A stretch of 64,000 nt of DNA, taken from contig JAQCBT010000003.1 in NCBI GenBank assembly GCA_027621405.1, positions 62,001 through 126,000 of the forward strand. Direction: 5' to 3'. Position numbers and translations under genes: made by a program. Positions 1 through 64,000 of the stretch are shown here, one piece after another. Origin of the DNA: Pseudomonadota bacterium. Lineage in GTDB: Bacteria; Pseudomonadota; Gammaproteobacteria; Pseudomonadales; Pseudohongiellaceae. The notes below the pieces were generated by a model. That model worked only from the letters and a program-made list of their open reading frames with translations, did no database searches and had not been told where the DNA came from. The first letter of the stretch is position 1, and the number at the start of each line of letters is the position of its first letter.

Positions 1-1
1 A

Positions 2-121
2 GAGCTAGGTTTGCCAGAAGAAGGCATCGCGCCCGGCACCCCGTGGCAGGATATTCCTGATGACTGGATGTGTCCCGACTGCGGTGTCGGCAAGGAAGAT
101 TTCGAGATGGTCGAACTCTAG
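2..121 (+). CDS. Rubredoxin, C-terminal part (5' truncated by window edge)
   Basis: Frame 2 reads [39 protein letters not shown], with the rubredoxin CPDCG(V)xK.DFE motif. Confidence 0.9.
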
Positions 122-175
122 TTGCCCGCGTAGCCCATTAACACTCCCTATTTACCCTGATTCCAGGAACTGGTT

Positions 176-2236
176 TTGAACAAGCGCAAGATTCTCGTAA
201 CGAGTGCCCTCCCCTACGCCAACGGTGACATCCACCTTGGCCACCTCATGGAAGTCATCCAGACTGACATCTGGGTGCGCCTGCAGAAACTGCAGGGCCA
301 TGACTGCATCTATGTGTGTGCAGACGATGCCCATGGCACGGCCATTATGCTTAGCGCGGAAGCACAGGGAATCACTCCCCAGCAACTTATCGACCGCATC
401 AATGCGCAACACCAGAAGGACTTCGCCGACTTCCTGATCGGCTTCGATAACTACTACTCAACCCATTCGGAAGAGAACCGCCTGCTGTCGGAGAGTATTT
501 ACAAGGCCATGGATGCCAATGGCCATATCGAGCGGCGTTCCATTCGCCAGATGTTCGACCCGGAAAAGAACCTGTTCCTCGCCGATCGATATATTGTGGG
601 CACCTGCCCCAAGTGCAAGACCGACAACCAGTACGGTGATAACTGTGAAGCATGCGGTTCCACCTACAGCCCGGCCGAATTGATCGATCCGCGTTCCGCG
701 ATCTCCGGAGCCACGCCGGTGGAGAAAGAGTCCGAGCACTTCTTCTTCGACCTGCCCGCATTCCGCGACATGCTCAGGCAATGGACCCGCAGTGGCACCC
801 TGCAGGAGCAGGTGGCGAACAAGGTCAGCGAATGGCTGGATGATGATCTGCAGCAGTGGGACATCAGCCGCGACGCACCCTACTTCGGCTTCGAGATTCC
901 GGGAGCACCGGGTAAGTTCTTCTATGTCTGGGTCGATGCGCCAATCGGCTACATGGCCAGTTTCCAGAATTACTGCGAGAAAAACGCCGTCGATTTCGAC
1001 GCATACTGGAAAACCGATTCCGAATGCGAGGTGTATCACTTTATAGGCAAGGATATCGTCAACTTTCACACCCTGTTCTGGCCCGCCGTGCTCACCAGCG
1101 CCGGTTACCGCACACCAAGCGCGGTCTACGTGCATGGCTTCCTGACGGTAGACGGCACCAAGATGTCGAAGTCACGTGGCACTTTTGTCAATGCACGGAC
1201 TTACCTGGATCACCTGAACCCGGAATACCTGCGTTATTACCTGGCCGCGAAACTGTCCGGAGGAATCGACGACCTGGACCTGAATCTCGAAGACTTCGCA
1301 CAGCGAGTGAATTCAGACCTGGTTGGCAAGGTTGTCAATATTGCCAGCCGCTGTGCCGGGTTCATTGGCAAGGGCTTCGATGGCATGCTGGCTGCACAGC
1401 CGGACAATCCCGAGTTGTTGGCAGACATTCAGTCCATCGCCGACGAGGTGGCACAGTTCTACGAAAAGCGCGAATACGGCAAGGCTATCCGCCTGATCAT
1501 GACCCGGGCCGACGCCGCCAACCAGTACATCAATGACAAGGAGCCCTGGGTAATCGCCAAGGCTGACAAACAGTCTCCCGAACTACAGGCGATCTGCAGC
1601 ACCGGCATCAACGCGTTTCGCCTGCTTGTGTGTTACCTCAAGCCCGTGCTACCCGGCATTGCAGCCCAGGTCGAAGAGTTTCTGGCCATCGAGCCCTTGT
1701 TATGGAAAGACAGCGAGGTAATCCTGAGCAGTCACAGGATCAATAAATTCACCCCTCTTATCACCCGAGTGGAAGCCGACAAGGTACAGGCGATGATCGA
1801 AGCCACTCAGCGTGACTACGAATCAAAGCAGGCAAGCAAGATGAGCCAGACAGAACCGCAGGCAAGCACTTTAGACAACACCGGCTTTGAAGCGGAGATC
1901 GAATTCGACGATTTTGCCAGGGTGGATCTGCGCATCGCCAGGATCAGCAACGCCCAGCACGTGGAAGGTGCGGACAAGCTCCTGCAACTGACCCTGGACC
2001 TCGGTCCGGACAAGAATGGCGACCCGATTCAGCGCAACGTCTTCTCCGGAATCAAATCCGCCTACTCGCCGGAAGAGCTGGTGGGTAAACTCACCGTGGT
2101 GGTTGCCAACCTCAAGCCCCGCAAGATGAAGTTCGGCATGTCCGAGGGCATGGTGCTGGCCGCCGGACCCGGTGGCAAGGACATCTTCCTGCTGGAGCCC
2201 CATGACGGTGCCACTCCCGGCATGCGCGTCATCTAG
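176..2236 (+). CDS. metG: Methionyl-tRNA synthetase
   Basis: HIGH-type [12 protein letters not shown], Zn-binding CPKC..CEAC, KMSKS, C-terminal tRNA-binding domain; TTG start. Confidence 0.97.
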
Positions 2237-2409
2237 CACCCTGGTCTCCATCCGCTTTTCCAGGCGACGCTGCGGGGCGGCGCCGTCCTTGCCTGCGCCT
2301 GCACATTTACTGGATAACTGACCGCTGGTGCTGTCTCATTGAAAGTAATAAGCTTCGGAACAGAAAACTGAACTGGCTCAAGCGACAATCGCTTCAAAAA
2401 CAGGCGCTT

Positions 2410-3975
2410 ATGACTAATATGCTCAAGATTCTCTCTTCGATTCCGGCACTTGCCACGTTTTCCCTCATCCGTTCGGCGGCTTCCACTATAGGTTTACCAA
2501 TGCTGGTCGCCTGCCTGTTAGCAGTCAGCGGCATGGCAGCGGCACAGGCTACCCAGATCGAGGAGTTACGCAGTATCGAAGACTCGGTCATCAAGATCTA
2601 CACTACCCAGTCAGCGCCTGACTACTTCACTCCCTGGCGCCTGTTGAATCCTCGACAGAGCAGCGGTTCCGGGGCCGTGATATCCGGCAATCGCATACTC
2701 ACCAACGCCCATGTGGTAGCAGATGCCAGCTATGTGCAGGCCCAGAAACACAATGACCCACAACGCTACCTGGCCAGGGTCACTTTCGTCTCCCACGAGG
2801 CCGACCTGGCACTGATTACCGTGGATGATCCTGGCTTCTTCAGTGATCTCAAGCCACTCCCGATAGGTGACCTGCCGGATCCGCTGCAGGAAGTCTCAGT
2901 CTATGGCTATCCTATCGGTGGCAAGACCCTCTCCATTACCAAGGGCATCCTGTCCAGGGTGGAGCAACAGGTATACGCCCATGCCGGGGCCTTCCTGCTG
3001 GCTGGTCAGATTGACGCTGCCATTAATCCTGGTAATAGCGGTGGCCCGGTGATCGTAAACAATGAGATCGTCGGGGTGGTGATGCAGGCCAACAGTGGCG
3101 GCCGCGCCGAAAACCTGGGTTATTTCGTACCCCCGAGCATCGTGCGGCACGTCCTGCGGGACAGCGAAGACGGCAGACTCGATGGTTTCCCGGATCTCGG
3201 CTTCCGCACCCAGACCCTCGACAGTCCGGCGGCCAAGCGCGCCTATGGCCTTGAGAAAGACGACGATGGGGTACTGATCATCAAAGTGTTCGAAGATTCT
3301 CCCGCCTACGGCATCCTGCAGGAAAACGATGTCATTCAGAAGATCGATGACTACGCTATCGCCGACGATGGTTCGATCAAGCTCTCCGACGACCTGCTCA
3401 CCGATTACAAGCACGCTATCGACATGCATCACATAGGCGAAGAAATCGAGATTACCTATTCGCGCCAAGGCGTACAGACTACTGCAAAGCTGGCAGCAGA
3501 CCGTGCCATGATGAACTACAGCCTGGTACGGGGTGAGACCTTCGACCAGATTCCCGAATATTACATCTATGGCGGCGTCCTGTTTGTGCCACTCAACATG
3601 AACCTCATCAAGCGCTGGGGTAATGACTGGAGCCGCAGCGCACCCGTGAGTCTGCTGCAGGCACGCAATGAGTGGACTTCTCCGGAGCGCCGGGAACTGG
3701 TTGTGGCCCTGCAGGTCCTGGCAGCCGATGTAAACCTGGGCTACCACGACTGGCGCAACTGGATCGTGAATTATGTTAATGGTGAACCGATCCGTGATTT
3801 CAAACACTTCGCCGACTTGATCAGGAACAACGAGGCAGATGACGTGGTGCTGGAAAACGACAACGGCTACCAGATGGTCATCAATCACGATGATGCAATC
3901 GCCTCGGAACAGTCAATCCTGCAACAGTACCGGGTACCGAGTGCCTACTCCATGGGTCTATTCAGCGAGGGCTGA
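2410..3975 (+). CDS. Trypsin-like (Deg/HtrA-type) serine protease with PDZ-like region, exported
   Basis: Signal-like N-terminus; catalytic TNAHVV, ADLAL, GNSGGP. Confidence 0.85.
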   Translation: MTNMLKILSSIPALATFSLIRSAASTIGLPMLVACLLAVSGMAAAQATQIEELRSIEDSVIKIYTTQSAPDYFTPWRLLNPRQSSGSGAVISGNRILTNAHVVADASYVQAQKHNDPQRYLARVTFVSHEADLALITVDDPGFFSDLKPLPIGDLPDPLQEVSVYGYPIGGKTLSITKGILSRVEQQVYAHAGAFLLAGQIDAAINPGNSGGPVIVNNEIVGVVMQANSGGRAENLGYFVPPSIVRHVLRDSEDGRLDGFPDLGFRTQTLDSPAAKRAYGLEKDDDGVLIIKVFEDSPAYGILQENDVIQKIDDYAIADDGSIKLSDDLLTDYKHAIDMHHIGEEIEITYSRQGVQTTAKLAADRAMMNYSLVRGETFDQIPEYYIYGGVLFVPLNMNLIKRWGNDWSRSAPVSLLQARNEWTSPERRELVVALQVLAADVNLGYHDWRNWIVNYVNGEPIRDFKHFADLIRNNEADDVVLENDNGYQMVINHDDAIASEQSILQQYRVPSAYSMGLFSEG

Positions 3976-4079
3976 TCAAGCGGAAGACCCGACTGAAGTC
4001 TGCTGGTGGGGCATGATAGAATTCGCGCTGAATCTATCGTGACAAGACCCACTCGCTGACAGAAAGGATCAGGCTGTAC

Positions 4080-4655
4080 TTGGCTACACTCTTTAGCACC
4101 ATCATCGCGGCCGCCCTGGTAAACAACCTGGCCCTCGTACAACTGCTGGGCGTTTCGACCCTTTTTAGTTTCAGCCGACAGTTCTCGGCAACAGTTGAGC
4201 TGGCGCTGTTGAGCTTCCTGGTGCTGTTTCCTGCCGCCTGCATTAATCTGCTTCTGCATGCACTGATCCTGCAACCACTGGGCCTGGAGTTCCTGCAGTT
4301 GTTCCTGTTTGTCTCCGTCAGCGCGGGCATAACCGCGCTACTTGGCCAACAGCTCGTTAAGCTGTTTCCGCTTCTGGCGCGGCGGCATATCCGGGCTGTA
4401 CTGCTGATGTGTAGCAACAGCGCCGTTATCGGGCTCTCTTTCTTGCAGAGCACCAGTCTCAGCAGCCTGCCGATAAAACTCGTCTACAGCTTCGGCGCCG
4501 CCGCCGGCTTTGCGATCTCCCTGCTGGTCTTCGCAGCCCTGCGACAACGCATCGACCAGGGAAGCAGCCCCGCTGCGCTGCGGGGCGTGCCGCTGTACCT
4601 GATCAGCGCAGGCATTGCCAGCATGGCTCTGCTGGGTTTCGCCGGACTGGTGTAA
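4080..4655 (+). CDS. rsxA: RnfA/RsxA-like membrane subunit (divergent)
   Basis: Colinear with RsxA ([11 protein letters not shown]..., [11 protein letters not shown]..., GFGA-like [25 protein letters not shown]); first gene of the operon; TTG start. Confidence 0.85.
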
Positions 4656-4657
4656 GC

Positions 4658-5248
4658 ATGACTCCCCTTGCCGAGAATCTCTTCTTTCAACTACTCGTCG
4701 GCGGCTCCTTGCTGGGCAGCCTGTTGTGCGCCATCGCCTGGGGTGTTGCCGGCCTACGCAAGCGCTTGCAGGAGCAACGCTTTCTCGTCGACCGCATCAA
4801 TAGCATCCTGCCACAGACCCAGTGTGGACGCTGCGGACATCCCGGTTGCCGCCCCTATGCCCGCGCCATCGCCACCGGCGAGGCGATCAATCGCTGTCCA
4901 CCAGGCGGTGACAGGGCGATTCGCCGTCTCTCCCTGCTGCTGAATGAGGCAAGAGTGCCACTTGACCCCGCTCATGGTGAGATCGAATCGGCTAAAGTAG
5001 CGGTAATTCGTGAGGCAGAGTGCATCGGTTGCACCAAATGCATCGTGGCTTGTCCCGTGGATGCCATCATCGGAGCGGCCAAGCACATGCACACGGTGAT
5101 AGCGAGTGAGTGTACGGGTTGTGATCTCTGTATCGAACCCTGCCCGGTGGACTGCATCGATCTCGTGGAGCGGGCACCGGCATTTCGTTATTGGTCGCTT
5201 GCTGCACTTGCCACCGACCCCCTGAGTGGGGAACCCTGCCATGATTAG
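4658..5248 (+). CDS. rsxB: RnfB/RsxB electron transport subunit
   Basis: [19 protein letters not shown] and two 4Fe-4S motifs [12 protein letters not shown] / [12 protein letters not shown]. Confidence 0.95.
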
Positions 5249-6839
5249 GCAAGCATTCTCCGATCTGTTCGAGCGTCTTGGGAGCACAAGCCGTCGTGGT
5301 ATTCGACCCGCCACCTTGCGGGAATCCTCCCTGCGCTCCCGGATCATGCCAACACCGATTCCGAGAGAACTCATTCTGTCGCTGCAACACTATCCCGATA
5401 CCTCTGCCAAGGATGTCAGCAGCATGAAGCCCTGCGTCGAAGTGGGCGAATGGGTAGCGAAGTACCAGTTGATCGCCAGGGAAAAGGGACCGAATGCGAC
5501 ACGATTGCACGCACCCACATCGGGTACGGTGCAGGCAATCGAGGAAATCCCGCCCGCCGTCAATGGGCAGCGAGCACGACTTGCCATTCGCCTGCTCACC
5601 GATACCGACGAGAGGGAACTACCCCTGGAACCTCCGTCCGACTACCGTTCCCTGGCTCCGGAACAAATGATCCAGCTCATCGAGGATGCCGGCATCTGCG
5701 GCATGGGTGGTGCTGGCTTCCCCACGGCGACGAAGGTTCGCGATGCCCTGGAGAAAGGCGTCAAAACCTTGATCATCAACGGCGTCGAGTGCGAGCCTTA
5801 TATTAGTTGTGATGAAGCACTGATCAGGGAGCGCGCCGATCTCACGGTACAGGGCGCGGAACTTTTGCAAGCTGCCTGCCTCGCAGATGACTGCGTCATC
5901 GTTATCGACAACGCCATGCCAGCCGCTCGACAGGCTCTGAAGGAGAAGCTGCAAGGTTCAGCTATAAAGCTGCAAGTCGTGCGCCGCCGCTATCCGGCGG
6001 GAGACGAGCGGCAACTGGTGAAAGCTGTCTGCAGACGTGAAGTGCCAAACGACGGCCATCCCACAGACATTGGCGTGCTGGTTCAGAACATCGGTACGGC
6101 GGTGGCAGTCTACGAGGCCATAGTTCATGCCAAACCATGCATTAGCCGCATAGTCACTCTTACCGGCAGCGCGCTGCTAACGCCAAAGAACTTCGACGCA
6201 CCTATCGGCACCCCCGTGCAACATCTGCTGAATCTCTGCGGTGTAAATGAGAACCAGCACGAATTCACGATCCGCGGTGGCTCTATGATGGGACAGTACC
6301 TGATGGATCAGGCAGCTCCCATCGAGAAAACGACTAACTGCATCATCGCCAGTAACAACGCAGAGATTCCCGAGCGGGAAGCGGAACAAGCCTGCATTCG
6401 CTGTGGGTACTGTGAACAGGCCTGCCCTGCACAGTTGCAGCCGCAACGGCTGCTGGCCAGCATCCGCAACGAAGAATGGCAAGACACCGTGGAACTCGGC
6501 CTCGATGATTGCATCGAATGCGGTGCCTGCGCCGTTGTTTGCCCAAGCCGTATACCGCTTGTGAGTTACTTTCGAGCGGGCAAGGAGATCCACAACGAAG
6601 ATCACTCTGCCCAGCGGCAAAGCCGACACTGGCAGGAGCGTTTCCAGTTTCACCAGTATCGCATCAAGAAGAACCAGGAGAAGGCACGCTCAGCTAAAGT
6701 CGCTGCACAGTCAGCAGGCGAGGAACAGGGCTTCTCCAGGGACCAGGCGCGCATGGAGATCAGTGCCGCAGTGGAGCGAGTCAGGCGGCGTCGCGAGGCG
6801 CTGGCAAGAGAGACAGGCCACGGAGAGGAGAAATCATGA
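5241..6839 (+). CDS. rsxC: RnfC/RsxC electron transport subunit
   Basis: [29 protein letters not shown], two ferredoxin motifs [12 protein letters not shown] / [12 protein letters not shown]; start chosen as MIRQAF. Confidence 0.94.
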
Positions 6840-7954
6840 TGAAACAGCGCCTCGCCAGCAGTTCCCCCATGCAGTTTTTCCCGTTGCAGACATCCCAGAT
6901 CATGTTGCTCGTTATACTGGCGACCCTGCCAGCCATGCTCGTGGCCACCTGGTTCTTCGGTTACGGGGTGATTCTCAACGTGCTGTTCGCTACCCTGGTG
7001 GGCGTGCTGTGTGAGGCAACGATCAGCCGGATACGTGGCCGCTCTGTGCGCGCCACACTTGCCGACAACAGCTGTCTGGTAACCGCGGTCCTGTTTGGGA
7101 TGACTATCCCACCCGGCACGTCATGGTGGTTAATAGTCATGGGCATGGTGTTTGCCATCGCCCTGGTCAAACATGCCTACGGCGGCCTTGGACAGAATAC
7201 TTTTAATCCTGCCATGGCTGGCTACCTGTTTCTGTTACTGGCCTATCCGCTGGACATGACCAGCTGGCACCTGCCTGCGGCTGCCATGAATTTCAACTCG
7301 GCCTCCTCGCCACTGGGTTGGCAAGGATTCCTGCAGAGCCTCGGCTGCCTGTTTCCCTTCCTGCCATTACTCGGTGATAGCCTGACGGTCGACGGCCTCG
7401 CCATGGCAACACCACTCATCGAATCCAAGCTGGCTGCCGGCAACGCAATCAAGGCCGCTCTCGAGGAAGGAACTGGACTTTTTGCGCGCAGCTCTGAAAC
7501 CGGCTGGGAACTCATCAACTTCGCCTGGCTGCTTGGCGGGCTGTTCCTGCTGGTGACTCGCTTGATCAGCTGGCACATTCCACTCAGCATGATCGCTTCC
7601 ACCCTCATCATGTCCCTGCTCTACTATTCACCCAGTGCAGTAGCGGTACTGGGTACGCCCTACCTGCACCTGTTTGGCAGCGCCACCATGATGGGAGCCT
7701 TCTTTATCGCCACCGATCCGGTGAGTGCGGCCACGGGCAGCCGGGCAAAGATTGCCTACGGCATCATCATCGGGGTCAGCCTCTACAGCATCCGGGTCTG
7801 GGGTAGTTACCTCGACGCAGTGGCCATTGCCGTGTTGTTTGGCAATTTCTGCGCCCCGCTGCTGGATCGCCTGCTGGCCCCGCGCAAGTACGGTCATCCG
7901 GGATTGTTCTCGAAGTTACTCGGCGACATCACCACAGGGAAGAGCAGTCCATGA
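6836..7954 (+). CDS. rsxD: RnfD/RsxD membrane flavoprotein subunit
   Basis: YGGLGQNTFNPAMAGY, MTSW, DGLAMATPL, GAFFIATDPVSA; ATGA overlap with neighbour. Confidence 0.93.
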   Translation: MMKQRLASSSPMQFFPLQTSQIMLLVILATLPAMLVATWFFGYGVILNVLFATLVGVLCEATISRIRGRSVRATLADNSCLVTAVLFGMTIPPGTSWWLIVMGMVFAIALVKHAYGGLGQNTFNPAMAGYLFLLLAYPLDMTSWHLPAAAMNFNSASSPLGWQGFLQSLGCLFPFLPLLGDSLTVDGLAMATPLIESKLAAGNAIKAALEEGTGLFARSSETGWELINFAWLLGGLFLLVTRLISWHIPLSMIASTLIMSLLYYSPSAVAVLGTPYLHLFGSATMMGAFFIATDPVSAATGSRAKIAYGIIIGVSLYSIRVWGSYLDAVAIAVLFGNFCAPLLDRLLAPRKYGHPGLFSKLLGDITTGKSSP

Positions 7955-8664
7955 GCCATCTCGATACACAGGCAGAGCAAGACTCCTCCCTGTGGAGCAA
8001 CAATCCGGTTCTTGTTGGCCTGCTGGGAATCAGCCCGGTGCTGGCGCTGAGTGATCGCAGCTCGACTGCGCTGGCAATCGGGCTCTGTACCCTGCTGGTC
8101 GGGGTCGGCGCGGCTCTCAGTGTTTTCGCACTGCGCGGCAGACTCGCCGTTAATCTGCGCTATCCTGCCTATTCCCTGATACTGGCGTTCATCACCAGCC
8201 TGCTGGCACTGCTGGTGGAACTTAACTTCTACCCACTGTGGCGTGAACTGGGAATCTATCTCTACCTGGTAGCAGCAAACTTCGCCCTGTTGCTCAAGAT
8301 GGATACCTACTACCAGTCCGAACGCTTAGCCTGGGTATTCAAGGATGCCTGTAGACTGGGCCTGGGATTCCTGGTTGCGCTCCTGCTATTGGCGCTGGTG
8401 CGGGAGGCCCTGGTGACCGGAACCGTGTTCAGCGACTGGGCTATCCTGTTGCCGGGAAGTGAGTCACTTGACCCCATGCTGAGACAGCAGAGTGGCGAAT
8501 GGCTCGACTTCGGCGCATTGCCACCCGCCGGGTTTATCCTGTTGGGCTTGCTGATCGCCACACTTCGCCAGGCAGGCCTGCTGCAGGCACAACATTTCGA
8601 AGCCCGCAATCCCGACGAGGTGAAACGGGAACGGGTCACCGGACGACTAAAACGAAAGAACTGA
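7951..8664 (+). CDS. rsxE: RnfE/RsxE-like membrane subunit (divergent)
   Basis: [21 protein letters not shown] colinear with RsxE [35 protein letters not shown]; overlaps rsxD directly (no rsxG between). Confidence 0.85.
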   Translation: [237 protein letters not shown]

Positions 8665-8716
8665 CAAGTGACGCCGTCCACGGCGTCAGCAAAGCCACTG
8701 CGCAATAACCAGAGCC

Positions 8717-9355
8717 ATGAACAAGACCAAGCGAACCGAAATCTTCTCGCGCTGGCGTGAGGCGAACCCCAACCCCACGACCGAGTTAAAGTTTAGCAGC
8801 GACTTCGAACTGCTGATCTCAGTCATCCTTTCCGCCCAGGCCACAGACGTCAGCGTCAACAAGGCCACAGAAAAATTGTATGCCGTCGCCAATACCCCCG
8901 CCGCCATCCTCAAGCTGGGAGTGAAAGGTCTCAAGCAATACATCAAGACCATCGGCCTGTTTAACACCAAGGCCGAAAACGTGATCAAGACCTGCCGCAT
9001 ACTGGTCGAACAATATGATTCGCAGGTACCGCGCACGAGAGAGGAACTGGAGGCCCTGCCCGGTGTTGGCAGGAAGACCGCCAATGTGGTGCTCAACACG
9101 GCCTACCGCCAGCCTGCCATGGCGGTAGATACGCACATCTTCCGGGTGTCCAATCGCACGGGTATCGCCCCGGGCAAGAATGTACTGGAGGTGGAGAAGC
9201 GACTGCTAAGACTGGTGCCCGGGGAATTCCTGCTGGATGCCCATCACTGGCTGATCCTGCATGGTCGCTATGTCTGCATCGCACGCAAGCCACGCTGTGG
9301 AGCCTGCATCATCGAAGACCTGTGTGAGTACAAACACAAGACGGAGATCGAATAG
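8717..9355 (+). CDS. nth: Endonuclease III
   Basis: HhH LPGVGRKTANVVL, K120/D138 region, C-terminal FeS CxxxxxxCxxCxxxxxC pattern; conserved rsx-nth neighbourhood. Confidence 0.95.
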   Translation: MNKTKRTEIFSRWREANPNPTTELKFSSDFELLISVILSAQATDVSVNKATEKLYAVANTPAAILKLGVKGLKQYIKTIGLFNTKAENVIKTCRILVEQYDSQVPRTREELEALPGVGRKTANVVLNTAYRQPAMAVDTHIFRVSNRTGIAPGKNVLEVEKRLLRLVPGEFLLDAHHWLILHGRYVCIARKPRCGACIIEDLCEYKHKTEIE

Positions 9356-9376
9356 CGGGAAGTAGCCCGGGCGTCG

Positions 9377-11479
9377 CTAGCCACGCTCGGTGAGCAGGTA
9401 GGCTGGAATCTCGTCCGCACAGAATTCCTTTTCGAACAGGGCCCCGGTGTCACACCCGAGTTTACGCAGTAGCGCAATCTGGTCACCACGAGAGACCTCG
9501 GCCGCGGATACCTCTGCCCCGTACTCATGGGCAATATCGATGACGCTCTTCAACACAATATCGCAGCGGGGAGTGGACAGGGTCGATCGCAAAAAGTCCC
9601 CGCCCAGTTTCACGCCCTGGAAATTCACTTCATCCAGGGTTGCCAGGGTCAGGTAGTTGGAACCGAAGTCATCAAGAATGATACGGACGCCGCGCTTGTT
9701 CAGGATCTTGAACACGGCGATGAAGGCCGCCAGGTTCTGGCGATTCAATTGTCCTTCCGATACCTCGATCTCGAGGGCCTCTGGCGCGATTCCGTAGTCA
9801 CCGAGAATCTCATCCAGCAGCTTTTCGAAGCCCCGGTACAGCAGGTGTACAAGGGACAGTTTCACCCGCAGGCGAAACAGCTCTGCAATGCCAGTCTCAT
9901 TAGCGGAGGCATTCCACTGCTGCCAGTGCTGACAGGCTTCCCGCAGTGCCCACTCGCCAATCACCGGCATCATGCCCGACTCCTCGGCGATTTCCTGAAA
10001 CTCCTCCATAGCCAGAGTGCCATACTCCGGATGCCGCCAGTAGAGCCGCGCCTCCATACCCCGGACCCGGGTGGAGTTGAGATTGATAATGGGTTTATAG
10101 GTAACATACAACTGTTTGCGTGTCAGCACCTGATTCAGTTCGGCGGCCATCTCGAAGCTGGCCACGTTGGCAATAGCCATGGCGCTGTTGTACACCTCTA
10201 CCCGACCACGGCCTGCGGCCTTGGCTTTCTTCAAGGAGCGATCGGCGTTGCGCATAAGCCGTTCGACATTGGTACCGGACTCAGGCACCGTCACGATGCC
10301 GGTACTGGCGCTGACATAGATCTCATTGCCGCTCACCAGGAAAGGTGCCCTGAACACTGTCTGCAAGGCATGGGCAGTGGTAATTGCCGCCTGCGAATTC
10401 ACCAGGCCCGGCATCAATAGTGCAAACTCATCGCCGCCAATTCGCGCCAGTGTGGAACTTGGAGGGATGCAATTGCCCAGGCGCTCAGCGATCGCCTTGA
10501 TCAGCAGATCACCCACATCATGCCCGAGACTCTCGTTGATATAGTCGAAATGATCCATATTCCATAACATTAACGCTATGGTTTCGCCGGAGTGCATGGA
10601 GTGGATGGCGACCTGGCACATCTCCTCGAAGCTCTTGCGGTTTACCAGGCGAGTCAATGGATCGAAGTTGACCAGATCGGAGAGTTTCTCATCGGCATAC
10701 TGCTGATTCTCGATCTCATTGAATACAATCAGGGTATCGGCCCTGGAGATCGACCTGGCTCCGGGAGCCAGCGGATAGGCAACGAAGCTTACGATCAGCT
10801 TGTGCCCATCGCCACACCAGAAGATGGTGTATTCAATCTTGGTGGTCTTTTCACTCTTGCAGGCCTGGAACAAGACGCTGTTCTGCCAGTTGGAGACTAC
10901 TTCATGATGAGAGCGTTCAAGCAGGGTCTCGAAATACAGGCCAAGCAAGCGTGGCAATGAGGTGCGGAGCAGCGCCACCGCAGTGGGGTTGGCATACTCG
11001 ATGGTGCCATCTCCACTCAGTGCGAGCATGCCTTCCGGGTTTCGGCTATCGCAGCGAATCTTCTCCTGATAGTACTCGCTGAGAAACCCGAACTGGTTCT
11101 GGATATTCAGGTAGGTCTGCACCTTCTCCAGCAAGACCCGCTTGTTGATGGGCTTGTGGATGTAGTCGACGGGGCGCAGGAGTTTGCTGTGATTGGCGTC
11201 CTGCACATTCGCCAGGTTCGCCGACATGAACAGCACGGGGATCTCTGAAGTCTTCGGATTGCCGGATAGCTGGTTCAGCACCCGGTAGCCATCCATGCCA
11301 GGCATCTCAACATCCAGCAGGATGAGGGCGAATTCATGGCGGGCGAGAAATTCCAGTGCTTCCTTGCCGCTCTCCGCGATGATCGGAACCACATCCAGCC
11401 CCTGCAACATATCCATGAGCAGGAACAGGTTCAGTTCATTGTCATCAACCAGCAGAACCCTGGGTTGATCGCCCTTCAT
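9377..11479 (-). CDS. Response regulator receiver - PAS - GGDEF - EAL-like protein
   Basis: N-term VLLVDDNELN...LILLDVEMPGMDG; RIGGDEFALL; degenerate EAL (GMEARLYWRHPEYG, DDFGSNY). Confidence 0.92.
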   Translation of the reverse strand: MKGDQPRVLLVDDNELNLFLLMDMLQGLDVVPIIAESGKEALEFLARHEFALILLDVEMPGMDGYRVLNQLSGNPKTSEIPVLFMSANLANVQDANHSKLLRPVDYIHKPINKRVLLEKVQTYLNIQNQFGFLSEYYQEKIRCDSRNPEGMLALSGDGTIEYANPTAVALLRTSLPRLLGLYFETLLERSHHEVVSNWQNSVLFQACKSEKTTKIEYTIFWCGDGHKLIVSFVAYPLAPGARSISRADTLIVFNEIENQQYADEKLSDLVNFDPLTRLVNRKSFEEMCQVAIHSMHSGETIALMLWNMDHFDYINESLGHDVGDLLIKAIAERLGNCIPPSSTLARIGGDEFALLMPGLVNSQAAITTAHALQTVFRAPFLVSGNEIYVSASTGIVTVPESGTNVERLMRNADRSLKKAKAAGRGRVEVYNSAMAIANVASFEMAAELNQVLTRKQLYVTYKPIINLNSTRVRGMEARLYWRHPEYGTLAMEEFQEIAEESGMMPVIGEWALREACQHWQQWNASANETGIAELFRLRVKLSLVHLLYRGFEKLLDEILGDYGIAPEALEIEVSEGQLNRQNLAAFIAVFKILNKRGVRIILDDFGSNYLTLATLDEVNFQGVKLGGDFLRSTLSTPRCDIVLKSVIDIAHEYGAEVSAAEVSRGDQIALLRKLGCDTGALFEKEFCADEIPAYLLTERG

Positions 11480-11589
11480 TGACTATTTCCACGAGAGTGA
11501 GACACGCACTTTCAGTATAGTCTGCATTTCTCATTCCACGAGGAGAATTTCCCCGGGAAGCACGGGGCTCCCGGGGTTGTCATCCCGCC

Positions 11590-12801
11590 TTATTTGCGGC
11601 CCTTCTGGGCAGCGATACGCAGGCGCAGGGCATTGAGCTTGATGAAGCCACCCGCATCGGCCTGGTTGTAGGCACCGGCATCGTCTTCGAAGGTAGCGAT
11701 ATGCTCATCGAACAGCGAATCGGCAGACTCGCGACCCACGACGATCACGTTACCCTTGTACAGTTTCAGTCGTACCTTGCCGTTCACATAGAGCTGGGAG
11801 TAATCCACCAGCTGCTGCAGAGCCTGTCGCTCCGGTGACCACCAGTAGCCGTTGTAGACCAGGGACGCATAGCGGGGCATCAGTTCATCCTTGAGATGCG
11901 CCAGCTCCCTGTCCAGGGTCAGGGACTCGATAGCACGGTGTGCCTTGAGCATCACAGTGCCGCCGGGCGTCTCGTAACAGCCGCGGGACTTCATGCCCAC
12001 GTAGCGGTTTTCCACGATATCGGCACGACCGATACCGTTGGCACCCGCCACCTTGTTCAATGTAGTCAGCACCTCAGCAGGGCTCAGCCTCTCGCCGTCG
12101 ATGCCCACGATGTCTCCGCGCTGATAGTCGAGTTCGATATAGGTTGGCTGGTCCGGCGCCTCTTCGGGTGAGACTGACCATAGCCACATGGGCTCTTCCG
12201 GTTCCGCCGCCGGATCTTCCAGATTGTCGCCTTCATAGGAGATATGCAGCAGGTTGGCGTCCATAGAGTAAGGCGACTTGTTGCCCTTCTTCTTCTCCAC
12301 CGAGATACCATGCTGATCGCAATAGGCCAGCAGCTTGTCACGGGAAGTCAGGTCCCACTCCCGCCAGGGTGCGATGACCTTGATGCCGGGGCTGAGCGCG
12401 TAAGCGCCCAGCTCGAAACGCACCTGGTCGTTGCCCTTGCCGGTGGCACCGTGGGAAATGGCGTCGGCACCGGTCTCGGCGGCGATTTCAACCAGGCGCT
12501 TGGCGATTAGCGGGCGGGCAATGGAGGTACCCAGCAGGTATTCACCCTCATACAGGGCATTGGCACGGAACATGGGATTCACGTAGTCCCGCACGAAGTC
12601 CTCGCGCAGGTCTTCGATGAAGATCTCCTTGATACCCATGGCCTCTGCCTTGGCACGGGCGGGTTCCACCTCCTCGCCCTGGCCGATGTCGGCGGTGAAA
12701 GTAACCACCTCACAGCCATAGGTTTCTTGCAACCAGCGTGCAATTACTGATGTGTCCAGGCCACCTGAATAGGCCAGGACGACTTTATTGATACCCGACA
12801 T
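11590..12801 (-). CDS. argG: Argininosuccinate synthase
   Basis: [30 protein letters not shown]. Confidence 0.98.
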
Positions 12802-12928
12802 GAATGTACTCCAGAATCCAGCGCCACGGCCCCGGGATCAGGGCTTCTGAGGCAGGAAAAAGGCACCTATTCTAGCATCAACGGAGGCAATGAGAAGCGT
12901 GCGGGTAATTCACAGAATCGGCTGGTAA

Positions 12929-13852
12929 TCAGCGCCGCAGCATGACGATGTTGACCCGCCGATTGCGATTCCGGTCGGCGGCTGTGCGTTCGGGGTTCAC
13001 TACCAGAAACTCCTCCCGCTCACCATGGGCACGGGTCGCGATGGTCTCCGGGTCGACGCCCTGGCTGATGAGGTAGTTGGTCACCAGGAAGGCTCGCTCC
13101 TCCGACAGCAATAGGTTTTCCCGGGTTTCACCGGCCGTGTCGGTAAAGCTGTCCACCTCGAAGCCCACCACCCGCTCGTCGGCGCGACTGTAGAGCACGA
13201 TGTTGTCCAGCAGTTGCCTGGCCTCGGCAGTGAGCTGGCGAGAGCCGCTCGGCCAGAACAGGGTCGAGCGCCCAACCTGCTCGTAATTGACAGGCAGAAG
13301 GTCGCCGGCGCAATGCTGGTAACTGTTATAGGCGGCCTTGAAGCGCAATGGTGACAGGCCTACATTGATGAGTTGGTCGTGAGCGAAGCTGGATCTCCCT
13401 GACAGGGTCGGCACCATGCCTACCAGCATTTCCGAGATCAACCTGCGCGCCATCATCGTATCGAAGGCGACACGGGCAGGATTCTGGACAGCTTCCAACT
13501 CGGCCAGCACGACCGCCTGCCGCTTGAAATTCCAGGGCGGTGGCTCAGACCGCAGCACCAAATCACCGCCATCGACCACATCGGCATAGGAATCTATCCG
13601 GAACTCGAGAGCTTCCCCCGCCTGATGGACAAACTCAGCCTCACCGAAACCCGGAATGGTCTGGAACAGGCGGCACTCGAACACCGAGGCGCTCACCTGC
13701 CAGTCAGCTTCATGCAATGAAGCCTGGTAGCGATGCGTTTCGGCCATGAGAATTGGTGAGTAGCCGAGACCGGCAATCAGGGCGCAGGCCAGAACTGCAA
13801 CGGTGAATTGCCATTGCCGCCTGCTTACATTCCTTCCATGGTAAGCGATCAT
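12929..13852 (-). CDS. motY: MotY-like flagellar/OmpA-C-like domain protein
   Basis: Signal peptide, YQASL..ADWQVSASVFECRLFQTIPGFGEAEF, C-terminal OmpA-like region; argG-motY-pyrC-rnt neighbourhood as in Pseudomonas; internal Met start preferred. Confidence 0.75.
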   Translation of the reverse strand: MIAYHGRNVSRRQWQFTVAVLACALIAGLGYSPILMAETHRYQASLHEADWQVSASVFECRLFQTIPGFGEAEFVHQAGEALEFRIDSYADVVDGGDLVLRSEPPPWNFKRQAVVLAELEAVQNPARVAFDTMMARRLISEMLVGMVPTLSGRSSFAHDQLINVGLSPLRFKAAYNSYQHCAGDLLPVNYEQVGRSTLFWPSGSRQLTAEARQLLDNIVLYSRADERVVGFEVDSFTDTAGETRENLLLSEERAFLVTNYLISQGVDPETIATRAHGEREEFLVVNPERTAADRNRNRRVNIVMLRR

Positions 13853-14015
13853 AGAACATCCTGTTCCATATTCTGTGTTGTCATGTTGACGTGCCGCTGT
13901 GGAGTTCAGCCAGCTGCGAGCAAATTCCGTCTTGCCCAATATAAATAAGATCGGCAATCCAGCCCGCGACTTAATTTGCTACAATAGACCGATTCTCTCT
14001 AAGCAAGCCGCAGTA

Positions 14016-15062
14016 ATGAGCCCTGACAGCATAAGTATCCGCAAGCCAGACGACTGGCATCTCCATTTACGCGACGGCGAGGCTCTATCTACAACTGTAG
14101 CGCATTCTGCCCGTAGCTTCGGGCGCGCCATCATCATGCCAAACCTGGTACCACCGGTGACAACGGTGGAATCTGCCCTGGCCTATCGTCAGCGCATCCT
14201 GCAGGCAGTGCCCGCGGGCCACAGCTTCGACCCGTTGATGACGCTCTACCTTACCGACGGGTTGGCCACGATTGAGATCGAGAAGGCTGCCGCCAGCGAG
14301 GAAGTGCAAGCCGTTAAATACTACCCAGCCGGCGCCACCACCAATTCCGAGAACGGCGTGACCAGCATCGACAAGGTTTATCCTGTCCTGGAAAAAATGG
14401 CCGAGCTGGGGCTACCGTTGCTGCTGCACGGCGAAGTTACCAGTAGCGACATAGACATATTCGATCGCGAGCAGGCCTTTATCGACAACGTACTCGCCCC
14501 GCTGCTGCAGCGCATTCCTGAACTGAAGATCGTATTGGAACACATCACGACTAAACAGGCGGTGGATTTCGTGAACAGCCAGGCTGCCAATGTAGCCGCG
14601 ACAATCACGGCCCATCACCTGCTCTATAACCGTAATCATCTTCTCGCTGGAGGGGTCAGGCCGCATTTTTATTGCCTGCCAATTCTGAAGCGCAATATCC
14701 ACCAGCAGGCTCTGCTTGCCGCCGCTACCAGCGGAAGCCCGAAGTTTTTCCTCGGCACCGATTCTGCGCCCCACGCCCGTGAGAAGAAAGAAACAGACTG
14801 CGGCTGCGCCGGCATCTATACAGCACCTGCCGCCATGGAACTTTATGCCGAAGTATTCGAGGAACAGGGAGCACTGGATAAACTGGAAATCTTCAGCAGC
14901 CTGTCCGGCCCGGCGTTCTATGGCCTGCCAGCGAATGAAGAACACATCACCTTGCATCGCCAGCCCTGGACAATGCCAGCGGCATTCCCCCTCGACAAGT
15001 CCACGGTCGTACCCGTACGCGCAAACGAAACCATACACTGGACACTGGAATCCCGTTCGTGA
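14016..15062 (+). CDS. pyrC: Dihydroorotase
   Basis: [37 protein letters not shown]; start at MSPDSISIR. Confidence 0.96.
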
Positions 15063-15706
15063 GTGACTACGACGAAGAACCCACCATCAACACCCTGATG
15101 GCTGAACGCTTCCGCACCTATCTACCCGTGGTGATCGACGTCGAGACTGGTGGCTTCAATGCGGCCACCGATGCCATCCTGGAAGTAGCCGCCGTGGTCC
15201 CTGAGATCACCGATGACGGAGTCATGCAGATCGAGCAAACCTTCTTTCAGCGCATCATCCCCTTTGAAGGCTCCAACATCGAGGAAGCCGCGCTGAAATT
15301 CACCGGCATCGACCCCTTTCATCCCTTGCGCATCGCGCGTCCGGAGCGGGACGTATTCCAGTCTATGTTCAAGATGATCAGGGAATCCATGAAGGCCAAG
15401 GGTTGCAAGCGCGCCATACTGGTCGGCCACAACGCCCACTTCGACCACGGTTTCATCCGCGCCGCCAGCGAACGCCACAATCTCAAGCGCAACCCCTTCC
15501 ACCCATTCTCCAGCTTCGACACCGCTACCCTCGCCGGCCTGGCCTATGGACAAACTGTCCTGTCCCGCGCCTGTGAAGCGGCCCGCATAGAATTCAACGA
15601 CAAGGAAGCCCACTCAGCCCGCTATGACGCCGAGAAGACCGCAGAGCTTTTCTGCAAGATAGTAAATCGGTGGAAAGAAATGGGCGGTTGGGGTGCAACT
15701 CAATAG
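15059..15706 (+). CDS. rnt: Ribonuclease T
   Basis: [37 protein letters not shown]-like overlap with pyrC. Confidence 0.95.
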
Positions 15707-15720
15707 GCATACGAGCACAC

Positions 15721-16080
15721 CGACTCAATCAGCTAACGAGCACTAAACTTCCTTGCTGGCCAGACTCAATAGCCAGCGAAAAACTGTTGCTGAACTGCTT
15801 CGAAGGGAAACTTACTCCGCAGACTCTTCCTCGCCACCAGCCCTGTCGATAATCGGCTGCAGCTCACCTTTCTCAAACATCTCGGTGACGATGTCACAGC
15901 CGACTCAATCAGCTAACGAGCACTAAACTTCCTCGTTGGCCAGACTCAATAGCCAGCGAAGAACTGTTGCTGAACTGCTTCGAAGGGAGACTTACTCCGC
16001 AGACTCTTCCTCGCCACCAGCCCTGTCGATAATCGGCTGCAGCTCACCTTTCTCAAACATCTCGGTGACGATGTCACAGC
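15721..16080. repeat. 180-bp direct tandem duplication (15721-15900 and 15901-16080)
   Basis: Line-by-line identity with 4 observed mismatches; second copy includes the 3' end of grxD. Confidence 0.95.
15812..15900 (-). pseudogene. Duplicated grxD 3'-tail fragment (no start)
   Basis: Reverse complement reads CDIVTEMFEKGELQPIIDRAGGEEESAE*, identical to the C-terminus of the intact gene. Confidence 0.85.
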
Positions 16081-16348
16081 CGCCGATCAGTTCTCCATCT
16101 ACGAATAGTTGGGGAAAAGTTGGCCAATTCGACACTTTAGGCAGAGTCGCCCGAATCTCAGGGTTACTCAGGATATCCACATAGGCGAAGCGCTTGCCGC
16201 AGGCCATCAACACCTGGGTCGCCTGGGCAGAAAAACCACACATCGGCTGCTCCGGATTTCCTTTCATATACAACAGAATGGAATTGCTGCTGATCTGATC
16301 TTTAATGGTTTGTTCGACGTTCTGTTCGGCAGTTTGTTCAGCGCTCAT
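15992..16348 (-). CDS. grxD: Monothiol glutaredoxin, Grx4 family
   Basis: MKGNPEQPMCGFSAQA, WPTFPQLFVDGELIGGCDI. Confidence 0.95.
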   Translation of the reverse strand: MSAEQTAEQNVEQTIKDQISSNSILLYMKGNPEQPMCGFSAQATQVLMACGKRFAYVDILSNPEIRATLPKVSNWPTFPQLFVDGELIGGCDIVTEMFEKGELQPIIDRAGGEEESAE

Positions 16349-16544
16349 GGATTACCTCGACCGTTATGGCCTTACATTCTTAAGCAGGGCTGCAAATTTT
16401 ACATCAGGATCGCGTTACACTTCCAGAATGGGCACCGAGACACCGGAAACCGCTGGCATTTGGCACTTCCCTCGCTACGCCCGGAGCCTTGTGAAAACGC
16501 AAGTCGAGGCTGCCTCGAAGCGGCAGCAGACTCAAAAGAAAAAA

Positions 16545-18095
16545 TCACTCAGCCCCATAGCCCCCGCCACCGGGGGTGCGAATCAACAGCCGATCGCCCG
16601 CCTTGACCGCCAGCGAACACTTCGCCGGCAATTCCTCACCATTGAGCAGGTTACAACCAGCCGCCCCGGCTTCGCCACCGGCTAGCCCCCAGGGCAAGGT
16701 TACCCGTCGCTCGGTCAACAGACTCAACTGCGCCGGCTCAAGAAACTCGTACTCGCGCACGACCCCGTCACCTCCCCGATGCACGCCGGCGCCGCCACTA
16801 CCTCGCCGCACGGCGTACTGGCGAACCCGCAGTGGATAATGCATCTCCAGACTCTCTACCGGTGTATTGAGGGTATTGGTCATATGACTGTGGGCACAAT
16901 CCAGCCCGGCGAAGTGCGGACCTCCGCCACAACCACCGGCCAGGGTTTCGTAGTAGTCCCAACGCTCACCCGTTACCTCATCGATACGACCCATGGCGAT
17001 ATTGTTCATGGTGCCCTGGCTGGCCGCCGGAATCTGTTCAGGCAGGGCCTGCGCCAATGCTCCGAACACCAGGTCCACCAGGCGAGTGGATGTCTCAACG
17101 TTACCCGCGGCGACCGCCGCCGGGCGCCGTGCATTAAGGATAGAGCCGGGGCGGGTCTTGATTTTTATGCGACGGAACAGGCCTTCACAGGCTGGCGCCT
17201 CATCGGGCATCAGGCAACGAAAGCAGTAGTAGGCGGCAGCGGCGACGACTGACTCTGGACAATTAAGATTACCTGGCACCATATCGGATGACTCGGAGAA
17301 ATCCAGCAGCACTTCGTTCGACTTGATCCTGAGCTGTACCGACAGGGATATCTGCTGTTCACTGAAACCGTCGCCGTCGAGAAAATCCTGGAACGAATAG
17401 GTGCCTCGATGCAGTTTCGCCAGGGTGGACGAGCTGATGCGGTCAGCGTAGTCGTTGAGTTCCTGCATACCGTCGAGGTATTGCTGCACACCGGTCTTCA
17501 GCAGTAAGGATGTCAGTCGCTCGACACCCACCTGGTTGGCACCGGCCTGTGCAGCAAAATCACCACTGATACCAGGACCTCTTATCTGCAGTAAATCGAG
17601 GCAATCCTGTTGCAGGCTACCGGCACGATAGAGAAAGGTAGGAGGAATGATGATGCCCTCCTCTTCCAGGCGCTGGGACACCGGCATGGAACCCGGTGTA
17701 TCACAACCTATATTGGCGTGATGGGCACGATTGGCGACAAAGCCCGCCAGGAAATCGGCTGCGCCATCTGCATCTCTTACGAACACCGGCGCGATGAGCG
17801 TGACATCCGGCAGGTGAGTTCCACCGAGGTAGGGATCGTTGACCACCAGCATATCCCCACGCTGCCACGGATGTTCCTGGACCAGGTTGCCCATGGCGAA
17901 TGCCATGCTTCCCAGGTGCACCGGGATATGAGCGGCCTGGGCATACAACTCGCCGCGGGGCCCAAACAGGGCGCAGGAGAAATCGAGCCGGTCCTTGATA
18001 TTGGGTGAGAATGCGGTGCGCTTCAGCACCAGGCCCATCTCGTCGCAGATGGCGGAGACGCGGCTGGAAAACAGCTTGAGTTCGATCGGGTTCAT
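16545..18095 (-). CDS. Hydantoinase B / 5-oxoprolinase-type HyuB family protein
   Basis: ERTAFSPNIKDRLDFSCALF-type N-terminus, VNDPYLGGTHLPDVTLIAPVF, RRGSGGAGVHRGGDG, RTPGGGGYG. Confidence 0.9.
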   Translation of the reverse strand: MNPIELKLFSSRVSAICDEMGLVLKRTAFSPNIKDRLDFSCALFGPRGELYAQAAHIPVHLGSMAFAMGNLVQEHPWQRGDMLVVNDPYLGGTHLPDVTLIAPVFVRDADGAADFLAGFVANRAHHANIGCDTPGSMPVSQRLEEEGIIIPPTFLYRAGSLQQDCLDLLQIRGPGISGDFAAQAGANQVGVERLTSLLLKTGVQQYLDGMQELNDYADRISSSTLAKLHRGTYSFQDFLDGDGFSEQQISLSVQLRIKSNEVLLDFSESSDMVPGNLNCPESVVAAAAYYCFRCLMPDEAPACEGLFRRIKIKTRPGSILNARRPAAVAAGNVETSTRLVDLVFGALAQALPEQIPAASQGTMNNIAMGRIDEVTGERWDYYETLAGGCGGGPHFAGLDCAHSHMTNTLNTPVESLEMHYPLRVRQYAVRRGSGGAGVHRGGDGVVREYEFLEPAQLSLLTERRVTLPWGLAGGEAGAAGCNLLNGEELPAKCSLAVKAGDRLLIRTPGGGGYGAE

Positions 18096-18251
18096 TGGCC
18101 GAAGAGACTAACCAAAGAGCCGTGGCAAGACAATTGCCGACACCAAAATTAGTGGCTACAATGGCGCGTTTTCAGAGGGTAGCGCGAGCTGCCCTTTTTA
18201 TTTTCTTATTTTTGGCTCCCTGCTCACCCCCGGTACCGGGATCCAAATAAG

Positions 18252-19163
18252 GTGAAAACAATGGCAGTTAAGCACTTCCTGACACTGAAAGACCTTCCCG
18301 CCAGCGATGTACTGGCCATCGTCAAACGCGCGATCGAACTGAAGCAATTTCCCGCCAGGGCCAACAGCCAGGCGCGCAAGACCCTGGGCCTGGTATTTGA
18401 GAAATCCTCAACTCGCACCCGGGTCGCTTTCGAGGTTGCCATGAACCAGATGGACGGCAACTCCATATTCCTGACCTCTGATTCATCCCAGATCGGCCGC
18501 GGCGAACCCATCGAAGACACCGCCCGTGTGCTCTCCAGGATGATGGATTGCATAGCCATCAGGACCTTCGCCCACAGCACCCTGGAGAAATTTGCCGAGT
18601 TTTCCCGGGTCCCCGTGATTAATGCCCTCAGCGATGATTTCCACCCCTGCCAGCTACTGGCGGATGTGCAGACATTCATGGAGCACCGGGGCGAGATCAA
18701 GGGCGCCAGGGTGGCGTGGATCGGCGACGGCAACAATATGTGCCATTCCTATATCAACGCGGCGGAGGTTTTCGATTTTCAGTTGAGCATCGCCTGCCCC
18801 GCCGACTACGAACCCTCAGCCGAGCTGGTGGATATCCACAAGGGCAGGGTCAGCATCGTGCGCGACCCGGTCCTGGCCGTAAAAGGTGCCGATTTGGTGG
18901 TTACCGATGTCTGGGCCTCCATGGGACAGGAGGAGGAGCAACTGGACCGTCTGCAGGCCTTCAGTGGTTTCCAGGTTAACCCCGAGTTGATGAGCCATGC
19001 CGCGGATCGTGCGCTGGTAATGCATTGCCTGCCCGCCCACCGTGGCGAGGAAATCACCGCCGACTATCTCGATGGCGATGACAGCGTGGTGTGGGACGAA
19101 GCCGAGAATCGCATGCACTCACAGAAGGCGCTGCTGGAATACCTGTTAAGCGAGCAGGTATAA
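18252..19163 (+). CDS. argF: Ornithine carbamoyltransferase
   Basis: EKSSTRTRVAFEVA, FHPCQLLADVQTF, MHCLPAHRGEE. Confidence 0.96.
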   Translation: MKTMAVKHFLTLKDLPASDVLAIVKRAIELKQFPARANSQARKTLGLVFEKSSTRTRVAFEVAMNQMDGNSIFLTSDSSQIGRGEPIEDTARVLSRMMDCIAIRTFAHSTLEKFAEFSRVPVINALSDDFHPCQLLADVQTFMEHRGEIKGARVAWIGDGNNMCHSYINAAEVFDFQLSIACPADYEPSAELVDIHKGRVSIVRDPVLAVKGADLVVTDVWASMGQEEEQLDRLQAFSGFQVNPELMSHAADRALVMHCLPAHRGEEITADYLDGDDSVVWDEAENRMHSQKALLEYLLSEQV

Positions 19164-19206
19164 ACCAGTAACTGGCGCAAATTCCCACCACTATCGTGAT
19201 AAAACC

Positions 19207-19240
19207 GGGCAATACCCAAACACAATATATAGTATTGCCC
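19207..19240. promoter_or_regulatory. 9-bp inverted repeat GGGCAATAC / GTATTGCCC enclosing NrdR-box-like ACACAATATATAGTAT (19220-19235)
   Basis: Perfect inverted repeat; 16-mer agrees with my recollection of the NrdR box (acaCwAtATaTwGtgt) at all but one position. Confidence 0.55.
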
Positions 19241-19347
19241 TGTTTGCCGGCCCGGGCCTCCGAACTACCCGCAAATTAGCCCTGGCAGAGCCCTTCGAGC
19301 TCCCGGGCAAAGTCTGGCACAGCCGCACAGAATCAGTGCTCCAGCGC

Positions 19348-19407
19348 GTATCCACAGCTTATTCACGGCTTGTTCCGGTAGGTGGGCTTGCACACAAATT
19401 GCCCACA
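19348..19407 (+). promoter_or_regulatory. Cluster of DnaA-box-like 9-mers upstream of nrdA
   Basis: GTATCCACA (19348), TTATTCACG (19359), TTGCACACA (19388), TTGCCCACA (19399) compared with TTATCCACA. Confidence 0.45.
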
Positions 19408-19712
19408 ATTAACTCACAAGAAAAACTCTTGCAAAGCATCTATAAGCGCATTATCTTGTGCCGGTGATTTATGGCTTGTCTATATGTTGTATTAGTTGAG
19501 CTTAAATCAAGGGCTAGTCTTAGTGCATTTTTAGCCAAATCGGCAAGGGGCAAGCCGGTTTCATTCGCAGACGAACCGGTCACATAACAAGAACAGCACT
19601 TGATGGAAACTGACTGCACCCGGGTCGGAGTCGCCGGTTTGCAGGACTAATTTTCGGTATTTCAGCTTTTTCTGGCCACACCGAAAGAAAAAGTTAAAGT
19701 CCAGCCGCAAAA

Positions 19713-19728
19713 ACACAATATATAGTAT
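19713..19728 (+). promoter_or_regulatory. NrdR-box-like site ACACAATATATAGTAT, second identical copy
   Basis: Identical to 19220-19235; upstream of nrdA. Confidence 0.6.
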
Positions 19729-20381
19729 ATGGCTTGAACGCTGCCTGGCAGTCAGCCTCCAGATCCTACGGACAGGACTGGGCGTTGGTCACCGCCAGAC
19801 TGGGTTCGATTTGTCGCAAAAAAGCAGGAATTGCCGCGGATACCGCGTGAATCGGCAAGCAGGCAAGGCTCATTCGGATCCACCGGATAGTCGCCAGGGG
19901 TAGCGGAGATTAAGAGGATAAGTGGACATGAGGAAACAGTGTCCCTACCGATTGCTCCCGGAGAACCCCGGCCAGCAACACTGAGACAGATCGGCCTGGC
20001 CCGGACGAACAGCAAGGACCCCCTGGAACACCCAGGAATCCGCCAGTCGTCTACCGGGTTTGGCTGGCCCGATTGCAGACCACCACAGGCTGCGATGCTG
20101 CAAGACAGCAGCGCGGCACACTACAAGGGTGGCCCAATCCGCCAGCACAGCGTAAGCCTTTTTCGACCAGGGGCCGTTAGACCAGCACTAAAGCGCTGGG
20201 AAAATCCGCCACCGGGTCGGCGCAAGACAATGCCGGACACAACTCCGGCGCACAACAATGCGAGAAGTATAGCGAGAACTATAGGAATTATAGGAACTGG
20301 AGACAGCTCTCTGGCTCAGCTATACACCAAAACAATAAATTGGCCCCAGGGCCTGTAGTAAAGACCAAATTCGGAGTAAAT

Positions 20382-23237
20382 ATGCAGACTGATGTCCAAC
20401 CCACGGGTGACTCCCATCGCACCGCCACTTCCAGCAATGATGAATCTCTTTCCGTAAGCTCTACTGCACCGGGTCAATTACGAGTCATCAAGCGCAATGG
20501 CAAGGTAGTCTCCTATGACGAGTCCAAGATCTCTGTTGCTATCACCAAGGCCTACCTGGCAGTAGAAGGTGGCAATGCGGCAGCGTCTTCAAGGATTCAT
20601 GAATCCGTAGCGCAACTCTCTACACAGATTACCGAGATTTTCCGCCGTCGCATGCCATCTGGCGGAACCATTCACATCGAAGACATCCAGGATCAGGTGG
20701 AGCTGGCGCTGATGCGCACCGGCGAGCACAAGATTGCCCGCAGTTATGTGATCTATCGCGCCGAGCGTTCCCGGGTACGCCAGCAGAAGCTGGAAACCGA
20801 ACGCAGCAATGAGCCGGAAATCACCGTTACCCTGGACGATGGCCAACAGGCAAAACTGGACACCCAGCGTCTGCGCACCGTCATCGAGGAAGCCTGCGAA
20901 GGCCTCACCGATGTCTCCACCGATGCCATCTATAACGAAACCCTGAAGAATCTCTACCCGGGCGTGAAAATGGGCGATGTTCGCACCTCCCTGGTGATGA
21001 CAGCCCGTACCCTGGTTGAGAAGGACCCTAACTACTCCTATGTGACTGCACGCCTGTTGATGGACACCCTGCGCTCCGAAGCCCTGAGCTTCCTGGGTAT
21101 TACCGATGCAGCTACCCAGTCCGAGATGCACTACCGTTACGCAGCTACACTCAAGCCCTATATAGAGAAAGGCGTCGAGCTGGGGCTGCTGTCTGATCAC
21201 CTGCTGGACTACGACATGGAACTGCTGGGTCAGGCCCTGAAAGCCGAGCGTGACCAGCAGTTCACCTATCTTGGCCTGCAGACTCTTTACGACCGCTACC
21301 TGATTCACAGCGAAGGGGTCCGCTTCGAACTTCCCCAGGTATTCTTCATGCGTGTCGCCATGGGTCTGGCTGCGGAAGAAGACAATAAGGAAGCGAGAGC
21401 GATCGAGTTCTACGACCTGATCTCCAGCTTTGACTACATGACATCCACACCGCAGCTGTTTAACTCCGGCACCCTGCGGCCACAGTTGTCATCCTGCTTC
21501 CTCACCACCGTGCCAGACGACCTGTTCGGTATCTACAGCGCGATTCGCGACAACGCCATGCTCTCCAAGTGGGCAGGTGGACTGGGTAATGACTGGACCC
21601 CCGTACGTGCCCTGGGCGCCCACATCAAGGGTACCAATGGCAAGTCTCAGGGTGTTGTGCCCTTCCTCAAGGTAGTCAACGACACAGCCGTTGCGGTTAA
21701 TCAGGGTGGCAAGCGAAAAGGTGCCGTGTGTTCCTATTTGGAGTCCTGGCACCTGGACATCGAGGAATTCCTCGAGCTGAGAAAGAACACCGGTGATGAC
21801 CGTCGACGTGCACATGACATGAATACGGCAAACTGGATTCCCGACCTGTTCATGAAGCGCGTCTTCAACGACCAGGAATGGACCCTGTTCTCACCGAACA
21901 CTGTTCCCGAGCTGCATGACCTGCATGGTGAAGCCTTCGAGCGCGCCTATGAAGAGTACGAGCGCAAGGCAGCTGCCGGCCAGATTCGTCCGTACAAGAC
22001 GGTGCGTGCCGCTGACCTGTGGCGCAAGATGCTGTCCATGCTGTTCGAGACAGGCCATCCCTGGATCACCTTCAAGGACAGCTGCAACGTACGTTCACCA
22101 CAGCAGCACGTGGGCACCATTCACTCTTCCAACCTGTGTACCGAGATCACTCTCAACACCAGCGCCGAAGAAGTGGCAGTGTGCAACCTGGGTTCCGTAA
22201 ACCTGGTAAACCACGTCGACGAGAATGGCCTGAACCGTGAGAAGCTGGAGAAGACCATCAAGACCGCTATCCGCATGCTGGATAACGTGATTGATATTAA
22301 CTACTACTCGGTGCCACAGGCTGAGAACTCGAACATGAAGCACCGGCCGGTGGGCATGGGCATCATGGGATTCCAGGACGCGCTGTACAAGCAACGCATC
22401 GCCTACTCATCCGAAGAGGCCGTGGAGTTCGCCGACGTCTCCATGGAGATGATCAGCTACTACGCCATCAGCGCCTCCAACGAACTGGCCCAGGAACGTG
22501 GTCGTTACGAATCCTTCGAAGGCTCCCTCTGGGATCAGGGCATCCTGCCTATCGATTCCCTGAAGATGCTGAAGGAAGCACGGGGCGATGATTACCTGGA
22601 TGTGAATTTCGACCAGCGCCTGGATTGGGACAGCCTGCGTGCCCGCATCAAGGAGCATGGCATGCGCAATTCCAACTGCCTGGCCATCGCGCCGACGGCG
22701 ACCATCGCCAACATCTGTGGCATATCGCAGTCCATCGAGCCGACGTACCAGAACCTCTATGTTAAATCCAACCTCTCCGGCGAGTTCACCGTGGTTAACC
22801 CCTACCTGGTAGAAGACCTGAAGAAGTTGAACCTCTGGGACAGCGTGATGGTCAACGACCTCAAGTACTACGAGGGCAGCGTACAGCGCATCGATCGAGT
22901 CCCTGCAGAGATCAAGCACATCTATGCAACAGCCTTCGAGGTTGAGCCACGCTGGCTCGTAGATGCAGCGAGCCGTCGCCAGAAGTGGATCGACCAGGCC
23001 CAGTCACTGAACCTGTACGTGGCCGGTGCCAGCGGCAAGAAGCTTGACGTTACCTACCGCATGGCCTGGCTACGCGGACTAAAGACGACGTATTACCTGC
23101 GCGCATTGGCAGCCACCACGACCGAGAAATCCACCGTGGAGAACAACAGCCTGAACAAGGTATCCGCGACGGCCGAGCCCGCCGCTGTGCCCAAGGCATG
23201 TTCGCTGGATGATCCGGATTGCGAGGCCTGTCAATAA
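20382..23237 (+). CDS. nrdA: Class Ia ribonucleotide reductase alpha subunit with two N-terminal ATP-cone-like domains
   Basis: LRVIKRNGKVVSYDESKI ATP-cone; second cone-like repeat ITVTLDDGQQAKLDTQRL; NLCTEI, PTATIANI; C-terminal CSLDDPDCEAC. Confidence 0.96.
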   Translation: MQTDVQPTGDSHRTATSSNDESLSVSSTAPGQLRVIKRNGKVVSYDESKISVAITKAYLAVEGGNAAASSRIHESVAQLSTQITEIFRRRMPSGGTIHIEDIQDQVELALMRTGEHKIARSYVIYRAERSRVRQQKLETERSNEPEITVTLDDGQQAKLDTQRLRTVIEEACEGLTDVSTDAIYNETLKNLYPGVKMGDVRTSLVMTARTLVEKDPNYSYVTARLLMDTLRSEALSFLGITDAATQSEMHYRYAATLKPYIEKGVELGLLSDHLLDYDMELLGQALKAERDQQFTYLGLQTLYDRYLIHSEGVRFELPQVFFMRVAMGLAAEEDNKEARAIEFYDLISSFDYMTSTPQLFNSGTLRPQLSSCFLTTVPDDLFGIYSAIRDNAMLSKWAGGLGNDWTPVRALGAHIKGTNGKSQGVVPFLKVVNDTAVAVNQGGKRKGAVCSYLESWHLDIEEFLELRKNTGDDRRRAHDMNTANWIPDLFMKRVFNDQEWTLFSPNTVPELHDLHGEAFERAYEEYERKAAAGQIRPYKTVRAADLWRKMLSMLFETGHPWITFKDSCNVRSPQQHVGTIHSSNLCTEITLNTSAEEVAVCNLGSVNLVNHVDENGLNREKLEKTIKTAIRMLDNVIDINYYSVPQAENSNMKHRPVGMGIMGFQDALYKQRIAYSSEEAVEFADVSMEMISYYAISASNELAQERGRYESFEGSLWDQGILPIDSLKMLKEARGDDYLDVNFDQRLDWDSLRARIKEHGMRNSNCLAIAPTATIANICGISQSIEPTYQNLYVKSNLSGEFTVVNPYLVEDLKKLNLWDSVMVNDLKYYEGSVQRIDRVPAEIKHIYATAFEVEPRWLVDAASRRQKWIDQAQSLNLYVAGASGKKLDVTYRMAWLRGLKTTYYLRALAATTTEKSTVENNSLNKVSATAEPAAVPKACSLDDPDCEACQ

Positions 23238-23242
23238 CATGA

Positions 23243-23265
23243 CCGTGCCACCTGTGGTGGCACGG
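23243..23265. other. Intercistronic hairpin between nrdA and nrdB
   Basis: CCGTGCCACC-TGT-GGTGGCACGG, 10-bp perfect stem, no following T-tract. Confidence 0.7.
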
Positions 23266-23356
23266 CAATTTGGCACATAAACACGATCAGGCATAACAAC
23301 ATAATAAATAGAACAACTGATCATTAATTACATACAGAATTAAGAGGTAGAGCCCT

Positions 23357-24658
23357 ATGTTGTCATGGGATGAATTCAACAAGGAAGAGACACCAGGCGC
23401 CAAGCCTGTCACTCCCCAACGTGCGCAGGAGAAACCGGCTTCCCCGGTTGAGACTGCCGTCGCGGCTGTGGAAGCCATGAAGAAACCAGCCCCGCAAGCT
23501 GCCCCGGCCCGCACAGCAGCGCCGGCATCCAATATCGATGCGGAGGCTGAGAAGAACAATACGAGCGCACTGGCGCAGGCGATTGACGAACTGCAGGAAC
23601 TGGACGTGAGCGCTGGTCTTGAAGAACTGGAAGGCACGGCTGCCCGGGTAGCGGTAGATGACAAGCGCATGATCAACTGCCGCGCCGACCTGAATCAGTT
23701 AGTCCCTTTCAAGTACGACTGGGCCTGGCAGAAATACCTCGATGGCTGCGCCAATCACTGGATGCCCCAGGAAATCAACATGAATGCGGATATCGCATTG
23801 TGGAAGACAGAGGGCGGCCTCACCGAAGATGAACGATTGATCGTCAAGCGTAACCTGGGCTTCTTCTCCACTGCCGACTCCCTGGTAGCGAATAACCTGG
23901 TGCTGGCGATCTATCGCCTGATCACTAACCCCGAGTGCCGCCAGTACATTCTGCGCCAGGCTTTCGAGGAAGCGATTCATACCCACGCCTACCAGTATTG
24001 CATCGAGTCACTGGGCATGGACGAAGGCGAGATATTCAACATGTACCACGAGGTTCCTTCGGTGGCGAAGAAAGCCTCCTGGGGGCTGAAGTACACCCAG
24101 TCCCTGAGTGATCCCAACTTCAGCACCGGTACTCCGGAAACCGACCAGGAGCTGCTGAAGAACCTGATCGCCTTCTACTGCTGCCTCGAGGGCATCTTCT
24201 TCTACTGCGGATTTACCCAGATTCTTTCCATGGGCCGACGCAATAAGATGACCGGCACCTCGGAACAGTTCCAGTACATCCTGCGCGATGAGTCTATGCA
24301 CCTGAATTTTGGCATCGACATGATCAACCAGATCAAGCTGGAGAACCCTCACTTGTGGAATGACAAGATGAAGGAAGAAGCCACCCAGATGATCCTGCAG
24401 GCGACACAACTGGAAATCGAGTACGCACGGGACACCATGCCCCGGGGAGTACTGGGTATGAATGCCGCCATGATGGAAGAATACCTGCAGTTCATCGCCA
24501 ACCGCCGTCTGGTGCAGATCGGTCTGCCCGAACAATTCAAGGGCGTCTCAAACCCCTTCCCGTGGATGTCTGAAATCATGGACCTGCGCAAGGAGAAGAA
24601 TTTCTTCGAGACCCGCGTGATCGAGTATCAAACAGGAGGCGCCTTGTCCTGGGATTGA
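23357..24658 (+). CDS. nrdB: Class Ia ribonucleotide reductase beta subunit
   Basis: [31 protein letters not shown]; ~100 aa Ala/Pro/Glu-rich N-terminal extension. Confidence 0.95.
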
Positions 24659-24745
24659 TGTTGATTTGCCAAAAGGGAATTACATCAATAAGCCGTCGCG
24701 CAGTATGCGAGTCAAGAGGCAACAGGAAGGAGAGGTAAGAGAGCA

Positions 24746-25096
24746 ATGAGCGAAGAAAAACAGATAGACAACGATCCAGAGCGCACCTTGCTCACACTCG
24801 ATCAACTTAGCCAGACGATAGAGGTCATGACCAATGTGGTCAATCGCCTGCGGCAACACCTGAGCGAGCAACTCCGCGCCCAGGCCGAGGCAGCCAAGCT
24901 GGCAAGGGAACTCGCAGAGCGAGCGGCCGAGTCCGATGCTGAGCAAGAAGCGACCGGCAAGACCGCAACGAAGAAAGCCGAACAACAGGCTGCGGGCAAG
25001 TCCGGTGGCAAGGCACAAAGCAAGGACAGCTTCGTGGTTGAGATCAAGCAACAGGACTCCGATCCTGACCGCAAGAACTCAAAGACCCTGCACTAG
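24746..25096 (+). CDS. Small hydrophilic coiled-coil-like hypothetical protein
   Basis: 116-aa intact ORF, no competing ORF of obvious quality. Confidence 0.6.
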   Translation: MSEEKQIDNDPERTLLTLDQLSQTIEVMTNVVNRLRQHLSEQLRAQAEAAKLARELAERAAESDAEQEATGKTATKKAEQQAAGKSGGKAQSKDSFVVEIKQQDSDPDRKNSKTLH

Positions 25097-25230
25097 GGCA
25101 CTAGTCCATGATCAACAAAATCGGTGCCCCATGCGTGGCACCGGGAATCTGAAACTGCCCGCCGGTACCGGCGCCTGTTCACCGACAATAAGACTGTAGC
25201 ACCCAAGACAGACACAGAAGCAGTATCCGC

Positions 25231-25800
25231 ATGGATAAACGCGTTGGAGCCCTGATCCTGGCCGCCGGCTTTAGCAATCGATTCGGCAGCGTGAAGCTAT
25301 TGGCAAGACTGGAAAACGGGCTCACCGTCTTCGAACAGACCCAGCAACAACTGGCCGCCGCCATTCCGGAATACTGCGTTATCACCCGCCCCGAACTAAG
25401 CGACGCGCTGGCACCCTATAGCAACCGACTGCAGGTCTTCCAGGAAGCCGAACGCGGCATGGGTGCAACACTGGCCTTCGGCATCGGCCTCGCCAGCGCC
25501 TGGGATACCTGCCTCGTCTGCCTTGCCGACATGCCCATGATTACCAGCACCGTGTATCGGCAAATTGCCGACGCCTCGGCTAGCGACAAGATCATCGTGC
25601 CAAACTTTGCCGGCCAGTCGGGTAATCCTGTTGCCTTTGGCAGTGCATTCTACGGGGAGTTGAGCACCCTCACCGGCGACGCCGGCGGTCGTCCCGTGCT
25701 GCGCCAGCATCCCGACGCGGTGGTCACCCTGACAGTGGATAGTGAAGCGATTCTGCAAGACATCGACACACCCGACGACCTCACCCGCCTGCAGCGCTAG
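25231..25800 (+). CDS. MobA/MocA-like nucleotidyltransferase
   Basis: GALILAAGFSNRFGSVKLLA, CLADMPMI, GNPVAFGSAFY. Confidence 0.85.
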   Translation: MDKRVGALILAAGFSNRFGSVKLLARLENGLTVFEQTQQQLAAAIPEYCVITRPELSDALAPYSNRLQVFQEAERGMGATLAFGIGLASAWDTCLVCLADMPMITSTVYRQIADASASDKIIVPNFAGQSGNPVAFGSAFYGELSTLTGDAGGRPVLRQHPDAVVTLTVDSEAILQDIDTPDDLTRLQR

Positions 25801-25892
25801 CTGGCACACCTTGCCCGGTTGCACTGCTTGCCCCACTGGCTCTAGAATTTCACGACTGAATCGAGATTAACAAGTCCCGCCTGGTCTGCCCA

Positions 25893-26774
25893 TTGGATAC
25901 AAAGACAATCAACAAGCCTCTTACTCGACTACTTTCGCTCACTGCGCTGGCCGCTGTACTCCTTTGTGGCCCTCAGCTATATGCCGACCTGAGAAGCGCG
26001 ACAGCGGCGATGGAGAGTCAGGATAACCCGCTGCTGCTGTTGAGCAGTTCCCAGGGGCCTATCTACATTGAACTGCTCCCCGATGAGGCCCCACAGAATG
26101 TGGAACGCTTCCTCAGTCTCGCGGCTGGTGAAGTTGAATTCGTCGACAGCGTCGCCAACAGCCGATTCACTCCACGCTACTACGATGGCATGCGCTTTCA
26201 TCGGGTGTTGCCCGGGTTCGTCATCCAGGCCGGATCACCAAACTACCATCCTCTGGGCAGTCCGGATCAACTGCTTGATGACGAGATTAATGCCTTCTCA
26301 CTGGGACTCGACCGGCTTCCCATACTGGCCGAAGACGGGTCGGTTAACCCGGTGCTCAATGTAGGCAGCCAGGCACAGTTTGGCGAACGCGTTCTGTCAC
26401 ACGTCTACGCCGGGATGGGTATCGACACGGTTGCCGAGTTGGAGAGCAGACAGTCTGATGTAGTACAGAATCTCAGGGAGCTGACCGTGATGCGACTGTA
26501 CGAACAGGAGGGCTATGAGTACCAGAACGAATTCACTACCCGCGGCATCAGCCGCGGTACCGTCGCTCTGGCCAATGATGGGCCGAATCGAAATGGCCCC
26601 GAGTTCTTTATTGCCCTCGATGACCTGGCCTGGTTAAACGGTCGTTACACGGTGATCGGTCGGGTGGTGGAAGGCATGGACGTGGCAGATCAAATCGGCA
26701 ACACTGCCGTCGATCCCCAGGCCTTCGATCCGCGCAGCACCATGATCTACTCACTGCGCCGAATCAATCGATAG
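25893..26774 (+). CDS. Cyclophilin-type peptidyl-prolyl cis-trans isomerase, exported
   Basis: GMRFHRVLPGFVIQAGSP, GTVALANDGPNRNGPEFFIALDD, YTVIGRVVEGMDVAD; TTG start. Confidence 0.88.
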   Translation: MDTKTINKPLTRLLSLTALAAVLLCGPQLYADLRSATAAMESQDNPLLLLSSSQGPIYIELLPDEAPQNVERFLSLAAGEVEFVDSVANSRFTPRYYDGMRFHRVLPGFVIQAGSPNYHPLGSPDQLLDDEINAFSLGLDRLPILAEDGSVNPVLNVGSQAQFGERVLSHVYAGMGIDTVAELESRQSDVVQNLRELTVMRLYEQEGYEYQNEFTTRGISRGTVALANDGPNRNGPEFFIALDDLAWLNGRYTVIGRVVEGMDVADQIGNTAVDPQAFDPRSTMIYSLRRINR

Positions 26775-26844
26775 TTGTTTGTATTACTGGTCTGCCCGCC
26801 AGCGGGCAGTTTGACTCAGCCACTGACGCGATGACTTAACAGCG

Positions 26845-27012
26845 ATGTCCAAGAAGAAGAAACAAAGCAAGCAAGGCACCTTTGCACTGTGCATCACCGC
26901 TGGCCTGATTGTGGGCCTCGGGCTCGGACCGGCCTTCGACAATGTCCTGGTCAGTGCCATCGCCGGCACTGCAATCGGTTCGGTGGCCGCCTGGATGTTG
27001 ACCAGGAAATAG
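26845..27012 (+). CDS. Small membrane protein (55 aa)
   Basis: MSKKKKQSKQGTFALCITAGLIVGLGLGPAFDNVLVSAIAGTAIGSVAAWMLTRK*; two hydrophobic segments with GxGxG pattern; below ORF-track cut-off. Confidence 0.6.
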   Translation: MSKKKKQSKQGTFALCITAGLIVGLGLGPAFDNVLVSAIAGTAIGSVAAWMLTRK

Positions 27013-27376
27013 CGCGAGCCCCCCCCGCTTCCTTTTCCCTGTGCGTAACCACCGTATGCACAAACCATTCTCGCCCCCCTGAAATCGCGCAATAAGGAAT
27101 TTTCTGTAGCGGGATCGACCTCGGAATTTCCCCAACAAACTCCGGCCCAGCCTGATTCAATAGACTATAGCCCCTTGTTCTGGCTGGGTTTTCTGCCACA
27201 TGTTCCTGCCCACCCGGCAACATCATTCAAGGAAGATTCTTTCCCATGCAATCTCAACAGCAAATTTTTAAAGCGATGCTATAGTTTAATTAACTGTCCT
27301 CCGCTATGCGGAATCAGGCATCACAGGGAAGAAGTATCAGGGAATGTAAATACGTAAGAAGTAAAGGGAAGCACTA

Positions 27377-27553
27377 ATGAGCAAACTGGAATTGGCACGC
27401 AAATTAGCAGAAATGACTCGCACCATGGAACAGGCACGGGCCGAGAGAAACGCCAAGGTCAAGAAGATCTATCACCAAACCAATCCCGAGGGCTGGGAAG
27501 AACTCAAGACTATCCTGAACTACGTCGAGCCTTCTTACGAAGAAGACGCCTGA
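27377..27553 (+). CDS. Small hypothetical protein (58 aa)
   Basis: AUG-initiated ORF MSKLELARKLAEMTRTMEQARAERNAKVKKIYHQTNPEGWEELKTILNYVEPSYEEDA*; AAGGGAAG upstream; below ORF-track cut-off. Confidence 0.6.
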   Translation: MSKLELARKLAEMTRTMEQARAERNAKVKKIYHQTNPEGWEELKTILNYVEPSYEEDA

Positions 27554-27618
27554 TAGGCTGACAGCCTGACAAACTGGCGGCATTCCATGCTTGCACGATT
27601 TTTTTTTCAGTCAGGTCC

Positions 27619-28284
27619 GTGGCTGACTGGCTGCGACGTGCCTCACCTGTGAATCATCCGTCACCGCACAAGGTCATCACGCTCGCACTATGGATTGCAC
27701 TGTGTGTGTTCGCGACACCTGGTCAAGGCGCAGAAGGTGAAGAGAGTGAACCGGAGCGCTGGTTGCCGGCACGCCTTGAAGAATCACTCGCGATCCATCT
27801 CGAAGCCATCATCGAACACGCATCGACAAGGCGTGCCTGCAATACCATTCTGGAAGCGAAATACAGCGACGGCAGCAGCGAGCTGAATCCCAAGTTCATT
27901 GTCACCTGTGAATCGGAAGAATACGGTTCAACCAACCTTGTCTATTGGCAGACCGATGTAGAACAGAATTTCGCCAATGTGCTCTATGAAGCGAAGGATG
28001 ACCTGCATGCCGATGAACAGCAGATCAATGAAATCGACCTGGCCTTCTCCGAATCCGAGCAGCAGGACATGCTGCTTGCCTGCCAACAGGCCTTCACCGA
28101 CAACTATCGAGACAATCTTCCCGGTCTCGGTCAGGCCCGGATTGAAATGAAGCTAAGGGCCAACAATACCCTGGTCATCTACATGGATTATCCCGCAGGT
28201 AAAACCATTACAGCGTCAGCGTTCACTGCCACCTGCCTCATCACACCTGGGACGCAACCCCGCCTGGATGTATTCAGTCGATAG
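27619..28284 (+). CDS. Exported hypothetical protein
   Basis: 221-aa ORF with signal-like VITLALWIALCVFATPGQGAEG. Confidence 0.6.
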   Translation: MADWLRRASPVNHPSPHKVITLALWIALCVFATPGQGAEGEESEPERWLPARLEESLAIHLEAIIEHASTRRACNTILEAKYSDGSSELNPKFIVTCESEEYGSTNLVYWQTDVEQNFANVLYEAKDDLHADEQQINEIDLAFSESEQQDMLLACQQAFTDNYRDNLPGLGQARIEMKLRANNTLVIYMDYPAGKTITASAFTATCLITPGTQPRLDVFSR

Positions 28285-28316
28285 CAGCACTTCCCTTTCC
28301 CTGAGCACACGACAAC

Positions 28317-30512
28317 TCAGGATATTTCCTCGGTGAATATCTCGCGCCGGTATGGCGGCAGCGACTCAAGAATCTGCTTGCCGTAATGCTTGCTCACGAC
28401 TCGCTCATCGAACAGGGTGATGCGCCCCGAATCAGTTTCACTTCGCAGCAGTCGGCCGCTGGCCTGCACCAGTCTGAAGGCGGCATCGGGTACGGACAAG
28501 GTGATGAAGGCATTCTTGCCCTGTTGCTCCACCCAATCCGAGAGCGTGGTTTCGATGGGATCATTGGGCACGGCAAAGGGAATCTTCGCGATAAGCACGT
28601 GAGTGCAATACTTGCCGGGCAAGTCCACGCCTTCGGCGAAGCTGGCGAGACCAAAGATGAGGCTGCCCTTGCCTTCATCGACTCGCTGCCTGTGGTATTT
28701 GAGCAACTGAGCCTTCTGGTAATCGTCCTGGCACAACACCTTGTCGTGTAACTCATCGGGCAGACTCTGCATCACATCCAGCATCTGTCGCCGACTCGAA
28801 AACAGCATCAGAGCGGCGATGGGATCCTGCAGCAATGTTGGCAAGGCCTTGACGATGAGCGCCGTGTGCCTCTCATTATCGGAAGGCTCGCAATTCATTC
28901 GCGGTACGACCAGGGTCGCCGCGTTGGCAAAATCGAAGGGGCTGGGAATACTCAGGTAGCGGGTGCGTTCCGGCAGTCCGGCACGCAAGGCTAGCACATC
29001 GAAGCTGCCCAGGGCGGACAGCGTGGCCGAGGTCAGCACGGCACCGGCGCAGCGCTCCCACAGGCGCTCCTGCAGGTTGTCGGCGGCCAGCACCGGACTC
29101 GCAGAAAGCCCGATATCCGCGACGGAATCATCCTGGTTGAAACTGAGCCAACGTGCGGTTGGCGCCTTGCCCGCTACATCGGCAAAGGCATAGCTGGTCC
29201 ATAAGCCCAATGCTGCTGTGGCGCGTTTGCCCATACTGCCAAGCAGGGGAAACCAGTGCTCGGCCTGTTCCCTGCGTTCCAGCTCGACGCTGGTATCCAT
29301 CTCTTCTTTCAGGTCATCTGTTAGCGAGCCCAGGAGTGCGGACAATTGCTGGAAGTGATTCAACAATTTTCCCGCTGCCAGCTGAATCGCCTCGGGTACC
29401 TGCCCCATGCTGAATGACAGCTGGGCACGATTACCGTAGCTGTCAATCTGCGGTTCCGCATCGACCACCTGCTGCAGCAACATGCCCAGTTCATCGAGAC
29501 CGGCATCGCACTGCTCTTTTAGCTCTTCGAGGGAGACCAGCTCGTCCCCGGCCATGAAATCTGCTTCCACCAGTCGCCTGCAGGCATCCTGCACCCGGTC
29601 CAGCCAACCACGGGTCGCTCCTATCCTGGCGAAATTCGAGAAATGATTATTACTCTTCACCGGCAGGTGATGCGCCTCGTCAAATATATAGAAGCAAGAC
29701 TCCGGCTCAGGCAGGATTACTCCACCGCCGAGGGCAAGGTCCGAGAGGACGAGGTCATGATTACTGACGATGACGTCGGCCTTGTCGAGACTGTCGCGGG
29801 CACGAAAGAAGCAGCACTGGCGGAAATGGCTGCAGCGGCTTCCCAGGCATTGGGAATTATCGACGGTGAGCGGCATCCACTGGGCATCACTCAACGGTGA
29901 TTTCCATTCATCCCGATCACCCTGCCACTGACCCTGGCTCAGCGCCTCCAGCATTTCCTGGTACAGGCCATGATGCTCACTCTCGGCGTCCTGCAGGTCA
30001 TCACCATAGAGGTCCATCATGGCCTGCAGGCTGTCACTGGGCGCAAGCCTGTTGTCGAGCTGCGCCAGGCACAGGTAACGTCCCCTGCCCTTCGCCAGTG
30101 CCACGCTAAAGTCCAGGTCTGAACCCTGCAACACCTCGGGGATGTCTTTCAGCATGACCTGCTCCTGTAGTGCCACGGTGGCGGTGGCGACTACCACCTT
30201 CAGTTGCATCCGCTGGGCCAGGGGAATCACCGCCAGCAGGTAGGCCATGGTCTTGCCCGTACCAGTACCGGCCTCCACCACGCAGACGGGACCGGGTTCA
30301 CCCTCCACATACCCGGACAGGCAGCGAGCGATCTCGGCAATCATCAGCCGTTGGCCGTGCCGGGGTTTAAGATCTCGCGAGGCCAATAACTGGCGATAGG
30401 CTGCCTGAATTTGTTCCTTTACTTCATCTTCCAGCATCAAACGGCCCGGGCCTGTTGGGTGAACTTGTGGTGTGCTCATTATACCTGCAACCAGGCCAGG
30501 AAAACGCGGCAA
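28317..30512 (-). CDS. dinG: DinG-like ATP-dependent DNA helicase (XPD-like)
   Basis: VEAGTGTGKTMAYLL, DEAHHLP, GLASFAEGVDLPGKYCTHVLIAKIPF, QASGRLLRSETDSGRI; exact start uncertain. Confidence 0.9.
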   Translation of the reverse strand: MPRFPGLVAGIMSTPQVHPTGPGRLMLEDEVKEQIQAAYRQLLASRDLKPRHGQRLMIAEIARCLSGYVEGEPGPVCVVEAGTGTGKTMAYLLAVIPLAQRMQLKVVVATATVALQEQVMLKDIPEVLQGSDLDFSVALAKGRGRYLCLAQLDNRLAPSDSLQAMMDLYGDDLQDAESEHHGLYQEMLEALSQGQWQGDRDEWKSPLSDAQWMPLTVDNSQCLGSRCSHFRQCCFFRARDSLDKADVIVSNHDLVLSDLALGGGVILPEPESCFYIFDEAHHLPVKSNNHFSNFARIGATRGWLDRVQDACRRLVEADFMAGDELVSLEELKEQCDAGLDELGMLLQQVVDAEPQIDSYGNRAQLSFSMGQVPEAIQLAAGKLLNHFQQLSALLGSLTDDLKEEMDTSVELERREQAEHWFPLLGSMGKRATAALGLWTSYAFADVAGKAPTARWLSFNQDDSVADIGLSASPVLAADNLQERLWERCAGAVLTSATLSALGSFDVLALRAGLPERTRYLSIPSPFDFANAATLVVPRMNCEPSDNERHTALIVKALPTLLQDPIAALMLFSSRRQMLDVMQSLPDELHDKVLCQDDYQKAQLLKYHRQRVDEGKGSLIFGLASFAEGVDLPGKYCTHVLIAKIPFAVPNDPIETTLSDWVEQQGKNAFITLSVPDAAFRLVQASGRLLRSETDSGRITLFDERVVSKHYGKQILESLPPYRREIFTEEIS

Positions 30513-30689
30513 GCCGGGCCAGTCCTGCCTGACTGCATGAGACCAGATACTGGCGCATCATCAGAAAGGCCTTTAGCAAGAACTTCTGATAAAATCCTGT
30601 CTTATCAAAGAATCCTTTCATTTCCCCTGCGACTCAAAAGGGATCAGGAATGAATGGAAATAATCCAATTCCGCCTGGCAGTTTAGTAA

Positions 30690-32852
30690 ATGGCACCGAC
30701 AAGCACCAAAGAAAGCACGCAAATACCTGAATCAACGGCGGCAGAAACGCCTGCAGCGGATATTCAAGCGCCTGCGGACAACACCGAAGCGCCGACGCTC
30801 GAGAACGAAGAGCAATTGGCGAGCCAGGAACCGGTAACAGTTGCCGGAACCGCAGTCGTACAGGAAACGACTCCTCCCTCTGAGGATTCGTCTGCATCGA
30901 CTGCTGTGGAAGCCGCTGAATCTCCCGATAAAATTGCCTCAGACGACAAATCCGCCGCGCAGGCCAATTCGTCCGCATCCGAACAGGAGCAAGCTGCCAG
31001 CAAGCCCAAACCCAAACCCGCCGTCGATATCAATGTCGCCGAAGAGTTGGACAAGTTGGTCGTGGAACTGGAAAAAATTGGCCACAAGGCCACAGCCAAG
31101 CTGGTAACCGTCGACAATCTGCTCAATCGCTTTCGCAAGCTTATAGCCGAGGATGAAGAAGCCCTTCTCGTCAAAGCCAACTCTATTCGCGAATCACTCA
31201 CCAGCAGATTCGAAGACAATGCAAAACACCAGCGAAGCCTGCAGAAAGCAACCGACGAGTTACTGGATAAACTCGAAAAAGCGCTCGCCGAGGGCCAGTC
31301 TCTCGATGCCCTCCCCACCTGGGATCGCATACAGGGCAATATCAGCAACACCAATGGCGACATCAGGCAAGCGTTGCAGGCCCGGGCTAATCCTTTCAAG
31401 GCCAGGATACTTGAGCTGCGGGACTGGAAAATATTTGCTGCCACCGAGAAGAAGAAAGAGCTCATCCAGCAGATGGAACAGCTTTGTGAATCGAAAATGC
31501 ATGCTGGAGACAGGAGCAAGCACATCACCCGCCTGCACAAGGAATGGAAGGAATTGGGACATTCCAACCAGAACGAAGAATTGTGGCAGCAGTTCAAGCA
31601 GTTCTCCGATCGTGCCTACGAACCCTGTGCGGAATATTTCAAGGAACGCAAACAACAGATGGCGACCAACCTGAAGGCGCGCCGCGAACTCTGTGATCAT
31701 CTGGAAGAACAGATCAAGGGCCTGTCCGCGGCCGAAGGTGAAACCAGGCTTAAAGACATCAACCAGCTGATCAAGGATGCAGAAGACACCTGGAAAAAGC
31801 ACGCTCCGGTCGAGCAGTCACGCATACGCTCGCTGCAGAAGCGCTTCTATGACAGCATCAATGTGCTACGTAAGCAACGCAAGTCCATGCTTAAGGGCAA
31901 CACCAATGCCAAGCGTGCACTCATCGAACAGGCCAATGCATTGCTGGAGATGGAAGATCGCAGCCAGGCTATCGCCGAGGCCAAGCGCCTGCAGAAGGAA
32001 TGGAAAGAGATCGGACCTACATCCTTCAAAGAAGATAAAGAACACTGGGAAAACTTCCGCGCCGCTTGCGACAAGCTGTTCGATTCACCTGGCAAGGAAA
32101 AACCACAGCGCAGTTCACGTCGCCAGACCAGCGAGAAAGAAATTCAGGGCAAGCTCAGCGCACTGGAGAAAATCTTCGAACTGGGAGAGGCCGAGCTGCA
32201 GCAAGCCCGCGCTGAATACCAAGACCTGGCACAGGGCTTCTCCTCTGCACTAGATGCACTGGACAAGCGACAACGCAGCAAGTTTCTCGATCGCTTCAAT
32301 GGCATCAAGCGCAAGATAGACAATCGCCTGAAGACTCTGCCCGACAGGAAGAGCCTGGCACTCATTGAGCAGTTGCAGGCATCGCTTGATTACCTGCAGA
32401 ACATCGAGTCCGCTTTGCAGACGTCTGAAGCAGACGCCTTCAACGCCGCGAGACAGCAGTTCTCACAGGAAGAGTGGCAGGCGCTGGACAAGGTAAAGTC
32501 TGATTCACTGTTGGAGATACTGCAGCGGCGCGCGGGCGCGGTACAGGACTCCGCAAGCGCAGAAGATTATGCTGAACGTATTGCGGAAGCGACAGAGATT
32601 GCCCGGGAGTTGTGCATACAGGTCGAGATTCGTGCGGGCAACGATTCCCCGCAGGCTGACCAGGGCAAGCGCATGGAAATTCAACTGGCGCAACTGCAGA
32701 AGGGATTGGGTCAGGCGCGTTATACCAGCAAGGAGAATCTGCAATTCATACAGGAAGCCAGGCTGAAACTGCTGTGTCTCGGCCCGCTCACGGAAGCCGA
32801 CCGGGCAACTTTCAGGCAGCGTCTTGAGGACAGCTCAAAACGTCTCCTCTGA
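30690..32852 (+). CDS. DUF349-domain protein
   Basis: Repeated (K)EWKE(L/I)G.....W..F....D blocks (e.g. LQKEWKEIGPTSFKEDKEHWENFRAACDKLF). Confidence 0.85.
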   Translation: MAPTSTKESTQIPESTAAETPAADIQAPADNTEAPTLENEEQLASQEPVTVAGTAVVQETTPPSEDSSASTAVEAAESPDKIASDDKSAAQANSSASEQEQAASKPKPKPAVDINVAEELDKLVVELEKIGHKATAKLVTVDNLLNRFRKLIAEDEEALLVKANSIRESLTSRFEDNAKHQRSLQKATDELLDKLEKALAEGQSLDALPTWDRIQGNISNTNGDIRQALQARANPFKARILELRDWKIFAATEKKKELIQQMEQLCESKMHAGDRSKHITRLHKEWKELGHSNQNEELWQQFKQFSDRAYEPCAEYFKERKQQMATNLKARRELCDHLEEQIKGLSAAEGETRLKDINQLIKDAEDTWKKHAPVEQSRIRSLQKRFYDSINVLRKQRKSMLKGNTNAKRALIEQANALLEMEDRSQAIAEAKRLQKEWKEIGPTSFKEDKEHWENFRAACDKLFDSPGKEKPQRSSRRQTSEKEIQGKLSALEKIFELGEAELQQARAEYQDLAQGFSSALDALDKRQRSKFLDRFNGIKRKIDNRLKTLPDRKSLALIEQLQASLDYLQNIESALQTSEADAFNAARQQFSQEEWQALDKVKSDSLLEILQRRAGAVQDSASAEDYAERIAEATEIARELCIQVEIRAGNDSPQADQGKRMEIQLAQLQKGLGQARYTSKENLQFIQEARLKLLCLGPLTEADRATFRQRLEDSSKRLL

Positions 32853-34019
32853 GTTTTCTGACAGGCCCTCATTGGCCTGCTCCACAGCCAGCTTGCTCAT
32901 CACCGGATTAGCATAACTGAACAGCCAGTGCTTGAGCAGCTGTGGATTCACGGCTTTCAGCCGCTTCTCGAACTTGCGCCGGGATTCCTTGCTAATGTCA
33001 TCGCCATCAGGCAGCCCTCGCACCTTGTGCAGGGGAATCATGCCGTCCTGTTTGAGCCGTTCCAGGGCCAGGTAATTCATGTCCCGTAACTGGTAATTGG
33101 ACAGTATCTGGTCATCGATCTGGCCAGCGATCACCTCGGGGTCATCGCTGGTGATCGACAATTCTTCACCAAAGGCCACGTGCACCTTGCCCTTGAAACC
33201 CACCATACCGGTAACGATGCTCTTGATGTCGGTATCGTCGGTCTTGGTATAGCTGCCGTTGGTTTCGATCTGGTAGAGCTCATCCGCCTTCATCACATCA
33301 CAGGCATCGTACTCATAGGAAATCGAAACCGGCAGTATGTGCAGCTGGCGCAGTGCGGCCGACAATGGGATATCCCGCTTGCTCATGGCCAGCATCTTCA
33401 GCAAGGCGGGGTCGGTACGGTCGATACCATCCTTGGCCCTTCCTTCGCGCTGGGCGATCCATACGTTTTCACCGTTTTCGATGCAGTGATGGATGTATTC
33501 CGACAGCAAAACCATGGATTGCAGCATCTCCCGTCCCTTCTGGGAGCGCTTTACTATGAAACTCTTGTTCAGGCGCATGAGGTCGGTGACGAAGGGTTTC
33601 TTTAGCAGGTTATCGCCGATGGCGATCTGCAGGGTGCCGTGTCCCGCATGGTAGAGCTTGTAATTGACAAAGGCCGGGTCCATGGAGATGTCCCGGTGAT
33701 TACAGATAAACAGGTAATTGCGCCCGGGCCGCAGGTTGTCCATGCCGGAATGAGTCAGTTCCGTCGTGGTCTCACCAATCATCTTGTCCATGTAGATGGC
33801 GATGACGTCCTGCATGGTTTTGACGTCTTTCACCCCTTTCACCTGGCCGCGCAGCTTGCTCTTCGCCAGCCGCAGAACCAGTCCCGGAAAAAGGCTGGTC
33901 AGCCGTGGATAATAGAAGCGGGCGATACTGCCCAGGAACTCCTCGTTGTTGATCAGCCTGTCCAGTACCGGCCTAATCTGATGATCCTGATAGGGACGAA
34001 TCTCCTCAAACTTGTCCAA
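32835..34019 (-). CDS. 1-acylglycerol-3-phosphate / glycerol-3-phosphate acyltransferase family protein
   Basis: NYLFICNHRDISMDPAFVNY, WIAQREGRAKDG. Confidence 0.75.
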   Translation of the reverse strand: MDKFEEIRPYQDHQIRPVLDRLINNEEFLGSIARFYYPRLTSLFPGLVLRLAKSKLRGQVKGVKDVKTMQDVIAIYMDKMIGETTTELTHSGMDNLRPGRNYLFICNHRDISMDPAFVNYKLYHAGHGTLQIAIGDNLLKKPFVTDLMRLNKSFIVKRSQKGREMLQSMVLLSEYIHHCIENGENVWIAQREGRAKDGIDRTDPALLKMLAMSKRDIPLSAALRQLHILPVSISYEYDACDVMKADELYQIETNGSYTKTDDTDIKSIVTGMVGFKGKVHVAFGEELSITSDDPEVIAGQIDDQILSNYQLRDMNYLALERLKQDGMIPLHKVRGLPDGDDISKESRRKFEKRLKAVNPQLLKHWLFSYANPVMSKLAVEQANEGLSENSEETF

Positions 34020-34730
34020 AAATTAATTCCTTTATTTTCAGTAATATACTGGCACTAGTTAAACTTATTATTAAGCCAGTATCGGGGCACGCGAATTGTA
34101 TCTCCTCTCCGGGAGTTTGTGTACCGCCCGGCCCCGTTGGCCAGGCTCCGGCAGATTTGCCGTGCCCAGGATGCATCCCGCTGGCCCCAATGCGTAAAGA
34201 TACCGCGATTACCAAGCTATTCCGGGTCCTGATAGCTCTTTTGACCGCGATGTGGGCGCTAAATTCATCCTGGCAGGCCCCACAGTTCCCGTTCTCGCCC
34301 CTTGCGGTAGAGAATGTCTCTGCGTGCTTTCTGGATCGCTGCATCTGCAGCGCAGACCGGATGTGGCGCTCCTGCATACTTTACTGCGTGAGGTAAATTC
34401 TAAATATACAGTTTATCTATTTGTTTTTATTGAATTATTAGTAGCATAAAATCAAGTCCCGCTGTAGCTTCTTGCTCAATTCAGGGCTGCCTGCTGAGGC
34501 ATAATGGAGTCGACCCAGGCGGCTATCAGGCCCCTGAGCCCCGCAATAGAAAATCTGGGGGAATACACGGTTTTGGGTGGCGAAACAGCTATTTGGCTAC
34601 CATACTTTCTCAATATAACCAGCAATTGGCAAAACCGTCGCTTTCATAGCCGAAGAGCCAAGCTGCCACAAAACCCTGGCAAGCCAATCCTCCAGATTGC
34701 GAGCTTTCAACTTACAAGGAGAGTAAGTAG

Positions 34731-35645
34731 GTGCAGCAACCCACTTCACTGGTCAAGTTTACTGACCCGGAAGCAGGTATCCGTATCCTGTCAGATTCAC
34801 AGCTGCGCTGGAGTGCCCCGGTGCTGTTTGCTGACCCGTTCGAGCTCAATCATCATTCAACCCTGAATTTTGACTCACGCAAGCTGCTCTCCTCCTGCGT
34901 CAAATCCACCATGGGCCTGATTTTCTCCAGGGATGACCCCATGGGCAGCAGCCCATTGATCAAGGCCATCCGCCGCTGGCACAGCGAAGACCGCTTCGAC
35001 AACGAGGAAGAGGCCCAGGAAGTGCTCAGCGAGTTACTCACGTCCATGGTGCAGCACCGGGAGCCGGAGATGTTGCGGCTCATGAAGGACTGGCGAGACT
35101 ATACACGGCGCCTGCGCATCCTCTGCCTGACAGAGAAGCATGACGAGAACAGCCTGTGGCGGCGCTATGCCGACAATCACCGGGGCATTGCTATCCGTTT
35201 TGCCTGTGGTGACGAAACCTCCCTGCCCAAACCACTGGCGGTGCGCTATAGAGAAACAAAGCCGGAAATCACGCCGCTGGCGGAGCAGATGGAAATTCTG
35301 ATGAACCAGACCAATGTCGAGGTTCAGGACAGCTTTCCTGACAAGTTCCTCAGCAAATCCAAGGCGGACATCAAGGAGCGGGAATGGCGCATCCTGAGAC
35401 ATGTCGACGGCAATAACCTCCCCGAAGACGAAACGCTGTGGTATGAGCAAGTGCCATTCCAGGAAACCGAGGTACGCGCCATTTATTTCGGGGTCGCCAC
35501 CGATGCCAGGCTCAAACAGGACATCAGCAATCTCGTGAAGCGCCGCTACCCCAGGACCAAGTTGTACCAGGCGCGAACCCAGGCAGCCAATTTCGAACTG
35601 GAATTCGATCGCATAGACAGTAATGGTGCGCTGATCGAACAGTAA
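34731..35645 (+). CDS. DUF2971-like protein
   Basis: LRILCLTEKHDENSLWRRYADNHRGIAIRF pattern; GTG start after AAGGAGA. Confidence 0.7.
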   Translation: MQQPTSLVKFTDPEAGIRILSDSQLRWSAPVLFADPFELNHHSTLNFDSRKLLSSCVKSTMGLIFSRDDPMGSSPLIKAIRRWHSEDRFDNEEEAQEVLSELLTSMVQHREPEMLRLMKDWRDYTRRLRILCLTEKHDENSLWRRYADNHRGIAIRFACGDETSLPKPLAVRYRETKPEITPLAEQMEILMNQTNVEVQDSFPDKFLSKSKADIKEREWRILRHVDGNNLPEDETLWYEQVPFQETEVRAIYFGVATDARLKQDISNLVKRRYPRTKLYQARTQAANFELEFDRIDSNGALIEQ

Positions 35646-35813
35646 ATACCCCGCTTCACTAAAGCGTCACTCCCGCGTGGCCTTTTAGCCAGACTTCCCA
35701 CCTTAGTTTTCCCGGGCTGCAACAAAACTTTCATATAAGTTTCAAGGTTCGGTAATAAAAATCGCCTAGGCTGCGCCGACACAAACCATAACCTAGAGGG
35801 CTTCACTAGAGTT

Positions 35814-36638
35814 ATGCCAACAACCAAGCCAATTCGCGTTCGAAGTGTGTGGATCTCAGATGTGCATCTGGGTTTCAAGGGTTGCCAGGCAGAAGTATTG
35901 CTGGATTTTCTCCACTCGGTTGAGACCGACTACCTGTTCCTGGTAGGCGACATCGTCGACTTCTGGAGCATCAGGAAAGCACCTTACTGGCCTCAGTCTC
36001 ATACCAATGTCATACGCTCCATCCTCGGTAAAGCCAAGCACAACACCAAGGTGATATATGTGCCGGGCAATCATGACGAACAGATGCGCGATTGTGTCGG
36101 ACACAAGTTCGGCAATCTGGAAATCCATCTCGACTACGTGCACACCACTGCCGATGGCAAGAAACTGCTAATCATGCATGGCGATGAATTTGACCTTATC
36201 GTCAAAAACAGCCGTTGGCTAGCCAACCTCGGCAGCTGGGCTTATGAAATTTTGTTAAACATGAATCACCATGTGAATCGCTTCCGCAAGCTATTCAACT
36301 ATTCCTACTGGTCACTGGCTGCCTACCTGAAACACAAGGTTAAGAATGCGGTGAGCTATATCGGCAGCTTTGAAGATGCCCTCGCGCATTTCGCCAGGGA
36401 ACGGGAAGTAGATGGCGTCGTCTGCGGTCACATCCACCACGCAGAAATACGCAAGATCGAAGACATACTCTATTGTAACGATGGTGACTGGGTAGAGAGC
36501 TGCACTGCCATGTTCGAGCATCCGGATGGCAAGCTGGAACTGGTACATTGGGCTCAACAATATGAACGTAATATGGCCCGGGAGCAGACACTTCTGCTGC
36601 AAGATGATTCGCTCAAGACCGATCAGAAAGCAGCCTGA
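35814..36638 (+). CDS. Calcineurin-like phosphoesterase, LpxH-like UDP-2,3-diacylglucosamine pyrophosphatase
   Basis: ISDVHLG, LVGDIVDFWSI, VPGNHDE, MHGDEFD, CGHIHHAE. Confidence 0.85.
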   Translation: MPTTKPIRVRSVWISDVHLGFKGCQAEVLLDFLHSVETDYLFLVGDIVDFWSIRKAPYWPQSHTNVIRSILGKAKHNTKVIYVPGNHDEQMRDCVGHKFGNLEIHLDYVHTTADGKKLLIMHGDEFDLIVKNSRWLANLGSWAYEILLNMNHHVNRFRKLFNYSYWSLAAYLKHKVKNAVSYIGSFEDALAHFAREREVDGVVCGHIHHAEIRKIEDILYCNDGDWVESCTAMFEHPDGKLELVHWAQQYERNMAREQTLLLQDDSLKTDQKAA

Positions 36639-36748
36639 CCTGGCTTCAGTCGCTGCGACTAAGCTGACACTGGTTCCTGGTAACGCACTATCCCCTTCTC
36701 CAGTCAAACCGATTCCCTTATTCCAACCAAGCCCAAAGAGAACTGCCC

Positions 36749-37936
36749 ATGCGTATCCTGATGGTTTCCGATGTCTATTTTCCGCGCATCAATGGCGTAT
36801 CGACTTCTATCCAGACCTTCAAGCAGGAGTTTGAGAAGCAGGGGCATGAAGTCGTCCTTATCGCTCCGAGCTACCCACAGGATTACCCCACGGACGAGAC
36901 CATCCTGCGTATCAACTCCAGGGGAGTGTTGTTCGACCCTGAAGACCGCATGATGCACTACCGGGACATCCTGGCCCTGTTGCCTCGACTACAGGAAATG
37001 AGTTTCGATCTCGTGCATATACATACACCATTCGTTGCTCATTATGCTGGAGTGAAGTTGGCGAATTCTCTGGCTATCCCATGCGTCGTCACCTATCACA
37101 CGCTGTTCGAGGAGTACCTGTTCCACTATATACCTTTCCTGCCCAGATCCTTGCTACGCGCATTCGCACGGCGCTTCTCGCGCACCCAGTGCAACCAGGT
37201 GGATAGTGTGGTGGCGCCCTCCTCAGTAATTGTGGACCTGCTGCATCGCTACGGGGTCGAGCAGTCTATAGACATCATCCCCACCGGCATTCGCTCAGGA
37301 AGTTTCAGCGAAGGCGATGGCAGCAGCTTCCGTCGACAGTTTGGCATTCCCGAAGACAGCATCGTGTTATTGAACGTCAGCCGGGTAGCCCACGAGAAGA
37401 ACCTGGGGCTACTGTTGAACATGCTCAAGCTCGCCGTGCAGAAGAACCCAAAAATATGCCTCGTTATCGCCGGCGAGGGTCCCGCTCGCAAGGCCTGCGT
37501 GGAACAGGCGCAGCAACTGGGTCTGAACGAGCACATCTATTTTGTGGGATACCTTGACCGCGCCACGCAGTTGATCGACTGCTACCACAGCGCAGATCTC
37601 TTCGTGTTCTCCTCCAGGACCGAAACCCAGGGCCTGGTACTACTGGAAGCCATAGCTGCCGGAACACCGGTGGTGTCGGTGGCCGCCATGGGAACTCGTG
37701 ACATCCTCATAGACTGCCCCGCCGCCCAGATCGTGGAAGATGACCCCCAGGCGTTCGCTGATACCCTGCTTGAGATCGTGGAGGACCCCGCGCGCATGAA
37801 GTCGCTGCAGGACAATTGTGAAGCTGCGGTACAAGCCTGGGACTCCACTACCATGGCCAGCAAGATGTTGGGCTTCTATCGGAAAGTGCTGGCGACCCAG
37901 CCAGCGAACTCGGTGCAGGTACCCAATGAAGTCTGA
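36749..37936 (+). CDS. GT4-family glycosyltransferase
   Basis: MVSDVYFPRINGVSTSIQTF, IPTGI, SRTETQGLVLLEAIAAGTPVVSV. Confidence 0.9.
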   Translation: MRILMVSDVYFPRINGVSTSIQTFKQEFEKQGHEVVLIAPSYPQDYPTDETILRINSRGVLFDPEDRMMHYRDILALLPRLQEMSFDLVHIHTPFVAHYAGVKLANSLAIPCVVTYHTLFEEYLFHYIPFLPRSLLRAFARRFSRTQCNQVDSVVAPSSVIVDLLHRYGVEQSIDIIPTGIRSGSFSEGDGSSFRRQFGIPEDSIVLLNVSRVAHEKNLGLLLNMLKLAVQKNPKICLVIAGEGPARKACVEQAQQLGLNEHIYFVGYLDRATQLIDCYHSADLFVFSSRTETQGLVLLEAIAAGTPVVSVAAMGTRDILIDCPAAQIVEDDPQAFADTLLEIVEDPARMKSLQDNCEAAVQAWDSTTMASKMLGFYRKVLATQPANSVQVPNEV

Positions 37937-38007
37937 ACTGCTTGGCTGGTGACGATGAGGACTGGTCTGGCAGGCGTGCACTTAGAGAAAATAGGGACCA
38001 AAAAAAA

Positions 38008-38034
38008 AGCGCCAACCTCGAGGGAAGGCGCTTA
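38008..38034 (-). terminator. Intrinsic terminator for the minus-strand operon
   Basis: Minus strand reads AGCGCC(TTCCCTCGAGGTT)GGCGCT followed by TTTTTTTT. Confidence 0.75.
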
Positions 38035-38143
38035 CTGAGTCAAGGGGAAGACATCATTAAACAGTTCAAGCACAGCTTACTATCCAATGATGACGTCATA
38101 ATTACAGTTTGTTGTACTTTTTGTGAATGACTTCGGAACGGCT

Positions 38144-39235
38144 TCAATCGAAGGCCAGTTCGCGCCGAATTAGCGTCTCCCCGTCTTCATCCTTGACCAA
38201 TAGCGTCATGGCCGGCATGGCGCCACCCCAGTCTATTTCGATAAGCCCGTAGTTGGGCACCGCAAATGCCTCTCCCACACGATGCCTGTTAGGGCTTATC
38301 GCCTCCCAGGTCTCGGTAAGACCCGACGATGTCAGTTCAACTAGCGGCCAGCCATTGGGAGTGTTCTCTATCTCGCTGAACTCGGCCCAGTGCACGTCAC
38401 CGGAAATAATTACGATAGGTTCGGCCTGATAGCGCTCCAGTAACTGGATGAAGCGCAGCCTGTCTCGTGGGTAGTTGGCCCAGGTCTCCCAGCCAGTGAA
38501 TTCCGCCAGTAACTGAATGCTGGAGCCGATGATGCGTATATCTGCCTCCACCTGTAACTGCTCTTCCAGCCATCGCCACTGCGCCTCGCCCAGCAAGGTG
38601 GCATCCGCGGACAAGGAGGCCTCATAGGGTCCGCGGTCCTGGCGCTCACGCTCGGCCAGGCGCCCGGGATCGCGCAATTCGATCAGTTCCGAGCGGTTCC
38701 AGCGCAAGTCCAGCAGGATGATCTGTACCTGCTGCCCAGGTTCGCCATACAGGTAGGACGTATAGATGCCGTCAGGCCGGGAGCGCCTTTCAGAATCAGC
38801 CGGCTCATTGAAGAAATCCAGCATGATGCGGCGCGAGGCATCCTTGGACCGGTAGTCGGCACCGATGTCATTCTGGCCGTAGTCGTGATCATCCCAGGTG
38901 GCGATGACCTCGGTCGTGGCAAACAATTCCTGCCAGGCTGGACGTGCCATCTGTTGCTGGTACTTCGCTTGCAGTACTGCAGGATCGTCGCTGTCGCCGT
39001 AGATATTGTCTCCGAGAAACACGAACACATCGGGGTCGTCAGCCAGTACATGGGTCCAGATGGGTTGTGGCGTGTCCTGGTCCACGCAAGAGCCGAATGC
39101 GATGCGCTGGACAGGTTCCGCCTGGGCCTGGGCGGTGGTCCATACAAATACCAGCAATGCGCCGAGCTGCAAGCAGCGCAAAACAATTGCTGAACATCGC
39201 TGCAATAAGCCCGATGTCTTCCGCACGCACTTCAT
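38144..39235 (-). CDS. PhoD-like alkaline phosphatase / metallophosphoesterase, exported
   Basis: RIAFGSCVDQDTPQPIW, FLGDNIYGD, TWDDHDYGQND, ISGDVHWAE. Confidence 0.9.
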   Translation of the reverse strand: MKCVRKTSGLLQRCSAIVLRCLQLGALLVFVWTTAQAQAEPVQRIAFGSCVDQDTPQPIWTHVLADDPDVFVFLGDNIYGDSDDPAVLQAKYQQQMARPAWQELFATTEVIATWDDHDYGQNDIGADYRSKDASRRIMLDFFNEPADSERRSRPDGIYTSYLYGEPGQQVQIILLDLRWNRSELIELRDPGRLAERERQDRGPYEASLSADATLLGEAQWRWLEEQLQVEADIRIIGSSIQLLAEFTGWETWANYPRDRLRFIQLLERYQAEPIVIISGDVHWAEFSEIENTPNGWPLVELTSSGLTETWEAISPNRHRVGEAFAVPNYGLIEIDWGGAMPAMTLLVKDEDGETLIRRELAFD

Positions 39236-40359
39236 TCGACGAATATCTCCAGGGGCACTCCCATGGCCGGATTGTAGTCTCGATAGTCTTCACCCAGCAG
39301 CTGTAGCAGGGTCGATGCGATGCGATTCGACGTCAGGCAGTCCGCAGTGGTTCGCATGCCCTGTGACGGAATGCCCGGTCCCATGGCTGCCATCCAGGTA
39401 GCATCAGAACCCACGATGCCTTCCTCATATTGCGAGAGAGAGGACATGTAACCATCCACTGAGCGCTTGCTGGCATGGTGCAGCCAGGTTTCTATTGGCT
39501 CCTCCCCCCGCCCATGGTCGACGGTGATGAACAATACCGTGTTGTCCCGATATTGATCGATGGACTGCAGGGTCTCCCACACTTCACGGATGAAGCCATC
39601 GGTGCGACGGGCCGCGAAAATATACTCGTCATATTTGGCGTCATGGGCGAAATCATCGGTCTCACCATAGCTGATGAATAGCAAGCGCGGCTGTTCGCGC
39701 CGCAGGTAAGACATGGCGAAATGATGGGTAAAGGCATCGTTGCGCACCGTGGGCCAGGGCGGCGGAATGTCGATGTGCAACTGGTTGAGCAGCGCCTCGG
39801 CTTCGCCCACGGGAGCCACCAACGGTTCGAAGGCATTGACGAACACTCCGCTGCGCTCTACGTTGAAGATATAGGGGAACACGTCCCAGGATGCAAAGGC
39901 CGCGCTGCGGCCGCGAAAATCCGGGTTAAAGTTCAACAGTTCATGCAGGGTCTTCTCTGGATTGAGCACCTTGCCATTGGAATCGATGGATTCATTCACT
40001 ACACCGGTGAGGATTTCCGAATAACCAGGATAGGAAAAATACCAGGGATTGCTCACCGCCGCGCAGGACCCCAGGTCCCGGTTACCTACCACCGTCCCCT
40101 GCTGGAAAACCGTGCCATGGAGAAAAGGAAAGATAGCGCTGGCACTCATGGCTGGATCGTCATGCCAGAAATCCTCCAGCAGACGTTCTGATTGCTCACT
40201 GTATTCCTCATGACTGGCCAGTTCAGGATCCAGACCACGAAACAACTCCTGCCAGCGCAGTCCGTCGAAGGTTATGAGCACCACGTTGTCGGCGGCCTGG
40301 AGACTGCCTGTAATACCAAGCAGACAAAGGGCGGAGAGCATTGCAAGTATTCGGGCCAT
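39232..40359 (-). CDS. Alkaline phosphatase superfamily hydrolase (phosphodiesterase/sulfatase-like), exported
   Basis: VVLITFDGLRWQELF, YPGYSE, ITVDHGRG; overlaps preceding gene. Confidence 0.85.
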   Translation of the reverse strand: MARILAMLSALCLLGITGSLQAADNVVLITFDGLRWQELFRGLDPELASHEEYSEQSERLLEDFWHDDPAMSASAIFPFLHGTVFQQGTVVGNRDLGSCAAVSNPWYFSYPGYSEILTGVVNESIDSNGKVLNPEKTLHELLNFNPDFRGRSAAFASWDVFPYIFNVERSGVFVNAFEPLVAPVGEAEALLNQLHIDIPPPWPTVRNDAFTHHFAMSYLRREQPRLLFISYGETDDFAHDAKYDEYIFAARRTDGFIREVWETLQSIDQYRDNTVLFITVDHGRGEEPIETWLHHASKRSVDGYMSSLSQYEEGIVGSDATWMAAMGPGIPSQGMRTTADCLTSNRIASTLLQLLGEDYRDYNPAMGVPLEIFVE

Positions 40360-40481
40360 GATGAGTCCCTTGAATTAGTTCGAAGTTCTTAACAGGCGAA
40401 AAAAATAATCAGGAAGATGATACGGCATTCCCTTGCCGCATCACTATTCCTGATCAGGTCTTTCGGTGCTGTATTGCAGTC

Positions 40482-42842
40482 TTACAGGTCAACTGTCGCT
40501 GTAAATGCTGCTGTGCGAGGAGCGCCAATCCAGGCACCACCACCGGAGATACCACCGAGGTAGGACTCGTCAAACAGGTTGTTCACCACGATGCCGAAGT
40601 CGAAGCCTTGCAGATAGTCGGAAATCTCCTGGCCACGCACGCTCAGGTACAGATCCGTTGCGGTGTAGTTGGCAGCTTCCCAGGTGTTGGCACGATCTAC
40701 GTAGCGATCTCCAACATATTTGGCCGACAGGCCAGCGAAGTAGTTGCCACGGTTCCAGTCCAGCGAGAGCACCCACATGGAATCAGGCGTGTTCACTACC
40801 TTGCGACCGGGGAAGATTCCCAGTGCGCTGTCTGCCTCGGCACCAAGACCGGTACCAATATAGGTGGCATCGGTATCGGTATAGGAAGCATAAACGTCCC
40901 AGTTCTCATTGATATTGATGTTGGCAGCCAATTCGAATCCACTGGAATCAACTCCACCCACGTTATCGTAGCGGCCAGTAGTACCGATGGTGTAGTTGGG
41001 GATGCCGCTGGCAGCCGCAGCTGGATCGAAGAATTCGAGACGGTTATTGAATTCATTCTCGAACAGTACCGCAGAAGCTGTCAGGCGCTGACCAACATAA
41101 CGCAGGCCCAGTTCCATGTTCTCGGCAGTCTCAGGCTCGATCACGTCGGTGATCTCACGTTCCAGCACCAGGTCGAGAGTTGGCTTCACGTTCTCCGAGT
41201 ATCCGAAGAATAATTCCAGACCATCAACAGGCAGGGTATAGGTTGCACCACCACTCAGCAGCACATCAGAATCCGAGGTGAACGAGATGTTGTTGACCGA
41301 ATCGAACAGGTCCAGTCGCTTGTTATCAACTGAGAAATCACGGATACCGAAACTGAAGGTCAGGGCATCGATCTGGATTTGATCCTGCAGGTACCACATG
41401 GTGGTTTCACGAGGGAACACACGATCATACTGAATCCAGTAAGGGATATCATTGAAATCGATACCGACTCGCGCATCTTCCAGCTTGTGCCAGTCACGCC
41501 ACTCATGGCGCTCGGAGTCTTCGTACCAGAAACCTCCGCTCACGGTGTTGGTAACTTCACCGAAACTGGATTCAAAGTCGAAATCGGCAGTGATTCCATC
41601 TCGCAACCTCGAATAGTGCGTGTGACGGAAGGACTGTACCGGTATTGAATTTGCTGGGTAGCAGGCTGGATCGTATGCTGCCCCTGCTCCACCATACGGG
41701 AAAGTGATCGACGATTGGCAATTTGGATCCGGAGTCAGGCTAACACCGTTGGGATCAGTAAAGTAGATACGACCGAATGAATTAGTGGAAGTCAGTACTG
41801 GCAGATTACCCTGCAGTTCGTATTCCGGTCCTCCAGCATCATCCGTAACGTTACCGATATAGGGCGGAATCCAGTCACCGCGACCATCCATCTCATGGTG
41901 ATAGACGCCGAACTCAGCTGTCAATTCATCGGTGAACTCCGCATCCAGCTTCAGGTAGCCGAAGTTGTTTTCACGATTCGTCGACCAGCCGCGACGATAT
42001 ACCTGGTTCACATAAGGGATGTCAGTCCACTCGCCAATCAGGCGATCCCAGTCTGGATCGGTAGCAAATTCATTGGCCGAAAACAGGCGCTGGTAGTTGT
42101 CTTCGTGAATATCGTCCCAGGCGTAGTAGCCAGTCAGGGTGTAGTTATCGAACTCACTGATGAACTTGGCGGCGAAGTGATCACGCTCGTTCTGGGCAGA
42201 GTTTTCCATCCAGTCCGTGGCCTCGTTGTGATTGAACGAGAACCATGCGCGGGTGGAGTCATTCAGGATGCGGCCGGTGTCATAGCGACCGTAGTAGCGA
42301 CGGGAATCGAAATCACCCTGGGACAGTTGTACGCGCATACGCTGCGATTCGATCGGGTCATCCGTGGTGAAGTTCAAGGTACCACCCAGTGATTCGGTCG
42401 TGCGTGTATCGATGGAGGCAATTCCCTGGTTCACTTCCACCCCACCGGAATTCATGCTGTCGATATAGCGGTTGGCCTTGGCGCCACCACCGTAGTTGGA
42501 GTCACCATTAGGGAAGCCGTCGATAGTCGTTCCGACCTGCTGGTCGGACAGGCTGGTCTGGTAACCGCGCAGATTGACCGTGGTAGACCAGTCATCGAAG
42601 CCGAAGTTATCACCCTCGGTCACGTTCACACCCGGCAGGTTATCGATCGTCGCCAGCACGGAAGTAATTGGATTTTGCTGATCCCGCATGGATTGCGTCG
42701 TGGACAATGCGGAATAGGTACGAGCAGCACCGGTAATTACGATTTCCTCGATGCGACCCTCTTCCTGGGCAACGGCGCTGGACGCGCTCAATGCCATCAT
42801 TGGAATCGCACAAGGCCAATAGCGTCGAAACAGTAGTTTCAT
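40482..42842 (-). CDS. TonB-dependent outer-membrane receptor
   Basis: Signal peptide, plug domain (IEEIVITGAART..., NLRGYQ), beta-barrel-like C-terminus ending in aromatic/hydrophobic (FTATVDL). Confidence 0.92.
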   Translation of the reverse strand: MKLLFRRYWPCAIPMMALSASSAVAQEEGRIEEIVITGAARTYSALSTTQSMRDQQNPITSVLATIDNLPGVNVTEGDNFGFDDWSTTVNLRGYQTSLSDQQVGTTIDGFPNGDSNYGGGAKANRYIDSMNSGGVEVNQGIASIDTRTTESLGGTLNFTTDDPIESQRMRVQLSQGDFDSRRYYGRYDTGRILNDSTRAWFSFNHNEATDWMENSAQNERDHFAAKFISEFDNYTLTGYYAWDDIHEDNYQRLFSANEFATDPDWDRLIGEWTDIPYVNQVYRRGWSTNRENNFGYLKLDAEFTDELTAEFGVYHHEMDGRGDWIPPYIGNVTDDAGGPEYELQGNLPVLTSTNSFGRIYFTDPNGVSLTPDPNCQSSITFPYGGAGAAYDPACYPANSIPVQSFRHTHYSRLRDGITADFDFESSFGEVTNTVSGGFWYEDSERHEWRDWHKLEDARVGIDFNDIPYWIQYDRVFPRETTMWYLQDQIQIDALTFSFGIRDFSVDNKRLDLFDSVNNISFTSDSDVLLSGGATYTLPVDGLELFFGYSENVKPTLDLVLEREITDVIEPETAENMELGLRYVGQRLTASAVLFENEFNNRLEFFDPAAAASGIPNYTIGTTGRYDNVGGVDSSGFELAANININENWDVYASYTDTDATYIGTGLGAEADSALGIFPGRKVVNTPDSMWVLSLDWNRGNYFAGLSAKYVGDRYVDRANTWEAANYTATDLYLSVRGQEISDYLQGFDFGIVVNNLFDESYLGGISGGGAWIGAPRTAAFTATVDL

Positions 42843-42965
42843 TTTTTATTCTCTCCTAATGGAATAAAACCTACCGGCTCACAGGACCGCTCGCCGGAGT
42901 GAAAGACTGCTGCCAAACAACGTCCAGTTGTTCTTGTTATTAAGCGCGTTTCAGGAGTGATCGCC

Positions 42966-43106
42966 TGACAACAATCGACGCAGGATAGTCAGGTGATGTG
43001 ACAGCTGTATTAAGGAAATATTGAAAATTTATGACAGGGCGAGAAGCAAAGGCATTGTGACAGTGCCTGTCATCGAAAATTCACTCGACAGAAATCCAGG
43101 TGTCAC
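42966..43106 (-). promoter_or_regulatory. Cluster of TGACA/TGTCA motifs, possible Pho-box region upstream of the TonB receptor
   Basis: TGACA at 42966, TGACAG at 42999, 43032, 43058; CTGTCA at 43067; TGTCAC at 43101. Confidence 0.4.
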
Positions 43107-43145
43107 ATTGAGGATTTATATTTCAGTATTGAAATACTGCGCCTG

Positions 43146-44570
43146 CTAAGCAAGGGAGTCTCGCTGCGACTCGATGTATCGCTGCAGCTCGGCGAGAACC
43201 TGTTGTCCCCTGACATCGGCCCGCTCCTGGGCCTCCGCCAACTCTTCCTCGTACAGCTTTAACCGCTCCAATTCCGTAAGCCGTGTACGTCGGAATTCAT
43301 TCCAGGCCTGCAGTTCTTCTTCGAGCAAGGTCTGCGGATAATTTCGTGCCCGGTAACGGAACAGCATCTCCTGCAGCCTGCCGTCATTGAACGGTAAATC
43401 CAGCCGTGGCAGATCGCCCGGCGGTGTATTCCGCACCAGTTGCATGAGTTGCTTGTCGTTCTCGGAGAAGAAGCCGCCGGAATAAATCATGAAGTCCGGA
43501 TCCTGTTCCTGGGGATGCTGCTCCTGCCGATAAATATTGGCGATACGCCGTGGTAACTGCGGCATGCCCTGCAGCTGCTCCCAGTGCTCACGACAGGCAT
43601 CGAGATCGACATCATACAGCGCAGCGCGCTCCGGACTCAGCACCGCAGGTGAAGTCACGATAGGTGAGCGGTTGTAGTGAATAACTTTCAGGGGAATCCG
43701 CTCCACGCCCTCCCCCAGCTCGGCACTGGCGGTAAACAACCTTTCCCGAATCTGCTCATCGCTCAAGGACACCCAGGTCGCTGGATCGACCCGCAGGTCG
43801 TAGACGATCACCCCGTTGCTGTTGCTGGGGTGAGCACAGATCGGCATCACCAGGGCGAGGCAGCCCTTACTTGACGGATACATCACGGACACATGCAATA
43901 CCGGCTTGCGGGTCTTTAGGTCGATTTCCGCCTGCACCTTCTGTTTCGAGCGCAGTTGGTAGGCGTAATCGAACAACTTGGGCTGCTTGTCCTTGATCAG
44001 TTTCGCCATTGCGATGGTGGCCAGCACATCCGACAGGGCATCGTGAGCATCTGCATGCTCAATACCATTGGCCACGGTTAGTTCTTCCAGGCGAAAACTG
44101 TTGCTGCCATCCACCTTCTTCGGCCATTCGATGCCCTCGGGCCGGGTGGCGGCGCACAGGCGCACCATGTCGATAATGTCCCAACGCGAATTGCCGTTCT
44201 TCCACTCCCGTTCATAGGGATCGTAGAAATTGCGATACAGCAGCTGACGAGTTACCTCATCATCGAATCGAATGCTGTTATAGCCAGTTACGCAGGTACC
44301 GGGCTGCGAAAACTCACCATGAATCTTCTTGATGAACTCCGCCTCCGGCAATCCTTCTGCTTTCGCCTTCTGGGGAGTGATGCCCGTGATCAGGCAGGAC
44401 ATGGGGCTGGGAATGAAATCGTTTGCCGGCTGGCAATACATGACCAGCGGCTCGCCGATGATGTTGAGGTCCTCGTCCGTACGAATACCAGCAAACTGAC
44501 TGGCGCGATCCCGTCGTGGGTCCCTGCCAAAGGTTTCGAAGTCGTACCAGTAAATACTTTTGTCGGCCAA
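43146..44570 (-). CDS. sbcB: Exodeoxyribonuclease I
   Basis: IYWYDFETFGRDPRRDRASQFAGIRTDEDLN, CVTGYNSIRFDDEVTR, EHADAHDALSDV. Confidence 0.96.
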   Translation of the reverse strand: MADKSIYWYDFETFGRDPRRDRASQFAGIRTDEDLNIIGEPLVMYCQPANDFIPSPMSCLITGITPQKAKAEGLPEAEFIKKIHGEFSQPGTCVTGYNSIRFDDEVTRQLLYRNFYDPYEREWKNGNSRWDIIDMVRLCAATRPEGIEWPKKVDGSNSFRLEELTVANGIEHADAHDALSDVLATIAMAKLIKDKQPKLFDYAYQLRSKQKVQAEIDLKTRKPVLHVSVMYPSSKGCLALVMPICAHPSNSNGVIVYDLRVDPATWVSLSDEQIRERLFTASAELGEGVERIPLKVIHYNRSPIVTSPAVLSPERAALYDVDLDACREHWEQLQGMPQLPRRIANIYRQEQHPQEQDPDFMIYSGGFFSENDKQLMQLVRNTPPGDLPRLDLPFNDGRLQEMLFRYRARNYPQTLLEEELQAWNEFRRTRLTELERLKLYEEELAEAQERADVRGQQVLAELQRYIESQRDSLA

Positions 44571-44712
44571 TTTTGTTTCCTGCCATAGCTATGATGATCA
44601 TCATAGCATGCTCAACCGTGACCGCCTGCCATCGAACATGTTTGGTACCTATGCATACTCTATGCTTCTTGCTAGTTCTTCACGAATCTAACAAGCTGAG
44701 TACCAGTTGGGC

Positions 44713-44819
44713 CGAGCAGCAGGTAGGGCTTTTGGAGACACGCCGTGAACCCATCCCTAGGGGCTCGCGAGCGACATCCTTGTCGCTCGACGGTCTCCAA
44801 AAGCCCTACCTGCTCCTCG
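44713..44819 (+). repeat. Compound inverted-repeat element copy 1 (27-bp arms, 59-bp core 44737-44795)
   Basis: CGAGCAGCAGGTAGGGCTTTTGGAGAC ... GTCTCCAAAAGCCCTACCTGCTCCTCG, 1 mismatch; internal hairpin CGAGCGACA-TCCT-TGTCGCTCG. Confidence 0.95.
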
Positions 44820-44950
44820 ACCCTTCATTATCCAGTGACACTTTCAACAGAGACAACCGCTGGCCCCCGATTCCATTGAGCGCCGCGCAATTGTTTAATG
44901 ATTCTCAAAGCTAAAAATGATTGGAAGGAAAAGAACTTCGGAGCGAATCG

Positions 44951-45065
44951 GCTTGAGGCTCGTAGGGGGGACTAAGGCGACCGTCGAGCGACAGGGATGT
45001 CGCTCGCGAGCCCCCAGGGATGGGTTCACGGCGTGTCGCATTAGTCCCCCCTACGAGCCTCAAGC
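44951..45065 (-). repeat. Compound inverted-repeat element copy 2 (25-bp perfect arms, 59-bp core 44979-45037, opposite orientation)
   Basis: GCTTGAGGCTCGTAGGGGGGACTAA ... TTAGTCCCCCCTACGAGCCTCAAGC; core is the reverse complement of the 44737-44795 core with 2 differences. Confidence 0.95.
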
Positions 45066-45238
45066 ATCCATGCACGATATCCAATAATTCTCCACCCGAA
45101 GATAGACAGGGCCGCCATTCGTCTGCCCAAGTCAATTGGTGTAAAATCGCCGAGTTTGCTCAGGCGTCGCCAAACACCTGATTGGCACCAGAATCGAGCG
45201 AAATAAACGAACAACCAGCTAAACCCCAGGACAAGCAT

Positions 45239-46255
45239 ATGGAATTTCGCGGCGCTCACATCCTCAGTGTTACCCAGTTTGAGCGAGACGATGTGCAGCG
45301 GGTGTTTGAGGTCGCGGACAGCATGGAACCCTATGCCCATCGCTTGAGGATCAGCAAGGCCCTGGATGGCGCGATTCTCGGCAGCATGTTCTTCGAGCCC
45401 AGCACCCGCACGCGGGTGAGCTTCGGCTGCGCATTTAACCTGCTGGGAGGCCATGTCAGGGAGACCACGGACATCAAGTCTTCCTCCATTACCAAGGGCG
45501 AATCCCTCTACGACACGGCCCGGGTCATCAGCGGCTACTCCGATGTGGTGGTGATGCGTCATCCGCAGCCGGGGTCGGTGGCCGAGTTTGCCAAGGCCAG
45601 CCGGGTGCCGGTGATCAACGGTGGTGATGGTCCTAACGAACATCCCTCCCAGGCCCTGCTGGACCTGTATACGATCAAGAAGGAGCTGATCTCGAAGCAG
45701 CGCAGTATCGACGGCATGCATATCGCCATGGTAGGGGACCTCAAGCATGGGCGGACGGTGCACAGCCTGTCCCAACTCTTGCTTCTCTATAAGGGCATCA
45801 CATTCAGCCTGATCTCCCCCAGGGAACTGAAGATGCCGGATTCCATCGTCGCCGAGCTGCGCAATGCCGGTCACGAGGTGATCGAGACCGAGGACATGGA
45901 GGCGGGCCTGAAGGATAACGACACGGTATACCTGACCCGCATCCAGGAGGAACGCTTCGAAAACAAGCTGGAGGCGGATATCTATCGTGGGCGCTTCCGC
46001 ATGAACCAGGCCATCTATACCCGTCATTGCCAGCCCAACACGGTTATCATGCATCCCCTGCCCCGGGATTCCAGGGAAGAGGCGAACGAACTGGACAATG
46101 ATTTGAACCAGCACCCAAATCTCGCCATTTTCCGCCAGACCGACAACGGGGTGCTAGTGCGCATGGCGCTGTTCGCGCTTATACTGGATGTCACCGACAA
46201 GATCGACAGGAATGCCACCGACGTGGGCTGGTATACGGAAAGCCGCTTCGACTAG
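45239..46255 (+). CDS. pyrB: Aspartate carbamoyltransferase catalytic chain
   Basis: FFEPSTRTRVSF, GDGPNEHPSQALLDLYTI, HPLPRDSREEANELD; start at MEFRGAHILS. Confidence 0.95.
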   Translation: MEFRGAHILSVTQFERDDVQRVFEVADSMEPYAHRLRISKALDGAILGSMFFEPSTRTRVSFGCAFNLLGGHVRETTDIKSSSITKGESLYDTARVISGYSDVVVMRHPQPGSVAEFAKASRVPVINGGDGPNEHPSQALLDLYTIKKELISKQRSIDGMHIAMVGDLKHGRTVHSLSQLLLLYKGITFSLISPRELKMPDSIVAELRNAGHEVIETEDMEAGLKDNDTVYLTRIQEERFENKLEADIYRGRFRMNQAIYTRHCQPNTVIMHPLPRDSREEANELDNDLNQHPNLAIFRQTDNGVLVRMALFALILDVTDKIDRNATDVGWYTESRFD

Positions 46256-46314
46256 TCCGCTTCGCATAGTTAGACACAACTACCAACGCTGTACAGAGAA
46301 AACAGATAAGACTT

Positions 46315-47469
46315 ATGGGATTCAATGACCTACTCAGAATGATGATCGAAAAGGATGGCTCTGACCTGTTCCTGACCACCGGTGCGCCTCCCAGTATGAA
46401 GGCCTATGGCAAACTGGTACCACTGATCGACAAGAAGCTTCCCGAGGGCATGGTCAAGAAGATCGCCTACCAGATCATGAATGCAGACCAGATCAAGGAG
46501 TTCGAAAAGAGCCCGGAGATGAACCTGGCCGTGGCCGACCCCGATATTGGTCGCTTCCGAGTCAACATCTTCCAGCAGCGTGGCGAGATTGGCATCGTCG
46601 CCCGTAATATCAAGACCGAGATTCCTTCTGCCGAGTCCCTCGGACTGCCGCCGGTGCTCTCCGAACTCATCATGAGCAAGCGCGGCATCATCCTGTTCGT
46701 GGGCGGAACCGGCTCCGGCAAATCCACGTCCCTGGCTGCGCTGATCGACTACCGAAACAAGAACAGCGATGGTCATATCATCACCATCGAAGACCCGGTG
46801 GAATTCATCCATCCACACCAGGGCTGTATCGTGAACCAGCGTGAGGTAGGTGTGGACACAAACTCCTACGAAGACGCCCTGAAGAACACCCTGCGGCAAG
46901 CGCCAGATGTCATTCTTATCGGTGAGATTCGAAGCCAGGAGACCATGGAGCACGCACTGGCTTTCGCAGAAACCGGTCACCTCTGCCTGTCTACCCTGCA
47001 CGCCAACAACGCCAACCAGGCGCTGGACCGGATCATTAACTTTTTCCCCGATGAACGGCACAAGCAGTTGTTCCTCGACCTGTCATTGAACCTCGTTGCC
47101 TTCGTGTCCCAGCGCCTGATCCCAACGGTGAATGGCAAGCGTGCAGCAGCGATCGAGATTCTCATCGGCACTCCCCGTGTGGCCGACCTCATCAAGGGCG
47201 GCAAGGTCATGGAACTCAAGGAAGTAATGGAGAAGTCCGAGCAGCAAGGCATGAAGACCTTCGACTCCGCCCTGTTCGATCTCTACAAGTCCGGCAAGAT
47301 AAGTTATGAGGAAGCCCTCAAGAACGCCGACTCCAAGAACAACCTGCGTCTCAAGATTCAGCTATCCGAGGGCAAGAGCGGGGAAGAGGAAGAGGATCTG
47401 GATGACGAGGACGAGAGCGGCGGCCTGTCCCTGGTGGGCAAGGACGACGAAAACCCGATGAGCTTCTGA
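46315..47469 (+). CDS. pilU: PilT/PilU-family twitching motility ATPase, PilU-like
   Basis: Walker A VGGTGSGKSTSLAA, Asp box TIEDPVEFIHPH, GEIRSQETMEHALAFAETGHLCLSTLHANNANQALDRI. Confidence 0.88.
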   Translation: MGFNDLLRMMIEKDGSDLFLTTGAPPSMKAYGKLVPLIDKKLPEGMVKKIAYQIMNADQIKEFEKSPEMNLAVADPDIGRFRVNIFQQRGEIGIVARNIKTEIPSAESLGLPPVLSELIMSKRGIILFVGGTGSGKSTSLAALIDYRNKNSDGHIITIEDPVEFIHPHQGCIVNQREVGVDTNSYEDALKNTLRQAPDVILIGEIRSQETMEHALAFAETGHLCLSTLHANNANQALDRIINFFPDERHKQLFLDLSLNLVAFVSQRLIPTVNGKRAAAIEILIGTPRVADLIKGGKVMELKEVMEKSEQQGMKTFDSALFDLYKSGKISYEEALKNADSKNNLRLKIQLSEGKSGEEEEDLDDEDESGGLSLVGKDDENPMSF

Positions 47470-47494
47470 TCCTGCATGCCCGTCAGCATTTACC

Positions 47495-48922
47495 ATGATT
47501 AGCTTGCAGGACTACCTGGCCATGGATGCGAGCGCCATGGCCGAGGGGATCAGGACGGCACAATTCACACCTCGCGAACTGCTGGACTGCGCCATTGAGC
47601 AGGCGCAGAAACTTAACCCGCGGCTCAACGCCATAAACACCCCTTGCTTCGAGCAGGCTTCGGCCATACTCGACGCCTTACCGGCCGACACTGCCATGGG
47701 CGGCCTGCCCTTCCTCATCAAGGATCTGAGCGACCTCAAGGACATCCCTACCCACAAGGGCAGCGCGCTGTTTGCCGATTTCGTTCCCAACCAGAGTGCC
47801 ACCATTGTCGAGCGCTTCCTGCAGGCCGGCATGATTCCCATCGGCAAGAGCAACACGCCGGAACTCGGGCTAACGATAACGACCGAACCTGTCGCCACCG
47901 GAATAACACGTAATCCATGGAACCTGCACCACTCAACGGGAGGCTCCAGCGGTGGCGCGGCGGCGGCCGTTGCCGCCGGCATCGTACCCGTTGCCCATGC
48001 CACCGATGGCGGCGGTTCCATCCGCATTCCCGCCAGTTGCTGTGGACTGGTGGGCCTGAAGCCAAGCCGGGGTCTGACGCTTATCGAGCCCGGCCTGGCC
48101 GAATCCTGGAGCGGCATGAGCGTGGGGCACGTGCTCAGCCGAAGTGTACGTGACTGCGCGAAGTTCCTGGAATTGATCTCTCTGGACAAGCCGCTGCTCT
48201 ATCCAATGCCGACTGCACCCAGAGATTTCACAGCGCAACTGGGCGCTGGGCCCGGCCCCCTGCAAATCGCTGTGCAAACCTGGCACCCTTTCGGCGAAGC
48301 CGTCGATCAGGATTGTATCGATGCGGTAAACACCGCAGCCAGACTGTGCGAATCACTCGGCCACAGCGTCACTGAACTCGATACGAAGCCCGACTACCGT
48401 GCGGCGGCAAAGGCCATGAACAGCCTCATCGCACTACACACCTTTCAGGCTCTGAATACGCGCGTGAAAGAGCTGCAACTGAGCCTGGATACCGCTCCCA
48501 TGGAGACTTCCACCAGGCAGATGGCGCAGTACGGCGCCAGCCTGGGAATCGACGATTACACCCAGGCTATCGAGACCCTGCATCGTGTCGGCAGGGAGAT
48601 GGATGCCCTGCATGAGCGTTACGATGCAGTGCTGTCTCCCGTGCTGGCGAAGACGCCGGCCACCCTGGGCTGGCTCGATATGAACAGCGAGAAGGCCACC
48701 ACTTACATCAATCGCTACAAGTCCTACGGCGGCTTCACCGCCCTGCACAATGGCACCGGCCAACCCGCGCTCTCCGTTCCCATGTCCAGCACCGCAGACA
48801 GCCTGCCGATAGGTGTCATGTTTTCCGCCGCCTGGGGTGGTGACCTGACGCTGCTGCAACTGGCCGCCCAGATTGAGTCGGCGCGCCCCTGGCCCCTGCT
48901 TGCACCTCTGGCCATCGCCTGA
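47495..48922 (+). CDS. Amidase signature family protein
   Basis: GLPFLIKDLSDLKDIPTHKGS, GGSSGGAAAAVAAGIVPVAHATDGGGSIRIPASCCGLVGLKPSRG. Confidence 0.93.
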   Translation: MISLQDYLAMDASAMAEGIRTAQFTPRELLDCAIEQAQKLNPRLNAINTPCFEQASAILDALPADTAMGGLPFLIKDLSDLKDIPTHKGSALFADFVPNQSATIVERFLQAGMIPIGKSNTPELGLTITTEPVATGITRNPWNLHHSTGGSSGGAAAAVAAGIVPVAHATDGGGSIRIPASCCGLVGLKPSRGLTLIEPGLAESWSGMSVGHVLSRSVRDCAKFLELISLDKPLLYPMPTAPRDFTAQLGAGPGPLQIAVQTWHPFGEAVDQDCIDAVNTAARLCESLGHSVTELDTKPDYRAAAKAMNSLIALHTFQALNTRVKELQLSLDTAPMETSTRQMAQYGASLGIDDYTQAIETLHRVGREMDALHERYDAVLSPVLAKTPATLGWLDMNSEKATTYINRYKSYGGFTALHNGTGQPALSVPMSSTADSLPIGVMFSAAWGGDLTLLQLAAQIESARPWPLLAPLAIA

Positions 48923-49049
48923 TTTCGCGACGAGCCTGACCGGACGATTGCCCGCCGCAGTGACTATTTGGCACAGCCTCAACCTGTTTCATTCCAGAGC
49001 ATCGGCGTACAATACGTCTGCAACTAAAGGCTCAAGCTGGAGAAAAACA

Positions 49050-50054
49050 ATGAAAATCAATACCCTGGTAGCCGCCATCGGCACCTGCAGCGTCCTGGTA
49101 TGCAGCCAATCCCTGGCTCAAGACAGTGGTATCCCCCGCACCGAATGGGGCGTGCCTGACTTCCAGGGCTATTGGCGTAATAACACGGTAATGCCCTTCC
49201 AGCGAGCGCAGGAGCTGGGCAACCAGCAGGCATTCACTGTCGAAGAAGCTCGCCGCCTGGAGCGCGCCGCCCAGCAGGCCGTGGAACAGGACAATGAGCC
49301 GCTGGATCCGAATCGCCCGGCACCGGAGCTGGAAGCCCTGCCACCCGTGGGCAACTATGACCTGTTCTGGACCGACCGCGGCATGTTCCTGCCCACCATC
49401 GATGGTGAGTACCGAACCTCGGCCATCATCGATCCTCCCAATGGTCGCATTCCGGAGCGGGTAGAAGGATTCACACCGTTTTTCACCAGCAACAACGACG
49501 GCCCCGAGGGTCGAAGCCTCGGCGAGCGCTGCCTGTTGTCTTTCGGCAATTCCTCCGGCCCGGTCATGTCACCAGTGATGTATAACAGTCACTTCCAGAT
49601 CAACCAGGCTCCGGGTTACGTGGTGATCACAGTGGAGATGATTCACGACGCGCGCATCATTCCCATTACCAATGATCGCGACGAGATGAAATCTGCCATA
49701 CAGCAAAAATGGATGGGCGACTCCATTGGCCGCTGGGAAGGCGACACCCTGATCGTGGAAACCAAGAACTACAATCCCGCCATGAGCTACATGGGCGCCA
49801 GCACCGAGAATCTTACGGTTATCGAAACCTTCCGATTCGAGGGGCCCGACAAGCTTATCTATGGCTTCACCGTGGATGATCCCTCTGTCTACTCTGCACA
49901 GTGGAGCGGCGAGATGCCCATCACCCGCATGGATGAGCCGGTGTTCGAATACGCCTGCCACGAGGGCAACTACGGCATCATCGGCATCCTTGCCGGCGCC
50001 CGGCGCATCGAGGTCATGGACGAACTCGGCATCGAGCGCGCCATCGAGCAGTAA
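49050..50054 (+). CDS. Exported hypothetical protein
   Basis: Signal peptide MKINTLVAAIGTCSVLVCSQSLAQ; intact 334-aa ORF from internal Met. Confidence 0.75.
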   Translation: MKINTLVAAIGTCSVLVCSQSLAQDSGIPRTEWGVPDFQGYWRNNTVMPFQRAQELGNQQAFTVEEARRLERAAQQAVEQDNEPLDPNRPAPELEALPPVGNYDLFWTDRGMFLPTIDGEYRTSAIIDPPNGRIPERVEGFTPFFTSNNDGPEGRSLGERCLLSFGNSSGPVMSPVMYNSHFQINQAPGYVVITVEMIHDARIIPITNDRDEMKSAIQQKWMGDSIGRWEGDTLIVETKNYNPAMSYMGASTENLTVIETFRFEGPDKLIYGFTVDDPSVYSAQWSGEMPITRMDEPVFEYACHEGNYGIIGILAGARRIEVMDELGIERAIEQ

Positions 50055-50086
50055 GCAGTAAATCTGTTTAGCTGAACCCACCGTAG

Positions 50087-50112
50087 AAAAGGACAGCCAT
50101 GCTGTCCTTTTT
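50087..50112 (+). terminator. Intrinsic terminator
   Basis: AAAGGACAGC-CAT-GCTGTCCTTTTTT after stop at 50054. Confidence 0.85.
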
Positions 50113-50184
50113 TATTTCCGACAGTAGCCAATTCATTCTCTGCCTCAAAATCCTGTAATCAACAATTATCCTGTCGAGCCCATC

Positions 50185-50859
50185 ATGATCACACTGCATC
50201 ACCTGGAATATTCCCAATCCTTCCGCATCCTCTGGCTGCTCGAAGAGCTGGGCGTAGAGTACGAGTTAAGACTGTACGAGCGCGACAAGGAAACCCATCT
50301 GGCACCGCCAGAGTACAAGGAACTGTCGCCTCTCGGCTCTGCTCCGGTGATTACCGATGGTGACCTGGTACTGGCAGAATCCAGTGCCATCGTGGACTAT
50401 ATACTCGACCAGCATCCCAATGAACAATTGCGCCCCTCACCTGGAAATCCCGATCGCACCCGTTACCTGTTCTGGTTTCATACCTCACAGGGTTCCATGA
50501 TGTCCCTCATGCTCATGGAGGCTGTCTTCCAGATCCTCATTGCCCGGGTTCCATTCTGGATGCGGGGCTTGATTCGAGGCGTGCTCAATGAAGCGTCCAA
50601 TCGATTAATCAAGCCTCGAATGCAAAAACTGCTGGAACTTGCCGAGGAAGATCTCGAAGAACAACCCTGGTTCGGGGGGGATGAGTTGAGCGCCGCCGAC
50701 ATTATGCTGTGCTATCCCATGGAGTCAGCCAAGTCCCGTGGCTATATCACCCCAAAACACGATAACTGCAACGACTGGCTGGATCGGGTATTTCATCATC
50801 CCAGCTACCAGGCTGCGCGCAAGAAAGACGGTAAGGACAGCATCGTGTTGAAGGTGTAG
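50185..50859 (+). CDS. Glutathione S-transferase family protein
   Basis: LHHLEYSQSFRILWLLEELGVEYEL, LAESSAIVDYILDQ, WFGGDELSAADIMLCYP. Confidence 0.9.
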   Translation: MITLHHLEYSQSFRILWLLEELGVEYELRLYERDKETHLAPPEYKELSPLGSAPVITDGDLVLAESSAIVDYILDQHPNEQLRPSPGNPDRTRYLFWFHTSQGSMMSLMLMEAVFQILIARVPFWMRGLIRGVLNEASNRLIKPRMQKLLELAEEDLEEQPWFGGDELSAADIMLCYPMESAKSRGYITPKHDNCNDWLDRVFHHPSYQAARKKDGKDSIVLKV

Positions 50860-50953
50860 TCCCATCCGGTGCTGAATCGATTGACCTCGATTCGGGAGAC
50901 GTGGGGGGCGATAAAAACTCATCCCTGGACGCAGTTTTGAAATCACAAAAAAA

Positions 50954-50978
50954 AGAGAGGCCAAGGCCTCTCTTTTTG
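50954..50978. terminator. Convergent/bidirectional intrinsic terminator
   Basis: AAAAAAAAGAGAGGCC-AA-GGCCTCTCTTTTT between convergent genes. Confidence 0.85.
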
Positions 50979-51000
50979 TATTTTCTGAAACTCAAGAACC

Positions 51001-53523
51001 TCAGAAAGTGTAACGCACACCCATTCCGTAGGTAGTGCCGTACTCGTCGTACTGGGACAGGCGATTACGGTTGCCGAAGTAGTAGAACTCAGGCTCGTCG
51101 TTCAGGTTGATCGCCTCGGCAGTAATCATGAGGTTCTCGTTGACTTCATAGCGAGCCGTCAGGTCCACCTGGAAGAAGTCATCGGTATAACGATCACCCA
51201 GGGGATCATCGCCCACTTCATCGAGGAAGCTGCTGCGGTAGTTACCCGCCAGGCGCACGTCCCAGGGACCCAGGTCGTAGCCAACGGCAAGGTTACCGGT
51301 GTGCTTGGCCTGCTTGAAGAACGGAATCGTGCGCTGCCCGTACACGGAAGCCGCCGGCAGATCGGTCTCGCCGTCAGTCATGGTGTAGTTGGCCACGAAC
51401 AGGAAACCGTTATCGAAAGCCGTCTGGAAAGACACTTCGAAGCCGAGGATATCTGCATCGTCGGTGTTGATGAACGTACCTGCCACATCCCACACCTGCC
51501 CGCGGAAGGAAACGTCTTCCGCCTCCACTTCCACGATGGCGTCATCGATCTGCTTGTAGAAGAGGCCCGCACCAAAGAACGTCGCATTTCCGAAGTAATG
51601 CTCATAGGTCAGGTCGAAGTTCCAGGCAGTGGTGGCATCTAGCGCCGGATTACCGCCCGAGATTTCGTTGTCTTCCGTGTCCACGACGGCACCGGCATTG
51701 GATTCCTGGAAACCGGGACGCACCAGAGAGCGGAACAGGCCAACGCGTACCACCTGCTCAGCGGATACATCGAACTTCACGTTCAGAGAAGGTGCCCAGA
51801 AGCCATAGTTGTTTTCGAAACGAGTAGCCCCTGTGAAGGTGTCTCCATCGAAGCCCTTGCCGTTGTAGGTGGCATCGGTGTCTTCGTAGCGCAAGCCGTA
51901 TACCCAGGTCGCGTTACCCGCGCGAGTGGTCGCCATCGCATAGGCAGAGAACACGTCTTCCTCGGTGACCCAGTCGGCCGGGATGGATTCTTCTTCCTCG
52001 TCGCCGCTGAATTCGAAGGCGCCGCCTGGATTCACGCAACCGTTAGTACCGTCAGACAGAGTGAGGCTGCCGCTTCCAAGGGAACTGGTAAACGCCTTGG
52101 CCTGTCCGAAAGTCGCAGTGGGACCTGAGTTTGTATTCAGGAAGCTGCTGGTAAAGGTGAAGTCACCGGATGCCAGGGTAATATCATCGATAGGCTCATA
52201 GCCACAGAAGTCGTAGAGGTTTACTTTCTCGCGTTGGCGAATCTTCAGGCCGTATTGCAGGTCTGTGTTGTCGCTCAGCTCAAAATAGACGTCCACCTTA
52301 CCACCCACGTCTTCGTCAGTATTCAGTGTGAACTCGCGCTCCCAGGCATTCAGGGTAAATATGTTGGGATCATACAGACCTGATGGAAAGGTTACGAAAG
52401 GACGCTCAGCCACGGAACCATCATAGGTAATAGGCTCATCCAGTTCTTCACTGCGATAGATCACAGCTTGTCGGTCACGATCATCTTGCTCTGCTTCCGA
52501 AGTGAAGAATTCAAATTCGGCGCGGTTGCGGTCGTTGATCTGCAGCTCGGCGCCAAGACGCAACGAGGTGATCTCGCGAATCTCGGTGCGATTACGACTC
52601 TCAGTATCGGCTCGCGCTGTGGCGTAGCTGTATTCAGAGCCGTTGATTACTGGATCATTATCTTCGAAGCTGTCGCGCACTTCCCATTTCGCACGCCATT
52701 CCGTATCGGAGTACTCATTGTGGAAGACGTGGGCGAAATAGCGGTTGCCAGTATCGGTCATGTAATCCAGTGCAAGTACTACACCATCGCGCTCGCGGGT
52801 CAGGTCGTAGTAGCGTGTTTCGTAGTCATCGTTGGGTGCAACGTCGCTCCAGCCACCTGTTTCATTGTTGTGGGCAATGATGCGACGGGACTGGTCACTC
52901 AGCACCAGGGCGGCACCAAACTCGCCCTCACCCATGCGCCAACGGTTGGTGAAGGTTGCGGCCAACTTGGGGTTGTCGGCGTCATTTGTCAGCTCATTGA
53001 ATGAAGACTCAGCTTTCAGGCGCACGAACATGTCGTCGTAGGAGAAAGCAGTGATGGTTTCCAGGTCGATGGCACCACCGATGGTGTCAGCGTCCAGGTT
53101 GGGTGTCAGGGTCTTATAGACAGTCATGCTGTCCAGCAGGTCGGAAGGTACGCCGTCGAGGATGATACCGCGACGATCTTCCGGAGCCGCCGTGCTCACG
53201 CCGTTGATGGTCATGGCATTGAGATCTGTGTTCATGCCGCGCACGGTGACGTAACGGCCTTCACCCTGGTCGTTCTCTACCATGATGCCGGAGATACGGC
53301 GCAGGGATTCTGCCACGTTGATGTCGGCGAAGTTGCCAAGTGCATCGGAGTCAACGACGCCGGCAACCTTGTCGGAATCGCGCTGTTTCTGGATCGCGCT
53401 CTGTAAGGTAGCGCGACTACCACGAACAACGATCTCGTCGATAGATTCCTGGGCAAGAGCTGGGGTCGCGCAGGCGATGCCCACGGCCACTGCCAGTGTG
53501 TTTCGAGGTAAATAATTCTTCAT
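51001..53523 (-). CDS. TonB-dependent outer-membrane receptor
   Basis: Signal peptide, IDEIVVRGSRATLQSAIQKQRDSDKVAGVVDSDALGNFADINVAESLRRISG, C-terminal GMGVRYTF. Confidence 0.95.
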   Translation of the reverse strand: MKNYLPRNTLAVAVGIACATPALAQESIDEIVVRGSRATLQSAIQKQRDSDKVAGVVDSDALGNFADINVAESLRRISGIMVENDQGEGRYVTVRGMNTDLNAMTINGVSTAAPEDRRGIILDGVPSDLLDSMTVYKTLTPNLDADTIGGAIDLETITAFSYDDMFVRLKAESSFNELTNDADNPKLAATFTNRWRMGEGEFGAALVLSDQSRRIIAHNNETGGWSDVAPNDDYETRYYDLTRERDGVVLALDYMTDTGNRYFAHVFHNEYSDTEWRAKWEVRDSFEDNDPVINGSEYSYATARADTESRNRTEIREITSLRLGAELQINDRNRAEFEFFTSEAEQDDRDRQAVIYRSEELDEPITYDGSVAERPFVTFPSGLYDPNIFTLNAWEREFTLNTDEDVGGKVDVYFELSDNTDLQYGLKIRQREKVNLYDFCGYEPIDDITLASGDFTFTSSFLNTNSGPTATFGQAKAFTSSLGSGSLTLSDGTNGCVNPGGAFEFSGDEEEESIPADWVTEEDVFSAYAMATTRAGNATWVYGLRYEDTDATYNGKGFDGDTFTGATRFENNYGFWAPSLNVKFDVSAEQVVRVGLFRSLVRPGFQESNAGAVVDTEDNEISGGNPALDATTAWNFDLTYEHYFGNATFFGAGLFYKQIDDAIVEVEAEDVSFRGQVWDVAGTFINTDDADILGFEVSFQTAFDNGFLFVANYTMTDGETDLPAASVYGQRTIPFFKQAKHTGNLAVGYDLGPWDVRLAGNYRSSFLDEVGDDPLGDRYTDDFFQVDLTARYEVNENLMITAEAINLNDEPEFYYFGNRNRLSQYDEYGTTYGMGVRYTF

Positions 53524-53701
53524 TGAGCTTCCCTTGATAGCTATGGAATTTTGCGGTAATACAATACAAGGGCGCTATGACTGTTTAATTACATTAACAA
53601 GTCAGAAATTTTACAATTCAGAAAATAAGAGTCAGTTCTCTCTATTTATTACAAGACTGTCTTATGACATTGCTGTCGCAATTATGAAGCAATGGAAATG
53701 A

Positions 53702-54796
53702 TTACAACCCGAGCGCCCTTGCTATCTCAGCCCAGGAGATGTACTTGAAGCCCTGGGTATCGTCCGGCAAGGTATTGAAGCCATCCTGTACCACCAATAA
53801 CCCCTGCTCGAAATCGCTTCCCAGCGCAGAGCTACTCACGTCGAGTCCATCGGTCTCCTGGGAACCATCCACGCTGCCATCAGTCCGGTCGGCCACCATG
53901 AAACTACCGCGATAGTTAAACGGCGGCAGCCGGTCATAGACCGCGTAGCTGAAATTACCCTGGCTGGATACCACCAGGTAGCCACCATTACCCGCCACAT
54001 AGAGGCTCATGCCTTCCACATCTGCCGCCAGGATAGAGTTATCGATCTCCATGACCGTGGTCTGGGTCGCGGGCTGGGTGTGACTGGCGGGGAAAGCGTA
54101 GATTCCCTCATTCTCCACCCCGACGAAAAGGCGCTGCTGGGCATCGTCGGCCACGCAGCCTTCCGGCTGGCTGGATACGGCAAACTCACGCACCAGGGTG
54201 GAACTTACGGACAGTGGATCGGCACTGCTTCCACCCGATGCCGTCTCCAGTAACCACTGCTGGTAGCGACCGTCGGTGTCATTCACGAACACCTGCAAGC
54301 CAGCCTCATTCCTGAACATGCACAGGCCATAGGGCTCGCTTAGCCCGGAGAGGATCTCGCTATTGCGCAGCCAGGTGACCTGTCCTTCCCGGTCTATGGC
54401 GAACAAACTCACTGTGTTGTTGCTGCGGTTGCTGGCCGCGGCGATGGCGGACCAGGCCGTTCCGCCCATATCACTGCGGGTAAGGTAGCGCAGGTCGACA
54501 TTATTGGTGAGCCCGGCCCGGATAAATTGCTGGCGCCGGCCCTGCAGGTCATAGACTTCGAGACCCGCCTGCTTGTCCGTTCCCAGTACCAGGCTGCGTG
54601 TCGCATCGTTGGGATGAATCCAGATCGCCGGGTCGTCTGCCGCATCGTCGCCACTGGCTACCGGATCAGTCTCCAGGGTCGGATAGACGATTGCCGCATT
54701 GGGTGGAGGTGGCGCGGGCTGGTCCATGGCGCAGCCAGCAAGAAGAACAGTGACAATAAGAGAAGGAAGCAGGCGAACCACAGAAAACATCGACAT
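53702..54796 (-). CDS. Beta-propeller 3-phytase-like lipoprotein
   Basis: Lipobox LLAGC; DDAADDPAIWIHPNDATRSLVLGTDKQAGLEVYDLQGR. Confidence 0.88.
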   Translation of the reverse strand: MSMFSVVRLLPSLIVTVLLAGCAMDQPAPPPPNAAIVYPTLETDPVASGDDAADDPAIWIHPNDATRSLVLGTDKQAGLEVYDLQGRRQQFIRAGLTNNVDLRYLTRSDMGGTAWSAIAAASNRSNNTVSLFAIDREGQVTWLRNSEILSGLSEPYGLCMFRNEAGLQVFVNDTDGRYQQWLLETASGGSSADPLSVSSTLVREFAVSSQPEGCVADDAQQRLFVGVENEGIYAFPASHTQPATQTTVMEIDNSILAADVEGMSLYVAGNGGYLVVSSQGNFSYAVYDRLPPFNYRGSFMVADRTDGSVDGSQETDGLDVSSSALGSDFEQGLLVVQDGFNTLPDDTQGFKYISWAEIARALGL

Positions 54797-54906
54797 CCCC
54801 GGAGCTGGTTTCAGACCTGCGCCATCTTAAGGGGAAGGTGTTTCAGTTTTACGACAATTTCGCCTTAATCGACAGGCCTGCTTGGCAGATGCAAAGAGTC
54901 GAGAGC

Positions 54907-55887
54907 TTACAGTGCATCGTGCCGCTTGGCGGTCACCTCCGCCATGATGGCGATGGCAATCTCCGCCGGCGTCTTGCTACCGATCTGGAAGCCGATGGGG
55001 GCGTGCAGAATATCGATCTCGTCCCTGGTCAGGCCAAGCTCCGGGAGTCGTTCCCGACGTGCAGCGGAGGTGCGCTCGCTACCCATCGCTCCCACATAGA
55101 ACGCGTCGGTCTTCAGGGCTTCCATCAGGGCCATGTCGTCCACCCGGGGATCATGGGCCAGGGCAATGACACCGCTGTAGGGATTGCTGAAGCGTTCGCG
55201 CACCACATCGTCGGGTAAGCGCGAAGTCACTTCCACCCCATCCACTTCCCAGTTATCAAGATAGTTCGGTCGCGGATCGCACAGGGTCACGTGGTATTCC
55301 AGCGCCAGCGCGAGTTCTGCCACGTAGCGAGCTACATCCCCTGCCCCTAGCAACAACAATCGATACATGGGGCTGAGACTGTGAATCATCATACCCTGGT
55401 CGATGATAACCGCCTCCTCCGAGCTGCTGTCGGACGCTGTGATCTCACCGGTAGCGAGATTCAGGTGGCGGCTGACCTGCTTGTGATTCTCGAGATCGGA
55501 GTTCAGGCGAGTGAACACACTCTTGTTTGACTCAGTCGGCTCGATGTATTCCAGCAACACATGCAGCTGACCACCGCAGGGCAATTTGAGTCGCGCCTGC
55601 TCCTCGGCGGTCTTGCCGTACTTCACCTTGAAGGGCTTGCCTCCCTCCTCGTCGAACTGCTGCTTGAGGCTGCCATCGCGGAGCTGCTCGAGAAAATCTT
55701 CCTCGATGCAGCCACCGGAGATAGACCCCATGAGTTCGCCATCCAGGGTACAGGCCATCATCGCCCCGATAGGCCGGGGCGATGAGCCCCAGGTCTTGAG
55801 TATGGTGCAGAGCCAAACCGGGCGGTCTGACTCCAGCCATTGTGAGACGTGATAGATGATCTGTTGCTGACTGCTTAGCATGGGCAC
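54907..55887 (-). CDS. XdhC/CoxI-family protein
   Basis: LCTILKTWGSSPRPIGAMMACTLDGELMGSISGGCIEEDF; YVGAMGSERTSAARRERL. Confidence 0.9.
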   Translation of the reverse strand: MPMLSSQQQIIYHVSQWLESDRPVWLCTILKTWGSSPRPIGAMMACTLDGELMGSISGGCIEEDFLEQLRDGSLKQQFDEEGGKPFKVKYGKTAEEQARLKLPCGGQLHVLLEYIEPTESNKSVFTRLNSDLENHKQVSRHLNLATGEITASDSSSEEAVIIDQGMMIHSLSPMYRLLLLGAGDVARYVAELALALEYHVTLCDPRPNYLDNWEVDGVEVTSRLPDDVVRERFSNPYSGVIALAHDPRVDDMALMEALKTDAFYVGAMGSERTSAARRERLPELGLTRDEIDILHAPIGFQIGSKTPAEIAIAIMAEVTAKRHDAL

Positions 55888-55950
55888 TCCGGTCGGCTTA
55901 GGGCCATCATTTTACTCCAACAGCATGGCGCCTTACACCAGCATGGCAGC

Positions 55951-57354
55951 TTACACCGTACGGGTCTTCCATTTTCCACGGCGGAACACCAGTACTCCCA
56001 CCACACAGCTCAGCATGTCCGCCGCGAACACTGACCAGAACACGCCCTCGGGACCAATGCCAAGGCTGATGGCAAGCGTATACGCCATGGGCACCTGCAC
56101 TATCCAGAAGCACAGTATGTTGATCCAGGTTGGGGTCATGGTATCCCCGGCTCCGTTGAAGGCCTGGATCACCGCCATGCCGAATCCCCAGCCCACGTAA
56201 CCGTAGGCAAAGATGTGCAGGCACTGAATCGCGTACGCCAGCACCGCCGCCTCATCACTGAAGAAGCCGGCGAGCGGCCGGGTGAAGATCAACATGGCGA
56301 CGGCCGCGATGGCCATATAGGCGGCACTGTACTGCGCCACCCGCCAGGTGCTTACCTCGGCGCGATCCGGCAAGCCGGCACCGAGATTCTGCCCCACCAG
56401 GGTTGCCGTGGCATTACTCAGGCCCCAGGCCGGCAGGATGCTAAACATCACGATACGTACTGCGATGGTGTAACCCGCCACCGCCTCACTGCCGAAGCCG
56501 GACACGATCTGCATCAGGAACACCCAACTCGCCGTGGCCACCAGGAACTGAGCAATACCCCCGAGGGATATGCGCACCAGTGACCATACAATCGCCAGGC
56601 GTAAACCCAGTTCACTCCAATGTAACTGGATGCGGCCACGACTGGTGAGCAGGTAGAACAGGCCATAAGCCATGCCGATGCTGCGCCCGATATTCGTGGC
56701 CACCGCCGCGCCGGTTACACCCATTTCGGGAAAGGGTCCGTAACCATAGATCAGGCAGGGGTCGAGAACGATGTTGATGCCGTTAGCCAGGGTCAATGCG
56801 CGCATAGCGATGGCAGCATCACCGGCGCCCCGGAAGATCGCATTGATAAGAAACAAAAATACGATACTGAAGCAGGCGCCGAACATGATGCGGGTGTAAC
56901 TCTCGCCGGTGGCAATCACGGCATCATCGGCCCCCATGAGGCGCAGGATGTTCTCGGCGTAGAAGAGTCCGATCAATCCGACGACAACGGATACAAACAC
57001 ACCGATCCAGATCACCTGCCCCGCCGCTATCGCAGCCGCCTCGGGATCCTTCTCGCCGATACGCCGCGCCACCATGGCGGTCGCCCCCATGGAGAGCCCG
57101 ATGGCAATGGCGTACAGAAGTGTGATCACGGCCTCGGTCAAACCCACCGTCGCTACGGCATCGGTACCGAGACCGGACACGAAGAAGATATCCACGATGG
57201 CGAACACCGATTCCATGGCCATCTCCAGGATCATGGGCACCGCCAGCAGGAAGGTCATCCGTCCAATCGAACCGGTGGTGTAATCCAGTTCGCTGTCACC
57301 GGCCAATGCCTGTTTAAAGAGTTGCCAGAAATCTTTGATTTTTGCTGTTGTCAT
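55951..57354 (-). CDS. MATE-family efflux transporter
   Basis: Two MatE repeats; MILEMAMESVFAIVDIFFVSGLGTDAVATVGLTEAV; internal Met start preferred. Confidence 0.9.
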   Translation of the reverse strand: MTTAKIKDFWQLFKQALAGDSELDYTTGSIGRMTFLLAVPMILEMAMESVFAIVDIFFVSGLGTDAVATVGLTEAVITLLYAIAIGLSMGATAMVARRIGEKDPEAAAIAAGQVIWIGVFVSVVVGLIGLFYAENILRLMGADDAVIATGESYTRIMFGACFSIVFLFLINAIFRGAGDAAIAMRALTLANGINIVLDPCLIYGYGPFPEMGVTGAAVATNIGRSIGMAYGLFYLLTSRGRIQLHWSELGLRLAIVWSLVRISLGGIAQFLVATASWVFLMQIVSGFGSEAVAGYTIAVRIVMFSILPAWGLSNATATLVGQNLGAGLPDRAEVSTWRVAQYSAAYMAIAAVAMLIFTRPLAGFFSDEAAVLAYAIQCLHIFAYGYVGWGFGMAVIQAFNGAGDTMTPTWINILCFWIVQVPMAYTLAISLGIGPEGVFWSVFAADMLSCVVGVLVFRRGKWKTRTV

Positions 57355-57765
57355 TAATGAATTCCTTGTCGCACGCTTGCAGGGCAACACGTGCATCAAT
57401 ACTGCTTTGCTTGAAATTAAAGCGATCCGGACAGGATCGGCGAGCAATAGGGGAAGTAGCCTGTACAGAGAGACAGACAACAGCTTTCGGGCGGGGGATT
57501 TCCAACACCGGGACACAGGTCGCCCAGCTAAATGGAAACAGGGGTAAAAGAATTAAGTCTTTTGAGATTACTGCTTAACGAAAGCAGTAAAGCGCGAGAA
57601 CCGCTGACTGACTCAGGCTGCTACACCCATGACAAGAGTGCCTGCCAGGAATCGTAGCTTTTCGAGATTTGGAAAAATCATTGGCCTTACCTCGTGGAAA
57701 TTAACGCGCGCATTATAGAGTGCAATTCACGCACAAGCCAAGCACTAATCCTGCGTTATCAACTA

Positions 57766-58872
57766 TCAGCGTGGCACAACCCTGCGTTGAGCATTGTTTC
57801 TTGACTGGGTTTTAATCCAGGGATCACCCAGAACATCTCGCGCTATCTTCGCCGCATCGCTCTTGTCGGTCATCAGCTCGATGTTCTCCAGTGTACGATT
57901 CCCGTCATTGGTGTTGTGGGTAACCCCTGCTTCCACTTCTTCCATCAGGTAGTCGCTTAAGCCTTCCGGAATCTGAATGTCCTGCAGTCGTCCGGCCAGG
58001 GCACCGGTATTTTCCGCAATGGTTGGCAGCGTGCGCTGTGAACGACTCAACACCCGTACCGGATTCAGGCTGCGGTAGGTGTTGTTGTCCCGCACACGAT
58101 CGTAGTCCGGCGTAGCCTGATCATCACAACGAATGAAATCCGACTCCTGTTGTTGTGCATTGCAGTCATATGCCCACAGGCGCGAGGTATTTTCAGACTC
58201 GATAGACTGAATGGAACGGGTGACAATCTCGCTGTTGGGAATAACGATGACGGGCGGATCAAGGACAGCTTGTGAGTCCGGAATCTCAGATTCGGGAAGC
58301 ACTTCTTCAGATTGTGCGACTTCCGTCTCGAAAGCTGTTTCTGGCAACGGCTCACTCTCATCCACTGGCTCCGGCAGTGATTCCTCTGCGGCCAGTTCCA
58401 CTGCTTGCGCGATTGGTTCCTCGGCCGGCTCCTCAACCAATTCCTCTTCAACAAGTATTGCTTCCGGCTCCAGCATTTCTTCGCGCAGTGGATTCGACGG
58501 CAACAGGCGTATCGACACGATATCCGGGGTCGGGGTTTCGTGCGCATCCGGTTCGAACGTGACCAGCACACCACCGAGGGAAAAGTGCAGCAAGAGACTG
58601 CAGGCAAGACCGGCCAATAGCAGGCGTTGCTCTCTAACACGAGATTCGATCAGCTTGGAATCATCGAGAAAGCTGGCATCGTTCCCTGCTTTTCCACTCA
58701 GTGGAATTACAGGAACAGCCGTGGCATCGTGATCATCGCTATCGTCGCCGAACGCGTGCCAATCACCGAGCCCAGCATCAGCCAATGCACCGGCAACGGT
58801 GAACAAATCACCGGCATCATCAATGCCCAGCTGTGGGAGAACCTCCCCCTCTGACTCTGTGTCGAACCCCAT
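57766..58872 (-). CDS. Hypothetical TonB-like single-TM protein with Glu/Pro-rich periplasmic region
   Basis: LLLAGLACSLLLHFSLGGVLVTFEPDAHETPTPDIVSIRLL TM segment followed by acidic/Pro-rich stretch. Confidence 0.6.
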   Translation of the reverse strand: MGFDTESEGEVLPQLGIDDAGDLFTVAGALADAGLGDWHAFGDDSDDHDATAVPVIPLSGKAGNDASFLDDSKLIESRVREQRLLLAGLACSLLLHFSLGGVLVTFEPDAHETPTPDIVSIRLLPSNPLREEMLEPEAILVEEELVEEPAEEPIAQAVELAAEESLPEPVDESEPLPETAFETEVAQSEEVLPESEIPDSQAVLDPPVIVIPNSEIVTRSIQSIESENTSRLWAYDCNAQQQESDFIRCDDQATPDYDRVRDNNTYRSLNPVRVLSRSQRTLPTIAENTGALAGRLQDIQIPEGLSDYLMEEVEAGVTHNTNDGNRTLENIELMTDKSDAAKIARDVLGDPWIKTQSRNNAQRRVVPR

Positions 58873-58996
58873 GCTCGCCTGATTCGGTGCCGCTCGCTGG
58901 CGGCAGCTATTTGTTATTGGCAGTGTAATAGGTGCGACAACGGCTGGCTATTAAGGTTCCGGATTTCGCGCCTGCCAGCCGGGGAAGGACGGCGAT

Positions 58997-59497
58997 TCAG
59001 GCGAATTTCAGTCCCGGTGTCCGGACCTCGGATTCCAGGTTCAGCAGGAAAGACTTCGTCTCCAGCCCACCGCCGAAACCGGTGAGTTTGCCGTTGCTGC
59101 CGATCACCCGGTGGCAGGGGATGATTACCGGGATGGGATTGAGTCCGTTGGCGGCACCCACCGCCCGGGAAGCCTTCGGCTTACCGATATGCTGCGCCAG
59201 TTGTCCGTAGCTCCAGGTCTCGCCGTAGGGAATCTCAGTCAACGCCTGCCAGACAGTCTGCTGGAACTCGGTGCCCTCTGGCGCGAGTACCAGATCAAAA
59301 TCCTGCCGCTTGCCGGCGAAGTACTCATCGAGTTGCTTGATCACCTGCTTGAACTGACCCTTGTCTTCAATCCAGTCCTTCTCATGCCGACGCGCCATGG
59401 AACCGCCCGGAAAACCCAGCAGGCTCAGGGCAGAGGAATCTCCCGCCAGTAACAGCTTGCCTATGGGCGAAGGGTAATAGTGATAATAAGTCGTCAT
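58997..59497 (-). CDS. ogt: Methylated-DNA-[protein]-cysteine S-methyltransferase
   Basis: GETWSYGQLAQHIGKPKASRAVGAANGLNPIPVIIPCHRVIGSNGKLTGFGGGLETK. Confidence 0.96.
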   Translation of the reverse strand: MTTYYHYYPSPIGKLLLAGDSSALSLLGFPGGSMARRHEKDWIEDKGQFKQVIKQLDEYFAGKRQDFDLVLAPEGTEFQQTVWQALTEIPYGETWSYGQLAQHIGKPKASRAVGAANGLNPIPVIIPCHRVIGSNGKLTGFGGGLETKSFLLNLESEVRTPGLKFA

Positions 59498-59516
59498 GTT
59501 GCTAGTCCTCGGGAAA

Positions 59517-59713
59517 GGGACAGACCCAGAGGGTCTGTCCCGGTTATCTTCTCTCGCCTGCGATGCTTCTGCGACAGGGACTGACCCTCCGGGTCTGTCC
59601 CGGTAATCTTCTCTCGCCCCGCTGCCTCTGCGACAGGGACTGACCCTTCGGGTCTGTCCCTGTTATCTCGCTCTTCCGCCTCCGTATAGGGACAGACCCG
59701 GAGGGTCTGTCCC
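59517..59713. repeat. Array of four GGGACAGACCC-type hairpins (REP-like)
   Basis: 25-nt palindromes at 59517-59541, 59577-59601, 59636-59660, 59689-59713. Confidence 0.95.
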
Positions 59714-61191
59714 TAGTTCTTCCGTTGTTTTTGCCATCCGTGATTGCGCCACAACAAGATCACCGAGTAGGCACGCCAGGGCTGCCAGGGTTCTGCGCGT
59801 TCTTTCAGTTGCTTCGGGGTAAGCGTCTCACCCTCCGGTGCCGCCGCCCGCCTCAATATCAGATCTGAGTAAGGAAACGCATTGGGATCATTCAGTGCCC
59901 GCATCGCGATATAGTGCGCAGTCCATTCTCCGATGCCCTTGATCTCGCAGATGGATTTGATAAATGTCCCAGATTCCACCGTGCAATCGATCCTTAACGA
60001 CCCGTCTTGCACCTGCCGCGCCAGGGACTGAATCGCCTGTATGCGCGCGCCGACGATGCCAAGATCATCCAGACCGCCATTCGCCAATACTGCCGCCGAC
60101 GGAAACGTATGGGTTAATGCTGCATTACTGCTCGCATAAGGATCACCATGTCGATGCACGATGCGTGACACCAGGGTAGATGCCGCCTTCACCGTCACCT
60201 GCTGCCCAAGAATCGCTCGCACCGCCACTTCCAGCCCATCCCAGCAACCCGGCACACGGGAACCGGGGAAGCGCTTCACCATCGGTCGCAGCAACTTGTC
60301 CCGCGCCAGATGGGCGGCGATCTGTTCGCTATCGGCCCGCAGATCTAAGATCGACTTAATGCGATCAATAATGTGGTACAAGTGGCGCGATTGTGAATAG
60401 TTGATCGTTACATCGATGATGTTGCGATCCTCTGCAAACACCGCCTGGAAATCCCCTTGCACCCCATCCAGCACAAAGCTGCGGCTGTAGCTGTTCTCTG
60501 TCACGGCCTCCACACCCGGAATCGCACGATAGGCAAGAAACGCGAGCATTGCTTGCCAGTCATAAGGCGGCCGATAACTCAGGGAAATCCGAATCCCCTC
60601 CGCACTCTGCAGCCGCTTCGCGCCCTTCTCGCGCAACTGCTTCGGTGAGCGCCCATAGGTGTTGTTGAACACCGCATTGAAGCGCCGCACGCTGCCGAAC
60701 CCAGATGCAAAACAGATCTCGGTCAGGCTCATCTCGGTCTCATCCAGCAACTTCTTCGCAAAATGCAGACGCCTGGTCTGCGCGACTTCAACCGGTGACG
60801 CCCCAAGGTGCTGCTGAAACAGGCGGCTCAACTGTCGCGAACCGATATCGAGCTGCTCGGCCAGTTCATCCACCGACCCATCATCCAGAAATCCCTGGTC
60901 GATCATTTGCAGCGCCCTGCTCACCTTCCAGGACGAGCCACTCCACGCCGGCGTTCCCGGCGAAGACTCTGGACGGCAACGCAGGCACGGCCGAAACCCG
61001 GCCGCAGAGGCAGCCGCGGCCGAACGATACAGCTGCACGTTCTCCTTCTTGGGCACACGCACCGGACACACCGGTCGACAGTAGATCCCCGTTGTCAGCA
61101 CCCCTACGAAGAAGCGCCCGTCAAACCGCGCATCCCGGGTCTGTCGTGCCTCTTCGAATTCGTCTGGATCAAGCAAGTTAGTGGAGTTCAT
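59713..61191 (-). CDS. Ada (regulatory) - AlkA 3-methyladenine DNA glycosylase fusion
   Basis: FFVGVLTTGIYCRPVCPVRVPKKENVQLYRSAAAASAAGFRPCLRCRPE; AraC HTH; AlkA HhH IKGIGEWTAHYIAMRAL. Confidence 0.93.
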   Translation of the reverse strand: MNSTNLLDPDEFEEARQTRDARFDGRFFVGVLTTGIYCRPVCPVRVPKKENVQLYRSAAAASAAGFRPCLRCRPESSPGTPAWSGSSWKVSRALQMIDQGFLDDGSVDELAEQLDIGSRQLSRLFQQHLGASPVEVAQTRRLHFAKKLLDETEMSLTEICFASGFGSVRRFNAVFNNTYGRSPKQLREKGAKRLQSAEGIRISLSYRPPYDWQAMLAFLAYRAIPGVEAVTENSYSRSFVLDGVQGDFQAVFAEDRNIIDVTINYSQSRHLYHIIDRIKSILDLRADSEQIAAHLARDKLLRPMVKRFPGSRVPGCWDGLEVAVRAILGQQVTVKAASTLVSRIVHRHGDPYASSNAALTHTFPSAAVLANGGLDDLGIVGARIQAIQSLARQVQDGSLRIDCTVESGTFIKSICEIKGIGEWTAHYIAMRALNDPNAFPYSDLILRRAAAPEGETLTPKQLKERAEPWQPWRAYSVILLWRNHGWQKQRKN

Positions 61192-61297
61192 GTGCCTTTC
61201 TCTGCATGGGGACCATCATACTCCCAATCATTCTCTCTATTGGCCGTTTTCGGACATGATCTGTGAATAAAGAATGGATTGGGTTTGGGGGTTGTAT

Positions 61298-61576
61298 GAA
61301 TCCTTTTCCTCCCCTGGCCGGGGTGGGTAGTTACGTTGAGTCCTTTTTCGCCCCTGGCCGGGGTGGGTAGTTGCGTTGAGTCCTTTTTCGCCCCTGGCCG
61401 GGATGGGTAGTTACCTTGAGTCCTTTTTCGCCCCTGACCGGGGTGGGTAGTTGCGTTGAGTCCTTTTTCGCCCCTGACCGGGGTGGGTAGTTGCGTTGAG
61501 TCCTTTTTCGCCCCTGACTGGGTTGGGCAGTTACCTTGAGTCCTTTTCCGCCTCTGGCCGGGGTGGGTAGTTACTC
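61298..61576 (+). repeat. 40-bp tandem repeat, ~7 copies
   Basis: Unit GAGTCCTTTTTCGCCCCTGGCCGGGGTGGGTAGTTGCGTT, starts at 61298, 61338, 61378, 61418, 61458, 61498, 61538 (last partial). Confidence 0.97.
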
Positions 61577-61619
61577 AGAATTTGGCTCCACTCCGTTCCG
61601 CCAAATTTGACCCCTCCCA

Positions 61620-61643
61620 ACTACCTACCCCGGCCAGGGGCTT
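61620..61643 (-). repeat. Partial inverted copy of the 40-bp unit
   Basis: AACTACCTACCCCGGCCAGGGGC is the reverse complement of GCCCCTGGCCGGGGTGGGTAGTT with 1 mismatch; inner IR AATTTGGC/GCCAAATT lies between. Confidence 0.85.
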
Positions 61644-61667
61644 CACCTGGTGATAGCCGAATAAAAC

Positions 61668-61712
61668 CTCGCTCCTATCTAACTCGCTCCTACCTAACTC
61701 GCTCCTATCTAA
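61668..61712 (+). repeat. 15-bp tandem repeat x3
   Basis: CTCGCTCCTATCTAA / CTCGCTCCTACCTAA / CTCGCTCCTATCTAA. Confidence 0.95.
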
Positions 61713-61764
61713 TAAGCTCGGCCAGGATTTCGAAGCCACATCGCGATAGCGGCTCTGCAAACGT

Positions 61765-61854
61765 CGCCAGCCGTGGGGAACAAGTTCGCGAACAGTCACA
61801 ATTCCATTCCAGGAAGGAATGGAATTGTGAGCGAATTGTTCCCCACGGCTGGCG
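61765..61854. repeat. Long imperfect inverted repeat (~39-bp matched arms)
   Basis: CGCCAGCCGTGGGGAACAA..TTCGC..TCACAATTCCATTCC - AGGAA - GGAATGGAATTGTGAGCGAATTGTTCCCCACGGCTGGCG. Confidence 0.93.
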
Positions 61855-62032
61855 AATCGAGGCCCCGGAACGATCCGCAACAGTGAACGAATCTCTAATT
61901 CCAGAGGCAGCACGACCTAGGCGAATTCGCCCCTCCTAAGGTATAGTAGCGCCCTCCGCGCCACCCCCTGTAAAACCAAGAACGCGCCCAAAACAAACCT
62001 CAAGTAGAACCTGAAGAAAGAACGGAAATCTC

Positions 62033-63712
62033 ATGACTGACAAGGACTTACGTAAACATTCCAAGATAATGGTTGATGGCGTGGAACAGGCTCCGAGCCG
62101 GGCCATGCTGCGCGCCGTGGGCTTCGAGGACGCGGATTTCGCGAAGCCACAGATCGGCATCTGCTCCACCTGGTCCATGGTGACCCCCTGCAATATGCAC
62201 ATCAACAAGCTCGCGGACGACGTCAAGAAAGGCACCGATCCGGCCGGCGGTAAGGGCATTATTTACAACGTGTTGACGATCTCCGACGGGATTTCCATGG
62301 GAACCGAAGGCATGAAGTACTCCCTCGTTTCCAGGGAGGTGATCGCGGATAGCGTGGAGACAGTCTCTGGCTGTATGGGCCATGACGCGATCATCGCCAT
62401 CGGCGGCTGCGACAAGAATATGCCCGGCTTGATGATGGGCATGGCGCGCCTGAACCGCCCCTCTATCTTCATCTATGGCGGCACGATCCAGCCCGGCCCC
62501 AAGCACACGAACATCATTTCCGTGTTCGAGGCCGTGGGCGGCCACGCGGCCGGCAACGTATCGGATATCGAACTGAAGCAGATCGAGGACACGGCGATCC
62601 CCGGCCCCGGCTCCTGTGGCGGCATGTACACCGCGAACACCATGGCGTCCGCGATCGAGGCCATGGGCATGAGCCTGCCCAACAGCTCGGCCCAGGATGC
62701 CATCAGTGCCGAGAAGGAAAACGACTGCATCAGCGCCGGCGAGGCCATCATGCACCTGCTGGAACACGATATTAAGCCCAGCGATATCATGACCCGGGCC
62801 GCATTCGAGAATGCGATCAAGGTCACGATCGCCCTCGGCGGTTCCACGAATGCCGTGCTGCACCTGCTGGCCATGGCCCACACCATCGGTGTGCCCCTGG
62901 AACTGGATGACTTCAATGAGATCGGCAAGAGTATCCCCATGCTCGCGGACCTCAAGCCCAGTGGCAAATACCTGATGTCAGAGTTGATCAAGATCGGCGG
63001 CATCCAGCCCCTGATGAAGATGATGCTGGACGCCGGCATGCTGGATGGCTCCTGCATGACTGTCACCGGCAAGACCCTGGCCGAGAACCTGGCCAACGTG
63101 GCCCCCTATCCCGAAGGCCAGGACATCATCCGCCCGCTGGACAAGCCCATCAAGAAGGACAGCCACCTGCGCATCCTGCGCGGCAACCTTGCCCCCACCG
63201 GCGCGGTGGCGAAGATCACTGGCAAGGAAGGACTCAGCTTCACCGGCAACGCCAGGGTATTCGACTCCGAGGAAGAGTGCCTCAAGGGCATCCTCAACGG
63301 TACAGTAGTGAAAGACGACGTGCTGGTCATTCGTTATGAAGGCCCGAAAGGCGCACCCGGCATGCGGGAAATGCTCTCCCCCACCTCGGCCATCATGGGC
63401 AAGGGTATGGGAGAAGAAGTGGCCCTGATTACCGACGGTCGCTTCAGTGGCGGCAGCCACGGCTTCGTCGTGGGACACGTGACCCCGGAAGCGATCGAGG
63501 GCGGTCCCATCGCCATCGTACAGACCGGCGACCGCATCTCCATCGATGCCGAGGCCAATACCGTAAACCTGGAACTCAGCGACGAGGAAATCCAGGCCCG
63601 GCTGGCGAAGTGGCAGAAACCACCACCCCGCTACAGCCGCGGAGTGCTGGCCAAGTTCGCCGCCTCGGTGGCCTCGGCCTCGGAAGGCGCGGTAACGGAC
63701 AAGTATCTCTGA
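62033..63712 (+). CDS. ilvD: Dihydroxy-acid dehydratase
   Basis: GICSTWSMVTPCNMH, GGCDKNMPGLMMGMARLNRPS, GSCGGMYTANTM, TDGRFSGGSHGFVVGHVTPEA. Confidence 0.97.
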   Translation: MTDKDLRKHSKIMVDGVEQAPSRAMLRAVGFEDADFAKPQIGICSTWSMVTPCNMHINKLADDVKKGTDPAGGKGIIYNVLTISDGISMGTEGMKYSLVSREVIADSVETVSGCMGHDAIIAIGGCDKNMPGLMMGMARLNRPSIFIYGGTIQPGPKHTNIISVFEAVGGHAAGNVSDIELKQIEDTAIPGPGSCGGMYTANTMASAIEAMGMSLPNSSAQDAISAEKENDCISAGEAIMHLLEHDIKPSDIMTRAAFENAIKVTIALGGSTNAVLHLLAMAHTIGVPLELDDFNEIGKSIPMLADLKPSGKYLMSELIKIGGIQPLMKMMLDAGMLDGSCMTVTGKTLAENLANVAPYPEGQDIIRPLDKPIKKDSHLRILRGNLAPTGAVAKITGKEGLSFTGNARVFDSEEECLKGILNGTVVKDDVLVIRYEGPKGAPGMREMLSPTSAIMGKGMGEEVALITDGRFSGGSHGFVVGHVTPEAIEGGPIAIVQTGDRISIDAEANTVNLELSDEEIQARLAKWQKPPPRYSRGVLAKFAASVASASEGAVTDKYL

Positions 63713-63771
63713 GGACGAGAGTCACTTTCCGGCATCACAGCCGATAACTGGGTAAACACAAGAACAAGAAT

Positions 63772-64000
63772 ATGCCCGACTTCTTCACCAACTTCGGAAC
63801 CCTGCTGACAGACTCGTTTCTGCAGCGGGGCGCCCTGTGGGCGCTGAACAATATTCCCAACTTCCCACCCATCATCCAGACGGTGCATATCCTCGGCATC
63901 GCCGTGATCATGGGAAGCGCTGTGCTACTGGGACTCAGGGTGCTGGGTCTGGCAATCCCCTCGCAACCCGTCAGCGAACTCGCCACCCGGGTCATGCCCT
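63772..64000 (+). CDS. Membrane protein, N-terminal part (truncated by window edge)
   Basis: MPDFFTNFGTLLTDSFLQRGALWALNNIPNFPPIIQTVHILGIAVIMGSAVLLGLRVLGLAIPS..., open to window end. Confidence 0.7.
   Translation, partial: MPDFFTNFGTLLTDSFLQRGALWALNNIPNFPPIIQTVHILGIAVIMGSAVLLGLRVLGLAIPSQPVSELATRVMP

Follow-up and report, generated by a model that had tools for sequence, protein, structure and literature searches.

The window, a 64,000-nt stretch of DNA, contains two 115-bp elements that lie in opposite orientation in the 668-bp gap between sbcB and pyrB (Table 1). Each element has a 59-nt core, and the two cores differ at two positions (57/59 identical). The cores are enclosed by 31-bp arms that are self-complementary with their own partner and unrelated between the two elements. 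Two of the 31 arm pairs are mismatched in element 1 (C.C and C.A on the core strand) and one of 31 in element 2 (T.C, adjoining the core). On the minus strand, the core loops of element 1 read AGGGA (H1) and AAGGA (H2). The folded strand (see below) is sense to sbcB in element 1 and sense to pyrB in element 2. Chance similarity is excluded by covariance-model E values of about 1e-19 in the genome itself, where both window copies also belong to the training set of the model, and plain BLAST and exact patterns concur.

Table 1 Elements and neighboring genes in the sbcB-pyrB region (window coordinates).
Feature	Position	Strand	Details
sbcB (exonuclease I), left neighbor	43146..44570	-	
Element 1, complete	44709..44823	+	left arm 44709-44739, head, right arm 44793-44823; covariance-model E=5e-19
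Element 1, conserved 59-nt core	44737..44795	+	three-way junction; H1 loop TCCCT, H2 loop TCCTT
Spacer separating inverted elements 1 and 2	44824..44950	.	127 bp, unique sequence
Element 2, complete	44951..45065	-	outer arm 45035-45065, head, inner arm 44951-44981; covariance-model E=1.3e-19
Element 2, conserved 59-nt core	44979..45037	-	three-way junction
pyrB (aspartate carbamoyltransferase), right neighbor	45239..46255	+	

These observations bear out the original prediction of two elements with 57/59-identical cores, in opposite orientation and about 130 bp apart (127 bp as measured), between the divergent sbcB and pyrB. It had described outer inverted repeats of 27 bp (one mismatch) and 25 bp (perfect). 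The arms are indeed self-complementary, but each has 31 pairs, with two and one mismatches. The core does hold a hairpin of its own as predicted, although we find two rather than one, in a three-way junction. The arms, said to differ apart from GTAGGG, are wholly different; this motif is not kept across the family and its sharing is probably due to chance. In agreement with the claim that no transposase is nearby, none was found among the six neighboring proteins tested around the pair. An intrinsic terminator was ruled out, as neither arm in the window is followed by a T-run.

Distribution and anatomy of the repeat family

We built a covariance model (R1) from 40 copies with different arms. 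In the genome of the window, BLAST found only two close copies, a mismatch-tolerant pattern added two, and R1 found seven, which rules out that only two copies exist. This genome holds a second +/- pair, on contig C29. R1 found 41 and 33 copies in two further genomes (G041 and G039, respectively), 81 in a Cellvibrionaceae, 34 in a Pseudomonas, at least 108 in S. maltophilia E301, and at least 133 in M. azerbaijanicus. A public scan with 26 specified core letters recovered more than 117 exact core matches outside the genome of the window. Carriers among the matches listed were Xanthomonas, Stenotrophomonas, Lysobacter, Marinobacter, Rheinheimera, Arsukibacterium, Pseudomonas, Halopseudomonas, Cellvibrionaceae, Saccharospirillum, and others. 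When the phylum was sampled evenly, 9 of 199 genomes had exact core-pattern matches and all nine were Gammaproteobacteria; the reversed-pattern control gave zero, and there was no exact match in the approximately 135 genomes of non-gammaproteobacterial classes in this sample.

The element was not found in the phages, plasmids, viral contigs, and E. coli that we searched. Rfam 15 returned no match above the gathering threshold for the window and 19 loci from other genomes. Its sub-threshold matches, to eukaryotic microRNA hairpins and a Yersinia sRNA, were set aside as chance similarity of long stems. A search of the open full-text literature gave no match to the core sequences, which may be described in papers outside it. 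The window elements belong to a large, apparently uncatalogued repeat family of many gamma-proteobacteria, which adds an abundant and structurally well-defined family to well-studied genera (Xanthomonas, Stenotrophomonas, Marinobacter, and Pseudomonas).

The alignment of the 40 copies has no gaps over 97 columns. All 22 arm pairs vary on both sides and 94.4% of arm cells are paired in these copies, which were picked partly by arm pairing but in a way that favored no pair type. Sliding the register lowers arm pairing from 91% to 35-46%, and none of 500 shuffles was comparable. With no structure assumed, mutual information from 167 copies recovers the foot of P1, H1 (9-20, 10-19), and the base of P3 (25/e-1, 26/e-2). 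In order, the head consists of P1; A-C; P2 (GCC:GGC) with a GTGAA bulge and hairpin H1; T; and P3 with one bulged A and hairpin H2. Both hairpin loops are ANGGA on the reverse strand. An alternative P2 pairing predicted on the reverse strand (positions 6-25) was ruled out, as it shows no covariation. Arms are 26-31 bp long in most copies and form a stem of about 29 bp, the sequence of which varies freely while its halves stay complementary. The original suggestion that arms covary under structural selection is supported by the covariation of all 22 pairs, the mutual information, the strand-biased arm mismatches, and the concerted change at rho-ubiD (both below); among other copies the arms are not identical everywhere, and their pairing partners covary. 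Arms that are free in sequence and always paired provide a natural experiment on how palindromes remain palindromic.

H2 is a lineage marker, with the same stem in most copies of a genome or genus. Examples include GGCATTGCCATCC..GGCAATGC in Marinobacter and TTGAAAAGG..CTTTTCAA in G039, where the arms are locus-specific. In Stenotrophomonas and Xanthomonas, in contrast, arm types are common to several loci. The flanks of the foot are either lineage-specific (GACAGTTTCC in Stenotrophomonas, AGTGCCA in G039) or unconserved.

We also identified variant heads. In the S. maltophilia complex (L239, L243, L256, and L259), a structured insertion of about 100 nt (GGTCCGGCCCAGCCGCTGGCGGCTG...GCGAAGCAGTGCTTCGC) lies within the H1 loop of some heads, with the stems intact. 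Freshwater gamma MAGs (L073, L088, and L098) have a larger nested hairpin with CGACCGCCATGGATGGCGGAAGTGC and its own GGA loop in place of H2. Among internal loops of H2 (e.g., L013, L040, L097, and L132), a TC/TC tandem mismatch recurs in unrelated genomes, perhaps as a conserved internal loop.

Folding strand, pair geometry, and locus history

We compared arm mismatches in 146 elements whose arms are distinct. Read on the core strand, there were 95 A.C against 19 G.T, 53 T.C against 14 G.A, and 20 C.C against 3 G.G. The dominant mismatches read G.U, G.A, and G.G on the complement and are better tolerated there in folded RNA or ssDNA. This bias was seen in 38 of 47 H2 lineages, and RNA folding energy favors the reverse strand in 99 of 130 cases. 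Because the bias is present whichever way the flanking genes run, we conclude that the reverse strand is kept folded regardless of neighboring transcription. A cytosine deamination-type mutation bias would be expected to raise just one of the three mismatch classes. Mismatch asymmetry is a simple test for the functionally folded strand of any genomic palindrome.

Neighboring copies less than 400 bp apart are arranged + then -, with cores facing, in 37 of 46 cases, and +/- spacing is 200-399 bp in 68 of 74. Clusters and singles with an assignable intergenic position lie between co-directional genes in 38 cases, convergent genes in about 22, and divergent genes in 7, at a median distance of 55 bp to a gene 3' end versus 129 bp to a 5' end; the gene positions for these counts are our own codon-model calls and not annotation. 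Since the family is mostly co-directional or convergent, with few divergent sites, the sbcB-pyrB site of the window is atypical. We rejected the reading of each element as a 5'-UTR element of a divergent gene because co-directional and convergent sites show the same geometry of pairs. Single elements show no orientation preference relative to neighboring genes (13 : 12); a bias in a crude count (24 : 10) was gone with better partner detection and gene calls. There was no excess of sigma70 promoters over shuffles in element flanks. One locus (G378:C1:94445-95381) is a tandem array of five same-orientation copies at about 227-bp spacing, unlike the usual inverted pairs. In S. maltophilia (L212-L231), pair spacers often hold other repeats, e.g., GGGGTCAGATCCGTTTTCC..GGAAAACGGATCTGACCCC, that resemble the TIR of a local RAYT, as would be seen if spacers were a hot spot for insertion.

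The window pair is absent from all 28 congeners with a measurable sbcB-pyrB junction. Their two genes lie 161-368 bp apart, compared with 686 bp in the window, and the lineage of the window therefore probably acquired the pair. At rho-ubiD of Marinobacter, orthologues keep the head while the left and right arms change in mirror (e.g., ATCTTC/GAAGAT and ACACCC/GGGTGT), and the arm intermediates are mostly core-strand A.C. Both members are kept in some species, with the first alone or the second alone in others. In L347, from this site, the head was lost between 7-bp direct repeats (TCCCCGG) and a plain hairpin remains. Double arm changes in close Marinobacter alleles comprise 14 transversions and 10 transitions. 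At one S. maltophilia-complex site, alleles were replaced by paralogues with other arms. Same-site alleles in this complex include an inversion of the whole pair (L257), a mosaic with unmatched arms (L249), and a fusion to a single element (L251). Three Marinobacter rho-ubiD loci (L343, L364, and L371) hold a further long palindrome whose apical part differs (GTTCAGGGAAACC..GGTTTCCC). Compared with L343, this apical part is inverted in L371, as a flip through recombination between the arms would produce.

Possible origins and functions

We interpret the family as a REPIN-like, interspersed, non-coding, and non-autonomous repeat, recognized as a folded single strand, whose unit would be an inverted pair of ~115-nt hairpins. 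We rank this reading first, because the family parallels REPs in the geometry of its pairs, its copy number, its placement, and the folding of one specific strand, and consider it about equally likely to be right or wrong. The pair would be copied in trans by an enzyme that recognizes the head as a folded single (reverse) strand, as RAYT does REPs. After insertion, the stem would drift in concert, and halves of the pair, or heads alone, would later be lost. Structure, covariation, copy number, pair geometry, and folding strand are shown by the analysis. We infer recognition and copying, and also mobility, since no clean empty site was recovered at base resolution; the pair geometry is fixed, and every congener tested lacks both elements of the window.

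The original prediction had raised a link to a Y1/RAYT-type transposase. This was not borne out at the 30 PF01797 loci examined (of 42 matches, in 19 genomes), none of which had an element copy within 1.5 kb. No autonomous copy (an ORF between two elements) was found; a 1.6-kb interval between two elements (L043) was rejected as a candidate, its contents being ordinary chromosomal genes. Unrelated arms on nearly identical heads within one genome count against the REPIN-like reading, as they are poorly explained by slow compensatory change. The double changes in close Marinobacter alleles, in which transversions are as frequent as transitions, hint at templated copying, and one arm serving as template for the other may play a part.

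Alternatively, the folded reverse strand could be an RNA that binds CsrA/RsmA, with the two C-ANGGAU-G loops of each head, at fixed spacing, forming one dual-site ligand per dimer. Dispersed copies would then titrate this regulator or control the transcripts in which they lie. In 151 of 152 elements the H1 loop is TCCNT, which reads ANGGA on the reverse strand, and TCC is present in nearly all H2. Two ANGGA motifs occur in 124 of 156 cores versus 2 expected in shuffles, and are 18 nt apart in 105. H2 in the window reads ACAAGGATGT, matching the CsrA SELEX consensus RUACARGGAUGU, and the motifs fall on the strand picked independently by the mismatch analysis. Their location in hairpin loops, with two sites at least 10 nt apart, agrees with published criteria for CsrA ligands (PMC7652899), and the reported optimum is an intersite distance of >18 nt with six-nt hairpin loops (PMC7652899). 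However, the element has no orientation preference relative to neighboring genes (singles, as above), no promoter signal adjoins it, the transcript-sense member of a pair is no better conserved (few pairs), and the stems of H2 exceed typical CsrA ligands in stability. We therefore regard CsrA/RsmA binding as possible but rather unlikely. Less probable again is that the family forms a self-spreading, dispersed set of putative dual-site CsrA/RsmA ligands, in which reverse-strand RNA would sequester the regulator and inverted pairing would ensure one exposed ligand whichever side read-through comes from. If the CsrA resemblance is real, the repeats would be a reservoir of regulator-binding sites.

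The arms might instead be kept complementary by functionless copying at the DNA level (template switching or hairpin-templated correction, possibly with inverted flank duplication at insertion). This would account for the unrelated arms on copies with the same heads and H2 stems (G039, Marinobacter), the rapid concerted arm change at rho-ubiD, and the double changes in close alleles, which are transversions no less often than transitions. It leaves unexplained the strand-asymmetric mismatches, the fixed arm length, the conserved head, and the fixed pair geometry, and we consider it improbable. The original prediction had offered inverted flanks created on insertion as an alternative. At a fixed orthologous locus the arms change in concert, but unrelated arms on near-identical heads within one genome would be compatible with such an origin. 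The originally proposed branched cruciform, or a nucleoid or insulator element acting as double-stranded DNA in a divergent promoter, would fit the perfect inverted repeats and intergenic placement but is very improbable, because a cruciform expects equal folding of both strands whereas mismatch tolerance is five-fold asymmetric, pointing to one single strand kept folded, and because the family avoids divergent promoter regions.

Comparison with known systems

Integron attC sites have conserved outer ends and a variable inside. This is the reverse of the conservation pattern of the element, and attC was dropped as a candidate. CsrB/RsmZ-type CsrA ligands are similar to the element in having ANGGA in hairpin hexaloops at two sites about 20 nt apart. 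The element differs from them as a dispersed repeat with a long stem and a conserved junction.

The TIR repeats of TIRYTs, defined with the GTAG and CGTC REPs by Di Nocera et al. 2013 (PMC3733652), are likewise self-complementary dimeric repeats abundant in S. maltophilia. However, the S. maltophilia RAYT loci examined carry different TIRs (GGGGTCAGAGCCCTT... and AAAAGGGGACGGAGGGG...), not the element, which flanks no TIRYT transposase gene among the loci examined.

The REPIN-like reading draws on the resemblance to RAYT-mobilized REP, REPIN, and BIME sequences. Unlike the REP, a simple palindrome of 20-40 bp, the element is ~115 nt long with a three-way-junction head and 26-31 bp arms, has no GTAG or CGTC tag at the hairpin foot, has a locus-specific stem sequence, and has no RAYT gene next to any copy in the loci examined. 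The likenesses are high copy number, extragenic location, palindromic sequence, frequent inverted dimers, and a single-strand-specific fold; TnpA-REP binds the REP single strand and not its complement (PMC8266576). As with REPs, co-directional and convergent intergenic regions are favored and singletons would be remnants of dimers.
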